A program made the translations under genes and the position numbers. Source: Flammeovirga kamogawensis (GTDB taxonomy: Bacteria > Bacteroidota > Bacteroidia > Cytophagales > Flammeovirgaceae). From it: a DNA stretch of 64,000 nucleotides. Positions 1 through 64,000 of this stretch are shown one piece after another. The notes under the pieces were generated by a model. That model worked only from the letters and a program-made list of their open reading frames with translations, was not told the DNA's origin and did not search any database. Numbering within the stretch: position 1 is the first letter of the stretch; each line of letters opens with the position of its first letter. Where the stretch lies: positions 868,001-932,000 of the forward strand of contig NZ_CP076128.1 of assembly GCF_018736065.1 (NCBI RefSeq), given 5' to 3'.

Positions 1-3000
1 GTAATGAAACTATAAATGGCTACAATTACTCTTGGAGTGTTGCAAGTATTGATGGTTTTAATGGATCTGCTTCTGATGTAATTAATGGTCAAGCTGCTAA
101 TCAGAATTTTGAAATTCATTTTGAAGATGATGACTTTTCAAATGGTCGATCTCAAATTGAAGTTACAATGGAACTTACAATAGTTAATCCGAATGGTAGT
201 TCTTGTACTGCAACACAACAACACACACTTATTTTCTTCAGAGTTCCACATATCAATTTTGATGTAGTTAAGTCTGCAAATGATAGTTGTACCAACTTAA
301 TAACTGTCTCTCCTTTTAATGAAGTGATTTCTGATTACCAATATCAATGGACAAAAATCTCTACTACAAATGGATCAGTATCTGAAGTAGATGTTACTGC
401 AAGAGATTTAGTTACTCAGAATCCTATATTTAATAATGGAGAGACTCAAATAGATGTTCGTTATGAATTATCTATCATTAATAGTAACCCGAATGCTAGC
501 CAACCTTGTATTACTACAAAAGAAGTAGACGTTTCATTCTTTAAAACCCCCGTGTTAAATACTACACTTTCTACTTCAATAATTGGCTGTAGTGACAATG
601 TCAGTTTAAAAGCATTGACTTTCCCGATCACTTCATCACAAATGAATAATTATATATTCGATTGGCAGATGAGTTCTCTTAGTGGAGGTACAATAGATAC
701 TTTAAGCAGTTATGATAGTTTACATATTAATGTTAATCAATTTGCAAGCGGATCTGGAGAAATTAATGTAACAATTGATATTGATGGAAAAAATGCACAC
801 CAAGAAAACAGTTGTTTCAGTACTGAAAGTGAATTTTTTACATTCTATAGAACACCAAATATCACTTTAAGTCCATCAGCTACTGATTTATGTGAAGATC
901 AAATTTTCTCAATTACAACAGGAGAAGAACTTGTTAGTCACTTTGATTATAATTGGACTATTACGGTAACTGATGATATTAATTTAAATACAGGGTCAGT
1001 GGATACTTCTTCTTATAATACAAGAGGTCATCAATTAGAATTAAGAAACCCTAGTTTCCCAATAGGCGCATCATATATAGAAATTGAGGCTACTTTAAAT
1101 GTTTCAAACGGTTCGAGTGGATGTTCTGATTTAGCAACAACTACTATACGTTTCCACAAACAGCCTACTCTTTCATTAATATCCTCTCCTATAGTATCTT
1201 GTGAAACTGGTTTTATTACACTTCGCCCAACTCAAAATGAAGTAACCAATTTTAACTACACATGGGAACAACTTGATATTACAAGTGACTCTGATTCAAT
1301 TTTAAATGCAAGTATTACGGAAACACCTTCGGGTTCTGCATACGAAATGAATCTGACTAGTCCTACTTTCCCTCATGGTGCAGCACAATTAACCGCACGA
1401 TATAAATTAACTATTTCTAATCCATCAAACCCTTATTGTACACAAGTAAGTGATTCTATTGATATAACTTTCTTTAGAAACCCAATTACAGAAATTCCTA
1501 CTACTGTTCAAGGAAGTTGTAATCAAACGAGTATTAATATTCAGCCAAATAACGAAGAGTTTATTAGCAATTTTAATTACGCATGGACAATTGATCAAAT
1601 AGATTCGGACATTTCTACTAATGATAACAGAGGAAATGTAACAATATCAAACACTAGTGGTTACAACCCAGATTTCATACTAAACACAATGCCTGATGAT
1701 GCGTCATCATTAACGGCTCATTTATCATTATCAACTGATAATGTATTTAATAATTGTGGAACAGGTACTGATCAATCTTCTATTACATTCTTAAGAACAC
1801 CTACTGTTATTTTACCTGCTGATTTGGGAGGTTGTCAGGAACAAGTATTTACTATAACACCTTTAGATACATACTGGAGCGGCATGAATTACAATTGGAG
1901 TATTATTTCTTTATCAGGTGGTAGAATAAATACACAATCTGATTTCAATACTAACTCAGCAACTTTGGCTGACCCAATTTTTAATTCGAATTCTCATGAA
2001 GTAGTTGCTCGACTGGTATTAAATGTCAATAATAAATTAGACACTTCATGTAGTAGTGCAGATACAATGACCGTAGTTTTCCATAGAACCCCTACTGCTG
2101 AATTTACAATAGATAAAGGTTTTGGTTGTCAAATGGAAACAATTTTCTTCTCTACAAGAAATGCTATTACACCACAAGAAGGTAGTATTTTTGAATGGGA
2201 TTTTGATAATGATGGAAATTATGAGGTACAATCAACGGGTGATACGACAAGTATATTTAATACAATCGGTACACACACTATTAAACTTAGAATTACAACT
2301 CCAGCAGGTTGTATTTCACCTGTGTATTCGCAAGATATTCATATCTATGAAATCCCAACTCCTAGTTTTACTGTAAATGATATATGTATTGGGGAAACAG
2401 CTCAATTTATAAATACTACTGCTCAACTTAATCAAGCTGGTGATCATGGTATTAAGAATGTGAAATGGGACTTTGATTTTAATGAAGACAATGGAGCACT
2501 TTTCGATGCATTTGATCGTGATGCATCATTTACCTATACTCAACCTGGGACATATAAAGTACTAGTTGAGGTAACAAACAATGGAGGTTGTACAAATACA
2601 TTTATCGATTCTGTAATTGTTACTCCATTACCAGTTATTACAATGGAAAGTGATATATGGATTTGTGAAGGATTAACAACAACATTAACTCCACAAGTAA
2701 ATGTTCCTGTCACCTATTCATGGAGTACTGGATCTACTGCTGATAGTATTTTAGTTGGTCCATTAGAAGAAACTACTTATTCTGTTGAGGTAACAAATGA
2801 ACAGGGTTGTATTAATACACATCAAATAACTGTTCATGTAGTTCCTGATGTTATTGCAGAGTGGGAACAAGAATCATGTGATTTAGAGCCTATTACTTTT
2901 GATGGTAGAATACCTGAATATCCTGGTGTAGTAGAATCATTCTTATGGAGTAATGGAGCAACCACTCCAACAATTGATGTTCTAGAAAATGGAGTTTATA

Positions 3001-3605
3001 CAGTTACTACACGAGTTCAACACGAGTCTGGTACAATGTGTGAATTTGTACATGATTTTACTGCTACTTTCCATCCTAATCCAGTACAAGTTTTACAAGA
3101 CACTACGTTCTGTTTTGAAACTGGTGATAAATTAGATGTTGCAGCTGTTGAAGGTGATAATTATACCTACCAATGGAGCACAGGAGAAACTTCTAGAGTT
3201 ATTACAAGAGACCGTAGTGGTATCTTAACTGTAATTGTAACTGATGAAAGCCATGCTACAAGATGTGCAACTATAGATACTATAAATGTAAATCAAATTT
3301 GTCCTGCTAGGTTACATTCACCTAATGCCTTTACACCTAATGGAGATGGTACAAATGATGAATTTTTATTAGAGCCTGCCTATGCTGTAGATATAGATTT
3401 CCATATTTATAACAACTGGGGCGAATCAATTTTCCATAAAGTATATACCGACTCATTTGAGGCGAGTACTCCAGGAAATGGTTGGGATGGTACTTATAAA
3501 GGTGCTAAAATGATGTCAGGATCTTATACTTATTCAGTAAGGTATACGAGTCAGAAAGATGGTTCAGTAACAGAAAAAACGGGACAAATACTATTAATTA
3601 GATAA
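1..3605 (+). CDS. T9SS type B cargo: giant repeat protein with gliding-motility-associated C-terminal domain (5' partial)
   Basis: The frame is open from base 3 with no start, so the N-terminus lies before the window; about 1,200 residues are visible. At least six Ig-like modules of about 100 residues follow one another. Each starts near a Cys, has a Y/F-x-W motif about 20-25 residues later, and ends in a strand like FFRxP or FLRTP. Next come two PKD-like modules (FEWDFDNDG, VKWDFDFNEDNG), three short modules with YSWSTG / FLWSNG / YQWSTG, and a C-terminal domain beginning PNAFTPNGDGTNDEF at about 3321. That last domain is the TIGR04131-type signal for type IX secretion, so the product should be exported to the surface or medium, plausibly as an adhesin or sheath-like protein (inferred). 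No catalytic domain is visible. The protein ends LLIR, as expected for this sorting domain. Confidence 0.93.
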   Translation, partial: NETINGYNYSWSVASIDGFNGSASDVINGQAANQNFEIHFEDDDFSNGRSQIEVTMELTIVNPNGSSCTATQQHTLIFFRVPHINFDVVKSANDSCTNLITVSPFNEVISDYQYQWTKISTTNGSVSEVDVTARDLVTQNPIFNNGETQIDVRYELSIINSNPNASQPCITTKEVDVSFFKTPVLNTTLSTSIIGCSDNVSLKALTFPITSSQMNNYIFDWQMSSLSGGTIDTLSSYDSLHINVNQFASGSGEINVTIDIDGKNAHQENSCFSTESEFFTFYRTPNITLSPSATDLCEDQIFSITTGEELVSHFDYNWTITVTDDINLNTGSVDTSSYNTRGHQLELRNPSFPIGASYIEIEATLNVSNGSSGCSDLATTTIRFHKQPTLSLISSPIVSCETGFITLRPTQNEVTNFNYTWEQLDITSDSDSILNASITETPSGSAYEMNLTSPTFPHGAAQLTARYKLTISNPSNPYCTQVSDSIDITFFRNPITEIPTTVQGSCNQTSINIQPNNEEFISNFNYAWTIDQIDSDISTNDNRGNVTISNTSGYNPDFILNTMPDDASSLTAHLSLSTDNVFNNCGTGTDQSSITFLRTPTVILPADLGGCQEQVFTITPLDTYWSGMNYNWSIISLSGGRINTQSDFNTNSATLADPIFNSNSHEVVARLVLNVNNKLDTSCSSADTMTVVFHRTPTAEFTIDKGFGCQMETIFFSTRNAITPQEGSIFEWDFDNDGNYEVQSTGDTTSIFNTIGTHTIKLRITTPAGCISPVYSQDIHIYEIPTPSFTVNDICIGETAQFINTTAQLNQAGDHGIKNVKWDFDFNEDNGALFDAFDRDASFTYTQPGTYKVLVEVTNNGGCTNTFIDSVIVTPLPVITMESDIWICEGLTTTLTPQVNVPVTYSWSTGSTADSILVGPLEETTYSVEVTNEQGCINTHQITVHVVPDVIAEWEQESCDLEPITFDGRIPEYPGVVESFLWSNGATTPTIDVLENGVYTVTTRVQHESGTMCEFVHDFTATFHPNPVQVLQDTTFCFETGDKLDVAAVEGDNYTYQWSTGETSRVITRDRSGILTVIVTDESHATRCATIDTINVNQICPARLHSPNAFTPNGDGTNDEFLLEPAYAVDIDFHIYNNWGESIFHKVYTDSFEASTPGNGWDGTYKGAKMMSGSYTYSVRYTSQKDGSVTEKTGQILLIR

Positions 3606-3789
3606 CACTATATAAATTATAAAAGTGGAAAAAGGAATGATTTTAATATAAATAAGCTAGAAATCATATGATTTTTGTATCTTAGCTTCAATAGTATTCG
3701 TCAATAAATACTACTGTTCAAACGGAATACAATTAACATTAAGTTTTGTGTATTTCTTTTTTTAATCTAAATCCCTAACTCTACTGTTC

Positions 3790-4392
3790 ATGAGGAAGAT
3801 TTTTTTAACCCTTGGACTACTTTTAAGTTCTTATATAGTTTTTGGTCAAGGTGTTATGATTGCCGCTAAAGTTGGTACTAATATCTCAAAAATAAGAACC
3901 AATCGTACAAACGATTTTTCTTATAAACCAAATCTTACCTTTGGTGGTGTTGTAGAAGCTGCTACAAGTGATGTTTTTTCACTTCAAGCAGAATGTTTGT
4001 ACAGCATGATCAAATCAAAATCTATGGGTACAACTGTTAGTTTAAACTATGTTGACATACCATTATTAGCAAAATTTACTGTTGGAAAAAAAAATAGATT
4101 CTTTTTTAATCTTGGTCCAATGGTTAGTGTATTAGCTAAAGCAAAAGAAAATGGACCAACAAATATTATTGATGGCTCACTTTCTCCATCAGAAAGTACA
4201 AATGATAGAAATGTAAATCGTTATTTAAATGATTCTAATATTTCTTTAGTATTTGGAATTGGAGCTATGGTAGATAATATCATGATAGATTTTAGGTACA
4301 TAGCTGGTTTATCTGACATTACAAGAGTTAGTGGAGACGATTTATCAATCAGCAGATTTGATGTAACATTAGCGTATGCATTAGTATTCTAA
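3790..4392 (+). CDS. Small outer-membrane beta-barrel protein (porin-like, PorT/OMP_b-brl type)
   Basis: This 200-residue protein has a clear signal peptide (MRKIFLTLGLLLSSYIVFGQ, cleavage after GQ). It then shows alternating hydrophobic strands ending in an aromatic/aliphatic C-terminus (DVTLAYALVF), typical of small Bacteroidetes outer-membrane beta-barrels. Motifs such as KVGTNISKI and GFG/GIGAMVDNIMIDFRY fit the 'outer membrane protein beta-barrel domain' families. It follows the T9SS cargo gene by about 185 bp. Such pairs sometimes resemble PorP/SprF-cargo pairs, but this protein is much shorter than PorP/SprF (about 300 residues), so I do not call it that. Substrate and exact role are unknown. 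Confidence 0.8.
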   Translation: MRKIFLTLGLLLSSYIVFGQGVMIAAKVGTNISKIRTNRTNDFSYKPNLTFGGVVEAATSDVFSLQAECLYSMIKSKSMGTTVSLNYVDIPLLAKFTVGKKNRFFFNLGPMVSVLAKAKENGPTNIIDGSLSPSESTNDRNVNRYLNDSNISLVFGIGAMVDNIMIDFRYIAGLSDITRVSGDDLSISRFDVTLAYALVF

Positions 4393-4423
4393 CGAGAATA
4401 TTTATAATAAATCTTTACAGAAC

Positions 4424-4466
4424 AAGCCAAAATACATATTCATAATGTATTTTGGCTTTGTTTTTT
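4424..4466 (+). terminator. Intrinsic terminator after the beta-barrel gene
   Basis: A perfect 14-bp stem (4424-4437 with 4445-4458) with a 7-base loop is followed by a T-rich tract (TGTTTTTT). It lies between the beta-barrel gene and adenine deaminase, so deaminase is probably transcribed separately. Confidence 0.85.
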
Positions 4467-4488
4467 ACACAACATTATAAGAGGAAAA

Positions 4489-6105
4489 ATGGCAACAGAA
4501 ATCAAAGGAAATATTGTAGATGTTCATAAACGAATGATTTACCCTGGTTGTATCACAATAGAAGGTAAACGTATTAAATCGATAAAATACGATGAATCTT
4601 CAAAAGGTATAAATAAATATATAGTTCCAGGTTTTGTAGATGCACATATTCATATTGAAAGCTCAATGCTTGCCCCTGTTGAATTTGCCAAAATTGCAGT
4701 TAGACATGGTACTGTTGCTACAATTTCTGACCCACATGAAATTGCCAACGTAGTTGGTATTGAAGGCGTACATTACATGATTGAAAATGGAAAACAAACC
4801 CCTTTTAAATTCAATTTCGGAGCCCCTTCATGCGTTCCTGCAACTGCATTCGAGACTGCTGGTGATACTATAAGTGTAAGTCAAATAGAAGAATTACTTG
4901 CCAATGATGATATAAAATATTTATCTGAAATGATGAATTGGCCAGGAGTACTTCAAAATGATGCTGATGTAATGGCGAAAATTAGAATTGCAAAAGCAGC
5001 CAATAAACCTGTAGATGGACATGCTCCAGGGTTAAAAGGAAAAAATTTAATTAAATATGCTGCAGCAGGAATCTCCACTGACCATGAAAGTTTTGAATTA
5101 GATGAAGCAATTCATAAAATTGAAAATGGGATGAAGATTCAAATACGTGAAGGGTCAGCTGCAAAGAATTTCGAAGCCCTATCCCCGCTTCTTAAGTCGC
5201 ACCCTGCAAAATTAATGTTCTGTACAGATGACTCTCATCCACATGAGCTAATACATGGCCACATGGATAAATTTATTAAAAGAGCATTAGATATGGGAAC
5301 TGATTTATTTGATGCAATCAAGATAGCCTCTATACATCCAATTGAACATTACAACCTAGATGTTGGGCAATTAAGAGAAGGAGATTATGCAGATTTTGTC
5401 ATCATCAATAACATGAGCAATTTCACTCCAATAGCTACATATATCAATGGAGTAAAAGTTGCTGAAGATGGAAAGGAACTTTTTTCTACACCAACTGCAC
5501 AAATAATAAATAAGTTTAATTGCCAACCTAAAAAAGCAAGTGATTTTAATTTATCATTAGATGGCAAAAATAAAGTAAGAGTTATTGTTGCTCACGATGG
5601 GCAATTAATTACTTCTGAAGAGAAGCACGATATAAATTCTTTGAAAGAAAATGATGTACTTAAGATAGCTGTAGTCAACCGATATAAAGACGCACCTGTA
5701 GCTGTGGCATATATTAAAGGTTTTGGGTTAAAAGATGGTGCTATTGCTTCTACTGTAGCTCATGACTCACATAATATCGTTGCTGTAGGCGTTAATGATG
5801 AAGCGATTGCTGCCGCAGTGAATAAAGTAATTGATATGAAAGGTGGACTTTGTATCAAAAATACTACTAAAGAAGCAACATTTGCATTACCAATTGCTGG
5901 ATTGATGACAAATATCGATGGAGAATCGGCTGCCAAAAAATATATTCAACTTCTTGAAACTGCAAAAGAGTTTGGTTCTACCCTTCACGACCCATATATG
6001 ACACTATCTTTTATGGCATTATTGGTAATTCCTCAATTAAAAATAAGTGATAAAGGTTTGTTTGATGGGAAAACATTCAATTTTGTAAATTTATTTGTTG
6101 ATTAA
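4489..6105 (+). CDS. ade: Adenine deaminase
   Basis: Hydrolyses adenine to hypoxanthine and ammonia in purine salvage (EC 3.5.4.2). The 538 residues match the usual bacterial length (about 540-600). The amidohydrolase metal motif HxH is at residues 53-55 (FVDAHIHIESSM). Family motifs DPHE (81-84), DGHAPG (176-181), STDHE (196-200) and CTDD (245-248) follow in order, and the adenine deaminase C-terminal domain contains VAHDSHN and a DP-rich end. The ATG start is 30 bases after the upstream terminator. It is a stand-alone gene with no purine-transport neighbour. Confidence 0.97.
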   Translation: MATEIKGNIVDVHKRMIYPGCITIEGKRIKSIKYDESSKGINKYIVPGFVDAHIHIESSMLAPVEFAKIAVRHGTVATISDPHEIANVVGIEGVHYMIENGKQTPFKFNFGAPSCVPATAFETAGDTISVSQIEELLANDDIKYLSEMMNWPGVLQNDADVMAKIRIAKAANKPVDGHAPGLKGKNLIKYAAAGISTDHESFELDEAIHKIENGMKIQIREGSAAKNFEALSPLLKSHPAKLMFCTDDSHPHELIHGHMDKFIKRALDMGTDLFDAIKIASIHPIEHYNLDVGQLREGDYADFVIINNMSNFTPIATYINGVKVAEDGKELFSTPTAQIINKFNCQPKKASDFNLSLDGKNKVRVIVAHDGQLITSEEKHDINSLKENDVLKIAVVNRYKDAPVAVAYIKGFGLKDGAIASTVAHDSHNIVAVGVNDEAIAAAVNKVIDMKGGLCIKNTTKEATFALPIAGLMTNIDGESAAKKYIQLLETAKEFGSTLHDPYMTLSFMALLVIPQLKISDKGLFDGKTFNFVNLFVD

Positions 6106-6344
6106 ACTCCAATTAATATCGGAAAAAGTCAATAAATATGTGAATAAATATCAATCGCAAACTAATTATTCACAAGCAACATTAATTGATAAATAAGGTA
6201 AAAATGAAGATTTTGATAGAAAGATCATTTCGATTCAAAAAAATAGAAGTAAATAATTAAAAATAAATTGTTCTATTTCAATCATTTAAAAAATAATTAA
6301 AAAAAACTTTAATTTTTATTTTGCATTGTACGGAATTAATCCCC

Positions 6345-6352
6345 TATATTTG
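6345..6352 (+). promoter_or_regulatory. Promoter -7 element for tRNA-Met
   Basis: TATATTTG exactly matches the Bacteroidetes -7 consensus TAnnTTTG and lies 21 bases before the mature tRNA 5' end. Candidate -33 TTG trinucleotides occur at 6321-6323 and 6326-6328. Confidence 0.75.
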
Positions 6353-6373
6353 CAACGCTTTCAAGGAAAAGCA

Positions 6374-6447
6374 GCTCCCATAGCTCAGTTGGTTAGAGCA
6401 TCTGACTCATAATCAGAGGGTCACAGGTTCGAGCCCTGTTGGGAGCA
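6374..6447 (+). tRNA. tRNA-Met (anticodon CAU, elongator type)
   Basis: A full cloverleaf of 74 bases can be drawn. The acceptor stem pairs 6374-6380 with 6440-6446, the D arm carries TAGCTCAGTTGGTTAGAGC, the anticodon stem pairs 6401-6405 with 6413-6417 around loop CTCATAA (anticodon 6408-6410), and the T stem pairs 6423-6427 with 6435-6439 around TTCGAGC. CCA is not encoded. The paired G1-C72 and the absence of GGG/CCC in the anticodon stem exclude initiator tRNA. A tRNA-Ile2 with lysidine at C34 has the same DNA anticodon and cannot be fully excluded, although the body resembles elongator Met. Confidence 0.95.
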
Positions 6448-6455
6448 CAATAATT

Positions 6456-6487
6456 GGCTAGTAACTTGTTTTGCTAGCCTTTTTTTT
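6456..6487 (+). terminator. Intrinsic terminator of tRNA-Met
   Basis: GGCTAG (6456-6461) pairs with CTAGCC (6474-6479), followed by eight T residues, immediately downstream of the tRNA. Confidence 0.85.
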
Positions 6488-6616
6488 GCATTTATACAAT
6501 ATTGAATCGTTATTAATTTCAATTATATAGAGATAAATACGATTTAATTTCTTAAAATTGCATTTCGTGCATTTTACTAGTTTATAAATGCCACTAAGAA
6601 ATTTAATGTCAACATT

Positions 6617-6624
6617 TAGTTTTG
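6617..6624 (+). promoter_or_regulatory. Candidate -7 element before the zinc-ribbon gene
   Basis: TAGTTTTG matches TAnnTTTG. The apparent upstream TTG start at 6622 lies inside it, so translation more likely begins at the ATG at 6634. A transcription start about 7 bases after the element would leave a leader of only a few bases. No clear -33 TTG is visible. Confidence 0.45.
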
Positions 6625-6633
6625 CCAATCCCT

Positions 6634-7425
6634 ATGGAGAATACAGTCGCCCAAAGAATCGAAGCGCTTTCGAAAGTACAACAAATCGATAGCGAACTAG
6701 ATGCAATCCGCAAATTACGCGGCGACCTGCCGGAAGAAGTTCAAGACCTAGAGGATGAGATCATAGGTTACGAGACTCGTATAGATAACTTAGAAAGAGA
6801 TCTTTCAGACGTCGAGGCAAATATTGATCAATTAAGAGGTAAAATTCAAGACTTCAAAAAGCGTATTGTTTATCTTGAAGAGCAACAAATGAATGTTAGA
6901 AATAACAGAGAGTTTGATGCAATCAACAAGGAGATGGAGATGTTAGATCTTGATATCCAAGTTGCTCAAAAGAAAATTCGCGACAACGAGGCAGATGAGA
7001 AAGTAAAGCGTGAAAGAGTTGTAAATACTAAAACTGCACTAGAAGAGCGTAGAAAAGATTTACTAACAAAAAAATCAGAGCTTGACGAAATCATGGCTGA
7101 AAGTGAAGTTGATGAACAAAAACTTCTTAAGCAACGTGATAAAGCTACAAAACATCTTGATGAAAGATTATTAAGATCTTACAGCAAGATCAGAGATAAC
7201 TCTTCTAATGGTTTAGCAGTTGTAACTGTAAAAAGAGGTGCTTGTGGTGGTTGTTTCAACACTGTCCCTCCTCAGAGACAAGCTGATATCCGTGAGAAAA
7301 AGAAATTAATCGTATGTGAACACTGCGGTAGAGTTTTAACTGATGTCGAGGTAATCGAAGAAGTTGAAGCGGCTCCAAAACGTCGTTCTACAAGAGGAAG
7401 AAAAGCTGCAACTAAGAAAAAATAG
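6634..7425 (+). CDS. Coiled-coil C4 zinc-ribbon protein (DUF164 / CdsZ-like)
   Basis: The 263-residue protein is a long charged coiled coil (residues about 5-180, rich in E/K/L heptads) followed by a zinc ribbon with Cys204-x2-Cys207 and Cys228-x2-Cys231 (ACGGC ... VCEHC). The C-terminus is basic (KRRSTRGRKAATKKK). This is the architecture of the DUF164 'C4-type zinc ribbon' family, found widely in bacteria and described in Chlamydia as an adaptor-like type III secretion accessory. Its role in Bacteroidetes is unknown. The ATG at 6634 is preferred over the TTG 12 bases earlier, which falls in a promoter-like box. It sits directly after tRNA-Met and ends in its own terminator, so it is probably monocistronic. 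Confidence 0.85.
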   Translation: MENTVAQRIEALSKVQQIDSELDAIRKLRGDLPEEVQDLEDEIIGYETRIDNLERDLSDVEANIDQLRGKIQDFKKRIVYLEEQQMNVRNNREFDAINKEMEMLDLDIQVAQKKIRDNEADEKVKRERVVNTKTALEERRKDLLTKKSELDEIMAESEVDEQKLLKQRDKATKHLDERLLRSYSKIRDNSSNGLAVVTVKRGACGGCFNTVPPQRQADIREKKKLIVCEHCGRVLTDVEVIEEVEAAPKRRSTRGRKAATKKK

Positions 7426-7443
7426 TTGATTTTAGTTTCCTCT

Positions 7444-7478
7444 AAAATGCCCGGTATGAATTTATCGGGCATTTTTTT
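7444..7478 (+). terminator. Intrinsic terminator after the zinc-ribbon gene
   Basis: A 10-bp perfect stem (7444-7453 with 7466-7475, core GCCCG/CGGGC) runs into a T tract. Confidence 0.9.
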
Positions 7479-7504
7479 GTTCACTCTATTTTAAAAAACA
7501 GATT

Positions 7505-8116
7505 ATGAAAATTATTTGTATAGGTCGAAATTATGTTGATCACATTGCTGAATTAAATAATGAACGCCCTACAGAACCCGTAATTTTTACAAAGCCCGAA
7601 ACGGCAGTTTTAAAAAACAACGACCCTTTCTACTATCCAGAATTTTCTAATGATATACATCATGAAGTGGAATTGGTAGTAAAAATCTGTAAAGGTGGTA
7701 AGTATATTCAAGAAAAATTTGCTCACAGATACTACGAAGAAGTAGGTTTAGGAATTGATTTTACTGCAAGAGATGTGCAATCGAGATTAAAAGCGAAAGG
7801 TCTTCCTTGGGAACTTGCTAAAGCTTTTAATGACAGCGCCCCTATTTCTAAATTCCAACCTATCGCCAATTTTAAAGATATTCAAGATATTAATTTCAGT
7901 GTATCACTTAATGGTGAAGAAAAACAAAGTGGCAATTCAAGTATGATGCTTTGGAATGTAAATGAAATTATTGCTTTTGTATCTAAATATATCACTTTAA
8001 AGAAAGGAGATTTTATTTTCACTGGAACGCCTAAAGGTGTTGGCCCAGTAAAAATTGGAGATAGAATTGAAGGATTTATTGAAGGTGAAAAATTACTCGA
8101 TTTCGAAGTCAAATAG
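7505..8116 (+). CDS. Fumarylacetoacetate hydrolase family protein (FAHD1/YcgM-like acylpyruvase)
   Basis: At 203 residues this is the short, single-domain FAH form, whose members hydrolyse acylpyruvates or decarboxylate oxaloacetate. The N-terminus MKIICIGRNYVDHIAELNNE is characteristic. The divalent-metal ligands are visible as HHEVE (Glu54, Glu56) and Asp85 in GIDFTARDVQ, and the late FTGTPKGVGPVKIGD motif lines the active site. It is not the tyrosine-degradation enzyme, which is about 420 residues. The next gene starts 8 bases after its stop, suggesting cotranscription. Substrate is inferred only at family level. Confidence 0.88.
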   Translation: MKIICIGRNYVDHIAELNNERPTEPVIFTKPETAVLKNNDPFYYPEFSNDIHHEVELVVKICKGGKYIQEKFAHRYYEEVGLGIDFTARDVQSRLKAKGLPWELAKAFNDSAPISKFQPIANFKDIQDINFSVSLNGEEKQSGNSSMMLWNVNEIIAFVSKYITLKKGDFIFTGTPKGVGPVKIGDRIEGFIEGEKLLDFEVK

Positions 8117-8124
8117 ATAGTTCA

Positions 8125-9291
8125 TTGAAAAAAAAACTACCCGTTTTAGTTACTTTACTCATTGGGATTAATCTATTGATCGGTTGTACAAAAAAAAATA
8201 CAACTGAAAAAGTAGTCATAATAGACAAACCAGAAGTAATTACACCAACAATTGATTCATTATCAAAAGATGAATTCGATGAATTCTATCATATTTTTGA
8301 TTCTACTTTTACCAAACTTCAAAAAACAAGACAATTTAATGGCGTTGTTTTAGGAGGCAAGAAAAAACAAATTGTCTTTAAAAAAGCATTCGGATACAGA
8401 GATATTAGAAGAAGAACTAAGCTACGTGACGATGATATATTTCAATTAGCATCTGTTTCAAAGCAATTTACAGCAGCATCAATTATGCTGTTAGCACAAG
8501 ATACACTATTAGCTTACAGTGATTCTATAAATAAATATTTCCCTGATTTCCCATATGATGGTATTACTATAAAAATGCTACTAGATCACCGTTCTGGTTT
8601 GCCTAATTATATCTATCTAATGGATAGAAAAATAAAAGACAAACATACTTACATTAATAATGATCTGTGTGTTGATTATTTATACGAATATAAGCCGGGT
8701 AAGTATGGCACTCCTGACAAGCGATTTAGATATTCGAATACAGGTTACATGCTTCTTGCAGAAATTGTAGAAAAAGTATCAGGCAAAACATTTGCTGAGT
8801 TTTTAGATGAAAGAATCTTCACTCCATTACACATGGATAGTACTTTCACTTTTGAAAACGAAAGAGCACACCAAGAAAATGTAGCAATAGGTCATTCTAG
8901 TGGGCGAAGGAAATATGAAGATTACCTTCTTGATGGCGTTTTAGGAGATAAAAGTGTATATTCCAACGTAGAAGACATGTTTAAATGGCATGTTGCTTTA
9001 TTGCAAGATTCCTTATTTAAACAAGAAACTTTAGACGAAGCATTTACTTTCCAAAGTCCAAAAAGAAGAGGAAATTACAATTATGGGTATGGTTGGAGAC
9101 TGTTTCATGTTTCAGATGGCACTACAGTTGTTTACCATGGAGGATGGTGGAGAGGGTACTCTACACTTTTTGTTCATTATCCAGAAACAGAAGCATTTTT
9201 AATGATTCTTAGTAACCGTGTTAATCATGCTTTTGTAAATACAAATAATGTATTTAATATATTAGAAATACCAGAGTTTAGAAGACGATAA
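8125..9291 (+). CDS. Serine hydrolase, class C beta-lactamase/PBP4* fold lipoprotein
   Basis: The 388-residue lipoprotein has a lipobox LLIGC with Cys21 as the likely lipidated residue. The penicillin-recognising fold motifs are Ser110-x-x-Lys113 (ASVSK), Tyr203-Ser-Asn (RYSNTG), and His338-Gly-Gly (YHGGWWRGY) in place of KTG. Such proteins are mostly D-Ala-D-Ala peptidases, esterases or amide hydrolases rather than true beta-lactamases, and the substrate cannot be read from sequence. The start is TTG, eight bases after the FAH gene, placed to give a good signal peptide. It lies in a three-gene run with the FAH protein and the methyltransferase. Confidence 0.88.
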   Translation: MKKKLPVLVTLLIGINLLIGCTKKNTTEKVVIIDKPEVITPTIDSLSKDEFDEFYHIFDSTFTKLQKTRQFNGVVLGGKKKQIVFKKAFGYRDIRRRTKLRDDDIFQLASVSKQFTAASIMLLAQDTLLAYSDSINKYFPDFPYDGITIKMLLDHRSGLPNYIYLMDRKIKDKHTYINNDLCVDYLYEYKPGKYGTPDKRFRYSNTGYMLLAEIVEKVSGKTFAEFLDERIFTPLHMDSTFTFENERAHQENVAIGHSSGRRKYEDYLLDGVLGDKSVYSNVEDMFKWHVALLQDSLFKQETLDEAFTFQSPKRRGNYNYGYGWRLFHVSDGTTVVYHGGWWRGYSTLFVHYPETEAFLMILSNRVNHAFVNTNNVFNILEIPEFRRR

Positions 9292-9304
9292 AATTTAAAT
9301 TACA

Positions 9305-10054
9305 GTGAACAAACGTTGGAGCAAAGAGGTAAAAGGATTACTTCAAAAGAAAAAAAGAAAAGAATCTAACCGTTTTATTGTTGAAGGACAAAAAAACATA
9401 CAGGAGTTAATCAATTCTAATTTAGAAATTGACGCACTTTTTTACACTGAAAAATTTAAAGAAGTACTTCCTCCTTCTGTTCTGAATAAAATACCTGTTT
9501 CTGATATAACTACTCCTGTACTTTTAAAACAGAATGGCTCACTTCAAACCAACGATAGCGGTTTAGCAATTGCAAAAATGCCTTCTTATTCTCTACCATC
9601 TATTGAGACCATTTCTAATTTTTCTTTAGCACTTGACGATGTTAGAGACCCAGGCAACCTTGGGACAATTTTAAGAATTGCAGATTGGTATGGTATCAGT
9701 GATATATTCTTATCAAAAAATTGTACAGATGCTTTTGCTCCAAAAGTAATTGCTTCTACTATGGGTGCCTTTACTAGAATTAAATGTCATGTTGTAGACC
9801 TTCCAGAAATTTTATCCAATTACAAAAAGAATGGTGTACAATTAATTGGTGCCGATATGGACGGCGAAGACATTCACAATTTCACTCCAGAAAATAAAAG
9901 TATTATGGTAATGGGGAGTGAATCACATGGTATTAGCCAAGAAATTCATTCTATACTATCTGCTAAAATTACGATACCTCGTTACGGTGACTCAGAATCT
10001 TTAAATGTAGCTGTAGCCACTGCAATAATTTGCGACAACATCAAACGTGTTTGA
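9305..10054 (+). CDS. SpoU/TrmH-family RNA 2'-O-methyltransferase
   Basis: This is a SAM-dependent ribose methyltransferase of the SPOUT class acting on rRNA or tRNA. The N-terminal substrate-binding region (1-95) has the L30e-like pattern KESNRFIVEGQKNIQEL. The three knot motifs follow: DDVRDPGNLGTILRIAD (111-127, catalytic Arg/Asn region), MGSESHGIS (203-211), and IPRYGDSESLNVAVA (225-238). At 249 residues it is closest to RlmB/TsnR-like enzymes, and the exact target nucleotide is not determinable. It starts with GTG 13 bases after the serine hydrolase, so it is probably the last gene of that operon. Confidence 0.92.
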   Translation: MNKRWSKEVKGLLQKKKRKESNRFIVEGQKNIQELINSNLEIDALFYTEKFKEVLPPSVLNKIPVSDITTPVLLKQNGSLQTNDSGLAIAKMPSYSLPSIETISNFSLALDDVRDPGNLGTILRIADWYGISDIFLSKNCTDAFAPKVIASTMGAFTRIKCHVVDLPEILSNYKKNGVQLIGADMDGEDIHNFTPENKSIMVMGSESHGISQEIHSILSAKITIPRYGDSESLNVAVATAIICDNIKRV

Positions 10055-10135
10055 CATTTATTGTGAAGTTAAAATGAATCATTTCTACTTAAAATAATGT
10101 TTATGTAATTGAGTATCACAAATAATTACATAGAT

Positions 10136-10936
10136 ATGAATATCAAACACTTTATTACGATTACTAATTTTCGTCCTCAAAAGACATCAAATACAATTTT
10201 ATTTGCACCCACTGGTAATAACAATATCGCCACATGGATAAAATATGATGAAAATTTAGAATGGTTAGATAAAGTTATTGCAGCCAATAATGATGTTTGT
10301 ATTTATACTGATGGGTTAACACCTCTAGAACATGTTGCAGAGTTAGTCCTATCAGATGAAATAATTATGGATAAATTTATTTGGAAAGATACGGTAGCTT
10401 ATTCAAAAAATGAGTTACTAAATCTTGTCAATTTAAATGATAGTATCTCATGGCATGATATGGCCTTTGCTGATAGGCTAATATTTGATGATAATTTCCC
10501 TAGCAACTATTATTTTGCGAAAAAAGTCAACCCTTCTGCTCTTTCTTACCCAAAGAATATTAATTCAATTTTAAATAAAAATAAAGACGATATTTATTTT
10601 GAACGAGTAAATAAAGATATCAATTTATTTATAATTCCATTCCAATCAGATAATCTGGACAATATGTTATTCTACATGAATAATTTCTTGATTAATTCTA
10701 AAAACGACATTTTAAAATTCGAAGGGAAATGTATAATTGATGATCACCAAATATCAATTAAAAAAATTGGGAATAAATTAATTCATAATCAAGACTTAAA
10801 AATGAATCATTCTGGTAGTTTTATTTTTGGTGTTACACACCTTAATAAAAATGAAGTCGAGAGTCAGATGAAATTAATTAATCAAGATTTAAGTGATGCT
10901 CAAGCACATATTGAAGATATAATTGCTTTTCTTTAG
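10136..10936 (+). CDS. CobW/COG0523-like protein lacking the GTPase motifs (degenerate homologue)
   Basis: No domain is obvious at first sight, but the order of motifs follows the CobW/YjiA metallochaperone GTPase family. DVCIYTDGLTPLEHVAELVL (residues 53-72) resembles the vviEtSGladP...va motif. ADRLIFDDN (112-120) sits where ADxivlNKxD would be, VNPSA (131-135) matches the LNPxA that follows it, and ILKFEGKCII (192-201) plus SGSFIFGVTHLNKNEVESQM (226-245) resemble the CobW C-terminal domain. The P-loop GxxGxGKT, the CxCC metal motif and NKxD are absent, so GTP hydrolysis is unlikely. The start is the ATG at 10136; a TTG nine codons earlier is less likely. Homology is inferred from motif order, without an alignment search. 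Confidence 0.5.
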   Translation: MNIKHFITITNFRPQKTSNTILFAPTGNNNIATWIKYDENLEWLDKVIAANNDVCIYTDGLTPLEHVAELVLSDEIIMDKFIWKDTVAYSKNELLNLVNLNDSISWHDMAFADRLIFDDNFPSNYYFAKKVNPSALSYPKNINSILNKNKDDIYFERVNKDINLFIIPFQSDNLDNMLFYMNNFLINSKNDILKFEGKCIIDDHQISIKKIGNKLIHNQDLKMNHSGSFIFGVTHLNKNEVESQMKLINQDLSDAQAHIEDIIAFL

Positions 10937-10988
10937 CTAAAACACCCCTATTTTAGTTATTTTTATCTAAGTAGGAAAAGTATTAAAG

Positions 10989-11023
10989 TGTTATTCGTAA
11001 ATTAAACGTTTCAACGAATAACA
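10989..11023. promoter_or_regulatory. 10-bp inverted repeat just before murQ
   Basis: TGTTATTCGT (10989-10998) is the exact reverse complement of ACGAATAACA (11014-11023), with a 15-base spacer, ending three bases before the ATG. It could be an operator or a hairpin that hides the ribosome-binding region; there is no T tract, so it is not a terminator. Confidence 0.5.
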
Positions 11024-11026
11024 AAT

Positions 11027-11833
11027 ATGATTACAGAATCATCATCAAATTATAATGATCTTGAAAAGATGAGTGTAAATGAACTTTTACATAATATCAA
11101 TAAAGAAGATCAATCCGTACCATTAGCAATCCAAAAAGCAATTCCTCAAATCGAAGCATTAGTTAATGCTATTGTTCCAAGAATGAAGAAAGGTGGTAAA
11201 CTATTTTATATAGGCGCTGGTACTAGCGGAAGACTTGGCGTTGTTGACGCTTCAGAATGTCCTCCAACATTTGGCGTTCCTTTCGATTTAGTTGTAGGTA
11301 TTATTGCAGGAGGTGATGGAGCAATAAGAAAAGCCGTAGAACACGCTGAAGATGACAACAAACAAGCTTGGATAGACCTAAAAAATGAGAATATTGGAGA
11401 GAATGATTCTCTAATAGGTATAGCTGCCTCTGGTAGAACACCATATGTTATTGGTGGAATGGAAGAAGCAAACAAAAATAATATCCTTACTGGCTGTATT
11501 GTATGTAATCCTAATAGCAAAATGGCTGAAGTTGCCCAATTTGCAGTAGAACCCATTGTTGGTCCTGAATTTGTAACAGGAAGTACAAGAATGAAAGCAG
11601 GTACAGCTCAAAAATTAGCCTTAAATATGATATCAACTTCCATAATGATCCAGCTTGGAAAAGTTAAAGGGAATAAAATGGTTGATATGCAGCTTACAAA
11701 TCATAAATTAGAAGAAAGAGCTATCCGAATGGTTATGGATGAAATACCTGTGGATAGAGCTATTGCTGAAAGCTTATTAGCTGAACATAAATCTGTTAGA
11801 GGAGCAACAGATGCATATAACAACCGCACTTAA
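11027..11833 (+). CDS. murQ: N-acetylmuramic acid 6-phosphate etherase
   Basis: Cleaves the lactyl ether of MurNAc-6-phosphate to give GlcNAc-6-phosphate and D-lactate in peptidoglycan recycling. It is a SIS-fold protein of 268 residues, slightly shorter than the E. coli enzyme. The signature GAGTSGRLGVVDASECPP spans residues 63-80. Glu77 and Glu108 (AVEHAEDD) correspond in spacing to the two catalytic glutamates of E. coli MurQ (Glu83, Glu114). GPEFVTGSTRMKAGTAQK is also typical. No MurP transporter or MurNAc kinase is adjacent. A 10-bp inverted repeat lies immediately upstream. Confidence 0.95.
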   Translation: MITESSSNYNDLEKMSVNELLHNINKEDQSVPLAIQKAIPQIEALVNAIVPRMKKGGKLFYIGAGTSGRLGVVDASECPPTFGVPFDLVVGIIAGGDGAIRKAVEHAEDDNKQAWIDLKNENIGENDSLIGIAASGRTPYVIGGMEEANKNNILTGCIVCNPNSKMAEVAQFAVEPIVGPEFVTGSTRMKAGTAQKLALNMISTSIMIQLGKVKGNKMVDMQLTNHKLEERAIRMVMDEIPVDRAIAESLLAEHKSVRGATDAYNNRT

Positions 11834-11876
11834 ATTCCTCATTTTAATTATTTTTTTAAATTATAAAGAATTTAAC

Positions 11877-13184
11877 GTGACTTTTGACGATTTTCAATTA
11901 AACGACGATCTTTTAGATGGCATCTACTCTATGAACTTTAGAGAGCCTACTCCTATTCAAGAACAAGCAATACCTGCTATTCTTGATGGAAAAGATCTAA
12001 TTGCTTGTGCGCAAACCGGTACAGGTAAAACTGCAGCATTCCTTCTTCCAATTATGGATCAGATTCATATGTCTGATTATAATGGGAAAGACACACATAC
12101 AATTATTATAGTTCCTACTAGAGAATTAGCTTTACAGATAGATTACCAAATACAAGGATTATCTTATTTTACACCTGTAACATCTATAGCTGTATACGGT
12201 GGAGACTCTAGTACTTTTTCTAACCAAAGAACTGCTTTAAAGCAAGGTGTAGATATTATTGTTGCTACTCCTGGTAAACTACTCTCTCATTTAAATATTG
12301 GTGCAAATGTAGGTAAGGTTAGAAATCTTATTTTAGACGAAGCCGATAGAATGTTAGACATGGGTTTTCATGAAGATATTTTACAAATTGCTTCTCATTT
12401 GCCTAAAGTGAGACAAAATATATTTTTCTCTGCTACTATGCCTCCTAAAATAAGAGTCTTAGCAAAAGAGTTATTACACAACCCTATTGAGATTAATATT
12501 GCCATCTCTAAAACTTCAAAAAATGTAACACAAAAAGCTTTTTTACTGTACGACAACCAAAAAGGTCCTATGGTAGACTTTCTTCTTAGCGAAGAATCTT
12601 ATGAAAGTGTTATCATTTTTACGAGTACGAAGAGTAAAGTTAAAGAGGTTACTGATATTTTACGTAGAAGAGGACTTTCTGCTGAAGGTATTAGCTCTGA
12701 CCTTGATCAAAAAGAAAGAGAAGAAGTATTACTTCGTTTTAAAGGAAAAGTTACAAAGATATTAGTAGGTACTGATATTATCTCAAGAGGTATTGATGTA
12801 GAAACTGTTGAATTGGTAATCAATTTTGATGTTCCTAAAGATCCTGAAGATTATGTTCATCGTATCGGTAGAACAGCACGTGCTTCTAGAAAAGGTGAAG
12901 CTATCACTTTTATCAATGATAATCCAAAGGAACAAATTTCTTTTGCTAAAATTGAAGGATTAATAGGAATGGAAATTGAGAAACCTAACAACCCTCAATT
13001 TTTAGGATTTGGCCCAAGGTATTCTCCAAGATTAAAAAATTCTAATTCTAGAGGCGGAGGAAACAACAGAGGTCCTAAGAAACATTTCAATAATAATAAA
13101 AAATACGGTAATGGTAATTCTCATGGAAATAACCAAAACCGTAATAAATCAAATAATTATAATAAGAACAGAAGACCTGATTAA
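11877..13184 (+). CDS. DEAD-box ATP-dependent RNA helicase (RhlE-like)
   Basis: Unwinds RNA duplexes in ribosome assembly or mRNA decay. From the GTG at 11877 (435 residues), the Q motif EPTPIQEQA is near residue 25, motif I AQTGTGKT at 45-52, Ia PTRELA at 80-85, II DEAD at 154-157, III SAT at 185-187, and VI HRIGRTAR at 328-335. The last 50 residues are a Gly/Asn/Lys-rich, disordered RNA-binding tail. A longer frame starts at 11811 but would overlap murQ and add 22 hydrophobic residues foreign to the family, so GTG is preferred. The 3' end overlaps the convergent GGGP synthase-like gene by 4 bases. Confidence 0.95.
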   Translation: MTFDDFQLNDDLLDGIYSMNFREPTPIQEQAIPAILDGKDLIACAQTGTGKTAAFLLPIMDQIHMSDYNGKDTHTIIIVPTRELALQIDYQIQGLSYFTPVTSIAVYGGDSSTFSNQRTALKQGVDIIVATPGKLLSHLNIGANVGKVRNLILDEADRMLDMGFHEDILQIASHLPKVRQNIFFSATMPPKIRVLAKELLHNPIEINIAISKTSKNVTQKAFLLYDNQKGPMVDFLLSEESYESVIIFTSTKSKVKEVTDILRRRGLSAEGISSDLDQKEREEVLLRFKGKVTKILVGTDIISRGIDVETVELVINFDVPKDPEDYVHRIGRTARASRKGEAITFINDNPKEQISFAKIEGLIGMEIEKPNNPQFLGFGPRYSPRLKNSNSRGGGNNRGPKKHFNNNKKYGNGNSHGNNQNRNKSNNYNKNRRPD

Positions 13185-13918
13185 TAATCTAACTCTTTGG
13201 AGAGTTCTTTTAATAAATTGGGATTGTTTTCAAAGGCAGTCCCAATTACTACAACATCAGCCCCTGCTTTAAATTTATTCTTTATTACTTCAGCATTTCT
13301 TAACCCTCCTCCTACAAATAATAAACCTTCTACAGATTTTCTAACTCCAGTTATCATTTCATCAGAAACAGGAGAATCTGCTCCACTCCCAGCTTCTAAA
13401 TAAAAAGCTCTCATCCCTAATAATTCTCCAGCCATTGCAGTACTCATTGCAATATCATTTTTAGTTGCTGGGATAGGTTGAGTATTACTCATATATTGAA
13501 CTGAAGTTGGTGTTCCACTCTCAATTAAAATATAACCTAAAGGAATTGCTTCAAGATTACTTTCTTTGACCCTATGTGCAGCATGAATTTGTTGTCCAAT
13601 TAAAAACTCAGGATTTCTTCCAGATATTAAAGACATAAATAATATTGCATCTGCATTATCTGTTATTTGCAAAGAATTACCAGGAAAAAGAATTACAGGT
13701 TTTCCAAATTCTTTTAATTGTCCAACTACTTTTTCTAAAAAATTTGTTGAAAGTAGACTTCCACCCACCAAAAAAATATCAGGCAAGTGACTTTTATCTC
13801 CATTTCTTAAAAAAAAATTTACTTCTTTTGTCCACTTATCAGGATCAACAAGTACTGCTAAAGTCTTTTTTTTGGTTTTTTTTCTCTCTAAAAGCCAATT
13901 TTCAGTGTTAAATTGCAT
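13181..13918 (-). CDS. Geranylgeranylglyceryl / heptaprenylglyceryl phosphate synthase family protein (PcrB/GGGPS)
   Basis: This TIM-barrel prenyltransferase joins a polyprenyl diphosphate to sn-glycerol-1-phosphate, making the ether bond known from archaeal lipids. The 245 residues show LAVLVDPDKW near the N-terminus, PDIFLVGGSLL, PVILFPGNSLQITDNADAIL, YILIESGTPTSVQY, YLEAGSGADSPV and FVGGGLRNAEV, the phosphate-binding and Mg-binding signatures of the family. Bacteroidetes are known to carry GGGPS-type members that can use geranylgeranyl diphosphate; chain length cannot be assigned here. No G1P dehydrogenase (AraM/EgsA) or downstream ether-lipid gene is nearby. It is convergent with the helicase. 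Confidence 0.88.
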   Translation of the reverse strand: MQFNTENWLLERKKTKKKTLAVLVDPDKWTKEVNFFLRNGDKSHLPDIFLVGGSLLSTNFLEKVVGQLKEFGKPVILFPGNSLQITDNADAILFMSLISGRNPEFLIGQQIHAAHRVKESNLEAIPLGYILIESGTPTSVQYMSNTQPIPATKNDIAMSTAMAGELLGMRAFYLEAGSGADSPVSDEMITGVRKSVEGLLFVGGGLRNAEVIKNKFKAGADVVVIGTAFENNPNLLKELSKELDY

Positions 13919-14008
13919 TTGTTAATATAAGATGATTTAATAGTACTTGTTCCATTATAAGGAATCTAATAAATTCGCATGTGTTTCAAATATAGAGTTC
14001 ATAAATAA

Positions 14009-14031
14009 ATATCAGTCCAAAAAACTGATAT
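14009..14031. promoter_or_regulatory. Inverted repeat upstream of pyruvate kinase
   Basis: ATATCAGT (14009-14016) and ACTGATAT (14024-14031) form a perfect 8-bp repeat with a 7-base spacer, 45 bases before pyk. It is a possible operator in the divergent pyk / GGGP synthase interval; there is no T tract. Confidence 0.4.
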
Positions 14032-14076
14032 TGCAACTCAATCATTTAAAATTTATATATTCGTTAATTAAGAACT

Positions 14077-15507
14077 ATGAGTATCGCAATCAACAAAACT
14101 AAGATCGTCGCTACAATTGGACCAGCTACAAGAGATAAGCAAAAAGTGCTAGAGCTTATTCATGCAGGTGCAGATGTATTTCGTTTAAACTTCTCGCATG
14201 ATGTTCACTCTGAGCATAAAAAAGTTATCGATTGGGTAAATGAGTATAACTCAAAATTCGGTCACAATACTGCGATCTTACAAGATTTGCAAGGCCCTAA
14301 AATTCGTATCGGCGAAATGGAAGGCGGAGCTGTAGAAATTGTTGAAGGTGAACAAATCATCATCACAAATACTCCAGTTGTTGGTACTAAACATAAAGTA
14401 TCTACTAGCTATACAAATATCGTAAAAGACGTGAAAGCTGGTGACAACATCATGATTGATGATGGTAACTTGTGTGTTCGTGTTGTTGAAGTTAAGGCTA
14501 ATGAAATCATTGCTGAAGTTGTTCACGGTGGTAAATTAAAATCTCGTAAAGGTATGAACTTACCTGATACAGATATTTCTGAAGCTTCTTTAACTGCAAA
14601 AGATAGAAGAGATTTAGAGTTCGGGTTAGAGCAAGGTGTAAACTGGGTAGCTTTATCATTCGTAAGAACTGCTCAAGATATTACTTCAGTAAAAGAAATC
14701 ATCAAGTCTAAAGGTTCTAATGCTCGTATCATCGCTAAGATCGAACGTCCAGAAGCAATCGAAAACTTTGACGAAATCTTAAAAGTTACTGACGCTATTA
14801 TGGTTGCTCGTGGTGACCTAGGTGTTGAGATTTTATTCGAGGATGTACCAATGATCCAAAAAGAAATCATCGCTAAGTGTAACAAAGCTGCTAAGCCAGT
14901 TATCGTTGCTACACAAATGATGGAATCTATGATCACTAACCCTCGCCCTACTCGTGCTGAGGTAAATGATGTAGCAAACGCTGTAACTGATGGTGCTGAT
15001 GCTGTAATGCTATCTGCTGAATCTGCTGCTGGTGACTACCCTGTAGAAACTGTTCAAGCAATGGTTCGTATCATTACTGCTGTTCAACGTCAAAACCAAG
15101 AGATCTACGAAAAAGAATTTGATTTTGATCCTACTAAACCAACATTTGGTGGTAACTTAATCGCTCAAGCTGCAGCAAATATTTCTAACCAATTAGGTGC
15201 TAAAGCAATTGTAGGTTTAACAAACTCTGGTTTTACTGCTTCTCGTATAGCAAGACACAGACCACACGCTAATATCTTTATCTTCTCATCTGATAAAGCT
15301 TTAGCTGCAACTTTAAACTTAGTATGGGGTGTTAGAGCTTTCCATTATGTACCAAAAGAATCTTCTACTGAAACTTTCAAAGAGTTAGAAGCAATCTTAG
15401 TACAAAAAGGATTCATTGCTAAAGGTGATAGCCTTGTAAACATCGCTGCTCTTCCATTGAATAAAGAAGGAAGAACAAACAGTTTAAAAATTGATATCGT
15501 AGGATAA
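14077..15507 (+). CDS. pyk: Pyruvate kinase
   Basis: Last step of glycolysis: PEP + ADP to pyruvate + ATP (EC 2.7.1.40). The 476 residues are full length. Visible are TKIVATIGPAT (8-18), the phosphate-binding RLNFSH (36-41), the B-domain, IAKIERPEAIENFDEI with the active-site lysine, MVARGDLGVE, and ATQMMESMI with PTRAEVNDVANAV for K/Mg binding and effector regions. Codon use has more C-ending codons than neighbours, as expected for a highly expressed gene. It is divergent from the GGGP synthase-like gene and ends in its own terminator. Confidence 0.98.
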   Translation: MSIAINKTKIVATIGPATRDKQKVLELIHAGADVFRLNFSHDVHSEHKKVIDWVNEYNSKFGHNTAILQDLQGPKIRIGEMEGGAVEIVEGEQIIITNTPVVGTKHKVSTSYTNIVKDVKAGDNIMIDDGNLCVRVVEVKANEIIAEVVHGGKLKSRKGMNLPDTDISEASLTAKDRRDLEFGLEQGVNWVALSFVRTAQDITSVKEIIKSKGSNARIIAKIERPEAIENFDEILKVTDAIMVARGDLGVEILFEDVPMIQKEIIAKCNKAAKPVIVATQMMESMITNPRPTRAEVNDVANAVTDGADAVMLSAESAAGDYPVETVQAMVRIITAVQRQNQEIYEKEFDFDPTKPTFGGNLIAQAAANISNQLGAKAIVGLTNSGFTASRIARHRPHANIFIFSSDKALAATLNLVWGVRAFHYVPKESSTETFKELEAILVQKGFIAKGDSLVNIAALPLNKEGRTNSLKIDIVG

Positions 15508-15532
15508 TTTATTTCCTTGATTTAATGATATT

Positions 15533-15573
15533 GAAAGCCTTTTGTGTATTTACATGAAAGGCTTTCATTTTTT
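15533..15573 (+). terminator. Intrinsic terminator after pyk
   Basis: A perfect 10-bp stem, GAAAGCCTTT (15533-15542) with AAAGGCTTTC (15557-15566), is followed by ATTTTTT. Confidence 0.9.
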
Positions 15574-15744
15574 ATAACAAAAGTATTTTTAATATGGCTC
15601 AATAGTTGTGAAACAACGTTAAAAGACACCTTTAATTACAATTCAAACACTAAATACGTTGCAAATTAGCGTTAGGAAATCGTTTTTTGTAATTAGTTAG
15701 GCTTTTGCCATTATGTCGAATTAAAACACATACGACAGACTTAT

Positions 15745-16824
15745 ATGAAACTTCTGGATAAGTATATTCTCACTAAGTTTTTTAAAACATTTATTTTTGT
15801 AGTATTACTATTAAATATCATTGTTTGTGTAATTGACTACACCGAGAAGCAAGACGATTTTTTAAATCACGGATTAAATTTCGGATATGTATTTTCCGAA
15901 TATTATGTAAACCTTTTTATACACTGGGTTAATACATTAAGTCCTTTATCAATTTTTATTGCAGTTGTATTTATGACTGCTAGATTAACATCACATACAG
16001 AAGTTATAGCTGTATTAAGTAATGGAGTAAGTTATCCTAGATTCTTACTACCATATATTGTTGGTGCATCTATTATTGGTGGAATTATTTTTGGTCTTAT
16101 CGGATATGTTGTCCCTTACAGTGCTAAAACTAGAGTCGCTTTTGAGATTAAATACCTTAAAAGCCCCTACTACTTTAATGAAAGAGATATTCACTATAGA
16201 GTAAGTGATTCTACTTATCTATATGTTGAAAGTTATAACAATAGAATTAAAAGAGGATATAGACCTACTTTAGAAACTTTTGATGGAAATAAACTCTTAG
16301 AAAAAATTTCCGCAAATCGTATTCAGTGGGATTCTGCTAAAGAAGAGTGGACTTTTGATAAGTATGAAAAATATACTTTTAATGTTGATGGAACACAAAA
16401 GTTTGCAAAAGGCACCTCACTTACTAAAAAATTAAATTTAGATCCTAAGTATTTCGAAAGTAAGTATAACTTACACGAAACCTTAACTAATACCGAACTT
16501 TCTGATTTTATTCAGCAAGAAAGACAAAGAGGTGTTGGTAACTTAGGTATCTATGAAAATGCTTTATATGAAAGGTATGCTTATCCATTTGCAATCTTAT
16601 TGCTTACAATAATGGGTGTTTGTGTATCTTCTACTAAATCAAGGCATGGATCTGGATTCCAAATAGCAATGGGTTTTGTTCTAGCTTTTATTTACCTACT
16701 CTTTGTAATTATGAGTAGAGCAATTGCTGAAGCCGGAACGTTAAGTCCGTTCTTAGCCGCTTGGATGCCAAATATTGTATTCTTATTTGTAACCATTGGG
16801 TTATATTTTAAAGCACAGAAATAA
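15745..16824 (+). CDS. LptF/LptG (YjgP/YjgQ) family permease
   Basis: This is an inner-membrane component of the lipopolysaccharide export ABC system that extracts LPS for the Lpt bridge. The 359 residues follow the family topology: a transmembrane segment at about 12-33 after the signature KLLDKYILTKFFKTF, two more at about 57-80 and 101-125, a large periplasmic beta-jellyroll region (about 130-270), then three C-terminal segments (about 277-355). LptF and LptG cannot be told apart here, and no second paralogue or LptB is adjacent. A terminator follows 27 bases after the stop. Confidence 0.9.
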   Translation: MKLLDKYILTKFFKTFIFVVLLLNIIVCVIDYTEKQDDFLNHGLNFGYVFSEYYVNLFIHWVNTLSPLSIFIAVVFMTARLTSHTEVIAVLSNGVSYPRFLLPYIVGASIIGGIIFGLIGYVVPYSAKTRVAFEIKYLKSPYYFNERDIHYRVSDSTYLYVESYNNRIKRGYRPTLETFDGNKLLEKISANRIQWDSAKEEWTFDKYEKYTFNVDGTQKFAKGTSLTKKLNLDPKYFESKYNLHETLTNTELSDFIQQERQRGVGNLGIYENALYERYAYPFAILLLTIMGVCVSSTKSRHGSGFQIAMGFVLAFIYLLFVIMSRAIAEAGTLSPFLAAWMPNIVFLFVTIGLYFKAQK

Positions 16825-16851
16825 TAAACAATAAGATTTATTGGCAAAAAG

Positions 16852-16890
16852 AGAGTCTAACTTTTTAAATAAAGTTAGACTCTTTTTTTA
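16852..16890 (+). terminator. Strong intrinsic terminator after the LptF/G gene
   Basis: A perfect 13-bp stem, AGAGTCTAACTTT (16852-16864) with its complement at 16871-16883, has a 6-base loop and a T7 run. The reading frame of the next gene is open through it, which would put a terminator inside a coding region; this argues for the later ATG at 16940. Confidence 0.92.
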
Positions 16891-16898
16891 TACATTTG
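16891..16898 (+). promoter_or_regulatory. Promoter -7 element for the EamA transporter
   Basis: TACATTTG matches TAnnTTTG, directly after the terminator and 41 bases before the ATG at 16940. No -33 TTG is clear. Confidence 0.6.
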
Positions 16899-16939
16899 CA
16901 ATTCAATTATTTACTACCATAATTATTCGCTTCAAACAC

Positions 16940-17848
16940 ATGTTCAACGAGCAAGTTAAACTTCATATAATTGTATTTATATGGGGATTTACGGCCATCT
17001 TAGGTGTCCTTATTGACTTAGATCCGTTTCAATTAGTTTTCTATAGAACGTTGATCGCCGCCATTTCTATGGCAATATTCATGAAGTACAAGAAATGGGA
17101 GTTAAAGATTAATTACAAAGATGCAGCAAAGTTATTACTTACAGGTTCTCTTGTAGCTGCTCATTGGATTTTATTCTTTGCTTCTGCAAAAATTTCTAAA
17201 GTTAGTGTTTGCCTTGCTGGTATTGCTACAACGGCCCTATTCACTTCAATTTTAGAACCGTTACTTAACAAAACTAGTATCAAACCTTATGAGGTTGTAC
17301 TTGGTTTATTTGTAATTTTTGGTTTATATATAATATTTCAATTTGAATTTGATCATGCTTTAGGTTTGGCCCTTTCATTAGGCGCTGCTTTTGTTGGATC
17401 ATTATTTAGCGTTTTAAATGGTAAGTTTGTCAAAAGAATAAGCTCTCCAAAAATAACTTTATACGAAATGATTGGAGGAAGTATCACAGCATTTGTTTGC
17501 CTTCCTTTTCTTTCTTCAACAGATACTTTATTAGTTATCCCATCTACTTTAGATATAATATATCTATTAGTACTATCTGTTATTTGCACCACAATTGCTT
17601 ATGCAGTTTGCGTAGAAATCCAGAAAAACTTAAGTGCATTTCAAGTAAATTTAACCGTTAACCTTGAACCAATTTATGGAATAATCTTAGCACTAATAAT
17701 TTTTGGTGATGAAGAAACAATGACATTTGGTTTCTATATAGGTGCTGGAATAATTTTACTATCTGTTCTTTCTTACCCCTTCCTAAAACAAAATTATTTA
17801 AGAAGATCATCCAATAGAAAGAATCTACAAAAAGAAATGCTAAAATAA
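16940..17848 (+). CDS. EamA/DMT-family inner-membrane transporter
   Basis: The 302-residue protein has about ten hydrophobic helices in two EamA repeats, beginning FNEQVKLHIIVFIWGFTAILG. The first repeat covers about residues 5-130 and contains AAHWILFFASAKISKVSV; the second ends with VNLEPIYGIILALIIFGDEE, the conserved C-terminal half-repeat. Family members export amino acids, nucleobases or other metabolites, and the substrate is unknown. The open frame extends back to a TTG at 16841, but that region holds the preceding gene's terminator and a -7 element, so the ATG is chosen. Confidence 0.88.
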   Translation: MFNEQVKLHIIVFIWGFTAILGVLIDLDPFQLVFYRTLIAAISMAIFMKYKKWELKINYKDAAKLLLTGSLVAAHWILFFASAKISKVSVCLAGIATTALFTSILEPLLNKTSIKPYEVVLGLFVIFGLYIIFQFEFDHALGLALSLGAAFVGSLFSVLNGKFVKRISSPKITLYEMIGGSITAFVCLPFLSSTDTLLVIPSTLDIIYLLVLSVICTTIAYAVCVEIQKNLSAFQVNLTVNLEPIYGIILALIIFGDEETMTFGFYIGAGIILLSVLSYPFLKQNYLRRSSNRKNLQKEMLK

Positions 17849-17870
17849 TTTCTTTAAAAAGAACAAATTT

Positions 17871-17926
17871 AAAGCTCATAAGTTATGTATATTTGAAAAC
17901 ACAAAAAAACATTTCTTATGAGCTTT
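17871..17926. promoter_or_regulatory. 12-bp perfect inverted repeat around the lipase promoter and start codon
   Basis: AAAGCTCATAAG (17871-17882) is the exact reverse complement of CTTATGAGCTTT (17915-17926). The right arm contains the ATG (17918) and the -7 element lies in the 32-base spacer. It is a possible operator or structure controlling the downstream gene. Confidence 0.45.
17888..17895 (+). promoter_or_regulatory. Promoter -7 element for the lipase-like gene
   Basis: TATATTTG matches TAnnTTTG, 22 bases before the start codon. Confidence 0.6.
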
Positions 17927-19114
17927 ATACTTAAAAGACTATTTCTTCTTTTACCCATCATTTTATTTTATAGTTGCTCCACAGATAATTCTACTCCTGA
18001 ACCTATTTCTACTCCTGTTGCAGGAGACTTAATCTCTTATGAAGTAAAAAATGAATATGCCGCCGAAGATCTCAAATTCCTTGCTTCAATTGGAGGATTT
18101 GACAGAGCTGTTCCTTTAATTAAAAATGATATCACCACATATAAAGTTACCTATTTAACATCAGATAAATATGGGCAACTTATTGAAGCTTCTGGCATTG
18201 TTTCATTTCCTGAAACAGCCCCTACTAAAGATTGGATTTTACTAAGTAGAGGTACTATAATTGCTTCAAATGAAGCTCCGTCAGTAACAAATTTACCAAG
18301 CTATGAAATTGGTGCATCTTTAGGTTATGCAATCATAGTCCCTGATTTAATTGGTTTCGGTGATTCAGAAGAGATATTCCAATATTATTTCATAAAAGAT
18401 AAATCTACAGAAACATCAATTAATCTTACTTTAGCTGCTAAAACTCTAGCAAATAAATTAGAAATTGACACTTCTGATAATTACTTTTTAGCTGGGTATT
18501 CTCAAGGAGGTTTTTCATCTTTAAGTATTGCAGAAAAATTATTAGAATCAGAAATTGAACAAATAAATGTTTTGGGATGCTTTACAGGAGCAGGAGGTTA
18601 TAATCTACCTCTAGTTATGAATGAAATTTTAAAGAATGAACAATATGAATCCCCTGCTTTTTTGGCTTTAATAGTTCTTTCCTATTATGAATACTACGAT
18701 TTTGACTTTGAATTAAGTGATATATTTAAGAGTCCTTACCATAATACAATACAAGAATTACTTTCAGGAAAACTAAACACTCCACAGGTTAATAATCAAC
18801 TCCCTAAAACTTTAAATACACTTTTTACTAACACATTTCTTACTGACTTAAAGAATGAGGAAAATTCAAATCCGATTTATCAAAAACTACAAACTAATTC
18901 AGTTTCAATATTTGAAACTCATTTCCCAATCTATTTCTACCATTCCCCTTTTGATGAAATCATTCCCTATTCAAGCTCTGAAAATATATCAGATAATTTC
19001 TTGAAAAGTAATTCAAATATTTTCTTTGAAGAAATTGAAGGAACCTCACATAGTAATGCAGCACTTTATATGTTAATCAAATCTTTAGAACAAATTTCAA
19101 TGATTAATAATTAG
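17918..19114 (+). CDS. Alpha/beta-hydrolase lipoprotein (secretory-lipase-like)
   Basis: The 398-residue protein has a lipoprotein signal (LLPIILFYSC, Cys20). The nucleophile elbow is GYSQGG with Ser195, the likely acid is Asp346 (HSPFDEIIPY), and the likely base is His378 (EGTSHSNA). The N-terminal half contains VTYLTSDKYGQLIEASGIVSFP, and the layout resembles the LIP / secretory lipase group and bacterial esterases with an inserted lid between residues 225 and 320. It probably acts on esters at the cell surface or periplasm. It has its own promoter-like box inside a 12-bp inverted repeat, and no neighbouring gene suggests a pathway. Confidence 0.8.
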   Translation: MSFILKRLFLLLPIILFYSCSTDNSTPEPISTPVAGDLISYEVKNEYAAEDLKFLASIGGFDRAVPLIKNDITTYKVTYLTSDKYGQLIEASGIVSFPETAPTKDWILLSRGTIIASNEAPSVTNLPSYEIGASLGYAIIVPDLIGFGDSEEIFQYYFIKDKSTETSINLTLAAKTLANKLEIDTSDNYFLAGYSQGGFSSLSIAEKLLESEIEQINVLGCFTGAGGYNLPLVMNEILKNEQYESPAFLALIVLSYYEYYDFDFELSDIFKSPYHNTIQELLSGKLNTPQVNNQLPKTLNTLFTNTFLTDLKNEENSNPIYQKLQTNSVSIFETHFPIYFYHSPFDEIIPYSSSENISDNFLKSNSNIFFEEIEGTSHSNAALYMLIKSLEQISMINN

Positions 19115-19203
19115 TGTAAATACAACGTTTTAATAACAAAAAGACTATCATTTTTGATAACATATTTGTATCTTCATAGTAAGAAATAAAACATACAAAG
19201 ATC

Positions 19204-20076
19204 ATGAATATTAAAAATATTTTAGTCCCTACGGACTTCTCTCCAGAAGCAAATAATGCCTTAAATGTTGCCATTACAATTGCAAAAAAAATTAATGCAT
19301 CAATTTCTTTACTTCATGTAATAGATGTACCAACAATTAACCATTACGATAGCCTGTCTGTATTTGGTGCTGGTGATGTTGGAATGGAAGATCCCGAAGT
19401 TTATGTACATTACACTAAAAAATTATCTGAAGTTGTTGAAACCAAAGTCAATAAAATTATTGCAGAGAACCCTGGAGTTACTATTGATAAACACATTGAA
19501 TTTGATTCACTTCAGAGACATTTAGCAGATTTTGTTGTAAAAGACAATACAGATTTAATTGTAATTGGTTCTCAAGGTATAAGTGGTATTGATGAAGTTT
19601 TAGTAGGATCTAATACCGAGAAAATCATTAGATTAGCTAAGGTTCCTGTACTTACTGTAAAAAGAGAAGAAAAAGATTTTGCTCCTAAAAATATTGTATT
19701 TGCATCTGACTTTAATAAAGTCTCACAACATGCAATATCTTCGATTCAGTTGTTTCAAGAACTTTTTGATTCAAAAATACATTTAGTTAAAGTTATCACA
19801 CCAAATAATTTTGAAGCAACACCTTTTTCAATTCAGCATCTTAAGGATTTTGCAAAAACACATGAATTCAAAAATTATGATGTAGCAACTTTCAATGATT
19901 TCTCTGAGGAAGAAGGAATTAGAGGTTTTGCCGAGTTTATAAATGCTGATATGATTAGTTTAACAACACATGGTCGAACTGGTATTCAACATTTACTTTT
20001 AGGAAGTATAGCAGAAGAAGTAGCAAACCATGCAATTCGCCCTGTACTTACATTTAATAAAAAATTAAAAGAATAA
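19204..20076 (+). CDS. Tandem universal stress protein
   Basis: The 290 residues contain two UspA domains. The first (about 1-155) begins MNIKNILVPTDFSPEANNAL and ends in the ATP-binding pattern GSQGISGIDEVLVGSNTEKII. The second (about 160-290) begins PKNIVFASDFNKVS and ends THGRTGIQHLLLGSIAEEV. Tandem Usps are cytoplasmic nucleotide-binding proteins tied to starvation and stress survival. A box close to the -7 consensus, CATATTTG (one mismatch), is at 19161-19168. It is probably a single-gene unit. Confidence 0.92.
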   Translation: MNIKNILVPTDFSPEANNALNVAITIAKKINASISLLHVIDVPTINHYDSLSVFGAGDVGMEDPEVYVHYTKKLSEVVETKVNKIIAENPGVTIDKHIEFDSLQRHLADFVVKDNTDLIVIGSQGISGIDEVLVGSNTEKIIRLAKVPVLTVKREEKDFAPKNIVFASDFNKVSQHAISSIQLFQELFDSKIHLVKVITPNNFEATPFSIQHLKDFAKTHEFKNYDVATFNDFSEEEGIRGFAEFINADMISLTTHGRTGIQHLLLGSIAEEVANHAIRPVLTFNKKLKE

Positions 20077-20152
20077 GTTTCTTATAAGGAATCTTACTAT
20101 TAAAATTTAGCTCGTTTCATTAGATTCGAGCTTTATTTATTTAAAATTGAAT

Positions 20153-21250
20153 ATGAAAGTAAAAGATATAATTAATAAACTTGATGCACTAGCTCCATCA
20201 ATGTATCAAGAAGGTTATGACAATGCAGGACTAATTACAGGCTCTGGAAATGATATAGTTACTAAAGTACTGGTAAGTCTTGACTGCACTGAGGAAATAG
20301 TTCAAGAAGCAATTGAAAAGGGCTGTAATTTAATTGTTGCTCACCACCCTATTGTTTTTAAAGGGTTGAAACGTTTGAATGGAAAAAATTATGTGGAACG
20401 AACAATCATTAAAGCAATTAAAAATGATATCTCGATTTTTGCAATTCATACAAATTTAGACAACATGCAACATGGAGTAAATGCTAAAATTTGTGACTTA
20501 ATAGGATTAACCAACCAAAGAATATTAGCACCAACTCAAGCAAATTTATTTAAGCTAGTTACATATGTACCAATTAACGATATTGAGAAAGTAGAAACTG
20601 CTTTACATTTAACAGGTGCTGGAAAAATTGGTAATTATGAGGGTTGTAATTTCAAATCAGAAGGTACTGGTAGTTACACTCCAAACATAAATTCTAATCC
20701 CACAATTGGAGAACACGGCAAAAGAGAATATACACCTGAGATAAAACTTGAGGTTCAATTTCAAAAACATTTAAAAGGGAAAATAATTAACGCTTTATTG
20801 AACTCTCACCCATATGAAGAAATAGCTTATCAGATAACAGCATTAGAGAACACTAATAATGAAATAGGTTCTGGGATGTATGGTACATTAGCGGTGCCTG
20901 AAGAAGAAATAGATTTTCTCAAGAGAATAAAACAAACTTTTGGAGTTGGTGTGATTAGACATACTCCACTTTTAAACAAAAAAATTAAAAAAGTTGCTGT
21001 TTGTGGTGGCTCTGGTAGTTTTTTATTAAGAAATGCGAGATCTATAAACGCTGATATTTTTATTACTGGAGATTTTAAATATCACGAATTCTTCGATGCT
21101 GAAGGTAAAATTGTAATTGCAGATATTGGACACTACGAAAGTGAACAATTCACTTCAGACTTACTTAAAGATTATATCGAATCACAATTCGATAAAGTAA
21201 TATGTTTGAAGACAACTATTAATACAAACCCAATTAATTATTTTGTTTAA
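20153..21250 (+). CDS. Nif3-like dinuclear metal centre protein (DUF34)
   Basis: At 365 residues this is the long form of the Nif3/YbgI family, with an inserted middle domain (about 125-240) related to the CutA/PII-like fold. Metal-binding residues are visible as AHHPIVFKGLKRL (His64, His65), HTNLDN and, near the C-terminus, GDFKYHEFFDAEGK plus DIGHYESE. The function is not settled; members are proposed to be metal-dependent hydrolases, GTP cyclohydrolase-like enzymes or metal insertion factors. The ATG at 20153 is preferred over a TTG two codons earlier. In Bacteroidetes this gene often neighbours the DUF164 zinc-ribbon gene, but here the two are 13 kb apart. Confidence 0.92.
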   Translation: MKVKDIINKLDALAPSMYQEGYDNAGLITGSGNDIVTKVLVSLDCTEEIVQEAIEKGCNLIVAHHPIVFKGLKRLNGKNYVERTIIKAIKNDISIFAIHTNLDNMQHGVNAKICDLIGLTNQRILAPTQANLFKLVTYVPINDIEKVETALHLTGAGKIGNYEGCNFKSEGTGSYTPNINSNPTIGEHGKREYTPEIKLEVQFQKHLKGKIINALLNSHPYEEIAYQITALENTNNEIGSGMYGTLAVPEEEIDFLKRIKQTFGVGVIRHTPLLNKKIKKVAVCGGSGSFLLRNARSINADIFITGDFKYHEFFDAEGKIVIADIGHYESEQFTSDLLKDYIESQFDKVICLKTTINTNPINYFV

Positions 21251-21265
21251 TAGAATGCAACATAG

Positions 21266-22426
21266 ATGCCTTATGCTGTAAAGAAAATAGTATCAATTCT
21301 TATAATATCCACCTTAATTTCAATAATAGGTGGATATTTCATCACGCTTAATATTAATTCAGAATACCTCTCTAAACAACAAATTAACAATTACGATTCT
21401 CTAATTTATTTATCTTCACAACGCTTCCCTGTAGATAGAGCACCGAAATCTTTAATCATTTCACCGGATAAAGCAACTATATATACATTATGCTTAGAAG
21501 AGAGATCTATTGTTGAGATTGACCAAAAAACTAAAAAAAGAAAAAGAACATTAAAATTTAAACCTACCCATGGTTACGGCTTTAACTATACCTCAAAAAA
21601 ATGGGTAAAGTCTTTAAAAGAAAAACCTGTTGAAGGAATTTTTACAAATAATGGACAATATTTGTGGGTAAGTTTACATAACGCTGATGCTGTTGCAGTT
21701 TGGGACATCAATGATACCACTTCATCAAGTAATAATTTTAATGCCACAATTTTAGAAGCAAAAACAAATAGCCTGAAAAAATTGAAACTTGACTTTTTAG
21801 AAACAGAAACCACTCCTAAGTCAATAAGCTATTCTCAAAAAAAAGACCAGATTTATGTAACAAACTGGCACGATAACTCATTCTCCGTTATAGATATTTC
21901 CGAAGCTAAAAATAAGTGGAATACTATTAAGCACATTAAAACAGAAGGTACACCAAGAGGAATTGTTGTGGATGAAAAAAACAATAGGATTATCGTTGGT
22001 AATATGGGCTCCTATTCTTTGAGTATTTATAATTTAACTACACTAGAGTTAGATACAATTATTAAAAATATTATTTCGCCTAGAGACATCAAATTAACCG
22101 ATAATAAAATTATAGTTTCTCAGAGTAGCAAAGAAATTATAAGCATATTTAACCGAAAAAGTCTCAAGAAAGAAAAAATAATACCAACAGCTGATGACCC
22201 TCGAAGTATAGCAATTTCTAACAATGGTAATTTTATTTTTGTAACATGTTATGGAAGTAACTTATTACAGGTGTTTAATTTAAATAATGGAAATAAAATT
22301 GGAGAATACCAGTCTAATGGTGGCCCTGTGGGTATTACTCTTTATGAAAATTCTACATCAATTGAAGCTTGGGTCTGTAATTACAAATATTCAACAGTAA
22401 AAGTATTTACTTTTGAATTGAAATAA
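21266..22426 (+). CDS. YVTN-type beta-propeller protein, membrane anchored
   Basis: The 386 residues begin with an N-terminal hydrophobic anchor or uncleaved signal (VKKIVSILIISTLISIIGGYF). About six propeller blades with the 40-residue YVTN/YncE pattern follow: TIYTLCLEERSIVEIDQ, YLWVSLHNADAVAVWDI, QIYVTNWHDNSFSVIDI, RIIVGNMGSYSLSIYNL, FIFVTCYGSNLLQVFNL and AWVCNYKYSTVKVF. It should sit in the periplasm or on the outer face of the inner membrane, serving protein-protein or ligand binding. No enzyme motif is visible. It starts 15 bases after the Nif3-like gene, so it may be cotranscribed. Confidence 0.82.
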   Translation: MPYAVKKIVSILIISTLISIIGGYFITLNINSEYLSKQQINNYDSLIYLSSQRFPVDRAPKSLIISPDKATIYTLCLEERSIVEIDQKTKKRKRTLKFKPTHGYGFNYTSKKWVKSLKEKPVEGIFTNNGQYLWVSLHNADAVAVWDINDTTSSSNNFNATILEAKTNSLKKLKLDFLETETTPKSISYSQKKDQIYVTNWHDNSFSVIDISEAKNKWNTIKHIKTEGTPRGIVVDEKNNRIIVGNMGSYSLSIYNLTTLELDTIIKNIISPRDIKLTDNKIIVSQSSKEIISIFNRKSLKKEKIIPTADDPRSIAISNNGNFIFVTCYGSNLLQVFNLNNGNKIGEYQSNGGPVGITLYENSTSIEAWVCNYKYSTVKVFTFELK

Positions 22427-22506
22427 TGATCTTTATATTTATTGAATAAACACATACTAAATAAAATGAAGAACCTTAACCTAGTTCTTCGATTAGAGAT
22501 ATAAAC

Positions 22507-23184
22507 ATGGCAGAAAAATCAAGCATTTTTGATATGATTGGTCCTATTATGATTGGACCTTCAAGCTCTCATACAGCTGGAGTAGTTAGAATTGGAAGAG
22601 TAGGAAATAAAATGATAGGTGGAACTCCTGATAAAGCTGAAATAATTTTCTACAATTCATTCGCAAGAACTTATGAAGGTCATGGTTCTGATAAAGCAAT
22701 TTTAGCAGGATTAATGGGGATGCAAACTGATGATCCCGATATAAAACAGGCTTTTGATAAAGCAGAAGAAAATAATCTCGAATTTGAATTTAAACCAGTT
22801 GGTAATGCTTCTGCACATCATCCTAATACTATAAAATTGATTTTATCTAAAGGAGATAAAAAGTTAGAATTAGTTGGTGTAAGTAAAGGTGGTGGTATTA
22901 TTTCTATTCGTCAAGTTGATGGTTTTACATCAAATTTCAGTGCTAACTCTCCTACTTTAATCGTTACAGCAGAAGATAGAAAAGGATCAATTTCTTTTAT
23001 CTCTAACTTATTAGCTCAAGAAGATGTAAATATTGCTGAAATGACAGTTTCAAGAAAAGGTAAACACCAATCTGCATGTCAATTTATTGAAATGGATTCA
23101 GCTCCACGCGACATTACACTTCAATATCTGCAAAGTTTAAAATGGGTTGTAAATGTAACTTTTTTACCAAATGTAGATGAGTAA
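22507..23184 (+). CDS. sdaAB: L-serine ammonia-lyase (iron-sulfur type), beta subunit
   Basis: Beta subunit of the [4Fe-4S] L-serine dehydratase that converts serine to pyruvate and ammonia. The N-terminal domain has the signature FDMIGPIMIGPSSSHTAG and GHGSDKAILAGLMGM; the C-terminal domain (about 150-222) is an ACT domain (LIVTAEDRKGSISFISNLLA...). At 225 residues it matches stand-alone SdaAB rather than the fused 450-residue form. The catalytic alpha subunit, which carries the cluster cysteines, is not beside it in this window and must be encoded elsewhere. Confidence 0.93.
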   Translation: MAEKSSIFDMIGPIMIGPSSSHTAGVVRIGRVGNKMIGGTPDKAEIIFYNSFARTYEGHGSDKAILAGLMGMQTDDPDIKQAFDKAEENNLEFEFKPVGNASAHHPNTIKLILSKGDKKLELVGVSKGGGIISIRQVDGFTSNFSANSPTLIVTAEDRKGSISFISNLLAQEDVNIAEMTVSRKGKHQSACQFIEMDSAPRDITLQYLQSLKWVVNVTFLPNVDE

Positions 23185-23258
23185 TTATAGAAGAAGCTAA
23201 AACTTTATTAACTTATACTTTTAAATACATACTTTTTGAATGCATCTGCATTTTTATC

Positions 23259-24605
23259 ATGTTAAGAAACAAACTCCTCGTAATATTACTTACATTTCTA
23301 TCTACATCTGCATCTTTCGGACAAGATAGTTTATGGTCTTATAGCCAGTGTGTAGAATTTGCTATTGAAAATAATCTTTATGTAAAATTACAAGATTATG
23401 AAGTTGGTGATAGAACTGAAGAATACAAACAAGCTAGATCACAAAGATATCCAAGTGTTTCAGGCTTTTACTCTCATAGTTTTAATAGAGGGTTGAATCC
23501 AGATCCAACTACCAATGTTTATTCTCAACAAAGTGTAAATACTGGTTCATTCGGTGCTCAAGTTGGTGTTCCTATTTTTAATGGAAGAAAAATTTCGAAT
23601 ACCATTAAACAAACAAGGAATAATATTGAAAGTGCTGAGTTTGGTAAAGAAAAAATTGAAAACGACATCATCATTCAAGTCACTGAAAATTATCTTGATG
23701 TTATCTATAAATTTGAAAACGTCGACATTTCAAAAAAGAGAGTAAAAACACTTCAAGAGCAAGTAGATAGAACAAAAAGATTAGTTGAAGCAGGATCATC
23801 TCCACTTTCAGAACTACTTGATTTAATGTCGCAATTTGCTGATACTGAAAGACAGCTAACCGAATCTGAAAACGCATATAATATTGCAGTTCTAACATTA
23901 AAGCAATCTATGCAATTAGATTTCTCTACAAGTTTTAGTGTTGACATTCCAGACTTTGCTGACCCAGATACAACAATGCAATTTACTCCTTCTGAAGTTG
24001 TATTTGATGAATCAAAATTGATTATGCCTGAGATAAAACAAGCAGAATTAAATATCACAGTTACTGAATTTCAAGAGAAAATTGCTAAAGGTGATTACTA
24101 TCCATCATTAAATTTTAATGGTAATATTAATACTAGATATTCATCTAATTACGTAAATCCAATTGATCCAAACGATACTTCTTTAGGTACTCAATTTGAA
24201 AATTTCTTTAGTCAAGTAGCTACTATACAATTAAATATACCTATTTATAGTAGACGTAATGTGAAAACTGCTGTAAATAAAGCGAGGCTATCAACAAAGA
24301 AAAATGAGGTGCAGTTACAACAACAATTAAATGATTTAAGAAAGAAAATTGAACAATCATATATCAATGCACTTTCTTCTCAAAAAACATACATATCTAA
24401 TAAAAAATCTGTTGAATCTTTACAAGAACAATTTAGATCTGTAAATAAAAGATTTGCTTCAGGTGCTGCATCAACTACTGATTATGTTGTTGCTGAGAAC
24501 AATTTAAATATTGCAAAAGCTGAATTAAACAGATCAAAATACCAATTCATCTTTTCAAGAAAAATCCTTGATTTCTATTCAGGAAAGCAAATTATTTTAG
24601 AATAA
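23259..24605 (+). CDS. TolC-family outer-membrane efflux protein
   Basis: The 448 residues include a signal peptide (MLRNKLLVILLTFLSTSASFGQ). They show the duplicated TolC repeat: N-half SQCVEFAIENNLYVKLQDYE..., C-half IMPEIKQAELNITVTEFQEKIAKGDYYPSLNFNG, with long coiled helices and beta-strand segments ending in PxYSRRNVK. This is the outer-membrane channel of a tripartite efflux or type I export system. No membrane-fusion protein or pump gene is adjacent, so the partners must be elsewhere. The DUF2147 gene follows 11 bases later. Confidence 0.9.
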   Translation: MLRNKLLVILLTFLSTSASFGQDSLWSYSQCVEFAIENNLYVKLQDYEVGDRTEEYKQARSQRYPSVSGFYSHSFNRGLNPDPTTNVYSQQSVNTGSFGAQVGVPIFNGRKISNTIKQTRNNIESAEFGKEKIENDIIIQVTENYLDVIYKFENVDISKKRVKTLQEQVDRTKRLVEAGSSPLSELLDLMSQFADTERQLTESENAYNIAVLTLKQSMQLDFSTSFSVDIPDFADPDTTMQFTPSEVVFDESKLIMPEIKQAELNITVTEFQEKIAKGDYYPSLNFNGNINTRYSSNYVNPIDPNDTSLGTQFENFFSQVATIQLNIPIYSRRNVKTAVNKARLSTKKNEVQLQQQLNDLRKKIEQSYINALSSQKTYISNKKSVESLQEQFRSVNKRFASGAASTTDYVVAENNLNIAKAELNRSKYQFIFSRKILDFYSGKQIILE

Positions 24606-24616
24606 AAAACTATACA

Positions 24617-25039
24617 ATGAAGGCAATCTATTTATGTTTTACTATTATTTTATTTTTATCATTCAATTCCTTTGCTCAAGAAACCTCTCCTTTTGGTATT
24701 TGGAAGACGATAGATGATGAAACCAATGAAGCCAAAGCTTATGTTGAAATATATAAGGATGGTGAACAAATGAAAGGTAAAATTATTAAATTATTAGTTG
24801 ATCCTGAAGATTCAATTTGTGATAAATGCCCTGATGATAAAAAAGACAAACCTATTATAGGAATGGAAATAATATGGGATATGGTTTCTAACGGTGATCA
24901 ATGGTCTGATGGAAAAATTTTAAAACCTGAAAATGGTAAAACCTATACTGGTAAAATATGGGTTGAAGATGGGAAATTACAAGTACGTGGTTATATAGGG
25001 TTCATGTATAAAACTCAAACTTGGTTAAGAGTTGAATAA
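24617..25039 (+). CDS. DUF2147 domain secreted protein
   Basis: The 140-residue exported protein has a signal peptide ending SFAQ. The mature part carries the DUF2147 pattern: GIWKTIDDETNEAKAYVEIY, GKIIKLL, a CDKC pair, IGMEIIWDM, GDQWSDGKILKPENGKTY, and RGYIGFMYKTQTWLRVE. The fold is a small lipocalin-like beta barrel; the function is unknown. It is probably in an operon with the upstream TolC gene and ends before a bidirectional terminator. Confidence 0.88.
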   Translation: MKAIYLCFTIILFLSFNSFAQETSPFGIWKTIDDETNEAKAYVEIYKDGEQMKGKIIKLLVDPEDSICDKCPDDKKDKPIIGMEIIWDMVSNGDQWSDGKILKPENGKTYTGKIWVEDGKLQVRGYIGFMYKTQTWLRVE

Positions 25040-25070
25040 ACATGATGTTCATTTAAAAGCTTATTTGATT

Positions 25071-25112
25071 AAAGAGAGGATTAGACTTATTTAATAGTTT
25101 AATCCTCTCTTT
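25071..25112. terminator. Bidirectional terminator between DUF2147 and the recombinase
   Basis: A perfect 13-bp stem (25071-25083 with 25100-25112) separates two convergent genes. The arms end in AAAG/CTTT, giving U-rich ends in both directions. Confidence 0.75.
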
Positions 25113-25154
25113 ATATATAAAATATACAAATTATATGTCGATCTATTTTAGATG

Positions 25155-26426
25155 TTATTTATACTGATCGATAAAAATATTATTCATTTCATCTCTAAGC
25201 TTATCTTTTAAATAATGCTTTTGTGTTATTTCTACAGAAGAATGACAAAGTAATTTAGAAGTCATAATAAGTCCATATTTATCTAAAGAATTATATGCAA
25301 AAGTATGCCTTAGATTGTGCAAACTAATTGAATACAATTCTTCTTCTTTCTCAATTATTTTAGCATCGTTTCTTAGTAAAAAATCTGAAAAATATTTAGA
25401 AATTGAAGATGAATTTTTGGTATTAAAACCTAAAATATATTCATCATTCATCATTCCAAAACAATATTTTTCTAAAGCATCAAATAATTCTTTTGGAATA
25501 GGCAAAACTTCTTTTTCATTCTTTCCTTTCACCCAAATAGCTATTTTTTTCCTTCTCCAATCAATATCTTCAATTTTAAGGTTAATCATTGAACTGGCTC
25601 TGAGGCCCAAATCAACTCCCAAATGTAAAATCAAATCTATTTTCTCATTAGCATTCTTATATAATTTATTGAGAGTTTCTGAATCTATTCTGATTCTTTC
25701 AATTGTATTATTTGTTTCAAATTCATTCAAACTAAGTATTTTTTTGGCCTCAAAAATCCCTTTACTATCCTCACTTTTTTCAATAAAAAAATCAGCAAAT
25801 CTTTTAATTGCTTTGAGATATAAATTTAATGTTGAAGTTTTTAAATGCGCCTTATTTCTTAAAAATTGATTTACTGAAATATCATTTATAATCTGTAAAT
25901 CAGAATCTTTATAAATCCAATTAATATAATTATTGACAATATTTGATATGTATATCGGATAGCTTGTCGATCTCCTCAGTTTTGATTTTGACGCCAACCA
26001 TAATTTAAAATTATCATCCCACTTGTTTGATAATAATGTATTCTCTGGTTTTAGTAGCACCTGATTAATATTATTTTCTGACATCCATCTTAAATAACCA
26101 GCTTTTCCTTCAATTGCTATCCTCCTACCATACATTCTTTTAAAAGCTTTTTGTGAAGTTGACAACTCTTCTTTCTCAACTAAATCACTTAAATACTCAG
26201 AATATTTATCAAAACTAATCTTTGAAAAACGCCCTTCTCTAAATCGAAGTAAATAATCGAGAAAATTTTTAAATACAGTAAGTGCTTTATAAGCAGTATT
26301 TATTTTTTCATCATTTATATCTGAAAGTAAATAGCTCTTATATTCTTTAATTATAGAATCAAGATACATCCCTTCTTTTATTTCTTTAGTAGGAACTGAT
26401 TTTAAGGAATTTAATTGATATTTCAT
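25155..26426 (-). CDS. Solitary tyrosine recombinase / phage-type integrase
   Basis: The 423-residue site-specific recombinase has a complete catalytic set: Arg276 (LGLRASSM), Lys302 (VKGKNEKEV), His370-x-x-Arg373 (HNLRHTF), His395 (LLCHSS) and Tyr405 (KHYLKD), with the normal 10-residue gap from the last His to Tyr. The N-terminal 240 residues contain a SAM-like core-binding region (about 130-235), preceded by an extra helical segment (about 20-120) that may bind arm sites. No excisionase, relaxase, phage or transposon gene lies nearby, and no tRNA is adjacent. The gene is poorer in G+C than its neighbours. It may be a remnant or a mobile-element-free recombinase such as an invertase; target unknown. 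Confidence 0.9.
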   Translation of the reverse strand: MKYQLNSLKSVPTKEIKEGMYLDSIIKEYKSYLLSDINDEKINTAYKALTVFKNFLDYLLRFREGRFSKISFDKYSEYLSDLVEKEELSTSQKAFKRMYGRRIAIEGKAGYLRWMSENNINQVLLKPENTLLSNKWDDNFKLWLASKSKLRRSTSYPIYISNIVNNYINWIYKDSDLQIINDISVNQFLRNKAHLKTSTLNLYLKAIKRFADFFIEKSEDSKGIFEAKKILSLNEFETNNTIERIRIDSETLNKLYKNANEKIDLILHLGVDLGLRASSMINLKIEDIDWRRKKIAIWVKGKNEKEVLPIPKELFDALEKYCFGMMNDEYILGFNTKNSSSISKYFSDFLLRNDAKIIEKEEELYSISLHNLRHTFAYNSLDKYGLIMTSKLLCHSSVEITQKHYLKDKLRDEMNNIFIDQYK

Positions 26427-26762
26427 TAATCAAATGTTCAATTTAAATAAAATTAATATTTACTTATGCAAATATTAGAATAATATAAAAACACTAATAC
26501 TCGGTTTAAATAATATATATTGATATAAATAATTACTATTGTAAGTTTACTTCAATATTTTAAATATACAAAATGAATTTATAATAGTATCCTAATAGGA
26601 TGAAAAACTAAATTATACGAAACAATAAATTTTAAATGGAATAGATAGATTGTATTTTCAATGCTATTTGATTAAGATCAAACATAAATGATTTTTAACA
26701 CAAAAAAATAGGGTAACAAAATAAATTGCTACCCTACTCTATATCTTAAAGAATTAAGTTAC
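26427..26762. other. AT-rich intergenic region between the recombinase and accC
   Basis: About 336 bases without a convincing gene on either strand. It holds the accC terminator at its right end and a short perfect palindrome ATCCTAATAGGAT at 26589-26601 that could be an operator or recombinase site. No larger repeat pair or coding signal was recognised. Confidence 0.6.
26702..26736 (-). terminator. Intrinsic terminator of the efp-accB-accC unit
   Basis: On the minus strand TAGGGTA (26736-26730) pairs with TACCCTA (26715-26709), followed by seven T residues (26708-26702). Confidence 0.85.
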
Positions 26763-28106
26763 TTATAATGTCTCATAAGAATGCTCATCCATAAAGGCCG
26801 TTGTGAAATGACCTGATTTATAAACATCATTATCCATTAATCTTAAGTGGAAAGGAATTGTAGTTTTAATACCTTCAATTACAAACTCACCTAAAGCACG
26901 TTTCATTCTTTTAATTGCTTCTTCTCTTGTTTCAGCGGTAACAATCAATTTCGCAATCATTGAATCATAATTAGATGGAATTGTATACCCAGTATAAACA
27001 TGAGTATCAACTCTTACACCTGGTCCGCCAGGTATATGTAATGTTGTGATTTTACCAGGACAAGGTCTAAAATCATTAGCAGGATCCTCCGCATTAATTC
27101 TACACTCGATAGAATGGAACATTGGAGAATAATTTTTTCCTGAGATTTTATCACCAGCAGCTACTTTAATTTGCTCTCTGATAAGATCAAAACCTGTTAC
27201 TTGTTCAGTTACAGGATGTTCTACTTGGATACGAGTATTCATTTCCATGAAGTAGAAATCACCATATTTATCTAAAAGAAATTCAACAGTTCCAGCACCT
27301 TCGTATTTAATACGTTCAGCACCAGCAATTGCTGCCTTACCCATTTTTTCACGAATTTCTTCGTTTAAAGCTGGAGAAGGAACTTCTTCAGTTAATTTTT
27401 GATGACGACGTTGAATAGAACAGTCTCTTTCTGATAAGTGGCACGCTTTACCGTAGCTATCACCTATAATTTGAATTTCAACATGACGAGGTTCTACAAC
27501 GAATTTTTCAAGGTACATACCGTCGTTACCGAAAGCAGCTGCAGATTCTTGACGAGCAGAATCCCAAGCTTTTTGGAATTCAGAAGGCTCATTAATAATA
27601 CGCATACCACGTCCGCCACCACCAGCAGTCGCTTTGATAATTACAGGATATCCAATTTTTTCTGCGATTTGCTTACCTTCTTCAACAGAAGCTAATAAAC
27701 CTTCAGAACCTGGAATAGTAGGCACACCTGCTTCTTTCATTGTTGCTTTAGCTGTAGCTTTATCGCCCATGCGATTAATCATATCAGCAGAAGCACCAAT
27801 AAATTTGATGTTATTTTCAGCACAAATTGCTGAGAACTGAGCATTTTCTGATAAGAAACCATAACCGGGATGGATTGCATCACAATTAGTAATTTCTGCA
27901 GCAGCTAAAATGTTCGGTATGTTTAAATACGAATCAGTACTACTTGCAGGTCCGATACAAACAGCTTCATCAGCAAATCGAACATGCAAAGAATCTTTAT
28001 CAGCAGTAGAGTAAACAGCTACAGTCTTAATCCCCATCTCATTACAAGTACGGATAACACGAAGAGCAATTTCGCCTCTATTTGCTATTAATATTTTATT
28101 GAACAC
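26763..28106 (-). CDS. accC: Acetyl-CoA carboxylase, biotin carboxylase subunit
   Basis: ATP-dependent carboxylation of biotin on AccB, the first half of the malonyl-CoA-forming reaction. The 447 residues match Acc[21 protein letters not shown] starts the N-terminal domain, ATP-grasp motifs include [13 protein letters not shown] and [16 protein letters not shown], and the C-terminal domain includes ECRINAED. It lies 62 bases downstream of accB and ends at a terminator. The carboxyltransferase subunits accA and accD are not in the window. Confidence 0.98.
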
Positions 28107-28168
28107 GATAGTCCCAATTTTTAGTGATAAAATTGTTAAAAAGCTGTCTTATATGTAAGAATATAAGA

Positions 28169-28672
28169 CTAAGCTGGATCTACCAAGTACAATGGCTGAT
28201 CGTATTCAACTGGTGACATATTGTCAACAAGGATCTTAACGATTTTACCTGATACTTCAGATTCAATTTCGTTGAATAATTTCATTGCTTCGATGATACA
28301 AACAACGTCTCCTTTTTTCACTGAATCTCCTACGTTTACGAACATATCAGAATCAGGGTTTGGAGCAGTATAGAATGTACCAATCATTGGCGACTTGATC
28401 TCAATGTAGTTTGAAGTGTCTGCCGCTGGTGCTTCTACTGCAGGTGTTGCTGCTTCTACTGCTGGTGCAGATGAAGGAAGTTCAGCTGCAGGTGCTGCTG
28501 CTAAAGGAGCAACAGGTTGTGCTGCTAAAACTGGTGCTGCTACAGGTGTAGCTGCTATAGCCTCTGCATTACGTTTAACGTGAAGTTTGATTTCTGCAGT
28601 TTCTACATTTACTTCTTGCAAACCTGAGTTTGCAATAAAGCTAATCAGATCTTTTACCTCTGGTGCTTTCAT
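28169..28672 (-). CDS. accB: Acetyl-CoA carboxylase, biotin carboxyl carrier protein
   Basis: Carries biotin between AccC and the carboxyltransferase. From the ATG at 28672 the protein is 167 residues, starting [21 protein letters not shown] flexible Ala/Pro-rich linker runs over about residues 38-85, then the biotinyl domain with EAMKLFNE; Lys131 is the biotinylation site. A longer frame (18 more residues) has no family support. It is placed between efp and accC on the same strand. Confidence 0.97.
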
Positions 28673-28747
28673 AATGTGATAGTGTGTGATATTGAATGTA
28701 CAACTAAATATAAGTTGCTTTTTCAACCTTTTGTTGATTAAATACTA

Positions 28748-29314
28748 TTATTTTTTGACACGTTCTACATAAGAACGGTCTTGTGTATTCACTTTGATTA
28801 CATCTCCTGTATCGCAGAATAATGGGACATAGATAATTGCTCCAGTTTCTAACGTTGCAGGTTTTAATGTATTCGTTGCAGTATCGCCTTTAATACCAGG
28901 CTCAGAATAAGTAATTTCTAATTCAACAAACTGAGAAAGTTCGCATCCTATTACTTCTTCTTCTTCTGCATGGAATAAGATATCAACATTCATTCCATCT
29001 TGTAACAAATCATTGTTTGGCACTTGATCTTCTGGTAATGCTACCTCTTCCCAAGTAGATGTATCCATGAAATGGAAACCCATATCATCTTTATATGAAT
29101 ATTGATGTTGTCTTCTTTCAATACGAGCTGTAGTGACTTTATGACCTGCAGAGAAAGTATTATCAATTACTTTTCCTGTACGCACACTCTTTAATTTTGT
29201 ACGAACAAAAGCAGGACCTTTACCTGGTTTTACATGCTGGAATTCAACAATTTGAAAAATATCATTGTTGTAAACCAAGCATAAACCGTTTTTAAAATCA
29301 GCTGTAGATGCCAT
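28748..29314 (-). CDS. efp: Translation elongation factor P
   Basis: Relieves ribosome stalling at polyproline. The 188 residues have the three beta-barrel domains of EF-P: KOW-like N-domain with VKPGKGPAFVR, where Lys32 is at the tip that is modified in many bacteria, then an OB domain and the C-terminal signature LKPATLETGAIIYVPLFCDTGDVIKVNTQD. No EpmA/EpmB or other modification gene is adjacent. It has its own -7 element and precedes accB-accC. Confidence 0.98.
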   Translation of the reverse strand: MASTADFKNGLCLVYNNDIFQIVEFQHVKPGKGPAFVRTKLKSVRTGKVIDNTFSAGHKVTTARIERRQHQYSYKDDMGFHFMDTSTWEEVALPEDQVPNNDLLQDGMNVDILFHAEEEEVIGCELSQFVELEITYSEPGIKGDTATNTLKPATLETGAIIYVPLFCDTGDVIKVNTQDRSYVERVKK

Positions 29315-29375
29315 ATATATCTTTAATTATTATTCTAAATCAATCTAAAATTAGTCGGATTTTCAAATCTAACCA

Positions 29376-29383
29376 CAAAAATA
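29376..29383 (-). promoter_or_regulatory. Promoter -7 element for efp-accB-accC
   Basis: Read on the minus strand, TATTTTTG matches TAnnTTTG, about 60 bases before the efp start and just after the fabH stop. Confidence 0.5.
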
Positions 29384-29394
29384 CAAATATTTAA

Positions 29395-30381
29395 TTAGTA
29401 TGCCCACTTTACATAAGCTGCACCCCAAGTAAATCCGCCTCCAAAGGCTGCTAATACTAAATTATCACCCTTTTTTAACTTATTTTCATAATCCATTAAA
29501 CATAAAGGTATAGTTGCAGCGGTAGTATTTCCATATTTATGGATGTTCATCATCACTTTTTCCTCTCCTACACCCATTCTGTTTGCTGTAGCGTCAATAA
29601 TTCTCTTATTAGCTTGATGAGGTACTAAATAAGCAATATCATCACCTTTAAGATTATTACGCTCCATAATTTCTGCAGATACATCTGCCATAGAAACAAC
29701 TGCGTATTTAAACACATGCATTCCTGCTTGGTAGATATAGTGCATTTTATTATCAATTGACTCGTGCGTTGCTGGCATTCTACTACCTCCACCTTTCATA
29801 TAAAGGTAATCTTCACCAACACCATCACTTTTCAATACAAAATCTCTAATTCCTTCTTCAGCTTCTGTAGGTTCTAATAATACAGCACCTGCACCATCAC
29901 CGAATAAAACACAAGTTGTACGATCAGTATAGTCTACAATACTAGACATCTTATCTGCACCTACAACAATTACTTTTTTATATTTTCCAGTTTCTATAAA
30001 CTGTGAGCCTGTACTTAATGCATACAAAAAGCCAGAACAAGCTGCACCTAAATCAAAACTAAAAGAATTATCTGCTCCAACTCCCTTAGCAATAATATTT
30101 GATGTTGCAGGGAAAAACATATCTGGAGTTACTGTAGCACAAATAATAAGATCAATATCTAATGGATCTGTATTTGTCTTTTCTAAAAGCTGTTGTACAG
30201 CCTTAATACCCATATAAGAAGAACCTAAACCTTCTCCTTTTAAGATATGCCTTTCAGAAATACCCGTCCTTTCTAAGATCCACTGGTCATTAGTATCAAC
30301 CATTGTTTCTAATTCCTTATTTGTAAGGATATAATCCGGAACGTATCCTCCAACTCCCTTTATTGCCGCTTTTATTGCCAT
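29395..30381 (-). CDS. fabH: 3-oxoacyl-ACP synthase III
   Basis: Initiates fatty-acid synthesis by condensing acetyl- or branched acyl-CoA with malonyl-ACP. The 328 residues are full length, with the catalytic triad Cys115 ([12 protein letters not shown]), His255 (VPHQAN) and Asn285 (KYGNTTAAT). Thiolase-fold motifs such as [14 protein letters not shown] are present. It lies between rpmF and efp; a terminator upstream (after rpmF) and a -7 box give it an independent start of transcription. Confidence 0.98.
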
Positions 30382-30445
30382 AGTTCTATTGGTATTTCTT
30401 TGTAATTTTTTGATTTTGCCTTAATCAAAATTCTATTTCAAAAGG

Positions 30446-30453
30446 CAAAGATA
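30446..30453 (-). promoter_or_regulatory. Promoter -7 element for fabH
   Basis: Minus-strand TATCTTTG matches TAnnTTTG, about 65 bases before the fabH start and downstream of the rpmF terminator. Confidence 0.55.
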
Positions 30454-30482
30454 AACAACTCTTGCAATTTCCATATAAAGTA

Positions 30483-30516
30483 TAAAAAAAAGCCAATTCC
30501 TTTTTAGGAATTGGCT
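30483..30516 (-). terminator. Intrinsic terminator after rpmF
   Basis: A perfect 12-bp stem (30516-30505 region pairing with 30490-30501, core AAGCCAATTCCT) with a 4-base loop is followed on the minus strand by a T-rich run. It splits the conserved DUF177-rpmF pair from fabH. Confidence 0.9.
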
Positions 30517-30536
30517 TGATTTTGAGCAGTTTAAAA

Positions 30537-30743
30537 CTACTCAGCAGTTTCGTCTACATCTACAGAGTTATCGATAACCACTTGGCCACGATAATACATT
30601 TTACCATCTGCCCAGAATGCACGGTGTCTTACGTGTGCTTCACCAGTAGATTGGCAAAAAGAGATTGTAGGTTTATCCATCTTAAGGTGCGTTCTACGCT
30701 TACCTCTACTTGCTTTCGAAATTCTCGATTTAGGATGTGCCAT
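30537..30743 (-). CDS. rpmF: 50S ribosomal protein L32 (zinc-less form)
   Basis: Small ribosomal protein bL32 of 68 residues, starting MAHPKSRISKASRGKRRTHLKM. The central region reads FCQSTGEAHVRHRAFWADGKMYYRGQVV. Only one cysteine remains where zinc-binding L32 has CxxC...CxxC, so this is a C-minus form of the kind seen in Bacteroidetes. It is paired with DUF177 upstream, the common bacterial arrangement. Confidence 0.97.
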   Translation of the reverse strand: MAHPKSRISKASRGKRRTHLKMDKPTISFCQSTGEAHVRHRAFWADGKMYYRGQVVIDNSVDVDETAE

Positions 30744-30762
30744 CTTTAATTCTTAATATATA

Positions 30763-31299
30763 TCACTTGAGTTTTTTCAAAATATCCCAACGAGGATCAG
30801 AAGGTTTTTCTTCTTCATTCTCGTCTTGATCATCCACCTCTTCCTCGATTTCATCATCTTCTAAAGTTGAATAGAATACATCTTCTAATTCATCTTCATC
30901 AGGGTGCAAACGTTTAGTTGGCAATGATACTGCTATTAAATCATATAAGATTTGTGCAAAATCTAAATTTGATTCATTGAAAGGGATTTTAAATAAATCA
31001 TCTTCCAACATTTCAAAATGGTCAGAAAATTTAAAGAATACCTTTTGCTCTGCAGCTAAAGTATCTTCATACTCTCTTAGACTTCTATCACTTAATAGCT
31101 TAATTTTTGCATCTAATAAAATGTCTACATCAATAGACGTTTCACTTTTTGCAAGGTGCAATATCGCCTTTCCTGAGATATTTTCCATCAATTCAGATTC
31201 AAATATTTCTAAAAGTTTCGACGTTAACTCCAATTCGAACTGATGCTTGCCATTTTTCAGACCACCAATTCCTATACTATATGCTTTTTTCTTATTCAC
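30763..31299 (-). CDS. DUF177 (YceD-family) protein
   Basis: The 178 residues include GIGGLKNGKHQFELELTSKLLEIFE at the start, ISGKAILHLAKSETSIDVDILLDAKIKLLSDRSLREYED in the middle and a very acidic C-terminal third. The family is encoded next to rpmF in many bacteria and plants and is implicated in 23S rRNA accumulation and ribosome assembly. The first half of the pair likely shares its promoter with rpmF, 19 bases downstream. Confidence 0.9.
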   Translation of the reverse strand: MNKKKAYSIGIGGLKNGKHQFELELTSKLLEIFESELMENISGKAILHLAKSETSIDVDILLDAKIKLLSDRSLREYEDTLAAEQKVFFKFSDHFEMLEDDLFKIPFNESNLDFAQILYDLIAVSLPTKRLHPDEDELEDVFYSTLEDDEIEEEVDDQDENEEEKPSDPRWDILKKLK

Positions 31300-31319
31300 C
31301 TTATCTGTGATTTGGCTTG

Positions 31320-31327
31320 CAAAATTA
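31320..31327 (-). promoter_or_regulatory. Promoter -7 element for DUF177-rpmF
   Basis: Minus-strand TAATTTTG matches TAnnTTTG, 20 bases before the DUF177 start. Confidence 0.6.
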
Positions 31328-31402
31328 CTAAATCAAATCTGCATAAGAAAGAAAAATTCATTATTTCGTCCGCAATTATACAAATTTAATTTAAAAGACT
31401 CT

Positions 31403-31410
31403 TAATTTTG
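31403..31410 (+). promoter_or_regulatory. Promoter -7 element for rsmE
   Basis: TAATTTTG matches TAnnTTTG. A TTG at 31408 that could open the frame lies inside it, supporting the ATG at 31450. Confidence 0.6.
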
Positions 31411-31449
31411 TATGTACATACGTTCAAAATCAATAAAAAGATACCATTT

Positions 31450-32154
31450 ATGAGACTTTTTTATCATCCTAATATAGATCCTAACAGTCAAGAAGTTGTT
31501 TTACAAGCTGAAGACTCCAAACATATTGTCCGAGTTCTTAGAATGAAGCAAGGTGATGAGCTTCAGTTAATGGATGGTAAAGGTTTTCGATATACTTGTA
31601 ACATTAAAGACGCTAACCAAAAAAAATGTCTTGTAACTATAAATAATGTAGAGGAATTACCTCAAGTTGCTGCAAATGTACATATAGGTATTGCTCCTAC
31701 TAAGAACATGGACAGAATTGAGTTTTTCTTAGAAAAAGCGATAGAGATTGGTGTTGCATCAATTACTTTCTTCTATTCTACACATTCTGAAAGAAAAAAC
31801 TTAAAGTTAGAAAGGTTAGAGCGTATAGCAGTAAGTGCTATGAAACAGTCTAGAAAATATTGGCTACCTCAATTATCACTTGCTAAAAATTTAGATGAGG
31901 TATTTTCATCATCTATAAAAAATAAATATATCGCTTACGTTCCTACTTCAGCAACTGAAAACTTATTTCAGAAATTAACCGCTAATGAAGATACATTAGT
32001 ATTGGTTGGACCTGAAGGTGGTTTTAGTGAAGAAGAAGCTGAAAAAGCCAAAGAAAATGGTTTTAACTGGGTTAGTTTAGGAACAGAAAGATTAAGAACT
32101 GAGACAGCGGGAATTGTAGCTGTGCAAATGATGAATATGTCTTATTTGAAATAA
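31450..32154 (+). CDS. rsmE: 16S rRNA (uracil-1498-N3)-methyltransferase
   Basis: SPOUT-class methyltransferase that modifies U1498 of 16S rRNA near the decoding site. From the ATG at 31450 it has 234 residues: N-terminal PUA-like domain starting MRLFYHPNIDPN with HIVRVLRMKQGDE, then the knot domain with KNMDRIEFFLEKAIEIGV, ERLERIAVSAMKQSRKYWLP, LVGPEGGFSEEEAEKA and SLGTERLRTETAGI. It is divergent from DUF177-rpmF. Confidence 0.95.
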   Translation: MRLFYHPNIDPNSQEVVLQAEDSKHIVRVLRMKQGDELQLMDGKGFRYTCNIKDANQKKCLVTINNVEELPQVAANVHIGIAPTKNMDRIEFFLEKAIEIGVASITFFYSTHSERKNLKLERLERIAVSAMKQSRKYWLPQLSLAKNLDEVFSSSIKNKYIAYVPTSATENLFQKLTANEDTLVLVGPEGGFSEEEAEKAKENGFNWVSLGTERLRTETAGIVAVQMMNMSYLK

Positions 32155-32222
32155 TTAAAAATTTATCATTAAATTAGATTAGGTCTAATTTTAAGACTTT
32201 TGATATTCTAATAAACCGTACC

Positions 32223-32891
32223 ATGAAGAAAATCTTATTTGTTCTTTTTATATCATTCTTATCACTCAATGTTTTTGCTCAAAATCAAAGAGGTTATTCT
32301 CTTAAAATTGCAAAAGTAAAATATAGTGGTGGTGGCGATTGGTATGCTAACAAAACAGCATTACCCAATTTAGCAGATTATTGTAATGATTATTTAGGTA
32401 CTAGTATAGATGTAGATGATGAAATTGTTGAAATTGGAAGTCCTGAGCTTTTCAATTATGCATATGTATATTTAACTGGTCATGGTAATGTAGTTTTTTC
32501 TGATAGTGATGCCGAAAACTTACGAAATTACCTTTCTGGTGGTGGCTTTCTTCATATTGATGACAATTATGGGCTTGATAAATTTATTCGCCTTGAAATG
32601 AAAAAGGTATTCCCAGAGTTAGACTTTGTTGAAATACCTTTTGATCACCCTATCTATCATCAAGTATTTGATTTCCCAAATGGGCTTCCAAAAATTCATG
32701 AACATGATGGTAAACCAGCCCAAGGATTTGGATTAGTATATGATGGTAGACTAATCTGCTTTTATAGTTTTGAATCTGACCTTGGCAATGGATGGGAAGA
32801 TCCTAGTATTCATAGAGACCCTGAAGAAGTAAGAAGTAAGGCTCTCCAAATGGGAACTAACATTATTTCTTTCGCATTAACTGACTTTTAA
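32223..32891 (+). CDS. DUF4159 domain secreted protein
   Basis: The 222-residue exported protein (signal MKKILFVLFISFLSLNVFAQ) carries the DUF4159 domain: AKVKYSGGGDWYANKTALPNLADYC, YVYLTGHGNVVFSD, LRNYLSGGGFLHIDDNYGLD and FDHPIYHQVFDFPNGLPKIHEH. The fold resembles glutamine-amidotransferase-like / ThuA flavodoxin-type domains. Function is unknown; in Bacteroidetes it is commonly a stand-alone secreted protein. No clear operon partner was identified. Confidence 0.88.
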   Translation: MKKILFVLFISFLSLNVFAQNQRGYSLKIAKVKYSGGGDWYANKTALPNLADYCNDYLGTSIDVDDEIVEIGSPELFNYAYVYLTGHGNVVFSDSDAENLRNYLSGGGFLHIDDNYGLDKFIRLEMKKVFPELDFVEIPFDHPIYHQVFDFPNGLPKIHEHDGKPAQGFGLVYDGRLICFYSFESDLGNGWEDPSIHRDPEEVRSKALQMGTNIISFALTDF

Positions 32892-32959
32892 TCTATTTTT
32901 CTTGTTTGATGATGACTTTCCTATTTGATTTGCACTGTTTTTAGAAAAATAGAGGAATT

Positions 32960-33985
32960 ATGACGTTGCAAGATAGAATTGATGCTTTCGTAGCATTAGG
33001 TGATAAACTAAGAACTTTAGATGAAGAAACTGCATCAATGCTTTCAAGAAGAGCAAATGATGGAAACGGTTGGTTCGATAATAATACTGTAAGTAATGCT
33101 ATAACTGGCATTTCTAAAATGTTAGAACGTGATGTTCTTAATGAATGGGTTGTTAAATACCCTTCTGATAATATGGCTACTCCAAAAAGAGTGCTTATTG
33201 TTATGGCTGGAAACATACCTGCAGTAGGATTTCATGATGCATTATGCACTTTAATTACTGGTAATATATTAATGGCCAAGTTAAGTTCATCAGATACTTT
33301 TTTGATGACTATTCTTTTTACTTGGTTAAAAGAAATTGAACCAAGGTTTAATGACAAAATAGTTATTCTTGATGCACCTATTAAAGAAATAGATAAAGTT
33401 ATAGCTACTGGTTCTGACAATAGCTCTCGTTATTTTGTAAAGTATTTCAATAAATACCCTAATATCATTCGTCAAAACAGGTCATCTGTTGCAGTTATAC
33501 GTGGTGATGAGAGTAAAGAAACACTTGCAAAATTAGCTAATGACATCTTCCTATATTACGGTTTAGGCTGTAGGAATATTTCAAAAATATATACTCCTAA
33601 AGATTATGACCATACTTTATTGATGGCTGCTTTGGAAGATGCTGCAAAAGAAACGATCATCAATCATAAATATGCAAACAATTACGATTACAATAAGTCT
33701 ATTTATTTAATCAATAAAATTGAGCATTTAGATAATGGCGGACTGATTTTAACAGAGTCTGCAGAGATGGTATCTCCTATTTCTGTCCTTTATTATGAAA
33801 CCTATGAAAATGGGCAAGATCTAAAAGTTAAGATTGATCAAAATAAAGATAAAATACAGTGTATTGTTACAGATGGAAGATGGTTAGCAGATTCTGAAGA
33901 TTTTGGTTTAGCACAATTTCCTGCTGTAGACACTTATGCTGATGATGTTGACACAATGGAATTCCTATCTCCTATTTTAGCATAA
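32960..33985 (+). CDS. LuxC-like acyl-CoA reductase
   Basis: An NADPH-dependent reductase of the LuxC family that converts acyl-CoA or acyl-thioester to aldehyde. The 341 residues show VLIVMAGNIPAVGFHDALCTLITGN (cofactor-binding start), RSSVAVIRGDES, and the nucleophile region YYGLGCRNISKIY with Cys204. It is shorter than Vibrio LuxC (about 480) but matches the shortened 'acyl-CoA reductase' common in Bacteroidetes. No LuxE/LuxD or ferredoxin gene is beside it. The glycosyltransferase begins one base after its stop, so the two are probably cotranscribed. Confidence 0.85.
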   Translation: MTLQDRIDAFVALGDKLRTLDEETASMLSRRANDGNGWFDNNTVSNAITGISKMLERDVLNEWVVKYPSDNMATPKRVLIVMAGNIPAVGFHDALCTLITGNILMAKLSSSDTFLMTILFTWLKEIEPRFNDKIVILDAPIKEIDKVIATGSDNSSRYFVKYFNKYPNIIRQNRSSVAVIRGDESKETLAKLANDIFLYYGLGCRNISKIYTPKDYDHTLLMAALEDAAKETIINHKYANNYDYNKSIYLINKIEHLDNGGLILTESAEMVSPISVLYYETYENGQDLKVKIDQNKDKIQCIVTDGRWLADSEDFGLAQFPAVDTYADDVDTMEFLSPILA

Positions 33986-33986
33986 A

Positions 33987-35099
33987 ATGAAGATTGTTTT
34001 AGCTTCAGTTTTAAAACCTGTTAATGATAGCAGAGTATATGAAAAAATTGGACTATCACTTTCAAAAATTATAAATAGTGAGATTCATATTTTAGGAACT
34101 TCAACATTTAAAAATACGGTTCCTGTTAAAAATATTACATTTCACCCTTATAATAAAATGGATAAAAAGCCTACTCGAATAACTACGAGTAGGCTTTTTC
34201 TATCATTAATAAATGAGATTAAACCAGACATTCTCATTGTACATACAATTGAACTCTTACCTGCCTTACTATATTATAAATTTTATAATAGAAAGGTGAA
34301 AATTGTATACGATATGCTTGAAAATTACCCTTTCAATTTTCGGTATCAACAATTTAGATCACCACTAAAATCTAAAATCCTTTCTACTTTAAGTAATCTG
34401 ATTGAAAAAGTATCATATCCCTTTTTATCATATATTTTTTTAGCAGAAAAGACTTATTTAAAAGAAAAAAAACTTCCTCTTTCAAAGAGTGTAATTTTAG
34501 AAAACAAGTATAGTCCAATTCATCATTTTACAAAAAAAAAGAAAGAGGAATTTAATACAATATCTTTTGTTTTTTGCGGGAGTCTAACAAAAATATTCGG
34601 CGTAGTAGAAGTTATAAAATGGTTTTCTGGTTTAAGTAGTTGCAATTCTATATTAAATTATAAACTTACCATAATTGGTAAAGCATATGAAAGTGATGTC
34701 ATTCAAGCTTTAGATAAGTTTGCTCAAAACAATAAACTTGTACAGTGTATTGGGGTGAAAGAATTTGTTCCGCATGAAGATATTATTAGAGAAATGTTCT
34801 CGTGTGATTTTGTATTATTACCCTACCCCGAAAACCAATGCACCACAAATTGCATTCCTACAAAGTTGTATGAATGCCTTGCTTTAGGAGTCCCTATGAT
34901 TACACAAGAAAATTTATTATGGAAAAAAGTATGTAAAGAATCTAATGGGAGTTTGTTTATTGACTTTAAACAACCTATTGAGATTAAGTCATTTGAGCAA
35001 AAAATTAAATCTTTTACGCCTTATCCAAATGGTATAGATCAAAAAGCATTTTGGTATAGTGAAGAAAAAAAATTGTTGAATATCATTGAAACCTTATAA
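33987..35099 (+). CDS. GT-B glycosyltransferase (family 4-like)
   Basis: The 370 residues have a GT-B layout: N-terminal Rossmann half with KPVNDSRVYEKIGLSLSK and KPDILIVHTIELLPALLYYK, and a C-terminal half with FVFCGSLTKIFGVVEVI, LTIIGKAYESD and the nucleotide-sugar region PYPENQCTTNCIPTKLYECL. It likely transfers a sugar to an envelope glycan; donor and acceptor are unknown. An inverted repeat that looks like an intrinsic terminator is embedded in codons 60-71. The gene is otherwise intact in frame and follows the acyl-CoA reductase by one base. Confidence 0.82.
   Translation: MKIVLASVLKPVNDSRVYEKIGLSLSKIINSEIHILGTSTFKNTVPVKNITFHPYNKMDKKPTRITTSRLFLSLINEIKPDILIVHTIELLPALLYYKFYNRKVKIVYDMLENYPFNFRYQQFRSPLKSKILSTLSNLIEKVSYPFLSYIFLAEKTYLKEKKLPLSKSVILENKYSPIHHFTKKKKEEFNTISFVFCGSLTKIFGVVEVIKWFSGLSSCNSILNYKLTIIGKAYESDVIQALDKFAQNNKLVQCIGVKEFVPHEDIIREMFSCDFVLLPYPENQCTTNCIPTKLYECLALGVPMITQENLLWKKVCKESNGSLFIDFKQPIEIKSFEQKIKSFTPYPNGIDQKAFWYSEEKKLLNIIETL
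34164..34199 (+). terminator. Terminator-like hairpin inside the glycosyltransferase gene
   Basis: A perfect 14-bp stem, AAAAAGCCTACTCG (34164-34177) with its complement (34186-34199), has an 8-base loop and ends TTTTTC. It lies about 180 bases into the coding sequence, so it could act as an attenuator between the acyl-CoA reductase and glycosyltransferase. Function is not demonstrated. Confidence 0.5.
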
Positions 35100-35141
35100 A
35101 TTGCACATCACTTTAAATTATTACGACCTATATAATCCAGT

Positions 35142-35795
35142 ATGTTTAGTAATTCAGAAGAAAATTATTTAAAAACGATATATCATCTATCTGGTGCTAC
35201 AGATCCGGTTAGTACAAATGCAATTGCAGATGCACTTCATACAAAACCTGCCTCTGTTACTGATATGATTAAAAAACTTAATACAAAAGAAGTTATTAAT
35301 TATCAGAAATATAAAGGAACAACGTTAACTGAGAAGGGCAAAAAGGCTGCTTTACGCATAATTAGAAAACATAGATTATGGGAAGTATTTTTACTTGAAA
35401 AGTTAGAGTTTAACTGGGATGAAGTACATGAAGTTGCTGAACAATTAGAACATATACAATCACAAAGAATGATTGAACGTTTGGACCATTTTCTTGGTTA
35501 CCCGAAGCATGACCCACATGGTGATCCGATCCCTGATGAAAACGGTAATTTTAGTACTTTAGAAGCTACCAAGTTAAGTGAACTAAATATTAATGAAAAA
35601 GGTACCGTTGTAGCTGTAAAAGATGAAAGCAGTAGTTTATTGCAATATTTAGACAAAGTAGGGATCGGTATTGGCTCAGAAATTCAAGTTCTTGATAAAA
35701 TTGAATTCGATAAATCTTTGGAAATAAAGATAAATGCTAGGGAAAAGAAAATAATTTCAGCTTTAGTGTCTCAAAATATTTTAATAAAGCTGTAA
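35142..35795 (+). CDS. DtxR/MntR-family metal-dependent repressor
   Basis: The 217 residues start with a winged helix (SEENYLKTIYHLSGATDPVSTNAIADAL...PASVTDMIKKL), followed by the dimerisation and metal-binding domain (RKHRLWEVFLLEKLEFNWDEVHEVAEQLEHIQS) and a C-terminal SH3-like FeoA domain (about 145-217). Members repress Mn or Fe uptake genes when metal is bound. No metal transporter lies next to it, so the regulon is elsewhere; whether it senses Fe or Mn cannot be decided here. Confidence 0.92.
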   Translation: MFSNSEENYLKTIYHLSGATDPVSTNAIADALHTKPASVTDMIKKLNTKEVINYQKYKGTTLTEKGKKAALRIIRKHRLWEVFLLEKLEFNWDEVHEVAEQLEHIQSQRMIERLDHFLGYPKHDPHGDPIPDENGNFSTLEATKLSELNINEKGTVVAVKDESSSLLQYLDKVGIGIGSEIQVLDKIEFDKSLEIKINAREKKIISALVSQNILIKL

Positions 35796-35914
35796 TTGAA
35801 ATATGAAGTGTTCTCCTGTAGAATTACTTTTTATATTTTAAATGATATAATCCTTATCTCTACATCAATTTTAGAAAAAAAATCAATCATAAATAGCACA
35901 AAAATATAAACAGA

Positions 35915-36979
35915 ATGAGTTTAGAAAAAATTGACTTACCTCTACTAAAAGTTATTAGTGAAACTGCTGGTGCACCAGGTTTTGAAAAAAAAGTCAGACA
36001 TTTATTAATTGACACTTTAAAGGATGTTGTTGATGAATTCTATGTCGACAACATGGGTAATTTAATAACAATCAAAAAATCTAATACATCTGATGCAAAA
36101 AAGTTTATGCTTGCTGCGCACATGGATGAAATTGGATTTATGGTAAAACATATTGATGACAACGGATATATTAGATTTCAGACGTTAGGTGGATTCGACC
36201 CTAAAACTCTTACATCATTACGTGTAAAGGTGCATGGAAAAAAAGATTTGCTTGGTGTTATGGGATGCAAACCTATACACTCAATGTCTGCTGCAGAGAG
36301 AAGTAAAGTTGTGACTAATGAAGAATACTTTATTGACTGTGGGTTATCTAAAGAAGAAGTTGAAAAACATGTAAAAATAGGTGATTCAATTACTAGATGG
36401 CAAGAGCTTGACTTGGTTGGTGATTTGATTAATGGCAAATCACTTGATGATAGAGTGTGTGTCTACGCTTTAGTAGAAATCATGAAAACACTTAAAGATA
36501 AAGATATCCCTGTTGATGTTTACGGTGTTTTTACCGTTCAAGAAGAAGTAGGTTTAAGAGGTGCACAAGTTGCTGCTCATGGTGTATCTCCTGATTATGG
36601 AATTGCACTTGATGTAACTGTCGCAAACGATATCCCTGGTCTAGCACCGCAAGATTATGTTACTTCTATGGGTAAAGGTGCTTCTGTTAAACATTTTGAT
36701 GGCGGCACTATTTGTGATAGAAGAATGGTTGCCCATTTAGAGAGTGTTGCTGAAAGAAATGAAATTACTTCTCAGCCAGAAGTCCTTCCTTTTGGTGGAA
36801 CAGACACTGCTAACATTCAGAGAATGCCAAAAAACGGTTCTATTGCAGGAGCTATTAGTATTCCTATGCGTTATTTACATCAGACTACTGAAATGGCTCA
36901 CCCGGTTGATGTAGTTGCAATGATAGATTTAGTTGTAAATTCAATTCTTGAAGTTGAAAAAGGAGACTGGAGTTATTAA
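35915..36979 (+). CDS. M42-family metallo-aminopeptidase
   Basis: The 354-residue cytoplasmic di-metal aminopeptidase (FrvX/TET type, often misnamed endoglucanase) shows the metal and catalytic motifs AAHMDEIGFMV (His69, Asp71), SLDDRVCVYAL, VQEEVGLRGAQVA (Glu pair), ALDVTVAND and FGGTDTANIQ, with HQTTEMAH near the end. It removes N-terminal residues from peptides. It ends in a complex hairpin shared with the convergent DUF481 gene. Confidence 0.94.
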   Translation: MSLEKIDLPLLKVISETAGAPGFEKKVRHLLIDTLKDVVDEFYVDNMGNLITIKKSNTSDAKKFMLAAHMDEIGFMVKHIDDNGYIRFQTLGGFDPKTLTSLRVKVHGKKDLLGVMGCKPIHSMSAAERSKVVTNEEYFIDCGLSKEEVEKHVKIGDSITRWQELDLVGDLINGKSLDDRVCVYALVEIMKTLKDKDIPVDVYGVFTVQEEVGLRGAQVAAHGVSPDYGIALDVTVANDIPGLAPQDYVTSMGKGASVKHFDGGTICDRRMVAHLESVAERNEITSQPEVLPFGGTDTANIQRMPKNGSIAGAISIPMRYLHQTTEMAHPVDVVAMIDLVVNSILEVEKGDWSY

Positions 36980-36993
36980 TTTTCAATAAAAAT

Positions 36994-37067
36994 AAGAGGA
37001 TTATTTATCCTAATTGTCATTTTTAAAAGGTCGACTTTAATTATACAATTACTTAAATAATCCTCTT
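36994..37067. terminator. Nested bidirectional hairpin between M42 peptidase and DUF481
   Basis: The outer stem is 14 bp perfect (36994-37007 with 37054-37067). Inside it, TAATTGT (37011-37017) pairs with ACAATTA (37045-37051). T-rich ends allow termination for both convergent genes. Confidence 0.7.
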
Positions 37068-37068
37068 T

Positions 37069-38121
37069 TTATAAATTATCCCACCCAAAACTTGTTGTAA
37101 AAATAAAGTCCAGATTCTTACCTGGCTCTGCTGGTTGATTATCATAATCCATACTATACCCTAATTTTATATAAAAATTAAATGGCAGGTTGTATTTTAA
37201 ACTCGCATCAACATCTTCTCTCCAACGTTTTGAAAAATTTAGACTTTTATATGTTATCAATGACACATCTAATTCTAAATTTCCTAAATCAAAAATATCT
37301 AAATCAACTTCCCAAAAAGTCTCCATAGACTCTTGTCTATCGTTGATGTTCATAAATTTTTCATTCAAGTAGTTTATACCCAAAGAAACACCCAAATTCA
37401 ATTTATTTGTATGAATAAAGAACTTTCCTACACCTGTTTGTAAAGTATATCTAAGATCTATGGATTGTTCGGTATTGGTTAAGAAATCATTATTTACAAG
37501 TGCATAATAGTTTTTATCAAACAAATAAATAAAATTCAATGAAGCTTCATTTCTTTGAATATCAGCAGCACTATCTTGTTTAGAAAATAAATTATTGACT
37601 TTTAAATCAGACTCATAATATTGATTGATGTATTTCAGGCTAGTGGAAGATGATAATTGTTGCAGGTTATTGGCCTTTGTGTAGCTATAACCTAAATCAA
37701 AACTCCCATACACCTTTTTAGTAAAGCTCCGTCCCTGTTCATGCATAAAAACTAGATCATCATAACTAATTACTTTCTCAATAAATGAACCATATACTAG
37801 AACACTATCTTCAGTGTAATCTTTCAATTTCCCAAAATAATGCCTTCCCTCTTTACTTGTCACTAAAAAGTAAGTACTAGAATTTATTTTATCAACTTGC
37901 TTCCATTTTGCCTGAAAATCGGAATCACTATAATCTGTTTCGATAGTAAATAAACCTCTTGAAAAAGATTTTATTTCTCCAATAATTACATTACCGTTAT
38001 CGAAAGTTAAGGTATCTAAATTCGATTGCGCATAGTTAAGTTGCGTACTCAATAAGAATAGTAATAATGAATAAAGAAAATATGGTAAATTATTTTTTTG
38101 CATAAGAGACATTACTTTCAA
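37069..38121 (-). CDS. DUF481 outer-membrane protein
   Basis: The 350-residue exported protein has a signal sequence ending LNYAQS. The N-terminal quarter contains the small 'DTLTFDNGNVIIGEI' / 'GKLKDYTEDSVLVYG' beta repeats that precede DUF481 in Bacteroidetes, followed by a DUF481 beta-barrel (about 130-350) with SFDLGYSYTKANN and a C-terminus ending FTTSFGWDNL. The family (YdiY-like) is an outer-membrane or periplasmic protein of unknown role, sometimes salt-induced. Starts at residues 1, 4 and 7 are all possible; the third (38103) also gives a good signal peptide. Confidence 0.82.
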   Translation of the reverse strand: MKVMSLMQKNNLPYFLYSLLLFLLSTQLNYAQSNLDTLTFDNGNVIIGEIKSFSRGLFTIETDYSDSDFQAKWKQVDKINSSTYFLVTSKEGRHYFGKLKDYTEDSVLVYGSFIEKVISYDDLVFMHEQGRSFTKKVYGSFDLGYSYTKANNLQQLSSSTSLKYINQYYESDLKVNNLFSKQDSAADIQRNEASLNFIYLFDKNYYALVNNDFLTNTEQSIDLRYTLQTGVGKFFIHTNKLNLGVSLGINYLNEKFMNINDRQESMETFWEVDLDIFDLGNLELDVSLITYKSLNFSKRWREDVDASLKYNLPFNFYIKLGYSMDYDNQPAEPGKNLDFIFTTSFGWDNL

Positions 38122-38318
38122 TGATCTCTTTATTTTACGAAGTGGGTAAATTGCATTTTTACAAAAAACGGTTCTTAATAGATAAAAAACGTTTTATACT
38201 TAAGTGTTTTTTATTCATAAATCCTTTTAATCAGAGTAATAAATAGTCGCTCAACTTTAAAGCAGTTCTGGGAGAACTCATATTATTAGACTTACTAAAT
38301 TAAGTTTTTCTATACGAA

Positions 38319-38903
38319 TTATAGATTTCTACAACCTCCAATATTACCTTCTTCCTGTTCGTAAACGCGAATAGACTTATCTGTTAAAGATGGAAGAGAC
38401 AAAGTATATTCAATATATCTCCTTCCGGTTGACCTTTCGTACCTAATTAGCTCTTTTTTCTTTACTTTATTTTTATAATTAATTGCAGCTTTAGAGTATA
38501 GTCTACAATTCTGATCAGCTATACGAACATATTCATAAAACAATTCATTATCACTATAAACAACATCAATAGTATTATCGTCATTGGGTAAGATGACATC
38601 AAGAGGTATTACTTTATCTACCACACCCACAAAAATAGAATCGTTAGTCCACAGCCTTTCACCTTTTTTATTTGTGTGATCAAACTGATGTTCATAAACA
38701 GCCACTATAACAAGCTCTTTTGTATCAAGCTTTAATTTATATTGAACATTCTTGATAAAGTCGCCTAGGTCACTTTCTTCTGTAGTTGAAAAATAAATAA
38801 ATTTACTATTATCATCTTTCTTTAATTCTTGAGTATCTTCTGTAGTTATACATGACGAAAAAGAAATTAATAGTATAAACAGTAATTGCAAATGGATTTT
38901 CAT
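38319..38903 (-). CDS. Putative lipoprotein of unknown function
   Basis: The 194 residues start with a lipoprotein signal (LLFILLISFSSC, Cys18 as lipid site). The mature part has KFIYFSTTEESDLGDFIKNVQYKLKL, DSIFVGVVDKVIPLDVILP and a conserved-looking C-terminal CRLYSKAAINYKNKVKKK...YIEYTLSLPSL. I recognise no family and no catalytic motif. The next gene downstream on the same strand (DUF481) is 200 bases away, so cotranscription is uncertain. Confidence 0.65.
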   Translation of the reverse strand: MKIHLQLLFILLISFSSCITTEDTQELKKDDNSKFIYFSTTEESDLGDFIKNVQYKLKLDTKELVIVAVYEHQFDHTNKKGERLWTNDSIFVGVVDKVIPLDVILPNDDNTIDVVYSDNELFYEYVRIADQNCRLYSKAAINYKNKVKKKELIRYERSTGRRYIEYTLSLPSLTDKSIRVYEQEEGNIGGCRNL

Positions 38904-38989
38904 ATCGAAATAGGTTTTTAATTATATTTAAAAGCTATAATGATATGCGAAGTAAGTAGTTACAGTAAGTTCAAAAATTGATATGAGAT

Positions 38990-39029
38990 AAAAAAAACAG
39001 AAACATACACTATAAAGTCTATGTTTCTG
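38990..39029 (-). terminator. Intrinsic terminator of hisS
   Basis: CAGAAACATA (39029-39020 on minus) pairs with its complement (38998-39007), 12-base loop, followed by a T7 run on the minus strand. Confidence 0.88.
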
Positions 39030-39048
39030 CTCATAATAACAAAGTGAG

Positions 39049-40419
39049 TTATTTTAACAATTCAACAATTTCATCTGCCGATAATAATTGCTGCTCACCT
39101 GTCAACATATTTTTTAATGAATATTTACCTTGAGCAATTTCATCTTCCCAAGCTAAAACTACATATGCAATACCTTTCTTATTAGCAAAATTCATTTGCT
39201 TTTTCATTTTGGCAGTATCAGGATATAATTCTGCACTTACCCCAGCCGTTCTTAATTTTTGCAATAAAGGTAATGAATAATCACGTCCAGCTTCATCAAA
39301 ATTAGTCAACATAACTTTAGTCGTTTCCATAGCAGATTTTGGATATAAATCCAATTCTTCCAATACATCGTAAATACGATCTACTCCAAAAGAGAAACCA
39401 ACACCTGACATGCCTTCTAATCCAAATACACCAGTTAAGTTATCGTAACGTCCACCGCCACTGATACTCCCCATATTTGCATTATTTACTTTCACTTCAA
39501 AAATTGCCCCTGTGTAATAAGATAGCCCTCTAGCAAGAGTAACATCAAATTCGACTTTATCAGTTGCAACTCCCATCTTAGAAGTAAATGCAAAAACTTC
39601 TTCTAATTCAGAAAGTCCTTTCAAGCCAACTTCAGAAGTAGCTAGCATATTTTTCATTGCAGCAATTCTATCTTCTGTAGAACCGGAAATTGAAAATATT
39701 GGAGATAACTTTTCAACAGCTTCTTGAGAGAAACCTCTTTGTTGAGTAAGTTCTTCATTTACCTTTTCAACTCCAATTTTATCTAATTTATCAATGGCAA
39801 CGCACAATTCAGACTCCTTACCATTTTCGCCAATAGCCTCAGCAATACCTGTAAGTACCTTTCTATTATTTAATTTAATAGTGTGATCTGTAATCTTTAA
39901 ATCAGTAAGAGCTTCTCCCATCATTGCAAGGATTTCTGCCTCACAAAGTAAAGAGTCAGTTCCAACAACATCTGCATCACATTGATAAAACTCTCTGTAA
40001 CGTCCTCTTTGTGGTCTATCTGCTCTCCAAACAGGTTGAACTTGATATCTCTTAAATGGAAAACTTAAAGTCCCTTGGTTCATTACAACATATCTTGCAA
40101 AAGGTACAGTTAAATCATAACGTAAACCCTTTTCAGAAATTTTTGGAAGCATATGCTTTGCTCCTTCCTCTAAGTCCTTTGCGGTTACTTTTTTAAGGTA
40201 ATCACCAGAGTTTACAACTTTAAATAACAACTGATCTCCTTCATCACCATACTTTCCTGTAAGTACAGATAGATTCTCCATTGTAGGAGTTTCTAGATTC
40301 TGAAAACCGTATTTTTTATAAACAGATTTAATTGTATCAAGAATATATGTTCTTTTTGCCATTTGTTCCGGTCCGAAATCTCGGGTACCTTTTGGAACAC
40401 TAGGTTTTTGCTTTGCCAT
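39049..40419 (-). CDS. hisS: Histidyl-tRNA synthetase
   Basis: Class II aminoacyl-tRNA synthetase charging tRNA-His. The 456 residues begin KPSVPKGTRDFGPEQM with the class II motif 1 region. FRADRP-like motif 2 reads YQVQPVWRADRPQRGRYREFYQCD, the histidine-A motifs are LARGLSYYTGAIFEV and SISGGGRYDNLTGVF, and motif 3 is GVGFSFGVDRI. The C-terminal anticodon-binding domain is complete. Confidence 0.98.
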   Translation of the reverse strand: MAKQKPSVPKGTRDFGPEQMAKRTYILDTIKSVYKKYGFQNLETPTMENLSVLTGKYGDEGDQLLFKVVNSGDYLKKVTAKDLEEGAKHMLPKISEKGLRYDLTVPFARYVVMNQGTLSFPFKRYQVQPVWRADRPQRGRYREFYQCDADVVGTDSLLCEAEILAMMGEALTDLKITDHTIKLNNRKVLTGIAEAIGENGKESELCVAIDKLDKIGVEKVNEELTQQRGFSQEAVEKLSPIFSISGSTEDRIAAMKNMLATSEVGLKGLSELEEVFAFTSKMGVATDKVEFDVTLARGLSYYTGAIFEVKVNNANMGSISGGGRYDNLTGVFGLEGMSGVGFSFGVDRIYDVLEELDLYPKSAMETTKVMLTNFDEAGRDYSLPLLQKLRTAGVSAELYPDTAKMKKQMNFANKKGIAYVVLAWEDEIAQGKYSLKNMLTGEQQLLSADEIVELLK

Positions 40420-40548
40420 CTTTAGATATTTTTTTGAGGGGCAAAAATAATAAAAAATAAGAAGTATTTGATACCTATTCTAAAATAGTATTTCAAAACA
40501 TTTCTTATTCGTTACAAAGGAAACTTATTTAATGGTAGAATTTATGGA

Positions 40549-41460
40549 TTAACGCATTCTTTGGCGTTTAATTAAATAAGGTAGAATTATCTGATCAATA
40601 TCTTTTTTACTATCTACTTCAACATAATCAATTTTATACTGACCACATTTTACATTCAAGTCGTGGTATAAGTCCTGAATTGTTTTTTCATATTGATCTT
40701 TTACCTGAGAAGGTCTAAGTTTTTCTTTCTGTCCTGTTTCAACATCAACAAATACAAAAGGACGCTCAGGGAAATCTAATTGCAATTCTGTACTATGATC
40801 TGCAACATGAAATAATAACACCTCATGATTATTATGTTTAAGGTGTTGTAAAGCAGCAAACATTTCATCTCTATTACCCATCTGCCCCATCATATCGCTA
40901 AAGATGATAACAAGTGAGCGTTTATGGATAGTTTCCGCTACTTGATGTAATACTTTAGCGATATGTGTCTCTCCTTGCGGTGGAGCTTTTTCCAACATTT
41001 GTTGCAACTTCACAAAAATTTGATGCAAATGAGTTCTCGTTGATTTCACTTGTGTCATTTCTTCTAAATCATCAGAAAAAGTACACAAACCAACTGCATC
41101 TCTTTGTTTTTGGAGCATGTAAGCAATTGATGCTGCAGCCATTGTACTAAAAGCCATCTTATCGTATGTCTTATCAGGATAATACATAGATAAAGAGCGA
41201 TCTAGAACAATCATTGCTCTTAAATTTGTCTCTTCTTCATAACGCTTTGTAAATAACTTATCTGTTCTAGCATATACCTTCCAATCAATATGTCGAGTAC
41301 TTTCACCAGGGTTATATAAATTATGTTCAGCGAATTCTACAGAAAAGCCATGATATGGAGATTTATGCAAACCCGTAATAAAACCCTCTACCATTTGCTT
41401 GGCGAGTAATTCTATATTTCCATATTGGCGTATTGTATCAAAAGAGATTTCTTGCATCAT
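40549..41460 (-). CDS. DUF58 domain protein (von Willebrand A-like)
   Basis: The 303-residue soluble protein has the DUF58 signature YNPGESTRHIDWKVYARTDKLFTKRYEEETN followed by the vWA metal-site motif DRSLS (MIVLDRSLSM). DUF58 proteins usually accompany MoxR ATPases and Bat proteins and take part in metal-dependent protein maturation. Here no MoxR is adjacent; the upstream neighbours on the same strand are two RlpA/SPOR proteins, 58 bases away, possibly in one operon. Confidence 0.88.
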   Translation of the reverse strand: MMQEISFDTIRQYGNIELLAKQMVEGFITGLHKSPYHGFSVEFAEHNLYNPGESTRHIDWKVYARTDKLFTKRYEEETNLRAMIVLDRSLSMYYPDKTYDKMAFSTMAAASIAYMLQKQRDAVGLCTFSDDLEEMTQVKSTRTHLHQIFVKLQQMLEKAPPQGETHIAKVLHQVAETIHKRSLVIIFSDMMGQMGNRDEMFAALQHLKHNNHEVLLFHVADHSTELQLDFPERPFVFVDVETGQKEKLRPSQVKDQYEKTIQDLYHDLNVKCGQYKIDYVEVDSKKDIDQIILPYLIKRQRMR

Positions 41461-41518
41461 TGTCTTAAAGCATAGTTATGTTATTCTAAGTTACCTTTAA
41501 GTGGTAATCCTTTATAAG

Positions 41519-42295
41519 TTATAAATGCTTTTTGACAAAGGCACCTTTATAGCCCTTAGATTTTACTTTTTGTACGTTTTTTTTCGCATTTTCTTCAGAA
41601 AAATCACCATAAAGTAATCTATAGATCTTTTTATTCTTAGAATACCCTGCCTGAATGTAGATTTCTGTTAACCCCTTTTTATTGGCAAGCTTTCCTGCAT
41701 CAACAGCCGTTTTTACATCTTTATAAGAAGCCATTTGAATACCGTACCCATTTTTTATAGTTTTAGAAGTACCCCAAATACTATATGTTCCTGGTGCACC
41801 ATAAGAACCAGACGACTTTTTAGGTTTAGATGATTTTGTAGTTGTCTTTTTGGGCTTCTTTACATCAGCTGTTGTAATTTTTTGATTTGGACCACCAAAA
41901 GTTCCTTCTTTAACTTTGGTACCTTGTCCATTTGTATACAGAATCTCTATCTCAACATCAGCAATACCATCATTGATCATGTCAATCTTAACGGCAGCAC
42001 CTTTAGATAAATCTAATATTCTTTGAGACTTAAAAGGTCCTCTATCATTTACTCTAACAACAATCCATTTTTTGTTTTTAAGGTTTGTTACTTTTAAATA
42101 AGTATCAAATGGTAATTTTCTATGCGCACATGTAAATGCATACATGTTAAATCGCTCTCCGTTTGCAGTTTTTCTACCATGAAACTTATCTGCATAATAA
42201 GAAGATTGTCCTTTTTTAGTATCACCCACTTTTGTTTGTGCAAATGACGTTGTAAAAAAGGCTACTGATAGAAGGACTACTAATAAAAATTTCAT
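41519..42295 (-). CDS. RlpA-like / SPOR-domain protein (copy A)
   Basis: The 258-residue secreted protein has a signal peptide ending SFAQ. A double-psi beta-barrel RlpA domain (about 25-120) carries [28 protein letters not shown] (His58), VRVNDRGPF (83-88) and RILDLS (Asp95). A linker rich in K/T/S follows, then a SPOR domain (about 175-258) with [10 protein letters not shown]. RlpA proteins cleave or bind denuded glycan strands at the septum; His and Asp are retained, so activity is plausible. It is six bases after copy B on the same strand. Confidence 0.9.
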
Positions 42296-42301
42296 CGTTT
42301 T

Positions 42302-43060
42302 TTAAATATTCTTTAAATGCTTTTTGATAAAACAATCATCAAAACCGCCACTTTTTAGTAATTTAAGTAAAGGTTGTGCTTCATCATTAGAGCTAAATTC
42401 ACCAATAATTAAACGGTAAATTCTTTTGCTATTCGACCAACCTGTTTGTACAAACACTTCACTTAATAAATAATTATTTTCTAGCTTAGAAACTTCTTGA
42501 AGGGTTACTTCTATATCGTTAGACATACTAAACTGAATCCCATAACCTTCAACATCAGCTAATTCACCATCAGAAGTATAAGTACCTGTTTTTAGAAATT
42601 TCAATGGATCAACAACTATAGATAAAGTATCTAGATGTTCTTCCTCTTCTTTTTGAGCAAGTGCTTCTTGTCTCTTTCTCCTTAAAGTTTGAGGAGTATC
42701 AAGTAAAATCACTTCAACAGTTACTGGTCCTCTTCCAATAATATCCAGTTTCTGAGCTGCAGCATAGGTTACGTCCAAAATTCTCTTATTTGTATAAGGT
42801 CTGTCAATAATTTTTACTTGAATCGTTTTTCCATTATTCACGTTCCTAACACTAATAATACTTCCAAAAGGGAAATACTTATGAGAGCCAGTCATGGCAG
42901 TCATGTCGTACTTATACCCTCCTTCTGTAATAGATCCATTTCGATCGTCTGGGTAGTAGGATGCCTTACCCATTTCTTTATATCCTATTTGGGTTATGCT
43001 TTGTGCCGTCGTTATTAAGGGGAATAAAAGCACAAAAATTAGTTTAACTAAAAAATTCAA
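42302..43060 (-). CDS. RlpA-like / SPOR-domain protein (copy B, divergent)
   Basis: The 252-residue paralogue of the downstream gene has a signal peptide ending TTAQ. An RlpA barrel includes GKASYYPDDRNGSITEGG and GSHKYFPFGS (His60), but IDRPYT (85-90) replaces the usual NDRGPF; Asp96 of RILDV is kept. The C-terminal domain is SPOR-like (YGIQFSMSNDIEV...SKRIYRLIIGEFS). It was probably duplicated from the same ancestor and may have changed substrate. It is the promoter-proximal gene of the pair. Confidence 0.87.
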   Translation of the reverse strand: MNFLVKLIFVLLFPLITTAQSITQIGYKEMGKASYYPDDRNGSITEGGYKYDMTAMTGSHKYFPFGSIISVRNVNNGKTIQVKIIDRPYTNKRILDVTYAAAQKLDIIGRGPVTVEVILLDTPQTLRRKRQEALAQKEEEEHLDTLSIVVDPLKFLKTGTYTSDGELADVEGYGIQFSMSNDIEVTLQEVSKLENNYLLSEVFVQTGWSNSKRIYRLIIGEFSSNDEAQPLLKLLKSGGFDDCFIKKHLKNI

Positions 43061-43098
43061 ACTAAAAATGTTTTGATGATTTGTAATTTTTCGTGATT

Positions 43099-43106
43099 CA
43101 AAATTA
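43099..43106 (-). promoter_or_regulatory. Promoter -7 element for the RlpA pair
   Basis: Minus-strand TAATTTTG matches TAnnTTTG, 38 bases before the copy B start. Confidence 0.5.
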
Positions 43107-43236
43107 GAAAAAAAATAGCCTTTTCCTCTATTTTTGAAAGAAAGTATAAATAAAGTGCATTTTTTTTCAATTCTATTTGGATAATATAAATGTTATACAA
43201 AAATTTAGAGTGTATTAAACTAAAAGATTAAAGACA

Positions 43237-43569
43237 GTGGAAGAGAGAAGAGAAGAAATCTTTTCGAGGAAAGTACGCGCTGGAAAACGTACGTATTTTT
43301 TTGATGTTAAGGCAACACGTTCAAACGACTATTACCTTACCATAACGGAAAGTAAAAAGCGCTTTAAAGATGACCAACCAGTATTCGAGAAACACAAGAT
43401 CTTTTTATACAAAGAAGATTTTGAGAAATTTGTTGATGCTTTAGGAGATTGTGTTGACAAAGTCAAGAATGATCTTTTACCAGAACAACAACAAGAAGAA
43501 GACAATTACGAAGAGAAATTTGATGATGCATACAAAAGTGAACCGTTTGACAACGATTTGTCTTACTAA
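43237..43569 (+). CDS. PUR-family nucleic-acid-binding protein (DUF3276)
   Basis: The 110-residue protein has a Pur-alpha-like fold: EEIFSRKVRAGKRTYFFDVKATRSNDYYLTITESKKRF, KHKIFLYKEDFEKFVDALGDCV, then an acidic disordered tail. Bacteroidetes and spirochaetes carry this single-domain PUR protein, which binds single-stranded DNA or RNA. Start is GTG. It stands alone with its own terminator. Confidence 0.92.
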   Translation: MEERREEIFSRKVRAGKRTYFFDVKATRSNDYYLTITESKKRFKDDQPVFEKHKIFLYKEDFEKFVDALGDCVDKVKNDLLPEQQQEEDNYEEKFDDAYKSEPFDNDLSY

Positions 43570-43592
43570 TTCAACTATTGTTAAATCTAGAG

Positions 43593-43628
43593 AGGCTCTT
43601 GCTTTTAAATAAGCAAGAGCCTTTCTAT
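43593..43628 (+). terminator. Intrinsic terminator after the PUR gene
   Basis: A perfect 12-bp stem, AGGCTCTTGCTT (43593-43604) with its complement (43611-43622), 6-base loop, followed by a short T-rich tract. Confidence 0.85.
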
Positions 43629-43657
43629 ATTTATTAAAGGGAAATGATAAATCTATA

Positions 43658-44842
43658 ATGTCTGATAAAATTAAATCTTCTTTTGAAGAAATAGCATCTG
43701 TCGCAAAATACTTTAGGTCGTTCAGTAATCTATTAATATTTATAGCTGTAATTGCTGTATTTATGTGGCTTTCTGTACAACTTCAAGATATTCTTGCCTA
43801 TATAATTATATCGTTGATTATATCATCGATACTACAAACGCCTACAAATTATATTTCTAATGTGCATGCCTTTGGATATAGGTTTCCTCGAGCATTAGCA
43901 GTATTCATTTCCTTCCTTTTGCTTTTCTCCATCATTGGGTTGTTTGTTTTCTTATTTTATCCATTGATAAAAAGTCAAATAGCAGTATTATCTGAAAAAA
44001 ACACTCAAGAATTACTTAGTGTAATAGAAGGGCCAATTTATAGTTTAGAAGCACTCGTAAAGGAATATTTTTTGAATGATGCTGAAGATGGCTTTTTACT
44101 TAATCAGTTAACAGAAAAAATATCAAGTACTATTCAAAGTGATAAATTAAGAAGCATTTTAAATGGTGTCTTGGCAGTAACAGGTAACTTCTTTGTGGGA
44201 ACAATGGCAGTGCTTTTCATTACATTTTTCTTCTTATATGATCCTAGCTTATTTAGAAGACAATTTATTATACTCATTCCAAATAAATATTTTGAAGTTT
44301 CCATTGCTGCAATAATCAAAACAGAAAAGCTTCTTTCCAGTTATCTTCTTGGGTTATTCTTACAAATGTTAAGTATATTCTCAATAGCAACCATTGGTTT
44401 AAAAATTGCCAATGTAGAGTATGCAATTACTATTGCCGTATTTGCTGCTGTAGCAAACCTAATACCGTATTTAGGACCTTTTATTGGTGGTTCTTTTGGC
44501 GTACTTGTGGGTATTCTTACAGATGATTCTCTCGTAGAAGTTTCAGACTATATCTTCTTAATTATTAAAGTACTTTCTGTTTTTGGTGTAGTACAACTTG
44601 TCGACAATGTTGTAGTCCAACCCATTATATTTTCTAGGAGTGTAAAAATGCATCCTCTAGCCATATTCTTAGCCGTATTTGTAGGCTCTGCATTGGGTGG
44701 TGTTATAGGGATGGTTTTTGCTATTCCGACACTAACAATTTTAAAAGTAGGCTCGGAGGAGTTTTGGTATGGATATAAAAAATATCAGATCTTTAGAAAT
44801 GAAAAGCCAAAGGTCAAAATAAAAGAAGCATCTGATAGTTAA
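43658..44842 (+). CDS. AI-2E family inner-membrane transporter
   Basis: The 394-residue polytopic protein has about eight hydrophobic helices. The first helices are LLIFIAVIAVFMWLSVQL and LAYIIISLIISSIL; the central loop contains KLRSILNGVLAVTGNFF; conserved later motifs are FAAVANLIPYLGPFIGG and FAVFVGSALGGVIGMVFAIP. The family name comes from TqsA/AI-2 export but members also include Na+/H+ antiporters and unknown exporters. The last six codons and the stop are part of a perfect palindrome. Confidence 0.88.
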   Translation: MSDKIKSSFEEIASVAKYFRSFSNLLIFIAVIAVFMWLSVQLQDILAYIIISLIISSILQTPTNYISNVHAFGYRFPRALAVFISFLLLFSIIGLFVFLFYPLIKSQIAVLSEKNTQELLSVIEGPIYSLEALVKEYFLNDAEDGFLLNQLTEKISSTIQSDKLRSILNGVLAVTGNFFVGTMAVLFITFFFLYDPSLFRRQFIILIPNKYFEVSIAAIIKTEKLLSSYLLGLFLQMLSIFSIATIGLKIANVEYAITIAVFAAVANLIPYLGPFIGGSFGVLVGILTDDSLVEVSDYIFLIIKVLSVFGVVQLVDNVVVQPIIFSRSVKMHPLAIFLAVFVGSALGGVIGMVFAIPTLTILKVGSEEFWYGYKKYQIFRNEKPKVKIKEASDS

Positions 44843-44860
44843 CTATCAGATGCTTCTTTT
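44821..44860. terminator. Perfect 40-bp palindrome spanning a stop codon; bidirectional terminator
   Basis: The 20 bases 44821-44840 are the exact reverse complement of 44841-44860 with no spacer. It covers the last codons and TAA of the AI-2E gene, has A4/T4 ends, and lies between it and convergent pssA, so it can terminate both. Confidence 0.85.
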
Positions 44861-44876
44861 ATGAAAAACAGGAACT

Positions 44877-45557
44877 CTACTTTTTAAATACCATTGATAC
44901 AGCTACCTGTGTAACCACAATTAATGGCAAAGCTGCAACTTGTAAAAAGAGTAAAAGTAAAATACTAATTCCTATTAAGATATATCTAGACTCATTTCCT
45001 TTCCATCCAAAGTTCTTAAACTTTAAAGAAACTAAAGGAAGCTCTGCGTTTAATAAATATGACATCACTACAACTATTCCAATTAGAACATATTCGTTCA
45101 TAACATAAGGAGTAAACTGCGGATACATATCTATAATTAAAGGCAAGGATCCAATCAGTAATGCATTTGCTGGAGTAGGAACACCAATAAAACCATCAGA
45201 TTGTCTTTCATCAACATTAAAGTTAGCTAATCTTACTGCTGAAAATGCTGCTATTAAAAATGCAAGATAAGGTATATACTCATGTACATTTAATTGTAAA
45301 AACAATTGGTATAATATAACAGCTGGTAAAACACCAAAAGTAACCATATCAGCCAACGAATCGAGTTCTTTACCTACAGGAGAAGAAACTTTCAACATTC
45401 TTGCTGCAAAGCCATCAAAAAAGTCAAACCCCGCTCCTACAATAATCATTGATGCTCCAAGGATTAAATTTCCTTCAAAACATTGCGAAATACCAAAACA
45501 ACCACTAAGTAAATTTCCACAAGTAATCGCATTCGGTATATGTCTTTTTATTCCCAT
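44877..45557 (-). CDS. pssA: CDP-diacylglycerol--serine O-phosphatidyltransferase
   Basis: Makes phosphatidylserine, precursor of phosphatidylethanolamine. The 226-residue membrane protein has the CDP-alcohol phosphotransferase motif DGFAARMLKVSSPVGKELDSLAD, with all Asp/Arg/Gly positions present. N-terminal HIPNAITCGNLLSGCFGI and later DERQSDGFIGVPTPANALL fit subclass II PssA. It begins one base after the MBL hydrolase stop, so the two are cotranscribed. Confidence 0.95.
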   Translation of the reverse strand: MGIKRHIPNAITCGNLLSGCFGISQCFEGNLILGASMIIVGAGFDFFDGFAARMLKVSSPVGKELDSLADMVTFGVLPAVILYQLFLQLNVHEYIPYLAFLIAAFSAVRLANFNVDERQSDGFIGVPTPANALLIGSLPLIIDMYPQFTPYVMNEYVLIGIVVVMSYLLNAELPLVSLKFKNFGWKGNESRYILIGISILLLLFLQVAALPLIVVTQVAVSMVFKK

Positions 45558-45558
45558 A

Positions 45559-46200
45559 TTATCCTTTTACAAATGGATTACTTCTTTTCTCATCCCCAAT
45601 AGTTGTAAAAGGTCCATGACCAGGATATACAACTGTTTCGTTAGGTAACTTGTACATTACAGATTTAATGTTGTCTAAAAGCGTCTGATGGTCTCCGCCA
45701 GGTAAATCTGTTCTCCCAATAGATCCTTTAAACAATACATCTCCTCCTAAAGCTACTTTTACCTCTTTATCAAAGAATACTAAATGACCTGGTGAATGAC
45801 CTGGAACATATAGTATTTCTAATGTTGACTCACCAAATTTAATTTCACCTGAGTTTTCTAATAACTCATCATGCTGTGAAGTTATAAAACCAGGTATGCC
45901 ATATTTTGCAGCCGATGCACTTCCCATAGCTAGCATTTCAACTTCCCCTTTTGGGATATATAATTTCACTCCAAATGTATCTTGACAAAATTTATTACCA
46001 AACACATGATCTAAATGGCAGTGTGTATTTACTATCTTGACAACTTTTAGTTCGTTCGTTTCTATAAAAGATACAAGTTCTTTTTCTTCTGATGCATCAT
46101 AACATCCAGGATCTACAATTATTGCTTCTTTTGTATCGTCCCATACCACATATGTGTTTTCTTGGAATGGACTAAAGGTTAAAGTGTGAACTTTTATCAT
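45559..46200 (-). CDS. Metallo-beta-lactamase-fold hydrolase (glyoxalase II-like)
   Basis: The 213-residue cytoplasmic enzyme has zinc ligands THCHLDH, PGHSPGHLVF, GGDVLF and YPGHGPFT. It lacks the C-terminal helical domain of GloB, so it belongs to the short YcbL/GloC-like group of hydroxyacylglutathione or thioester hydrolases; the substrate is uncertain. The ATG at 46200 is used; a 15-codon extension would overlap the -7 box at 46243-46250. It leads directly into pssA. Confidence 0.9.
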   Translation of the reverse strand: MIKVHTLTFSPFQENTYVVWDDTKEAIIVDPGCYDASEEKELVSFIETNELKVVKIVNTHCHLDHVFGNKFCQDTFGVKLYIPKGEVEMLAMGSASAAKYGIPGFITSQHDELLENSGEIKFGESTLEILYVPGHSPGHLVFFDKEVKVALGGDVLFKGSIGRTDLPGGDHQTLLDNIKSVMYKLPNETVVYPGHGPFTTIGDEKRSNPFVKG

Positions 46201-46242
46201 TTTGTTGCTACTTTTTCTAATCAGAATATGATATTTACGGTA

Positions 46243-46250
46243 CAAATGTA
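46243..46250 (-). promoter_or_regulatory. Promoter -7 element for MBL hydrolase-pssA
   Basis: Minus-strand TACATTTG matches TAnnTTTG, 42 bases before the ATG at 46200 in the divergent interval. Confidence 0.6.
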
Positions 46251-46266
46251 CAATTAGAATTTTAGT

Positions 46267-47352
46267 ATGACATATACAGTTGATTATTTAATAGTAGGAC
46301 AAGGCTTAGCAGGGACAATTTTTGCCGAAACAGTTCAAAAAAATGGTTTTTCATTTAAAATCATTGACAATGCCGTTCTAAAAAACTCTTCCCGTGTTGC
46401 TGGTGGATTATACAACCCAATCACTGGAAGAAAGATGGTGAAGACTTGGCTGTGTGATGAATTATTTGATCAACTTGAAAATTTCTATCCTCATCTAGAT
46501 GAAAAATATGGCGTAAAAAGTTTTAAACCAATGAACCTTTATTTCCCATTTGATTCACAAGAAAAACAAACTGATTGGATTTCTGCAAGTGCAGACGATA
46601 AATATGAAAGTTATATAGAGGAATTTCATAAAGAAGGTTTATACACAGATTATATACAAGCTGATTTTGGCGGTATGGAAGTTACTAGAAGTGGTTACGT
46701 TGATATACCTGTATTGCTGGATGCCTTTAAAGAATTTGCTCTAAAAAATAATCAATTAATTAATGAGGAATTTGATTATGATCAATTAGAACAACTTGAA
46801 GGTGGGGTTCGTTACAAGGATATTACGGCAAAACATATTATATTCTGTGAAGGGAATAAAGTTGAAAGTAACCCCTACTTTACTAATTTAGATTTTAGAC
46901 CTGTAAAAGGTGAGTTGCTTATGATAAAATTCAAAAATGCACGTTTTAATCATATAGTAAATAGAAATGGCTTTATTTTACCAATTGATGAGGAAGGTAA
47001 TTGCAAGTTAGGAGCTACATACGAAAGAGTAGAACAAATGGAGTCTCCTACTGAAAAAGGTAAAAGACAATTATTAGAAAAAGTAGATAATCTAATAAAT
47101 GATGAATATGAGATTCTTTCTCATTGGTCAGGAATACGACCAGCCACCTTTGATAGACGACCTTTTATAGGAACATCAGATAAATCTAAAAATATTCATA
47201 TCTTTAATGGTTTAGGTGCCAAAGGCGTTTCTTTAGCTCCTTATTTTTCGCAACTGCTCATAAATAAAATTGAGACAGGTAGTGATTTACCTTACGAAGT
47301 ACGACTAGATCGACTTTCTAAGCAACAGAGAATTAATTTGAATACAAAATAA
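46267..47352 (+). CDS. FAD-dependent oxidoreductase (DAO/ThiO-like)
   Basis: The 361 residues start with the FAD dinucleotide motif DYLIVGQGLAGTIFAETV, include the DAO-family RVAGGLYNPITGRKMVKTW and FDRRPFIGTSDKSKNIHIFNGLGAKGVSLAPYF (C-terminal FAD contact). Related enzymes oxidise amines or D-amino acids; the substrate is unknown. No thiamine genes are close. The stop TAA shares a base with the ATG of the PAS protein, implying translational coupling. Confidence 0.88.
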   Translation: MTYTVDYLIVGQGLAGTIFAETVQKNGFSFKIIDNAVLKNSSRVAGGLYNPITGRKMVKTWLCDELFDQLENFYPHLDEKYGVKSFKPMNLYFPFDSQEKQTDWISASADDKYESYIEEFHKEGLYTDYIQADFGGMEVTRSGYVDIPVLLDAFKEFALKNNQLINEEFDYDQLEQLEGGVRYKDITAKHIIFCEGNKVESNPYFTNLDFRPVKGELLMIKFKNARFNHIVNRNGFILPIDEEGNCKLGATYERVEQMESPTEKGKRQLLEKVDNLINDEYEILSHWSGIRPATFDRRPFIGTSDKSKNIHIFNGLGAKGVSLAPYFSQLLINKIETGSDLPYEVRLDRLSKQQRINLNTK

Positions 47353-48602
47353 TGAATACTCAGATAAATACTATTTTTTCAAAAGTACAGTTTAAGGCTT
47401 TACTTACTTATATTCTTACCCTTGTATTTATATTTATTGGAAGCGGAATCAAGATATACCTTGATGTTAAACAAGAGAAAAGTATGCTTGTAAAGGCATT
47501 AAAGAATTCTCAAGCATCACTCCAATATAAAATTGCTTCAAAAGAAATTGAAAAATCAATAGTTCAAGTACGTAATAGTGGGTTTGCTTTATATAAACTC
47601 ACCCATACTGATACTTACTTCTTGAACGACAATGGTACACCTGTATTTTGGATTAGAGATGGGAAAGAGAAAACTATAATGAATAAGACTGCTCTTTCTA
47701 CTATTCCAATTACTTTAACTAAGGAGTTTAAAAACCCTAATTACCATATTACATCAAATACTAAGAATTGGTACATTGTAAGAATTGCACCTGCTGTAAA
47801 TTCTAATAAATCTGTAGCACTTTGTATATCACAAGTAGATCTGTGGTTAAATCAGAGTATTAAAACATTACCGCTTACTTTACTTTGTATTCTATGCCTC
47901 ACTATATTTTATTTTAGTGCAAATAAGGTAATTAAAGAATGGTTGAAAAAACCAGTTCTAAGTTTTGTCAAACACCTTGAATACGAAAGTCAAGGTATAG
48001 CAAGTGAACTGAATAGAAATGCTCCAGAAGAATGGCAAAACTTCTTTATGGAATTTGATATGGCTTTTAAAAATCTCAACTTTTCTTCTAGTGATCAAGT
48101 TGAAAAGGAAACGGAAGATCAGCTAAAAAGTAGGTATCATACACAATTAGAAGAATTAAGGTGGGCAAAAGAACAAATTGCAGCGTATGAAAAGGAAACA
48201 AAGAAAAAAGTAGATCACCTACCCGATAATATAAGTTCTTTAATAGAAACTTTTTCTGAGGCTTCTCTCGGTATTTTAGTTGCTGACGAAGATACAATAC
48301 CTATTTATGTAAATAAAACAGGAACAGAACTCTTAGGTAGAGGTGTTAGACCCAGAACAGAAGATGATGCAATGGATGTACGAAAATTATTTATTGCAGG
48401 TACAGATGTTGAAATTCCTTTAGATCAACATCCTATGATCTTAGCAAAGAAAACAGGAAAACCGCAAACAGCTAGACATATAGAAGCCTATAACCCTGCC
48501 AATAGTGAGCGAACACCTATCATGATGATTTCAACTTCTATTAAATCTAAAGAAACAGAAAACGAATTATTTGTTGTTTTGATAAGTAAGGATGAGGCTT
48601 AG
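47352..48602 (+). CDS. Membrane PAS-domain sensor without an output domain
   Basis: The 416 residues have a transmembrane segment (about 14-34), an extracytoplasmic domain (about 35-165), a second segment (about 175-192), a coiled coil (about 245-295, ELRWAKEQIAAYEKETKKKV) and a C-terminal PAS domain (about 300-412, FSEASLGILVADEDTIPIYVNKTG). It ends in the PAS with no histidine kinase, GGDEF or methyl-accepting region, so it may signal by interaction or be a truncated receptor. It is coupled to the FAD oxidoreductase gene and overlaps convergent trkH by 4 bases. Confidence 0.75.
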   Translation: MNTQINTIFSKVQFKALLTYILTLVFIFIGSGIKIYLDVKQEKSMLVKALKNSQASLQYKIASKEIEKSIVQVRNSGFALYKLTHTDTYFLNDNGTPVFWIRDGKEKTIMNKTALSTIPITLTKEFKNPNYHITSNTKNWYIVRIAPAVNSNKSVALCISQVDLWLNQSIKTLPLTLLCILCLTIFYFSANKVIKEWLKKPVLSFVKHLEYESQGIASELNRNAPEEWQNFFMEFDMAFKNLNFSSSDQVEKETEDQLKSRYHTQLEELRWAKEQIAAYEKETKKKVDHLPDNISSLIETFSEASLGILVADEDTIPIYVNKTGTELLGRGVRPRTEDDAMDVRKLFIAGTDVEIPLDQHPMILAKKTGKPQTARHIEAYNPANSERTPIMMISTSIKSKETENELFVVLISKDEA

Positions 48603-50464
48603 CCTACCATTACATGTGCTTCAGGATATTGGAAATTATTTGTTTTTACAGTGGAACTTAACGCTAATGCTAGTGTTAATGTTCCTACTCTTCCAATATA
48701 CATTGATAAAATAATAATTACTTTACCTAAAGAAGATAACTCTCCTGTAACACCCATACTCAAACCTGCTGTTCCAAAAGCAGAGACCTCTTCAAAAACT
48801 AAGGGTAAAATCTCAATATTTGAATTACCTGACTCTGTTATTGTCAACAAGAATATTGCTACCATATTATAGATTACAGCAAACATAAAAATAGAATACG
48901 AACGTTTGATGTTATCATCACTAATTGTTCTTTTTCTCACAACCATTCTTTGTCTACCTCTAATTATCCCTATAGAAGACAGAAGCAAAACATAAAAAGT
49001 ACTACTCTTAATACCACCTCCTGTAGAACCTGGAGCTGCACCAATAAACATCAAGAAAATCATTACAATTATCGTTGAAGGCTTCATGCTTCCAAAATCC
49101 ATAGAGTTAAAACCGGCTGTTCTAGTAGTTACAGATTGGAAGAAAGATGCTATCAATGATTCCAATAATGTTCTATCTTCTCTCAATTGATCTATCTCTA
49201 AAAAGAACACAGCCACCATACCTAGTAAAATAAGTAAAATAGTTGAGTACAAAGAAATTGATGTACCTATAGAATACTTTTTCCAAGGGTTTTTGATTCT
49301 ATCCTTAATTTTAGCTGGAGAAAAGATCTCTTCAATTGTTGTAAAACCAAAACTCCCAAAAATAATAATTATCCCTATCACCAAATGTAAACCATACATA
49401 TGTCTAAGGTCTACAACAGTATTTGGGGTATTAAATTGAGTTGTATCAGAAGATAAAATATAGGTATTTAAACTATCTGGAAACAAACTAAACCCAGCAT
49501 TACAAAATGCAGAAACAGAATGAAATATTGAATAAAAAACTTTTTGAAAATGATTATCAAAAACAAGCGATCTATCCCAACTAAAATAAATAAATACAGC
49601 CCCTAAAGACTCTATTAATAATGTCAAGAAAATCACTTTCCTTAATAAACCTGTTGCAGATGATAAATCTTCACTACTAAGTACATCTTGAATAATTGTT
49701 TTATGTTTTAAGCTTACTCCTTTCGACATAAAAGTTGCAAAGAAAGTAGCAAAAGAAACAATACCAATACCTCCTACTTGAGCAAGAAATAATATAACAA
49801 TCTTTCCTTTAAATGTAAAAAACTGCCCTGTATCTACAACTGCTAAACCTGTTACACACGATGCACTTACAGAAGTAAATATTGCATCTAAAAAACCCAT
49901 TGATGATTCTCCGACAGATGCTCCTGGCAACATTAGACAGAAAGTACCAAATAGTATTAGAAAGATAAAGCTCGAAATAAATGTTGTTGAAGGCTTTATT
50001 TTTAGCTCAGAAAAAGCAACTGAAATCTTAGTTGTTTCAATTCCTATTAAAATAATTAAATAGAGGAATAAAAAGTTAGCATAGGATTGGAAAGGATTAT
50101 CAAGCCATAATAACCTAAAAAGTTGCTGGATTATCCGTATACCAAAAAAGCTATACATTAAACCATTAAAGGTAAGTAAAGTCAATAGGCAACCTTCTAT
50201 CCATGTTGACTTGAGGAAAGTTAACCGATGATTTGAAAAAATAAACCTTGCTAAGTAGGCCAATTCATAAACTACAAAAATAAATCCGAGTACTGTTACT
50301 ACGGATTCAATTTCTTCTGTTGTTAAATAAAAGCCATATCTATAAAAGACAAGTCCAACTGCGATCAATGTTACAAGTAGAGATATTCTACGTTCATATT
50401 TATAAACTACCTCTTGGTATTGTAAAAGCCATTGATTAATAAAATCATTTGTATTCGAACTCAT
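48599..50464 (-). CDS. TrkH-family potassium uptake protein, extended form
   Basis: Membrane subunit for K+ (or Na+/K+) uptake. The four selectivity-filter loops are visible: SVSASCVTGLAVVD, SVSAFCNAGFSLFP, SVTTRTAGFNSMD and EVSAFGTAGLSMGVTG, each with its glycine. At 621 residues it is about 150 longer than E. coli TrkH; the extra N-terminal part (about 1-160) contains several predicted helices (ISLLVTLIAVGLVFYRYGFYL, VVTVLGFIFVVYELAYL). Long forms occur in Bacteroidetes. No TrkA/KtrA gating protein is adjacent. Confidence 0.92.
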   Translation of the reverse strand: MSSNTNDFINQWLLQYQEVVYKYERRISLLVTLIAVGLVFYRYGFYLTTEEIESVVTVLGFIFVVYELAYLARFIFSNHRLTFLKSTWIEGCLLTLLTFNGLMYSFFGIRIIQQLFRLLWLDNPFQSYANFLFLYLIILIGIETTKISVAFSELKIKPSTTFISSFIFLILFGTFCLMLPGASVGESSMGFLDAIFTSVSASCVTGLAVVDTGQFFTFKGKIVILFLAQVGGIGIVSFATFFATFMSKGVSLKHKTIIQDVLSSEDLSSATGLLRKVIFLTLLIESLGAVFIYFSWDRSLVFDNHFQKVFYSIFHSVSAFCNAGFSLFPDSLNTYILSSDTTQFNTPNTVVDLRHMYGLHLVIGIIIIFGSFGFTTIEEIFSPAKIKDRIKNPWKKYSIGTSISLYSTILLILLGMVAVFFLEIDQLREDRTLLESLIASFFQSVTTRTAGFNSMDFGSMKPSTIIVMIFLMFIGAAPGSTGGGIKSSTFYVLLLSSIGIIRGRQRMVVRKRTISDDNIKRSYSIFMFAVIYNMVAIFLLTITESGNSNIEILPLVFEEVSAFGTAGLSMGVTGELSSLGKVIIILSMYIGRVGTLTLALALSSTVKTNNFQYPEAHVMVG

Positions 50465-50540
50465 GTACTACTCAATATTATATATCAAAGATAATAACAT
50501 TCACGAGATCTGTTAACGAAATCTAAAGGAATATTTATAA

Positions 50541-51185
50541 TTATGGGATATCAATGTATTTGTGCGTTTGTAATGACAAGTGCCATTCCGGGTTTTCTTT
50601 CACAAATTCAACTAATAATGGTGTTACTGTATTTCTTTTAGACCATTCTGGTTGAATGTATAATTTACAATTTGGGTTTAATTTCTCTGAAAGATCAATA
50701 GCCCATTGTAAATCTGATTTATGAAAAACAACTACTTTAAATTCATCTGCTTTCTTATAGGCTTCTTCTACAGGAGCTTTAAACTTTTTTGGAGACAAAC
50801 AAACATAGTCTATTTCTCCAGTAAATTTGTGAGTGCCAGATGTTTCAATATTGATTTGAAAACCTTCTTCTTTTAATCTCTTAGTTAAAGGTCCAAGTTC
50901 ATGCATTAGAGGTTCCCCTCCAGTAATAATGGCTAATCTGCCCGGGTGAGCTTTTGCATCTTGAATGATCTCCTCTATATCTAAAATTGGATGTTTGTCT
51001 TGCTCCCATGATTCTTTCACATCACACCAAACACAACCTACATCACAACCTGCTAAACGTATAAAGTATGCGGCATGTCCTGAAAAAGACCCTTCGCCTT
51101 GAATTGTATAAAAAGCTTCCATAACAGGAAGCGCGTATCCTAATTGTACTCTTTCTTTAGTAGAGTATTCTAAATGCTTAACCAT
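50541..51185 (-). CDS. queE: 7-carboxy-7-deazaguanine synthase
   Basis: Radical-SAM enzyme converting 6-carboxytetrahydropterin to CDG in queuosine/7-deazaguanine synthesis. The 214 residues show TIQGEGSFSGHAAYFIRLAGC and the cluster motif Cys47-x3-Cys51-x2-Cys54 (CDVGCVWC), plus ITGGEPLMHELGPL and INIETSGTH. Other queuosine genes are not in this window. It lies downstream of folD on the same strand but a terminator separates them. Confidence 0.94.
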   Translation of the reverse strand: MVKHLEYSTKERVQLGYALPVMEAFYTIQGEGSFSGHAAYFIRLAGCDVGCVWCDVKESWEQDKHPILDIEEIIQDAKAHPGRLAIITGGEPLMHELGPLTKRLKEEGFQINIETSGTHKFTGEIDYVCLSPKKFKAPVEEAYKKADEFKVVVFHKSDLQWAIDLSEKLNPNCKLYIQPEWSKRNTVTPLLVEFVKENPEWHLSLQTHKYIDIP

Positions 51186-51210
51186 TAATGTTCCTTTTTA
51201 AATATAAGAG

Positions 51211-51250
51211 AATAAAAAATCCTTCAAGGGGTGAGGGAACCCTTGAAGGA
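51211..51250 (-). terminator. Intrinsic terminator of folD
   Basis: A perfect 11-bp stem (51250-51240 with 51230-51220 on the minus strand, TCCTTCAAGGG arms) is followed by a T-rich run (51219-51211). Confidence 0.88.
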
Positions 51251-51293
51251 CTCAAAGTGCAAATTTCGTAAAAAAATGCGCTTTTATCTAATT

Positions 51294-52184
51294 TTAAACT
51301 GTTTCCTTAACAGTTTTTCTTTTAACAGATTCTAATGTATTCATTAACAGTGATACTACAGTCATTGGCCCTACACCACCTGGTACAGGAGTAATCCAAC
51401 TAGCTTTCTCACTTACTTCATCAAACTTGACATCACCTTTTAAAGTAAAGCCTGATTTTTTTGATGCGTCTTCAATTCTAGTTATTCCAACATCAACAAT
51501 AACAGCACCTTCTTTTACCATATCTGCAGTTACAAATTCTGCTTTACCAAGGGCTGCAATAAGAATATCTGCTTCTAAGCATTCCTTCTTAAGATCTTTA
51601 GTACGACTATGTGTTAAAGTAACAGTACAATTACCTACTTTACTATTTCTAGACATTAGCAAACTCATTGGTGTACCCACAATATGAGAACGTCCAACAA
51701 TAACACATTTTTTTCCAGAAGTTTCAATACCATAACGATCTAATAGTTGAATAATACCGTATGGTGTTGCAGGAAGGAATGTAGGTAAACCTAACATCAT
51801 TTTACCCAAGTTTGTAGGATGAAAACCATCTACATCTTTATTCGGGTCAATTGCTTCTGTTACCTTTGTCTCATTGATGTGTTTAGGTAAAGGCAATTGG
51901 ACAATGAAACCATCGATATCATCGTCATTGTTTAACTCATCGATTGTTTGTAAAAGTGCTTCTTCTGTGATATCCGCATCAAACTTGCAAAGAGTAGATT
52001 TAAACCCTACTTGCTCACAAGATTTTACTTTATGATTTACATATGTTCTACTTGCTCCGTCTTCACCAACTAAAATAGCGGCTAAATGTGGTTTCTTGCC
52101 TCCAGCGGCAGTCAGTTTTCTTACTTCTTCGGCAATTTCTAGTTTGATTGCATTTGAAGTTGCTTTTCCGTCAATTAGTTGCAT
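51294..52184 (-). CDS. folD: Methylenetetrahydrofolate dehydrogenase / methenyltetrahydrofolate cyclohydrolase
   Basis: Bifunctional one-carbon enzyme linking 5,10-methylene-THF to 10-formyl-THF with NADP. From the ATG at 52184 it has 296 residues; motifs are [22 protein letters not shown] (with the catalytic Lys), [41 protein letters not shown] and [14 protein letters not shown] start six codons upstream is also open but less typical. Confidence 0.97.
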
Positions 52185-52519
52185 TGTCTTTTGTTTTCGC
52201 ACTCTAAAAAAGATTAGTTATGCAAAAATAGTGACTTTGGTTACTTAATCATCACTTTTCTCATAAAAATTTAAATAATATTTATAATTACAAGGTCTAT
52301 TTCTTTAAAAATGATATTTCTTCATAGTTACATGAACATTACTAATACGAAACTTTATACCCATTTTTTTAAGATATATAAGATCGATTAACTCGTTAAC
52401 AACTCCAAAATATTCATTTGTCTTGGTTCCTATTTCAAAATAAAAAATCTCTCGTTCTTTTTTAAGTTTCTTTATTGTAAATTGGGTGCCGAAATAAGAA
52501 TTTTGATGTAAATTTAAGT
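52185..52519. other. Intergenic region folD-aat with a coding-like minus-strand remnant
   Basis: About 335 bases between divergent folD and aat. On the minus strand a frame ends with TAA at 52307-52305 and is open upward through 52493 into the antisense of aat. Its 62 codons below 52494 show G-starting codons and a sensible composition (KKEREIFYFEIGTKTNEYFG; VVNELIDLIYLKK) but no ATG, GTG or TTG start upstream in frame within the intergenic part. It could be a gene remnant. Confidence 0.35.
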
Positions 52520-53224
52520 ATGCCGATTTTTCAATTAGAAGATAATAATAATCAATTCCCTCCTGCTCGTATGACCGATGACAGTGGTATTTTAGCCGTT
52601 GGCGGAGATCTTACTCCAGGTAGAATTATTGAAGCATACGCAAGTGGCGTTTTCCCTTGGTTTAATCCAGAAGACCCTTTGTTATGGTGGTCACCCGACC
52701 CTAGATGCGTTTTATACCCTGAGAATATAAAAGTATCTAAAAGTATGCGCCAATTGCTTCGAAGAAAAACATACACAGTTACTTTTGATCAAGCTTTTGA
52801 GGAGGTAATTACTTCCTGTCAAGAAATCTTTAGACCAGACCAAGGTGGAACTTGGATTACAGATGAAATGAAAGCGGCTTATGTTCAGTTACATAAGATT
52901 GGTTTTATGCATTCTGTAGAAGTCTGGGACGAAGGAGAACTCATTGGTGGACTCTATGGTGGAGCAATGAACAAATGCTTTTTTGGAGAATCAATGTTTT
53001 CAAAAAAGAGCAATGCATCTAAATTTGGTTTTATTACATTATGCAAGAATCTGATAGAAAAAGGTTATGAAATGATCGACTGTCAAATGCATACAGATCA
53101 CTTAGAAAGCTTAGGTGCAGAAGAAATTCCTAGAGAAGCTTTTTTGTTAAGTGTAGAGCGTAATCAGCAAAGAGAATTTAAGAAAGTGGATTGGAATTCT
53201 ATTTTTAGAACAGATTTCTACTAG
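52520..53224 (+). CDS. aat: Leucyl/phenylalanyl-tRNA--protein transferase
   Basis: Adds Leu or Phe to N-terminal Lys/Arg of proteins, marking them for ClpS/ClpAP (N-degron pathway). The 234 residues show MTDDSGILAVGGDLTPGRIIEAYASGVFPWF, LWWSPDPRCVL, GGTWITDEMKAAYVQLH and GLYGGAMNKCFFGESMFS. ClpS/ClpA are not in the window. pepD begins 33 bases later, so cotranscription is likely. Confidence 0.97.
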   Translation: MPIFQLEDNNNQFPPARMTDDSGILAVGGDLTPGRIIEAYASGVFPWFNPEDPLLWWSPDPRCVLYPENIKVSKSMRQLLRRKTYTVTFDQAFEEVITSCQEIFRPDQGGTWITDEMKAAYVQLHKIGFMHSVEVWDEGELIGGLYGGAMNKCFFGESMFSKKSNASKFGFITLCKNLIEKGYEMIDCQMHTDHLESLGAEEIPREAFLLSVERNQQREFKKVDWNSIFRTDFY

Positions 53225-53257
53225 TCTTTATAAAATACATACTAACACATATAAATC

Positions 53258-54712
53258 ATGAATAAGGAAGTTGCACAGTTAAACCCTGTACAGATTTGGG
53301 AGAACTTTGAAAAAATGAACGAAGTTCCTCGTGGGTCTAAAAAAGAAGAAAGAATTATTGCTTTCACTAAAAAATTTGGTGAAGACTTAGGTTTGGAAAC
53401 TATTGTTGATAAAACAGGTAATGTAATCATTAAAAAGCCTGCAACACTTGGTATGGAAGACCGCAAAGGAATTATCCTTCAGTCTCACATAGATATGGTT
53501 CACCAAAAAAATGCTGATACTGATTTTAACTTTGATACTGATGGAATTCAATCTTACATTGATGGAGATTGGGTTAAAGCAAAAGGTACAACTTTAGGTG
53601 CTGACAATGGTATTGGAGCTGCTACTATTATGGGTGTTTTGGCTTCTAAAGATTTAGTACACGGACCAATTGAAGGTTTATTTACTATTGATGAAGAAAC
53701 TGGAATGACTGGAGCATTCGGTTTAGAAGGCGGCATATTAAATGGAGATATACTTTTAAATCTTGATACTGAGGACGAGCATGAGCTTTGCATTGGCTGT
53801 GCCGGAGGTATAGATACAAACGTTAATTACACATATGATGAAGTTGCTGCAGAGGGAACTGCTTTCCATATCCAAATTAAAGGATTAAAAGGTGGTCATT
53901 CTGGCTGCGAAATTCATTTAGGCAGAGGTAACGCTAACAAATTGATGAATCGCCTACTTTGGGGAACTCGTCAAAAATTTGGTTTAGAAATCGCTCAGAT
54001 TGATGGTGGTTCTCTAAGAAATGCTATTCCTAGAGAATCTTTTGCAGATGTAGTTATCGCTCCAGAATCTGTTGAAGAATTTAAAGCATATATCACTGCA
54101 TTTGAAAAAGAAATCAAAACAGAGTTACATGCTACAGAACCTAATCTAGTTGTTGCAATATCTACAATAGATACTCCGGCAAAAGTAATGGATGTTACTG
54201 CTCAAGATGCACTTTTAAGTGCTATTTATGCCGCTCCTTGTGGCGTTATTAGAATGTCTGATGATTTAGAAGGGTTAGTAGAAACTTCTACATCTATGGC
54301 AAGAGTAAAAGTTGGAGATGGTAATGTTTTAGTACAATCTTTAACGCGTAGTTCTGTAGATTCAGCAAAATTTGATGTTACAAATCAATTAGATGCTGCA
54401 TTTGCAATAACAAAAGGAAATGTGGAACATGGTGGTGCATATCCTGGATGGACACCAAATGCTACATCACAAATCCTTGAAGAAATGAAAGAAATTCACC
54501 AAGATTTATTTGGTAAGCCTGCAGTAGTAAATGCTGTACATGCTGGCTTGGAATGTGGAATTATTGGTAGCCACTACCCTAATTTAGATATGATTTCTTT
54601 CGGGCCTACAATCAAGAACCCTCACTCTCCAGATGAGATGTGTGAAATTGCCACTGTAAGCAGATTCTGGGATTATCTAAAAATAACTTTAGAAAAAGTA
54701 GCAAAAAAATAA
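53258..54712 (+). CDS. pepD: Aminoacyl-histidine dipeptidase (M20 family)
   Basis: Zinc-dependent cytosolic beta-alanyl-histidine-type dipeptidase. The 484 residues show IWENFEKMNEVPRGSKKEE, the metal motif ILQSHIDMVHQKN, LGADNGIGAATIMG and FTIDEETGMTGAFGLE, with the lid domain in the middle (LKGGHSGCEIHLGRGNAN) and SFGPTIKNPHSPDE near the end. It follows aat closely; together they suit intracellular peptide turnover. Confidence 0.95.
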   Translation: MNKEVAQLNPVQIWENFEKMNEVPRGSKKEERIIAFTKKFGEDLGLETIVDKTGNVIIKKPATLGMEDRKGIILQSHIDMVHQKNADTDFNFDTDGIQSYIDGDWVKAKGTTLGADNGIGAATIMGVLASKDLVHGPIEGLFTIDEETGMTGAFGLEGGILNGDILLNLDTEDEHELCIGCAGGIDTNVNYTYDEVAAEGTAFHIQIKGLKGGHSGCEIHLGRGNANKLMNRLLWGTRQKFGLEIAQIDGGSLRNAIPRESFADVVIAPESVEEFKAYITAFEKEIKTELHATEPNLVVAISTIDTPAKVMDVTAQDALLSAIYAAPCGVIRMSDDLEGLVETSTSMARVKVGDGNVLVQSLTRSSVDSAKFDVTNQLDAAFAITKGNVEHGGAYPGWTPNATSQILEEMKEIHQDLFGKPAVVNAVHAGLECGIIGSHYPNLDMISFGPTIKNPHSPDEMCEIATVSRFWDYLKITLEKVAKK

Positions 54713-54718
54713 ATTATT

Positions 54719-54771
54719 AAGATTAAGGATGTAGCTAATTAAATCAAATTTCTATGTCCTTAATCTTTTTT
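54719..54771. terminator. Terminator between pepD and the thioredoxin-like gene
   Basis: A perfect 11-bp stem, AAGATTAAGGA (54719-54729) with its complement (54757-54767), with a 27-base loop and a following T run. It lies between two convergent genes. Confidence 0.75.
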
Positions 54772-55309
54772 ATTTATAAGGTGATGTATACGTCTTCTGA
54801 AAATCAGAAAAAGATTGCTTTTCTAAATCAGCTTCTTCAAGATAAGACAAGACCATTAACATTTTTTCTTTATTTTGATACCCTTGAAGAGGAATTGGCT
54901 GAGTTAAAAGTTCTTCATCTTTCCCAACAAATAAAACAACAACCGTAGGATAACTCATATTACCATTAAGTAAAGTTGATGCCAGTTCATGGTAACCTGT
55001 CCCCTTTTCCTTGTGATATACAAATGTCTCACCTTGAAAAGAAATTGGTAATTTCCCCTCTGCATCTAATTTTACAGCATAGAAATTGGTATTCATGTAC
55101 TCGATTATTTTTGGATCGCTAAATGTTTTACGATCCATTTTTTTACACCAAGTACACCAATCGGTATATACATCAACAACTATCTTTTTAGGTTGTATTT
55201 TGTTTAGATTTATCGCTTCTGTAAATGATAACCAATTTATCTTTTCTTGAGCATATAAATCAGTTATTTGAAAGATAAATAGAATTAAAAAGAAGGTTAT
55301 TTTTTTCAT
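54770..55309 (-). CDS. Thioredoxin-like exported protein
   Basis: The 179-residue protein has a signal sequence (MKKITFFLILFIFQITDLYAQ) and a thioredoxin-fold domain with active site Cys52-Thr-Trp-Cys55 (DWCTWCKKMDRKTFSDPKII). SYPTVVVLF supplies the cis-proline strand. It resembles the DUF255/thioredoxin_7 group involved in periplasmic disulfide or redox tasks. It is divergent from the S9 peptidase, with an inverted repeat between them. Confidence 0.88.
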   Translation of the reverse strand: MKKITFFLILFIFQITDLYAQEKINWLSFTEAINLNKIQPKKIVVDVYTDWCTWCKKMDRKTFSDPKIIEYMNTNFYAVKLDAEGKLPISFQGETFVYHKEKGTGYHELASTLLNGNMSYPTVVVLFVGKDEELLTQPIPLQGYQNKEKMLMVLSYLEEADLEKQSFSDFQKTYTSPYK

Positions 55310-55340
55310 AGCTTAAATATCACCAATAAATAGAATAGAC

Positions 55341-55368
55341 TGATGTTAACTGAGAAAATATAACATCA
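55341..55368. promoter_or_regulatory. Inverted repeat in the thioredoxin / S9 peptidase divergent region
   Basis: TGATGTTA (55341-55348) and TAACATCA (55361-55368) form an 8-bp perfect repeat with a 12-base spacer, 27 bases before the peptidase ATG. It may be an operator serving divergent promoters. Confidence 0.35.
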
Positions 55369-55395
55369 TTTAAATCCATATCAATTTAATTTCTA

Positions 55396-57549
55396 ATGAA
55401 TAAATTATACAAATTAACTGCAGTTCTTTTGATGATGCTTTTAACTGTATCTACAGTGAATGCCCAAAAAAAGACGTTAACACTTGAGGATGCGATTGTA
55501 AAAAGATGGTCTCAATTTTATCCCAAACACCTTGCTGTACAATGGCGACCTGATAGTAAAGGATATTATATTATTAACGAAGAAAACAGAATTGTTGAGG
55601 TTAATGCTAAGAAAGGGACAAAGAATATTATTTTAACTCTTGGCGGCTTGAAAGGATCTCATAACGACCTTTTAAATATTAATAGATTACCAAGGTACAA
55701 ATGGATTTCTAAAAATCAGTTTACGTTCAAAGTAGAAAATAAAATTTATGTAACAGATGTTACAACCAAAAAATCGGAGCAAACTACTTCTTGGAATTTA
55801 GAAGGAAAACATCAAGATGTAACTACAGATAGAAAAAAAGTAGCCTACACAATTGAAAATAACCTTTTTATCTCTATTGGTAACGGAGAAGTTCAACTTA
55901 CTAATGAATCAAATAAAGAAATTGTTTTCGGACAAACAGTTCATAGAAATGAGTTTGGTGTAAACAAAGGAACGTATTGGTCTCCAAAAGGAACTGCGTT
56001 GGCTTTTTATAGAAATGATCAGACAATGGTTACCAATTATCCTTTAGTTGATTTATCTACACGCCCAGCTTCTGCTAATCCAATTAAATATCCAATGGCA
56101 GGGCAAAAAAGTGAAGAAGTTACTTTAAAAGTGTACAATACTGTTTCTAAGAAAACTATTAATATTAAAACAGAAGGACCTAAAGAGCAATACTTAACAA
56201 ATGTAGCTTGGAGTCCAGATGAGAAATCAGTGTATGTAGGTATCTTAAACAGAGATCAAAATCATTTGGCTTTAAATGAATATAATGCTGAAACTGGTGA
56301 ATTTGTGAAGACTTTGTTCGAAGAAAAGGACAGCAAATATTTATCTCTTACACACCCTATGGAATTCCTTCCAAATTCTAACGATAAATTTATTTGGAGA
56401 ACTGAAAAAGATGGTTTTGAACATGTTTATCTTTATTCTACAGATGGTAAACAATTGGCTCAAATTACAAAAGGTGATTGGGTAGTAATGAATGTTTTAG
56501 GTTTTGATAGAAAGAATCAAAATATTTTTGTTTTAGGCACTGATAATAACGGAATGGATCGTCAAGTTTATAAAGCAAATTTAAAATCTAAGAAAGTTAC
56601 AAAAATCACAAAAGAATCTGGTGTTTATAGCGGTGTTAAATATGATGCTTCTAGTAATCTACTTTTTGCTAATTTCACAAACATATCAACGCCAAATAAA
56701 GAGGTTATTTTTGATAGCAATGGAAAAATAATCAAAACTATTCTTGATGCGAAAGATCCTTTAGCAGATTATAACGTATCTCCTATTGAGCTAAGTACAA
56801 TTACCGCAGCAGATGGTAAAACTGTTCTAAACACCCGCATGATTAAGCCGTCTAATTTTGATGCTACTAAAAAATACCCTGTAATTATGTATGTATATGG
56901 TGGTCCAGGTGTACAATTACTTACAAATAGATGGCAAGCAGGCGCAGCTCTTTGGATGCAAAAAGCTGCACAAGATGGATACATCATTTATACAGTAGAA
57001 AGTAGAGGTTCTGAAAATAGAGGAAAAGATTTTGAACAAGCAACTCATTTACATTTAGGAGATGCGGAAATTGCGGATCAATTAAAAGGTGTTGATTATC
57101 TAAAAACACTTCCATATGTAGACAGTAGTAAATTAGCTATTCATGGTTGGAGTTTTGGTGGTTTCATGACAACTTCACTAATGACAAAATCGGCTGGTAC
57201 TTTTAAAGTTGGTGTAGCTGGTGGACCTGTTATGGATTGGGGACTATATGAAATTATGTATACTGAAAGGTATATGTCTACTCCACAAAAGAATCCTAAG
57301 GGTTACGAAAAATCTTTATTATTAGATAAAACACATCTTTTAAAAGACAAATTACTTATTATTCATGGATTGATTGATGATGTAGTCGTACCCCAACATT
57401 CTTTCTTATTCTTACAAAATTGTGTATCGAATGGTGTGCAAGTTGATTTCTTCACTTATCCAGGACATCCACATAATGTTAGAGGAAAAGACAGAGTTCA
57501 TTTAATGAAAAAAGTATTGATGTATATTGATGATAATATCAATAGATAA
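55396..57549 (+). CDS. S9-family (dipeptidyl peptidase IV-type) secreted peptidase
   Basis: The 717-residue protein has a signal peptide ending TVNAQ, an N-terminal beta-propeller (about 40-450, VQWRPDSKGYYIIN..., VAWSPDEKSVYVGIL) and a C-terminal alpha/beta-hydrolase domain. The nucleophile is Ser586 (GWSFGGFMT), the acid Asp661 (HGLIDDVV) and the base His693 (YPGHPHNVRG). FMTTSLMTKSAG follows the elbow. DPP-IV-type enzymes release N-terminal dipeptides, often Xaa-Pro. With the POT transporter downstream in the window it fits peptide scavenging. Confidence 0.93.
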   Translation: MNKLYKLTAVLLMMLLTVSTVNAQKKTLTLEDAIVKRWSQFYPKHLAVQWRPDSKGYYIINEENRIVEVNAKKGTKNIILTLGGLKGSHNDLLNINRLPRYKWISKNQFTFKVENKIYVTDVTTKKSEQTTSWNLEGKHQDVTTDRKKVAYTIENNLFISIGNGEVQLTNESNKEIVFGQTVHRNEFGVNKGTYWSPKGTALAFYRNDQTMVTNYPLVDLSTRPASANPIKYPMAGQKSEEVTLKVYNTVSKKTINIKTEGPKEQYLTNVAWSPDEKSVYVGILNRDQNHLALNEYNAETGEFVKTLFEEKDSKYLSLTHPMEFLPNSNDKFIWRTEKDGFEHVYLYSTDGKQLAQITKGDWVVMNVLGFDRKNQNIFVLGTDNNGMDRQVYKANLKSKKVTKITKESGVYSGVKYDASSNLLFANFTNISTPNKEVIFDSNGKIIKTILDAKDPLADYNVSPIELSTITAADGKTVLNTRMIKPSNFDATKKYPVIMYVYGGPGVQLLTNRWQAGAALWMQKAAQDGYIIYTVESRGSENRGKDFEQATHLHLGDAEIADQLKGVDYLKTLPYVDSSKLAIHGWSFGGFMTTSLMTKSAGTFKVGVAGGPVMDWGLYEIMYTERYMSTPQKNPKGYEKSLLLDKTHLLKDKLLIIHGLIDDVVVPQHSFLFLQNCVSNGVQVDFFTYPGHPHNVRGKDRVHLMKKVLMYIDDNINR

Positions 57550-57576
57550 ATAGCTTTAGGTAGTTTTACGAAGAAG

Positions 57577-57612
57577 AAAGTGTGGCTTTTTAGATAAGTC
57601 ACACTTTTTTTA
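57577..57612 (+). terminator. Intrinsic terminator after the S9 peptidase
   Basis: AAAGTGTG (57577-57584) pairs with CACACTTT (57600-57607), followed by a T run. The rest of the 295-base gap to the symporter is AT-rich, with a 7-bp inverted repeat AAATCAC/GTGATTT at 57759-57779. Confidence 0.78.
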
Positions 57613-57844
57613 TTGTTTTCTAATGATGAATATAAATCATCACTATAGTTTAATAAACGTAAAAAAATATAATTTTATGAAACTAGAATAGTAACTTGTG
57701 TCAAGTTTGTATGTTATAAAATTAACATCAAATTGTATAAAGTGAAACGATATTTTAAAAATCACGTTTTCAGTGATTTGCAACAAAATAGATAGTTAAC
57801 TACATTAATTAATAGCTGCACAATATTTTAAGGAAACGTTTAGT

Positions 57845-59152
57845 ATGAAAAAACTCGCACTTCATTGGAAAATAATCATCGGTATGGTTCTAGGGTTACT
57901 ATTAGGGCTTTTTATAAGTTTTACTGGTAATGCAGAGTTTTCTAATGATTGGATTAAACCTTTTGGAACAATATTCATTCGCCTTCTTAAATTAATAGCA
58001 GTACCATTAGTACTAATATCTTTGGTAAACGGTGTTGCATCAATGACCGATCTATCCAAATTATCTAAAATGGGTGGCCGTGCCGTATTGATTTATTTAG
58101 TAACAACTATATGTGCTATCTCTATAGGGTTAGTACTCGTAAATATATTCCAACCGGGTGCAGGATTCTCTGAAGAAATGAGAGCAAACTTTTTAGAAAG
58201 ATTTGCAGATAGTGCATCAAACAGAGTTGCTCAGGCAAGTGAAGTACAATCAAGAAGTCCTTTACAACCTCTTTTAGATATGGTACCAGGTAACATATTT
58301 AATGCAATGAGTAGTAATAGTAATATGCTACAAGTAATTTTCTTTGCTATCCTTTTCGGAATATCCTTAGTTGCTATTCCTGCAGAACATGGTAAAGCAG
58401 TAAAAGATTTCTTTGGCAGCTTAGATAAAATCATTTTAAAAATGGTTGATTTAATCATGCAATTTGCTCCTTATGGTGTCTTTGCTTTAATTGCTTCTCT
58501 TATTACAGATTTCACGGGTGATGACCCCTCTAAAGCAACTGAACTATTGCTTACACTAGGCTTTTACTCATTAGTTGTAATAATGGGGTTAATGATAATG
58601 GTAACAGCTGTTTACCCAACTATTCTAAAAGTTTTTGCTAAAGTAAATTTCTCGCAATTTATAAAAGGTATCTTCCCTGCTCAGATGATGGCATTTTCTA
58701 CTAGTTCAAGTGCTGCAGCATTGCCTGTAACAATGAAACAGGTGGAAGAAGAATTAGGTGTATCTGAAGAAACAACAAGTTTTGTACTCCCATTAGGTGC
58801 AACTGTAAACATGGATGGCACAAGTTTATACCAAGGAGTAGCGGCAGTTTTTATTGCCCAAGTTTTTGGTATTGAACTCACAATGATGGACCAAGTATCT
58901 ATTGTAATTACTGCAACTTTGGCCTCTATTGGTTCTGCAGCAGTTCCTGGTGCAGGAATTATTATGCTAATTATTGTATTAGAACAAGTTGGCTTACCTA
59001 CAGAAGGTATTGCATTAATTCTTGCTCCAGATAGAATATTAGATATGTTTAGAACCGTAGTAAACGTTACAGGAGATGCCACAGTAGCTATTTTAGTAGA
59101 TAAATCTGTAGGTAATCATCCATCAATTGAAAACACAATAGAAGAAGATTAA
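57845..59152 (+). CDS. Dicarboxylate/amino acid:cation symporter (DAACS)
   Basis: The 435-residue secondary transporter of the GltP/DctA/SLC1 fold. Eight helices with two re-entrant loops; key motifs are MMAFSTSSSAAALPVTMKQVEEELGV (HP1), PLGATVNMDGTSLYQGVAAVF (TM7) and GSAAVPGAGIIMLIIVLEQVGLP (HP2), and the substrate-binding DRILDMFRTVVNVTGDA (TM8). It imports glutamate, aspartate or C4-dicarboxylates with Na+ or H+; the exact substrate is not fixed by these residues. Confidence 0.95.
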   Translation: MKKLALHWKIIIGMVLGLLLGLFISFTGNAEFSNDWIKPFGTIFIRLLKLIAVPLVLISLVNGVASMTDLSKLSKMGGRAVLIYLVTTICAISIGLVLVNIFQPGAGFSEEMRANFLERFADSASNRVAQASEVQSRSPLQPLLDMVPGNIFNAMSSNSNMLQVIFFAILFGISLVAIPAEHGKAVKDFFGSLDKIILKMVDLIMQFAPYGVFALIASLITDFTGDDPSKATELLLTLGFYSLVVIMGLMIMVTAVYPTILKVFAKVNFSQFIKGIFPAQMMAFSTSSSAAALPVTMKQVEEELGVSEETTSFVLPLGATVNMDGTSLYQGVAAVFIAQVFGIELTMMDQVSIVITATLASIGSAAVPGAGIIMLIIVLEQVGLPTEGIALILAPDRILDMFRTVVNVTGDATVAILVDKSVGNHPSIENTIEED

Positions 59153-59183
59153 ACTTCTTTTTTATATAATAGATAACAATAAG

Positions 59184-59217
59184 GCGATCAATACAGTAAG
59201 TAATTGATCGCTTTTTT
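59184..59217 (+). terminator. Intrinsic terminator after the symporter
   Basis: A perfect 9-bp stem, GCGATCAAT (59184-59192) with ATTGATCGC (59203-59211), followed by six T residues. Confidence 0.88.
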
Positions 59218-59238
59218 CTTATCAATGCAAAATATACT

Positions 59239-59246
59239 TACTTTTG
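59239..59246 (+). promoter_or_regulatory. Promoter -7 element for the U32 gene
   Basis: TACTTTTG matches TAnnTTTG. A TTG at 59244 that could open the frame lies inside it; the ATG at 59274 is therefore the better start. Confidence 0.65.
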
Positions 59247-59273
59247 CACCCTCATACTCGTAACTTTGACGCA

Positions 59274-61136
59274 ATGAAGTCTTTAGAATTATTAGCTCCG
59301 GCTAAAAATATTGAAATTGGTATGTCTGCTATCAACCATGGTGCAGATGCTGTATATATAGGTCCAAAAGCTTTTGGTGCCCGTGATGCCGTTGGAAATA
59401 GTATCCAAGACATCGAAAAGTTAACAAAACACGCTCATCGATACAATGCAAATATCTTTGCTACGATGAACACTCTTCTTTTTGATAATGAATTAGAAGC
59501 AGCTCATAAACAAGCTTGGGATCTTTACCATGCTGGTGTAGATGCAATCATTATTCAAGATATGGGGCTTTTAGAGATGGACTTACCTCCTATCCCTTTA
59601 CACGCAAGTACTCAAACTCACAACTATGATTTAGAAAAAGTTGAGTTTCTTGAGAAAGTAGGTTTTGACCGTGTCGTATTGGCTCGTGAGTTATCTATCA
59701 AGCAAATTGAAGATATTGGAAAGAAAACAAATGTAGAATTAGAAGCTTTTGTAGCTGGTGCACTTTGTGTTAGTTTAAGTGGACAATGCTATATGAGTAA
59801 TAATGTTGGAGATCGTTCTGCTAACAGAGGTGCTTGTGGGCAACCATGTAGACTACCTTTTGATTTAGTAGATAATGCGGGCCAAATGTTAGCAAATCAA
59901 AAACATTTACTCTCTCTTAAAGATCTAAACTTAGAAGATTACGTACTTCCACTTGCAAGAGCTGGTGTAAAATCTTTTAAAATTGAAGGAAGATTAAAAG
60001 ACGAAGCGTATGTAAAAAATATGGTAGGTAACTTCCGTAAACGTATTGACTTTGTATTAGATAAGTACGGTAATGAGTTTGTGAGTGATTCTCAAGGCAA
60101 AACTATTCTTGACTTTGAACCTGCTCCTGAAAAAACTTACAATAGAGGTTTTTCAGATTATTTCTATAATGATAGACACACTGAAATTGTAAATTACGAT
60201 ACACCTAAAGCAATTGGTGATAAAATTGGTGTGGTTAAAGATGTAAAAGCAAATCAATATTTAATAGATACTGATAAAACTTTAGTTCCTGGTGATGGTC
60301 TTTGCTTCTTAGATAAGCACGAGAAACTTCAAGGAATGAAAGTAGAACATGTTGATAACGATGGATGGATTAAAACATCTTTAGTAATGGGCGTTCGCGT
60401 AGGTGCTGAAATCTTTAGAAACTTCGATCAACAATTCAACAAAGAATTAAAAGCGGAAAAAACAGTTCGAAAGATTGAAGCTGATGTTGAAATGAAATGG
60501 GAAAACAGTACGGTATCGTTAACTATTAAAGATATTTACGGTAATTCCCATACAGATAATTACAAAGAAGCATTCGAGGTAGCCTCAAACAGAGAAAAGT
60601 CTGAACAAAATATGACTAAATCTCTTAAGAAATCTGGTAATACTATCTTTTTAATCAACTCTGTTTCTTTACCTAAAGGTAATTTACCATTTATTCCAGG
60701 TGGTCGTTTAAATCAAATGAGAAGAGATTTAATTGATGCTCTTGAAGCAAAAAGAAATAAAGCATACAAGCAACCTGCTCGTTGGAATACAGAAATTGAT
60801 GACACTTTCCCATTCCCCAAAAAGATTCAAAAATGGGATCATCATGGAAATGTATTAAATAAACTTGCCAGAGTTTTTTATGCCAAACATGGAGTAACAG
60901 AAATTGAAGAAGGATTTGAAGGTCGTGAAGATAAAAGTAAACTTCGCCTAATGACTACAAAACATTGTTTGCGTTATCAAATTGGTATGTGTGATGAACA
61001 TGAAACGTTTGTAACACCTCCTGAAAACGTACAATTTCCTCTTTATTTAAAACAAAAGAAAAATAGATATAAGTTAAAATTCAATTGTAAAGATTGTGTG
61101 ATGACTATTGATGATTCTCCAGAAGAATTAGTATAA
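59274..61136 (+). CDS. U32-family peptidase-like protein (RlhA/YdcP type)
   Basis: From the ATG at 59274 it has 620 residues. The N-terminal U32 domain shows SLELLAPAKNIEIGMSAINHGADAVYIGPKAFGARD, ELEAFVAGALCVSLSGQCYMSN and NRGACGQPCRLPFDL, with the conserved cysteines that hold a cofactor or cluster in the RlhA and TrhP/UbiU relatives. A C-terminal domain (about 360-600) ends with further cysteines (MTTKHCLRYQIGMC, FNCKDCV). Relatives hydroxylate 23S rRNA (RlhA) or tRNA rather than cleave peptides; which one cannot be decided here. Confidence 0.92.
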   Translation: MKSLELLAPAKNIEIGMSAINHGADAVYIGPKAFGARDAVGNSIQDIEKLTKHAHRYNANIFATMNTLLFDNELEAAHKQAWDLYHAGVDAIIIQDMGLLEMDLPPIPLHASTQTHNYDLEKVEFLEKVGFDRVVLARELSIKQIEDIGKKTNVELEAFVAGALCVSLSGQCYMSNNVGDRSANRGACGQPCRLPFDLVDNAGQMLANQKHLLSLKDLNLEDYVLPLARAGVKSFKIEGRLKDEAYVKNMVGNFRKRIDFVLDKYGNEFVSDSQGKTILDFEPAPEKTYNRGFSDYFYNDRHTEIVNYDTPKAIGDKIGVVKDVKANQYLIDTDKTLVPGDGLCFLDKHEKLQGMKVEHVDNDGWIKTSLVMGVRVGAEIFRNFDQQFNKELKAEKTVRKIEADVEMKWENSTVSLTIKDIYGNSHTDNYKEAFEVASNREKSEQNMTKSLKKSGNTIFLINSVSLPKGNLPFIPGGRLNQMRRDLIDALEAKRNKAYKQPARWNTEIDDTFPFPKKIQKWDHHGNVLNKLARVFYAKHGVTEIEEGFEGREDKSKLRLMTTKHCLRYQIGMCDEHETFVTPPENVQFPLYLKQKKNRYKLKFNCKDCVMTIDDSPEELV

Positions 61137-61140
61137 AATT

Positions 61141-61177
61141 AAGGGTTACATCTCATATAGAAATGTAACCCTTTTTT
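61141..61177 (+). terminator. Intrinsic terminator after the U32 gene
   Basis: A perfect 11-bp stem, AAGGGTTACAT (61141-61151) with its complement (61163-61173), followed by T residues. It may also act on the convergent floA gene. Confidence 0.88.
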
Positions 61178-61197
61178 ATGCCTAAATAATGGATAGA

Positions 61198-62208
61198 TTA
61201 TTCATCATCATCATCATCTGCACTGTTCTTATAGCTTGTTTGATCATCTTTGCTAGATTCAGCAATAGAATCACGCATCGTAGTATCAGCCTGTAAGTTT
61301 TTTAACTTGTAGTAATCCATAATTCCTAAATTACCACTTCTAAACGCTTCTGCAATTGCACGAGGCACCTCTGCTTCAGCTTCAATCACTTTAGCTCTAG
61401 ACTCTTGCGTTCTTGCCTTCATTTCTTGTTCAACAGCTACAGCCATCGCTCTACGCTCTTCTGCTTTTGCTTCTGCAACCTTTAAATCAGCATCTGCTTG
61501 ATCAATTTGTAATTTTGCTCCAATGTTATCTCCAATATCAATATCTGCAATATCAATAGAAAGAATTTCAAAAGCAGTTCCAGAATCTAATCCCTTTTCT
61601 AAAACTAGACGTGAAATCTTATCAGGGTTTTCTAATACTTCTTTGTGCGATAGAGAAGAACCAATAGAAGTTACAATACCCTCACCTACACGAGCAAGTA
61701 TTGTTTCTTCACCTGCACCACCAACTAACTGAGCAATATTTGCACGTACAGTAACTCTTGCTTTTGCTACAAGTTGAATACCATCTTGTGCTACAGCAGA
61801 AACATTTGGTGTATTAATCACTTGTGGATTTACAGAAATCTGAACAGCTTCAAATACATCTCTACCTGCTAAATCTACTGCAGCTGCTAATTTAAACGAT
61901 AAAGGAATATTTGCCTTCTCTGCTGAAATTAATGCCTTAATTACAGAAGGTACATGACCACCTGCAAGATAATGAGTTTCTAATTCTGCAGTATTTAGGT
62001 CTAAACCAGCTTTAGTTGCAGTAATCATAGAGTTAACGATAATCTTTGGGGGCACTTTACGAATCCTCATAGTTACTAAACTTAGTAAACTAATTCGAAC
62101 ACCAGAAAAAATTGCTGTAATCCATAGGTTAACAGGAACAAAATACATTAATGTAAAAAAGCCTGCAATACCTAGAACTAAAAATACAGCGATAATTGAT
62201 AAGCTCAT
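61198..62208 (-). CDS. floA: Flotillin-like protein (FloA / UPF0365)
   Basis: The 336-residue membrane-microdomain scaffold has an N-terminal membrane segment ([27 protein letters not shown]), the SPFH-like body starting [20 protein letters not shown], the flotillin coiled region rich in A/E/K ([45 protein letters not shown]) and an acidic tail ending DDDDDE. Bacterial FloA organises protein complexes in ordered membrane regions. The NfeD protein that often precedes floA is absent here. Confidence 0.95.
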
Positions 62209-62429
62209 TTTTTAATTTTAGTTTATATTTAATCAATAATATTACTTAATCTGAAAGATAATACATAATAATGATTGTTTTGATGTCAAATATCAACTTT
62301 TTATATCTATAAATTTTACCATATTTGTGGAACAATTATTTTTAAACTCATTTTAGTGGTAAATTATACCCTTCTTTAGTCAAAAATATTTCAATTAAAC
62401 ATTTTACTAACCATAATTAATAGTAAATC

Positions 62430-63941
62430 GTGAGTAAATCAGCTTCACAAAGTCACCCTAAGGGACTTTATACTTTATTTGCAACCGAGTTCTGGGAAAG
62501 ATTCAGTTACTACGGGATGCGAGGATTTTTTGTTTTATACCTTACAGCAACACTAGCAAAAGGAGGATTTGGACTCGAAAAAACAGAGGCCTATAGCATC
62601 TATGGTATTTTCACAGCATTAGTATACGTAACTCCAATTATTGGCGGTATTCTGGCAGATAAATTAATTGGACAGAGGAAATCGATTTATGTTGGTGCCC
62701 TTCTAATGGCTATTGGTCAGTTTACTATGGCATTATCTGTAACAGATATGCATGATATGTTTTTAACACGTCAGATGTCGTTATACTTAGGTTTAGGATT
62801 ACTTATTACTGGTAACGGTTTCTTTAAGCCAAACATTTCGACAATGGTTGGTGGTTTATATAGTTCAAACGACCCAAATAAAGATAACGGGTTTACAATT
62901 TTTTACATGGGTATCAACTTAGGTGCATTTGTAACAAACTTTGTAGGTGGTTCTCTTGCAGAAAATGTTGGTTGGCAATATGGCTTTATGGCAGCAGGTA
63001 TAGGTATGGTTATCTCAACTATTTGGTTTTTCTTAAGAGAAACTTCTGTTGTTAGTGGAGAAACTGGTCTTCCTGTAGGTTTACCTCCTAAAGATGACCC
63101 ACATAAAAAGAATAAATTAGAAGGTAAAGATTGGACTTCTATCCTATCTTATGTAGTTGGTTTAACGGTATTCTCTTACATTATTGTCCATTTCTTAATT
63201 AATGTAGATGCAGATATTATTAATACTATTGTAGGTATTATTGGTATTGGTGGTTTTGCGTATTTAAGTTATACAATTTATCAGAATACAGAAGGAGCTA
63301 CACAATGGAGTCGTGTAGGTGTAATTTTAGCCTTAGCAATTTTCAATATTGTATTCTGGTCTGGTTTTGAGCAAGCGGGTACATCTTTTAATACTTTTGC
63401 AAATGAATACACTGATAGAAATGTAATGGGATTTGAAGTTCCTGCTTCATGGTTCCAATCTATTAATGCTGTATTCATTATTATTTTAGCACCTTTATTC
63501 ACTGTTATCTGGGGCAAGCTTTCTGATATGAAACTAAACCCAAGAACACCTTATAAATTTGCTTGGTCATTAGTTTTCTTAGCAATTGGATTTGGTATTA
63601 TGGCAATCGCTAATGATACATATAATGCTTCTAATGCATTAATATCTCCAATGTGGTTAGTAATGGTATACTTCTTCCATACTGTTGGTGAGTTATGTAT
63701 GTCTCCTATTGGACTATCTATGATTACAAAATTATCTCCACCAAAAATCGTTTCAGTAATGATGGGACTTTGGATGGGATCAATTGCATTAGGTAACTTC
63801 TTTGCAGCACAAATGACTGCAATTTCAGAATATTATGAATTTGACACTTTCTACTTCATTACAGTTTATGCATTGGTTGCAGCAGCATTAGCTTTTGTTG
63901 TTTCACCATTCTTAACAAAAATGATGAAAGGTATTCACTAA
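62430..63941 (+). CDS. POT/PTR-family proton-coupled peptide transporter
   Basis: The 503-residue MFS transporter begins with GTG and the POT signature FATEFWERFSYYGMRGFFVLYL (the E1xxE2R-type proton motif). It has about 14 hydrophobic helices; a second signature is FTIFYMGINLGAFVTN, and GFEQAGTSFNTFANEYTDRN and ELCMSPIGLSMITKLSP mark the central and C-terminal binding region. It imports di- and tripeptides using the proton gradient and suits the peptidases upstream. Confidence 0.95.
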   Translation: MSKSASQSHPKGLYTLFATEFWERFSYYGMRGFFVLYLTATLAKGGFGLEKTEAYSIYGIFTALVYVTPIIGGILADKLIGQRKSIYVGALLMAIGQFTMALSVTDMHDMFLTRQMSLYLGLGLLITGNGFFKPNISTMVGGLYSSNDPNKDNGFTIFYMGINLGAFVTNFVGGSLAENVGWQYGFMAAGIGMVISTIWFFLRETSVVSGETGLPVGLPPKDDPHKKNKLEGKDWTSILSYVVGLTVFSYIIVHFLINVDADIINTIVGIIGIGGFAYLSYTIYQNTEGATQWSRVGVILALAIFNIVFWSGFEQAGTSFNTFANEYTDRNVMGFEVPASWFQSINAVFIIILAPLFTVIWGKLSDMKLNPRTPYKFAWSLVFLAIGFGIMAIANDTYNASNALISPMWLVMVYFFHTVGELCMSPIGLSMITKLSPPKIVSVMMGLWMGSIALGNFFAAQMTAISEYYEFDTFYFITVYALVAAALAFVVSPFLTKMMKGIH

Positions 63942-63964
63942 GAATATTTTATATAAACATACAA

Positions 63965-64000
63965 AAACGGGTCTCGATAAATTTCTATCGAGACCCGTTT
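63965..64000 (+). terminator. Intrinsic terminator after the peptide transporter (cut by window end)
   Basis: A perfect 15-bp stem, AAACGGGTCTCGATA (63965-63979) with its complement (63986-64000), 6-base loop. The T tract runs to the edge of the window. Confidence 0.88.

Follow-up and report, generated by a model that had tools for sequence, protein, structure and literature searches.

According to a 2009 paper, all COG0523 members have a CXCC motif (PMC2770081). The same paper presents Rv0106 of Mycobacterium tuberculosis, a Zur-repressed, COG0523-like protein in which both GTPase motifs are missing, CXSC is found in place of CXCC, and GTPase activity was suggested to be absent. CBP1, an algal CobW/WW factor, appears in another report as a regulator that has kept its GTPase motifs (PMC12891040). 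In other GTPase families, the pseudo-GTPases described in three papers, including p190RhoGAP domains, degenerate septins, and CENP-M, keep the G-domain fold, have lost the nucleotide motifs, and serve as interaction or assembly modules (PMC5593906, PMC10731463, PMC10211241).

We analyzed a window of 64,000 nucleotides from Flammeovirga kamogawensis, which contains a gene for a protein that is very probably a pseudo-GTPase derived from a YjiA-like COG0523 metallochaperone. The protein resembles the COG0523/G3E GTPase YjiA of Escherichia coli (PDB entries 1NIJ, 4IXM, and 4IXN) in the order of two domains, in the course of the chain in the predicted model, and in the presence of a CobW_C-like domain. 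It differs, with the intact relatives as the yardstick, in the loss of the P-loop, CxCC, ETTG, and NKxD motifs, in the absence of the stretch following the P-loop, and in a length that is ~50 residues shorter. Similarity to COG0523 and the lack of both GTPase motifs are shared with Rv0106, but the latter, by its description, is still recognized by homology, keeps CXSC, and is regulated by Zur, whereas the Flammeovirga protein has no CxxC-type site and is recognized by no family model (PMC2770081). The protein is a COG0523-family pseudo-GTPase more eroded than Rv0106 as described in print. Unlike the eukaryotic pseudo-GTPases listed above, it is bacterial and belongs to the G3E/COG0523 family. 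The first-pass annotation had called it the best candidate for an undescribed protein type, which is too strong in view of the Rv0106 precedent, although no description of the Flammeovirga family itself was found among the matches listed in the open-licence literature.

Conservation, selection, and upstream region

The open reading frame of 266 codons extends from an ATG at 10136 to a stop codon at 10934-10936 (Table 1). The start ATG is present at the matching place in all nine orthologues, and a 9-codon extension with a TTG start is common only to G002 among them. A protein search of 58 genomes detected the gene in 9 of 9 Flammeovirga genomes and in none of the 49 others. With a profile built from the nine orthologues, 27 of 390 genomes of the order gave matches at an E value of 0.1 or better; the nine Flammeovirga matches were full length and the other 18 were short and partial. 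A scan of genome contigs identified five loci, all in Flammeovirga.

The protein is 46 to 49% identical to its orthologues in seven more distant species. The neighbors located between window positions 3790 and 17848 display 63 to 91% identity, indicating that the pseudo-COG0523 gene changes faster, and the gene at 17918-19114 is still more divergent (40 to 46% identity in three genomes). The ratio of dN to dS was estimated in eight of the nine genomes, G003 being left out, with five pairs for the pseudo-COG0523 gene, the MurQ gene, and a pyruvate-kinase-like gene, four for the TrmH gene, and one for the intact paralogue. Values of 0.034 to 0.122 were obtained for the pseudo-COG0523 gene. The intact paralogue had a value of 0.072, and the ranges were 0.021 to 0.062 for MurQ and 0.031 to 0.077 for TrmH; several of the dS values were saturated. 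The pseudo-COG0523 gene is under purifying selection, and its low dN/dS values indicate a maintained protein rather than a decaying pseudogene.

The palindrome AAATGAATCATTT, located upstream from the gene, occurs 27 times in the nine genomes, including 6 times before a pseudo-COG0523 gene, and the backward-pattern control gave 10 occurrences. By eye, its other places are inside or before unrelated genes, and we therefore dropped it as a regulon-wide site. Promoter-like sites were not in excess (10 found versus 9.9 expected), and the sole terminator-like match sits inside the pseudo-COG0523 gene.

Table 1. Features of the pseudo-COG0523 locus (window positions; residue numbers refer to the 266-residue protein)
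Feature	Position	Strand	Basis and remarks
TrmH/SpoU-type RNA methyltransferase (presumed from sequence), upstream neighbor	9305..10054	+	Conserved; synteny anchor
AAATGAATCATTT, 6-1-6 palindrome, possible operator or promoter part	10072..10084	+	Exact in 6/9 orthologues, a single mismatch in 3/9
Pseudo-COG0523 gene, 266 aa, degenerate YjiA/CobW GTPase relative	10136..10936	+	ORF and start, 9/9 genomes, hhalign, fold
Residues 5-10, HFITIT, strand at the beta-1 place, which leads into the P-loop in intact proteins	10148..10165	+	Both models, alignment A2; without sequence-profile support of its own
Residues 11-32, place of the P-loop, helix alpha-1, and strand beta-2	10166..10231	+	Element names inferred from the alignment
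Residues 23-27, FAPTG, low-confidence loop	within 10166..10231	+	Invariant 9/9; alignment, second model
Residues 53-72, at the Walker B/switch II position, with loss of ETTG	10292..10351	+	Alignment A2, both models
Residues 81-90, strand containing WKDTVAY (83-89, invariant); the strand opposite it in intact proteins ends in (V/I)DA-like residues	10376..10405	+	Alignment, second model
Residues 110-116, AFADRLI, running into the strand on which intact proteins have NKxD; motif absent here	10463..10483	+	Invariant 9/9; alignment
Residues 131-135, VNPSA, opposite LNPxA	10526..10540	+	Alignment A2
Residues 154-250, CobW_C-like C-terminal domain	10595..10885	+	Models, YjiA alignments; weak profile match to the YjiA C terminus (E 0.37)
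MurQ (N-acetylmuramic acid 6-phosphate etherase; presumed from sequence), downstream neighbor	11027..11833	+	9/9 genomes

Kinship with YjiA-like COG0523 proteins

For comparison with intact proteins, 30 loci (L063 to L092) were fetched and 22 new proteins were kept, all of them complete, longer than 270 residues, and carrying the P-loop and GCxCC, with repeats removed. The resulting YjiA-like profile contained 25 intact proteins, 19 of which entered alignments A2 and A3; A2 comprises 30 proteins, namely, the nine orthologues, two degenerate relatives described below, and these 19 intact proteins.

Alignment of the nine-orthologue profile with the 25-protein profile by hhalign gave a score of 45.6 (P 1e-5) over 189 colinear columns, corresponding to residues 63-251 of the pseudo-COG0523 protein. 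None of 300 column-shuffled controls reached this score (best, 25.7), and 12 families encoded by adjacent genes scored at most 27.1 against the intact COG0523 profile. Residues 64-266 scored 42.8, and the pieces 58-150 and 150-266 scored 31.6 and 24.2, respectively, both without shuffles. Lower scores were obtained with the other COG0523 groups of these genomes (20.6 for the long form and 14.7 for CobW proper), indicating that it is the YjiA-like group to which the protein is related. Addition of the degenerate relative from genus g5 to the orthologue profile raised the score to 54.8 (best of 150 shuffles, 36.2), and further addition of the relative from genus g3 gave 70.3, a value without shuffle control that is helped by the g3 relative's own score of 56.5. 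Among the sequence data, the profile-profile comparison is what argues most strongly for COG0523 kinship, and the common descent that it suggests is visible in the sequence profiles for residues 63-251 only. The proposal that the whole protein is CobW-like was thus borne out for this range; residues 1-62 are without sequence support for CobW, and the assignment there comes from the models and from gene order.

Family-model searches did not detect this kinship. Searches of Pfam, NCBIfam, and PDB sequences (phmmer) with the pseudo-COG0523 protein gave chance matches only, and neither Pfam cobW nor CobW_C was reported for any of the nine members at E values up to 10. When profile A3 of the intact proteins was run blind with HMMER against the six reading frames of 18 genomes, the gene was not reported even at an E value of 10. 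With the nine-orthologue profile as the query against PDB sequences, the first match was YjiA, with an E value of 0.37; it covered 49 residues within the C-terminal domain, in the right place. Against single sequences (673 distinct open reading frames of the fetched loci), the best hhalign score of an intact COG0523 protein was 30.7; several HslV sequences (up to 40.5) scored higher, as did two other unrelated reading frames picked by earlier searches (36.8 and 34.6). Aligned one by one with two intact COG0523 proteins, the nine orthologues gave mostly noise (z 0.5 to 4.1).

Several library matches were rejected as short and biologically senseless chance matches: DsrD (E 0.09), phospho-furanose lactonase (E 0.084), and IL15 (4 of 9 members; best E, 0.0026), as well as DUF4342, ribosomal S3, and PRK09133 for the orthologues and MGAT2 and an EF-hand-like family for the g5 relative. 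Seven weak-match loci from the searches of the 390 genomes with the orthologue profile and the g5 relative were inspected; the large open reading frame at the best weak match (L093, E 1e-4) gave nothing in hhalign and was discarded.

A first structural model, computed from the nine orthologues only, had a pLDDT of 66 and a pTM of 0.52. In a Foldseek search of the whole PDB, E. coli YjiA occupied ranks 1 to 3 (E 9.9e-7 to 1.5e-6), and rank 4 followed at 3.8e-3. The global TM-score with YjiA was only 0.30, and VIA-align gave YjiA a Z score of 6.9 over 184 residues, below unrelated structures at 7.6; folds absent from the VIA-align results were not counted as excluded. This predicted likeness to YjiA is independent of the COG0523 assumption. 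A second model, computed from 30 sequences (the orthologues, the two degenerate relatives, and 19 intact relatives), reached a pLDDT of 79.8 and a pTM of 0.77. YjiA was again the top Foldseek match (E 1.1e-10; TM-score, 0.51 to 0.55), with a Z score of 14.4 over 222 residues (rmsd, 4.0), the next unrelated structure having a Z score of 7.9. The fold of the second model is not independent evidence, because its alignment holds intact COG0523 proteins. A G domain followed by a CobW_C fold is seen in the predicted models, with the same reservation for the second. Structure prediction with fold search and profile-profile comparison, both proposed in the first-pass annotation, led to YjiA and COG0523, respectively. 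Neither of the two outcomes that it had named as grounds against its proposal, an unrelated fold in a profile search or a predicted structure lacking the CobW beta-sheet order, was encountered.

In the alignment with intact COG0523 proteins, the four elements on which the CobW assignment had originally been based, namely, the E-S/T-GxxxP switch region, the ADxxxxN position, VNPSA, and the CobW_C-like C terminus, are found in the claimed order. The stretch DVCIYTDGLTPLEHVAELVL aligns opposite the Walker B/switch II stretch, which reads HLIIETTGIAEPDGVAAAF in L044, AFADRLIF is opposite TFADYLVF of L044, and VNPSA is opposite LNPxA. As also claimed for the window protein, the P-loop (G-x4-GK[ST]) and the CxCC metal motif are absent from all nine orthologues, which also have a gap at the position of NKxD; the switch II ETTG is likewise absent from the nine in the alignment of 30 proteins. 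Strings of the [NST]KxD type occur elsewhere in the sequence of three of the nine, and NKxD itself deviates in some proteins with an intact P-loop (NKSS in L043 and NKSA in L078). That the 19 intact proteins carry the P-loop and CxCC is a contrast by choice and not a finding, because they were picked by these motifs. The nine orthologues also have a deletion where, in intact proteins, a helix and a strand follow the P-loop. Of the intact proteins, 18 or all 19 agree at 42 columns; the nine orthologues all retain 4 of these columns, 3 of which sit in the loosely aligned N terminus. N132 is the sole invariant column across the 11 degenerate and 19 intact proteins. The orthologues conserve instead FAPTG, WKDTVAY, AFADRLI, and KKVNPxALS. 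They contain 4 to 11 histidines per member and a single invariant cysteine.

Gene order, degenerate relatives, and intact paralogues

The order TrmH-pseudo-COG0523-MurQ is conserved in 9 of 9 Flammeovirga genomes, as is the longer order of what we take to be a serine-hydrolase-like gene, the TrmH-type methyltransferase gene, the pseudo-COG0523 gene, the MurQ gene, and a DEAD-box helicase gene. TrmH matches were obtained in 17 of 18 genomes of the family, with the locus after TrmH from eight non-Flammeovirga genomes. In G012 (genus g5), TrmH is directly followed by an intact COG0523 gene and then by a gene for a 282-residue motif-less protein. The latter matched the window protein (z 4.9) and the G003 orthologue (z 6.3), the two tried of the nine, above all 300 shuffles; alone against COG0523, it scored 19.6, below significance (150 shuffles reach 27.0). 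We accepted this relative on the grounds of where its gene lies and of its similarity to these two orthologues. In G010 (genus g3), TrmH is followed by a gene for a 336-residue motif-less protein and by a DEAD helicase gene, whose product is the best match there of the window helicase (60% identity). This g3 relative (L167:7982-8989), which has no Pfam match, is a degenerate COG0523 protein from end to end, with a score of 56.5 over 296 columns from residue 1 (150 shuffles reach 26.8). It lacks the P-loop and CxCC and contains an NKGD string away from the NKxD position. When the orthologues were compared directly by hhalign with the relative from g5 (16.7 to 17.4) or that from g3 (13.9 to 15.2), the scores remained below significance. 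In the 390 genomes, the only other match of the g3 relative was an intact COG0523 protein (E 8.9e-4), and two of the five weak matches of the g5 relative were inspected and yielded nothing. Inspection by eye of the region after TrmH revealed no COG0523-like gene in G011, G017, G009, G013, and G014, and the sequence of G015 ends after TrmH. The simplest reading is that a YjiA-like COG0523 copy located behind TrmH gave rise to the pseudo-COG0523 gene, with loss of the catalytic motifs once or more than once.

The search for orthologues and intact paralogues suggested by the first-pass annotation showed that all 11 genomes with a degenerate copy (the nine Flammeovirga genomes, G010, and G012) also encode an intact YjiA-like COG0523 protein. 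In G009, G015, G011, G013, and G017, the intact YjiA-like protein was present and no degenerate one was found. The presumed paralogue in the F. kamogawensis genome is a protein of 318 residues (C1:1083748-1084701; L168:5745-6701) with all motifs and with Pfam matches to cobW (E 6.2e-50) and CobW_C (E 3.5e-17). Nine of the intact Flammeovirga and G010 proteins were included in the tree and formed one clade (99/97). In 4 of 4 Flammeovirga loci read and in G010 (L168, L169, L170, L171, and L173), the intact gene adjoins three genes that we take to be rpsF, rpsR, and rplI. In some bacteria, bS18, the product of rpsR, exists in zinc-binding and zinc-free forms, making a link to ribosomal zinc conceivable. 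In some other genomes, the YjiA-like group is found beside a gene for a long COG0523 protein and genes that, to our eye, resemble those for MerC or a Fur-type regulator, a setting that fits zinc handling.

A separate observation concerns the intact COG0523 protein encoded behind TrmH in genus g5 (L166:5733-6689). It has NKSS for NKxD and a long branch (1.38), and it may be on the way to losing base specificity.

Proposed function of the pseudo-COG0523 protein

Since the protein has neither a nucleotide nor a metal site, the COG0523 cycle as known cannot run; with all known GTP- and metal-binding parts lost, it is probably a binding partner or adaptor and not an enzyme. Taken as a whole, a pseudo-GTPase working as a nucleotide-independent adaptor is the explanation that we moderately favor, the adaptor or regulator mechanism being its tentative part. 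The ancestor would have been a YjiA-like COG0523 zinc metallochaperone, whose two-domain shape (G domain and CobW_C) appears to be kept. Lost from it are the P-loop together with helix alpha-1, the metal-binding CxCC, ETTG of switch II, and NKxD for base recognition, and binding of GTP or metal as in the ancestor seems, from the sequence, hardly possible. The protein-binding surfaces of the ancestor, namely, CobW_C and a face made up of WKDTVAY, AFADRLI, and KKVNP, may have been retained. The protein could then act as a nucleotide-independent adaptor or brake, either docking on the co-occurring intact COG0523 protein or holding the same client protein. The computed basis of this explanation is conservation, purifying selection, the predicted fold, motif loss, and the position after TrmH shared with intact and motif-less proteins. 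The initial suggestion for this gene, a relative without hydrolysing activity and with a possible role in regulation, scaffolding, or competition, is still the best functional guess.

The main alternative to the adaptor or brake is a fully new role, which we regard as possible but rather unlikely. According to this alternative, the COG0523 descendant does not interact with the intact protein, and conserved loops, FAPTG among them, make up a new site for binding a ligand or nucleic acid. The invariance of FAPTG in the nine orthologues at the former nucleotide site is in line with this, as are the near neighbors, which presumably are housekeeping rather than metal genes, and the upstream region, in which the palindrome search found no metal-regulon site. 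The arrangement in G012, where the motif-less relative lies directly beside the intact COG0523 gene, fits a partner role better, and every genome in which a degenerate copy was seen also had an intact one.

The N-terminal region bears on a second alternative. Residues 41-67 (window 10256-10336) resemble the C-terminal end of HslV, with a score of 33.0 over 27 columns, a likeness that is unexplained. It emerged while weak matches of the 390-genome search were being checked, whereas COG0523 was the prior hypothesis. The HslV profile was built from 28 of 30 HslV loci, the other 2 being without the GADGQ string used as the filter. HslV was discarded as the origin of the whole protein, since the likeness is confined to residues 41-67 and a whole-protein match was not obtained. 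It was retained as a rival for the N terminus, where a fusion or replacement, improbable in our view, would have left only the C-terminal two-thirds of COG0523 origin and the first ~60 residues of another. Residues 1-80 alone score 31.9 against HslV versus 15.5 against COG0523, the score of 42.8 against COG0523 being obtained with residues 64-266, and HslV models of NCBIfam were reported with 3 of the 30 A2 proteins (best E, 0.028) and with two of five orthologues taken singly (E 0.03 to 0.09). However, the match, picked out by a scan of 390 genomes, covers 27 columns and falls from 40 with a single sequence to 33 with the 28-row profile, the second model lays residues from 2 onward along the G domain of YjiA, and the motif-less g3 relative aligns with COG0523 from residue 1.

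It is quite improbable that the protein is a strongly diverged active GTPase or metallochaperone that still binds nucleotide or metal via migrated residues. Pseudo-enzymes with migrated residues are known (PMC10211241), and histidines are available in each member, but neither the P-loop, nor CxCC, nor NKxD at its place is present in any orthologue, one cysteine is invariant, and the stretch after the P-loop is deleted. Chance resemblance of an unrelated protein, to which the failure of every library HMM and of the blind profile search might point, is very improbable in view of the shuffle and neighbor controls, the independent Foldseek result, and the gene position shared with intact and degenerate COG0523 genes.

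Returning to the pseudo-GTPase adaptor, a broader version would be a G3E pseudo-GTPase lineage that arose in three genera of one family from a duplicated zinc metallochaperone downstream of TrmH and became an obligate cofactor or brake of the intact COG0523 protein, in an undescribed chaperone/pseudo-chaperone pair; we consider this version doubtful. The tandem of intact and degenerate COG0523 genes in the sister genus g5 makes the partner role directly testable. Since the pseudo-COG0523 protein is invisible to Pfam, NCBIfam, and a HMMER profile of its intact relatives, similar pseudo-GTPases may sit elsewhere as "hypothetical proteins." How COG0523 proteins recognize and serve their clients is largely open, and a homologue that is under purifying selection, with its shape kept and its GTP and metal sites gone, separates the protein-binding part of the family from its chemistry.
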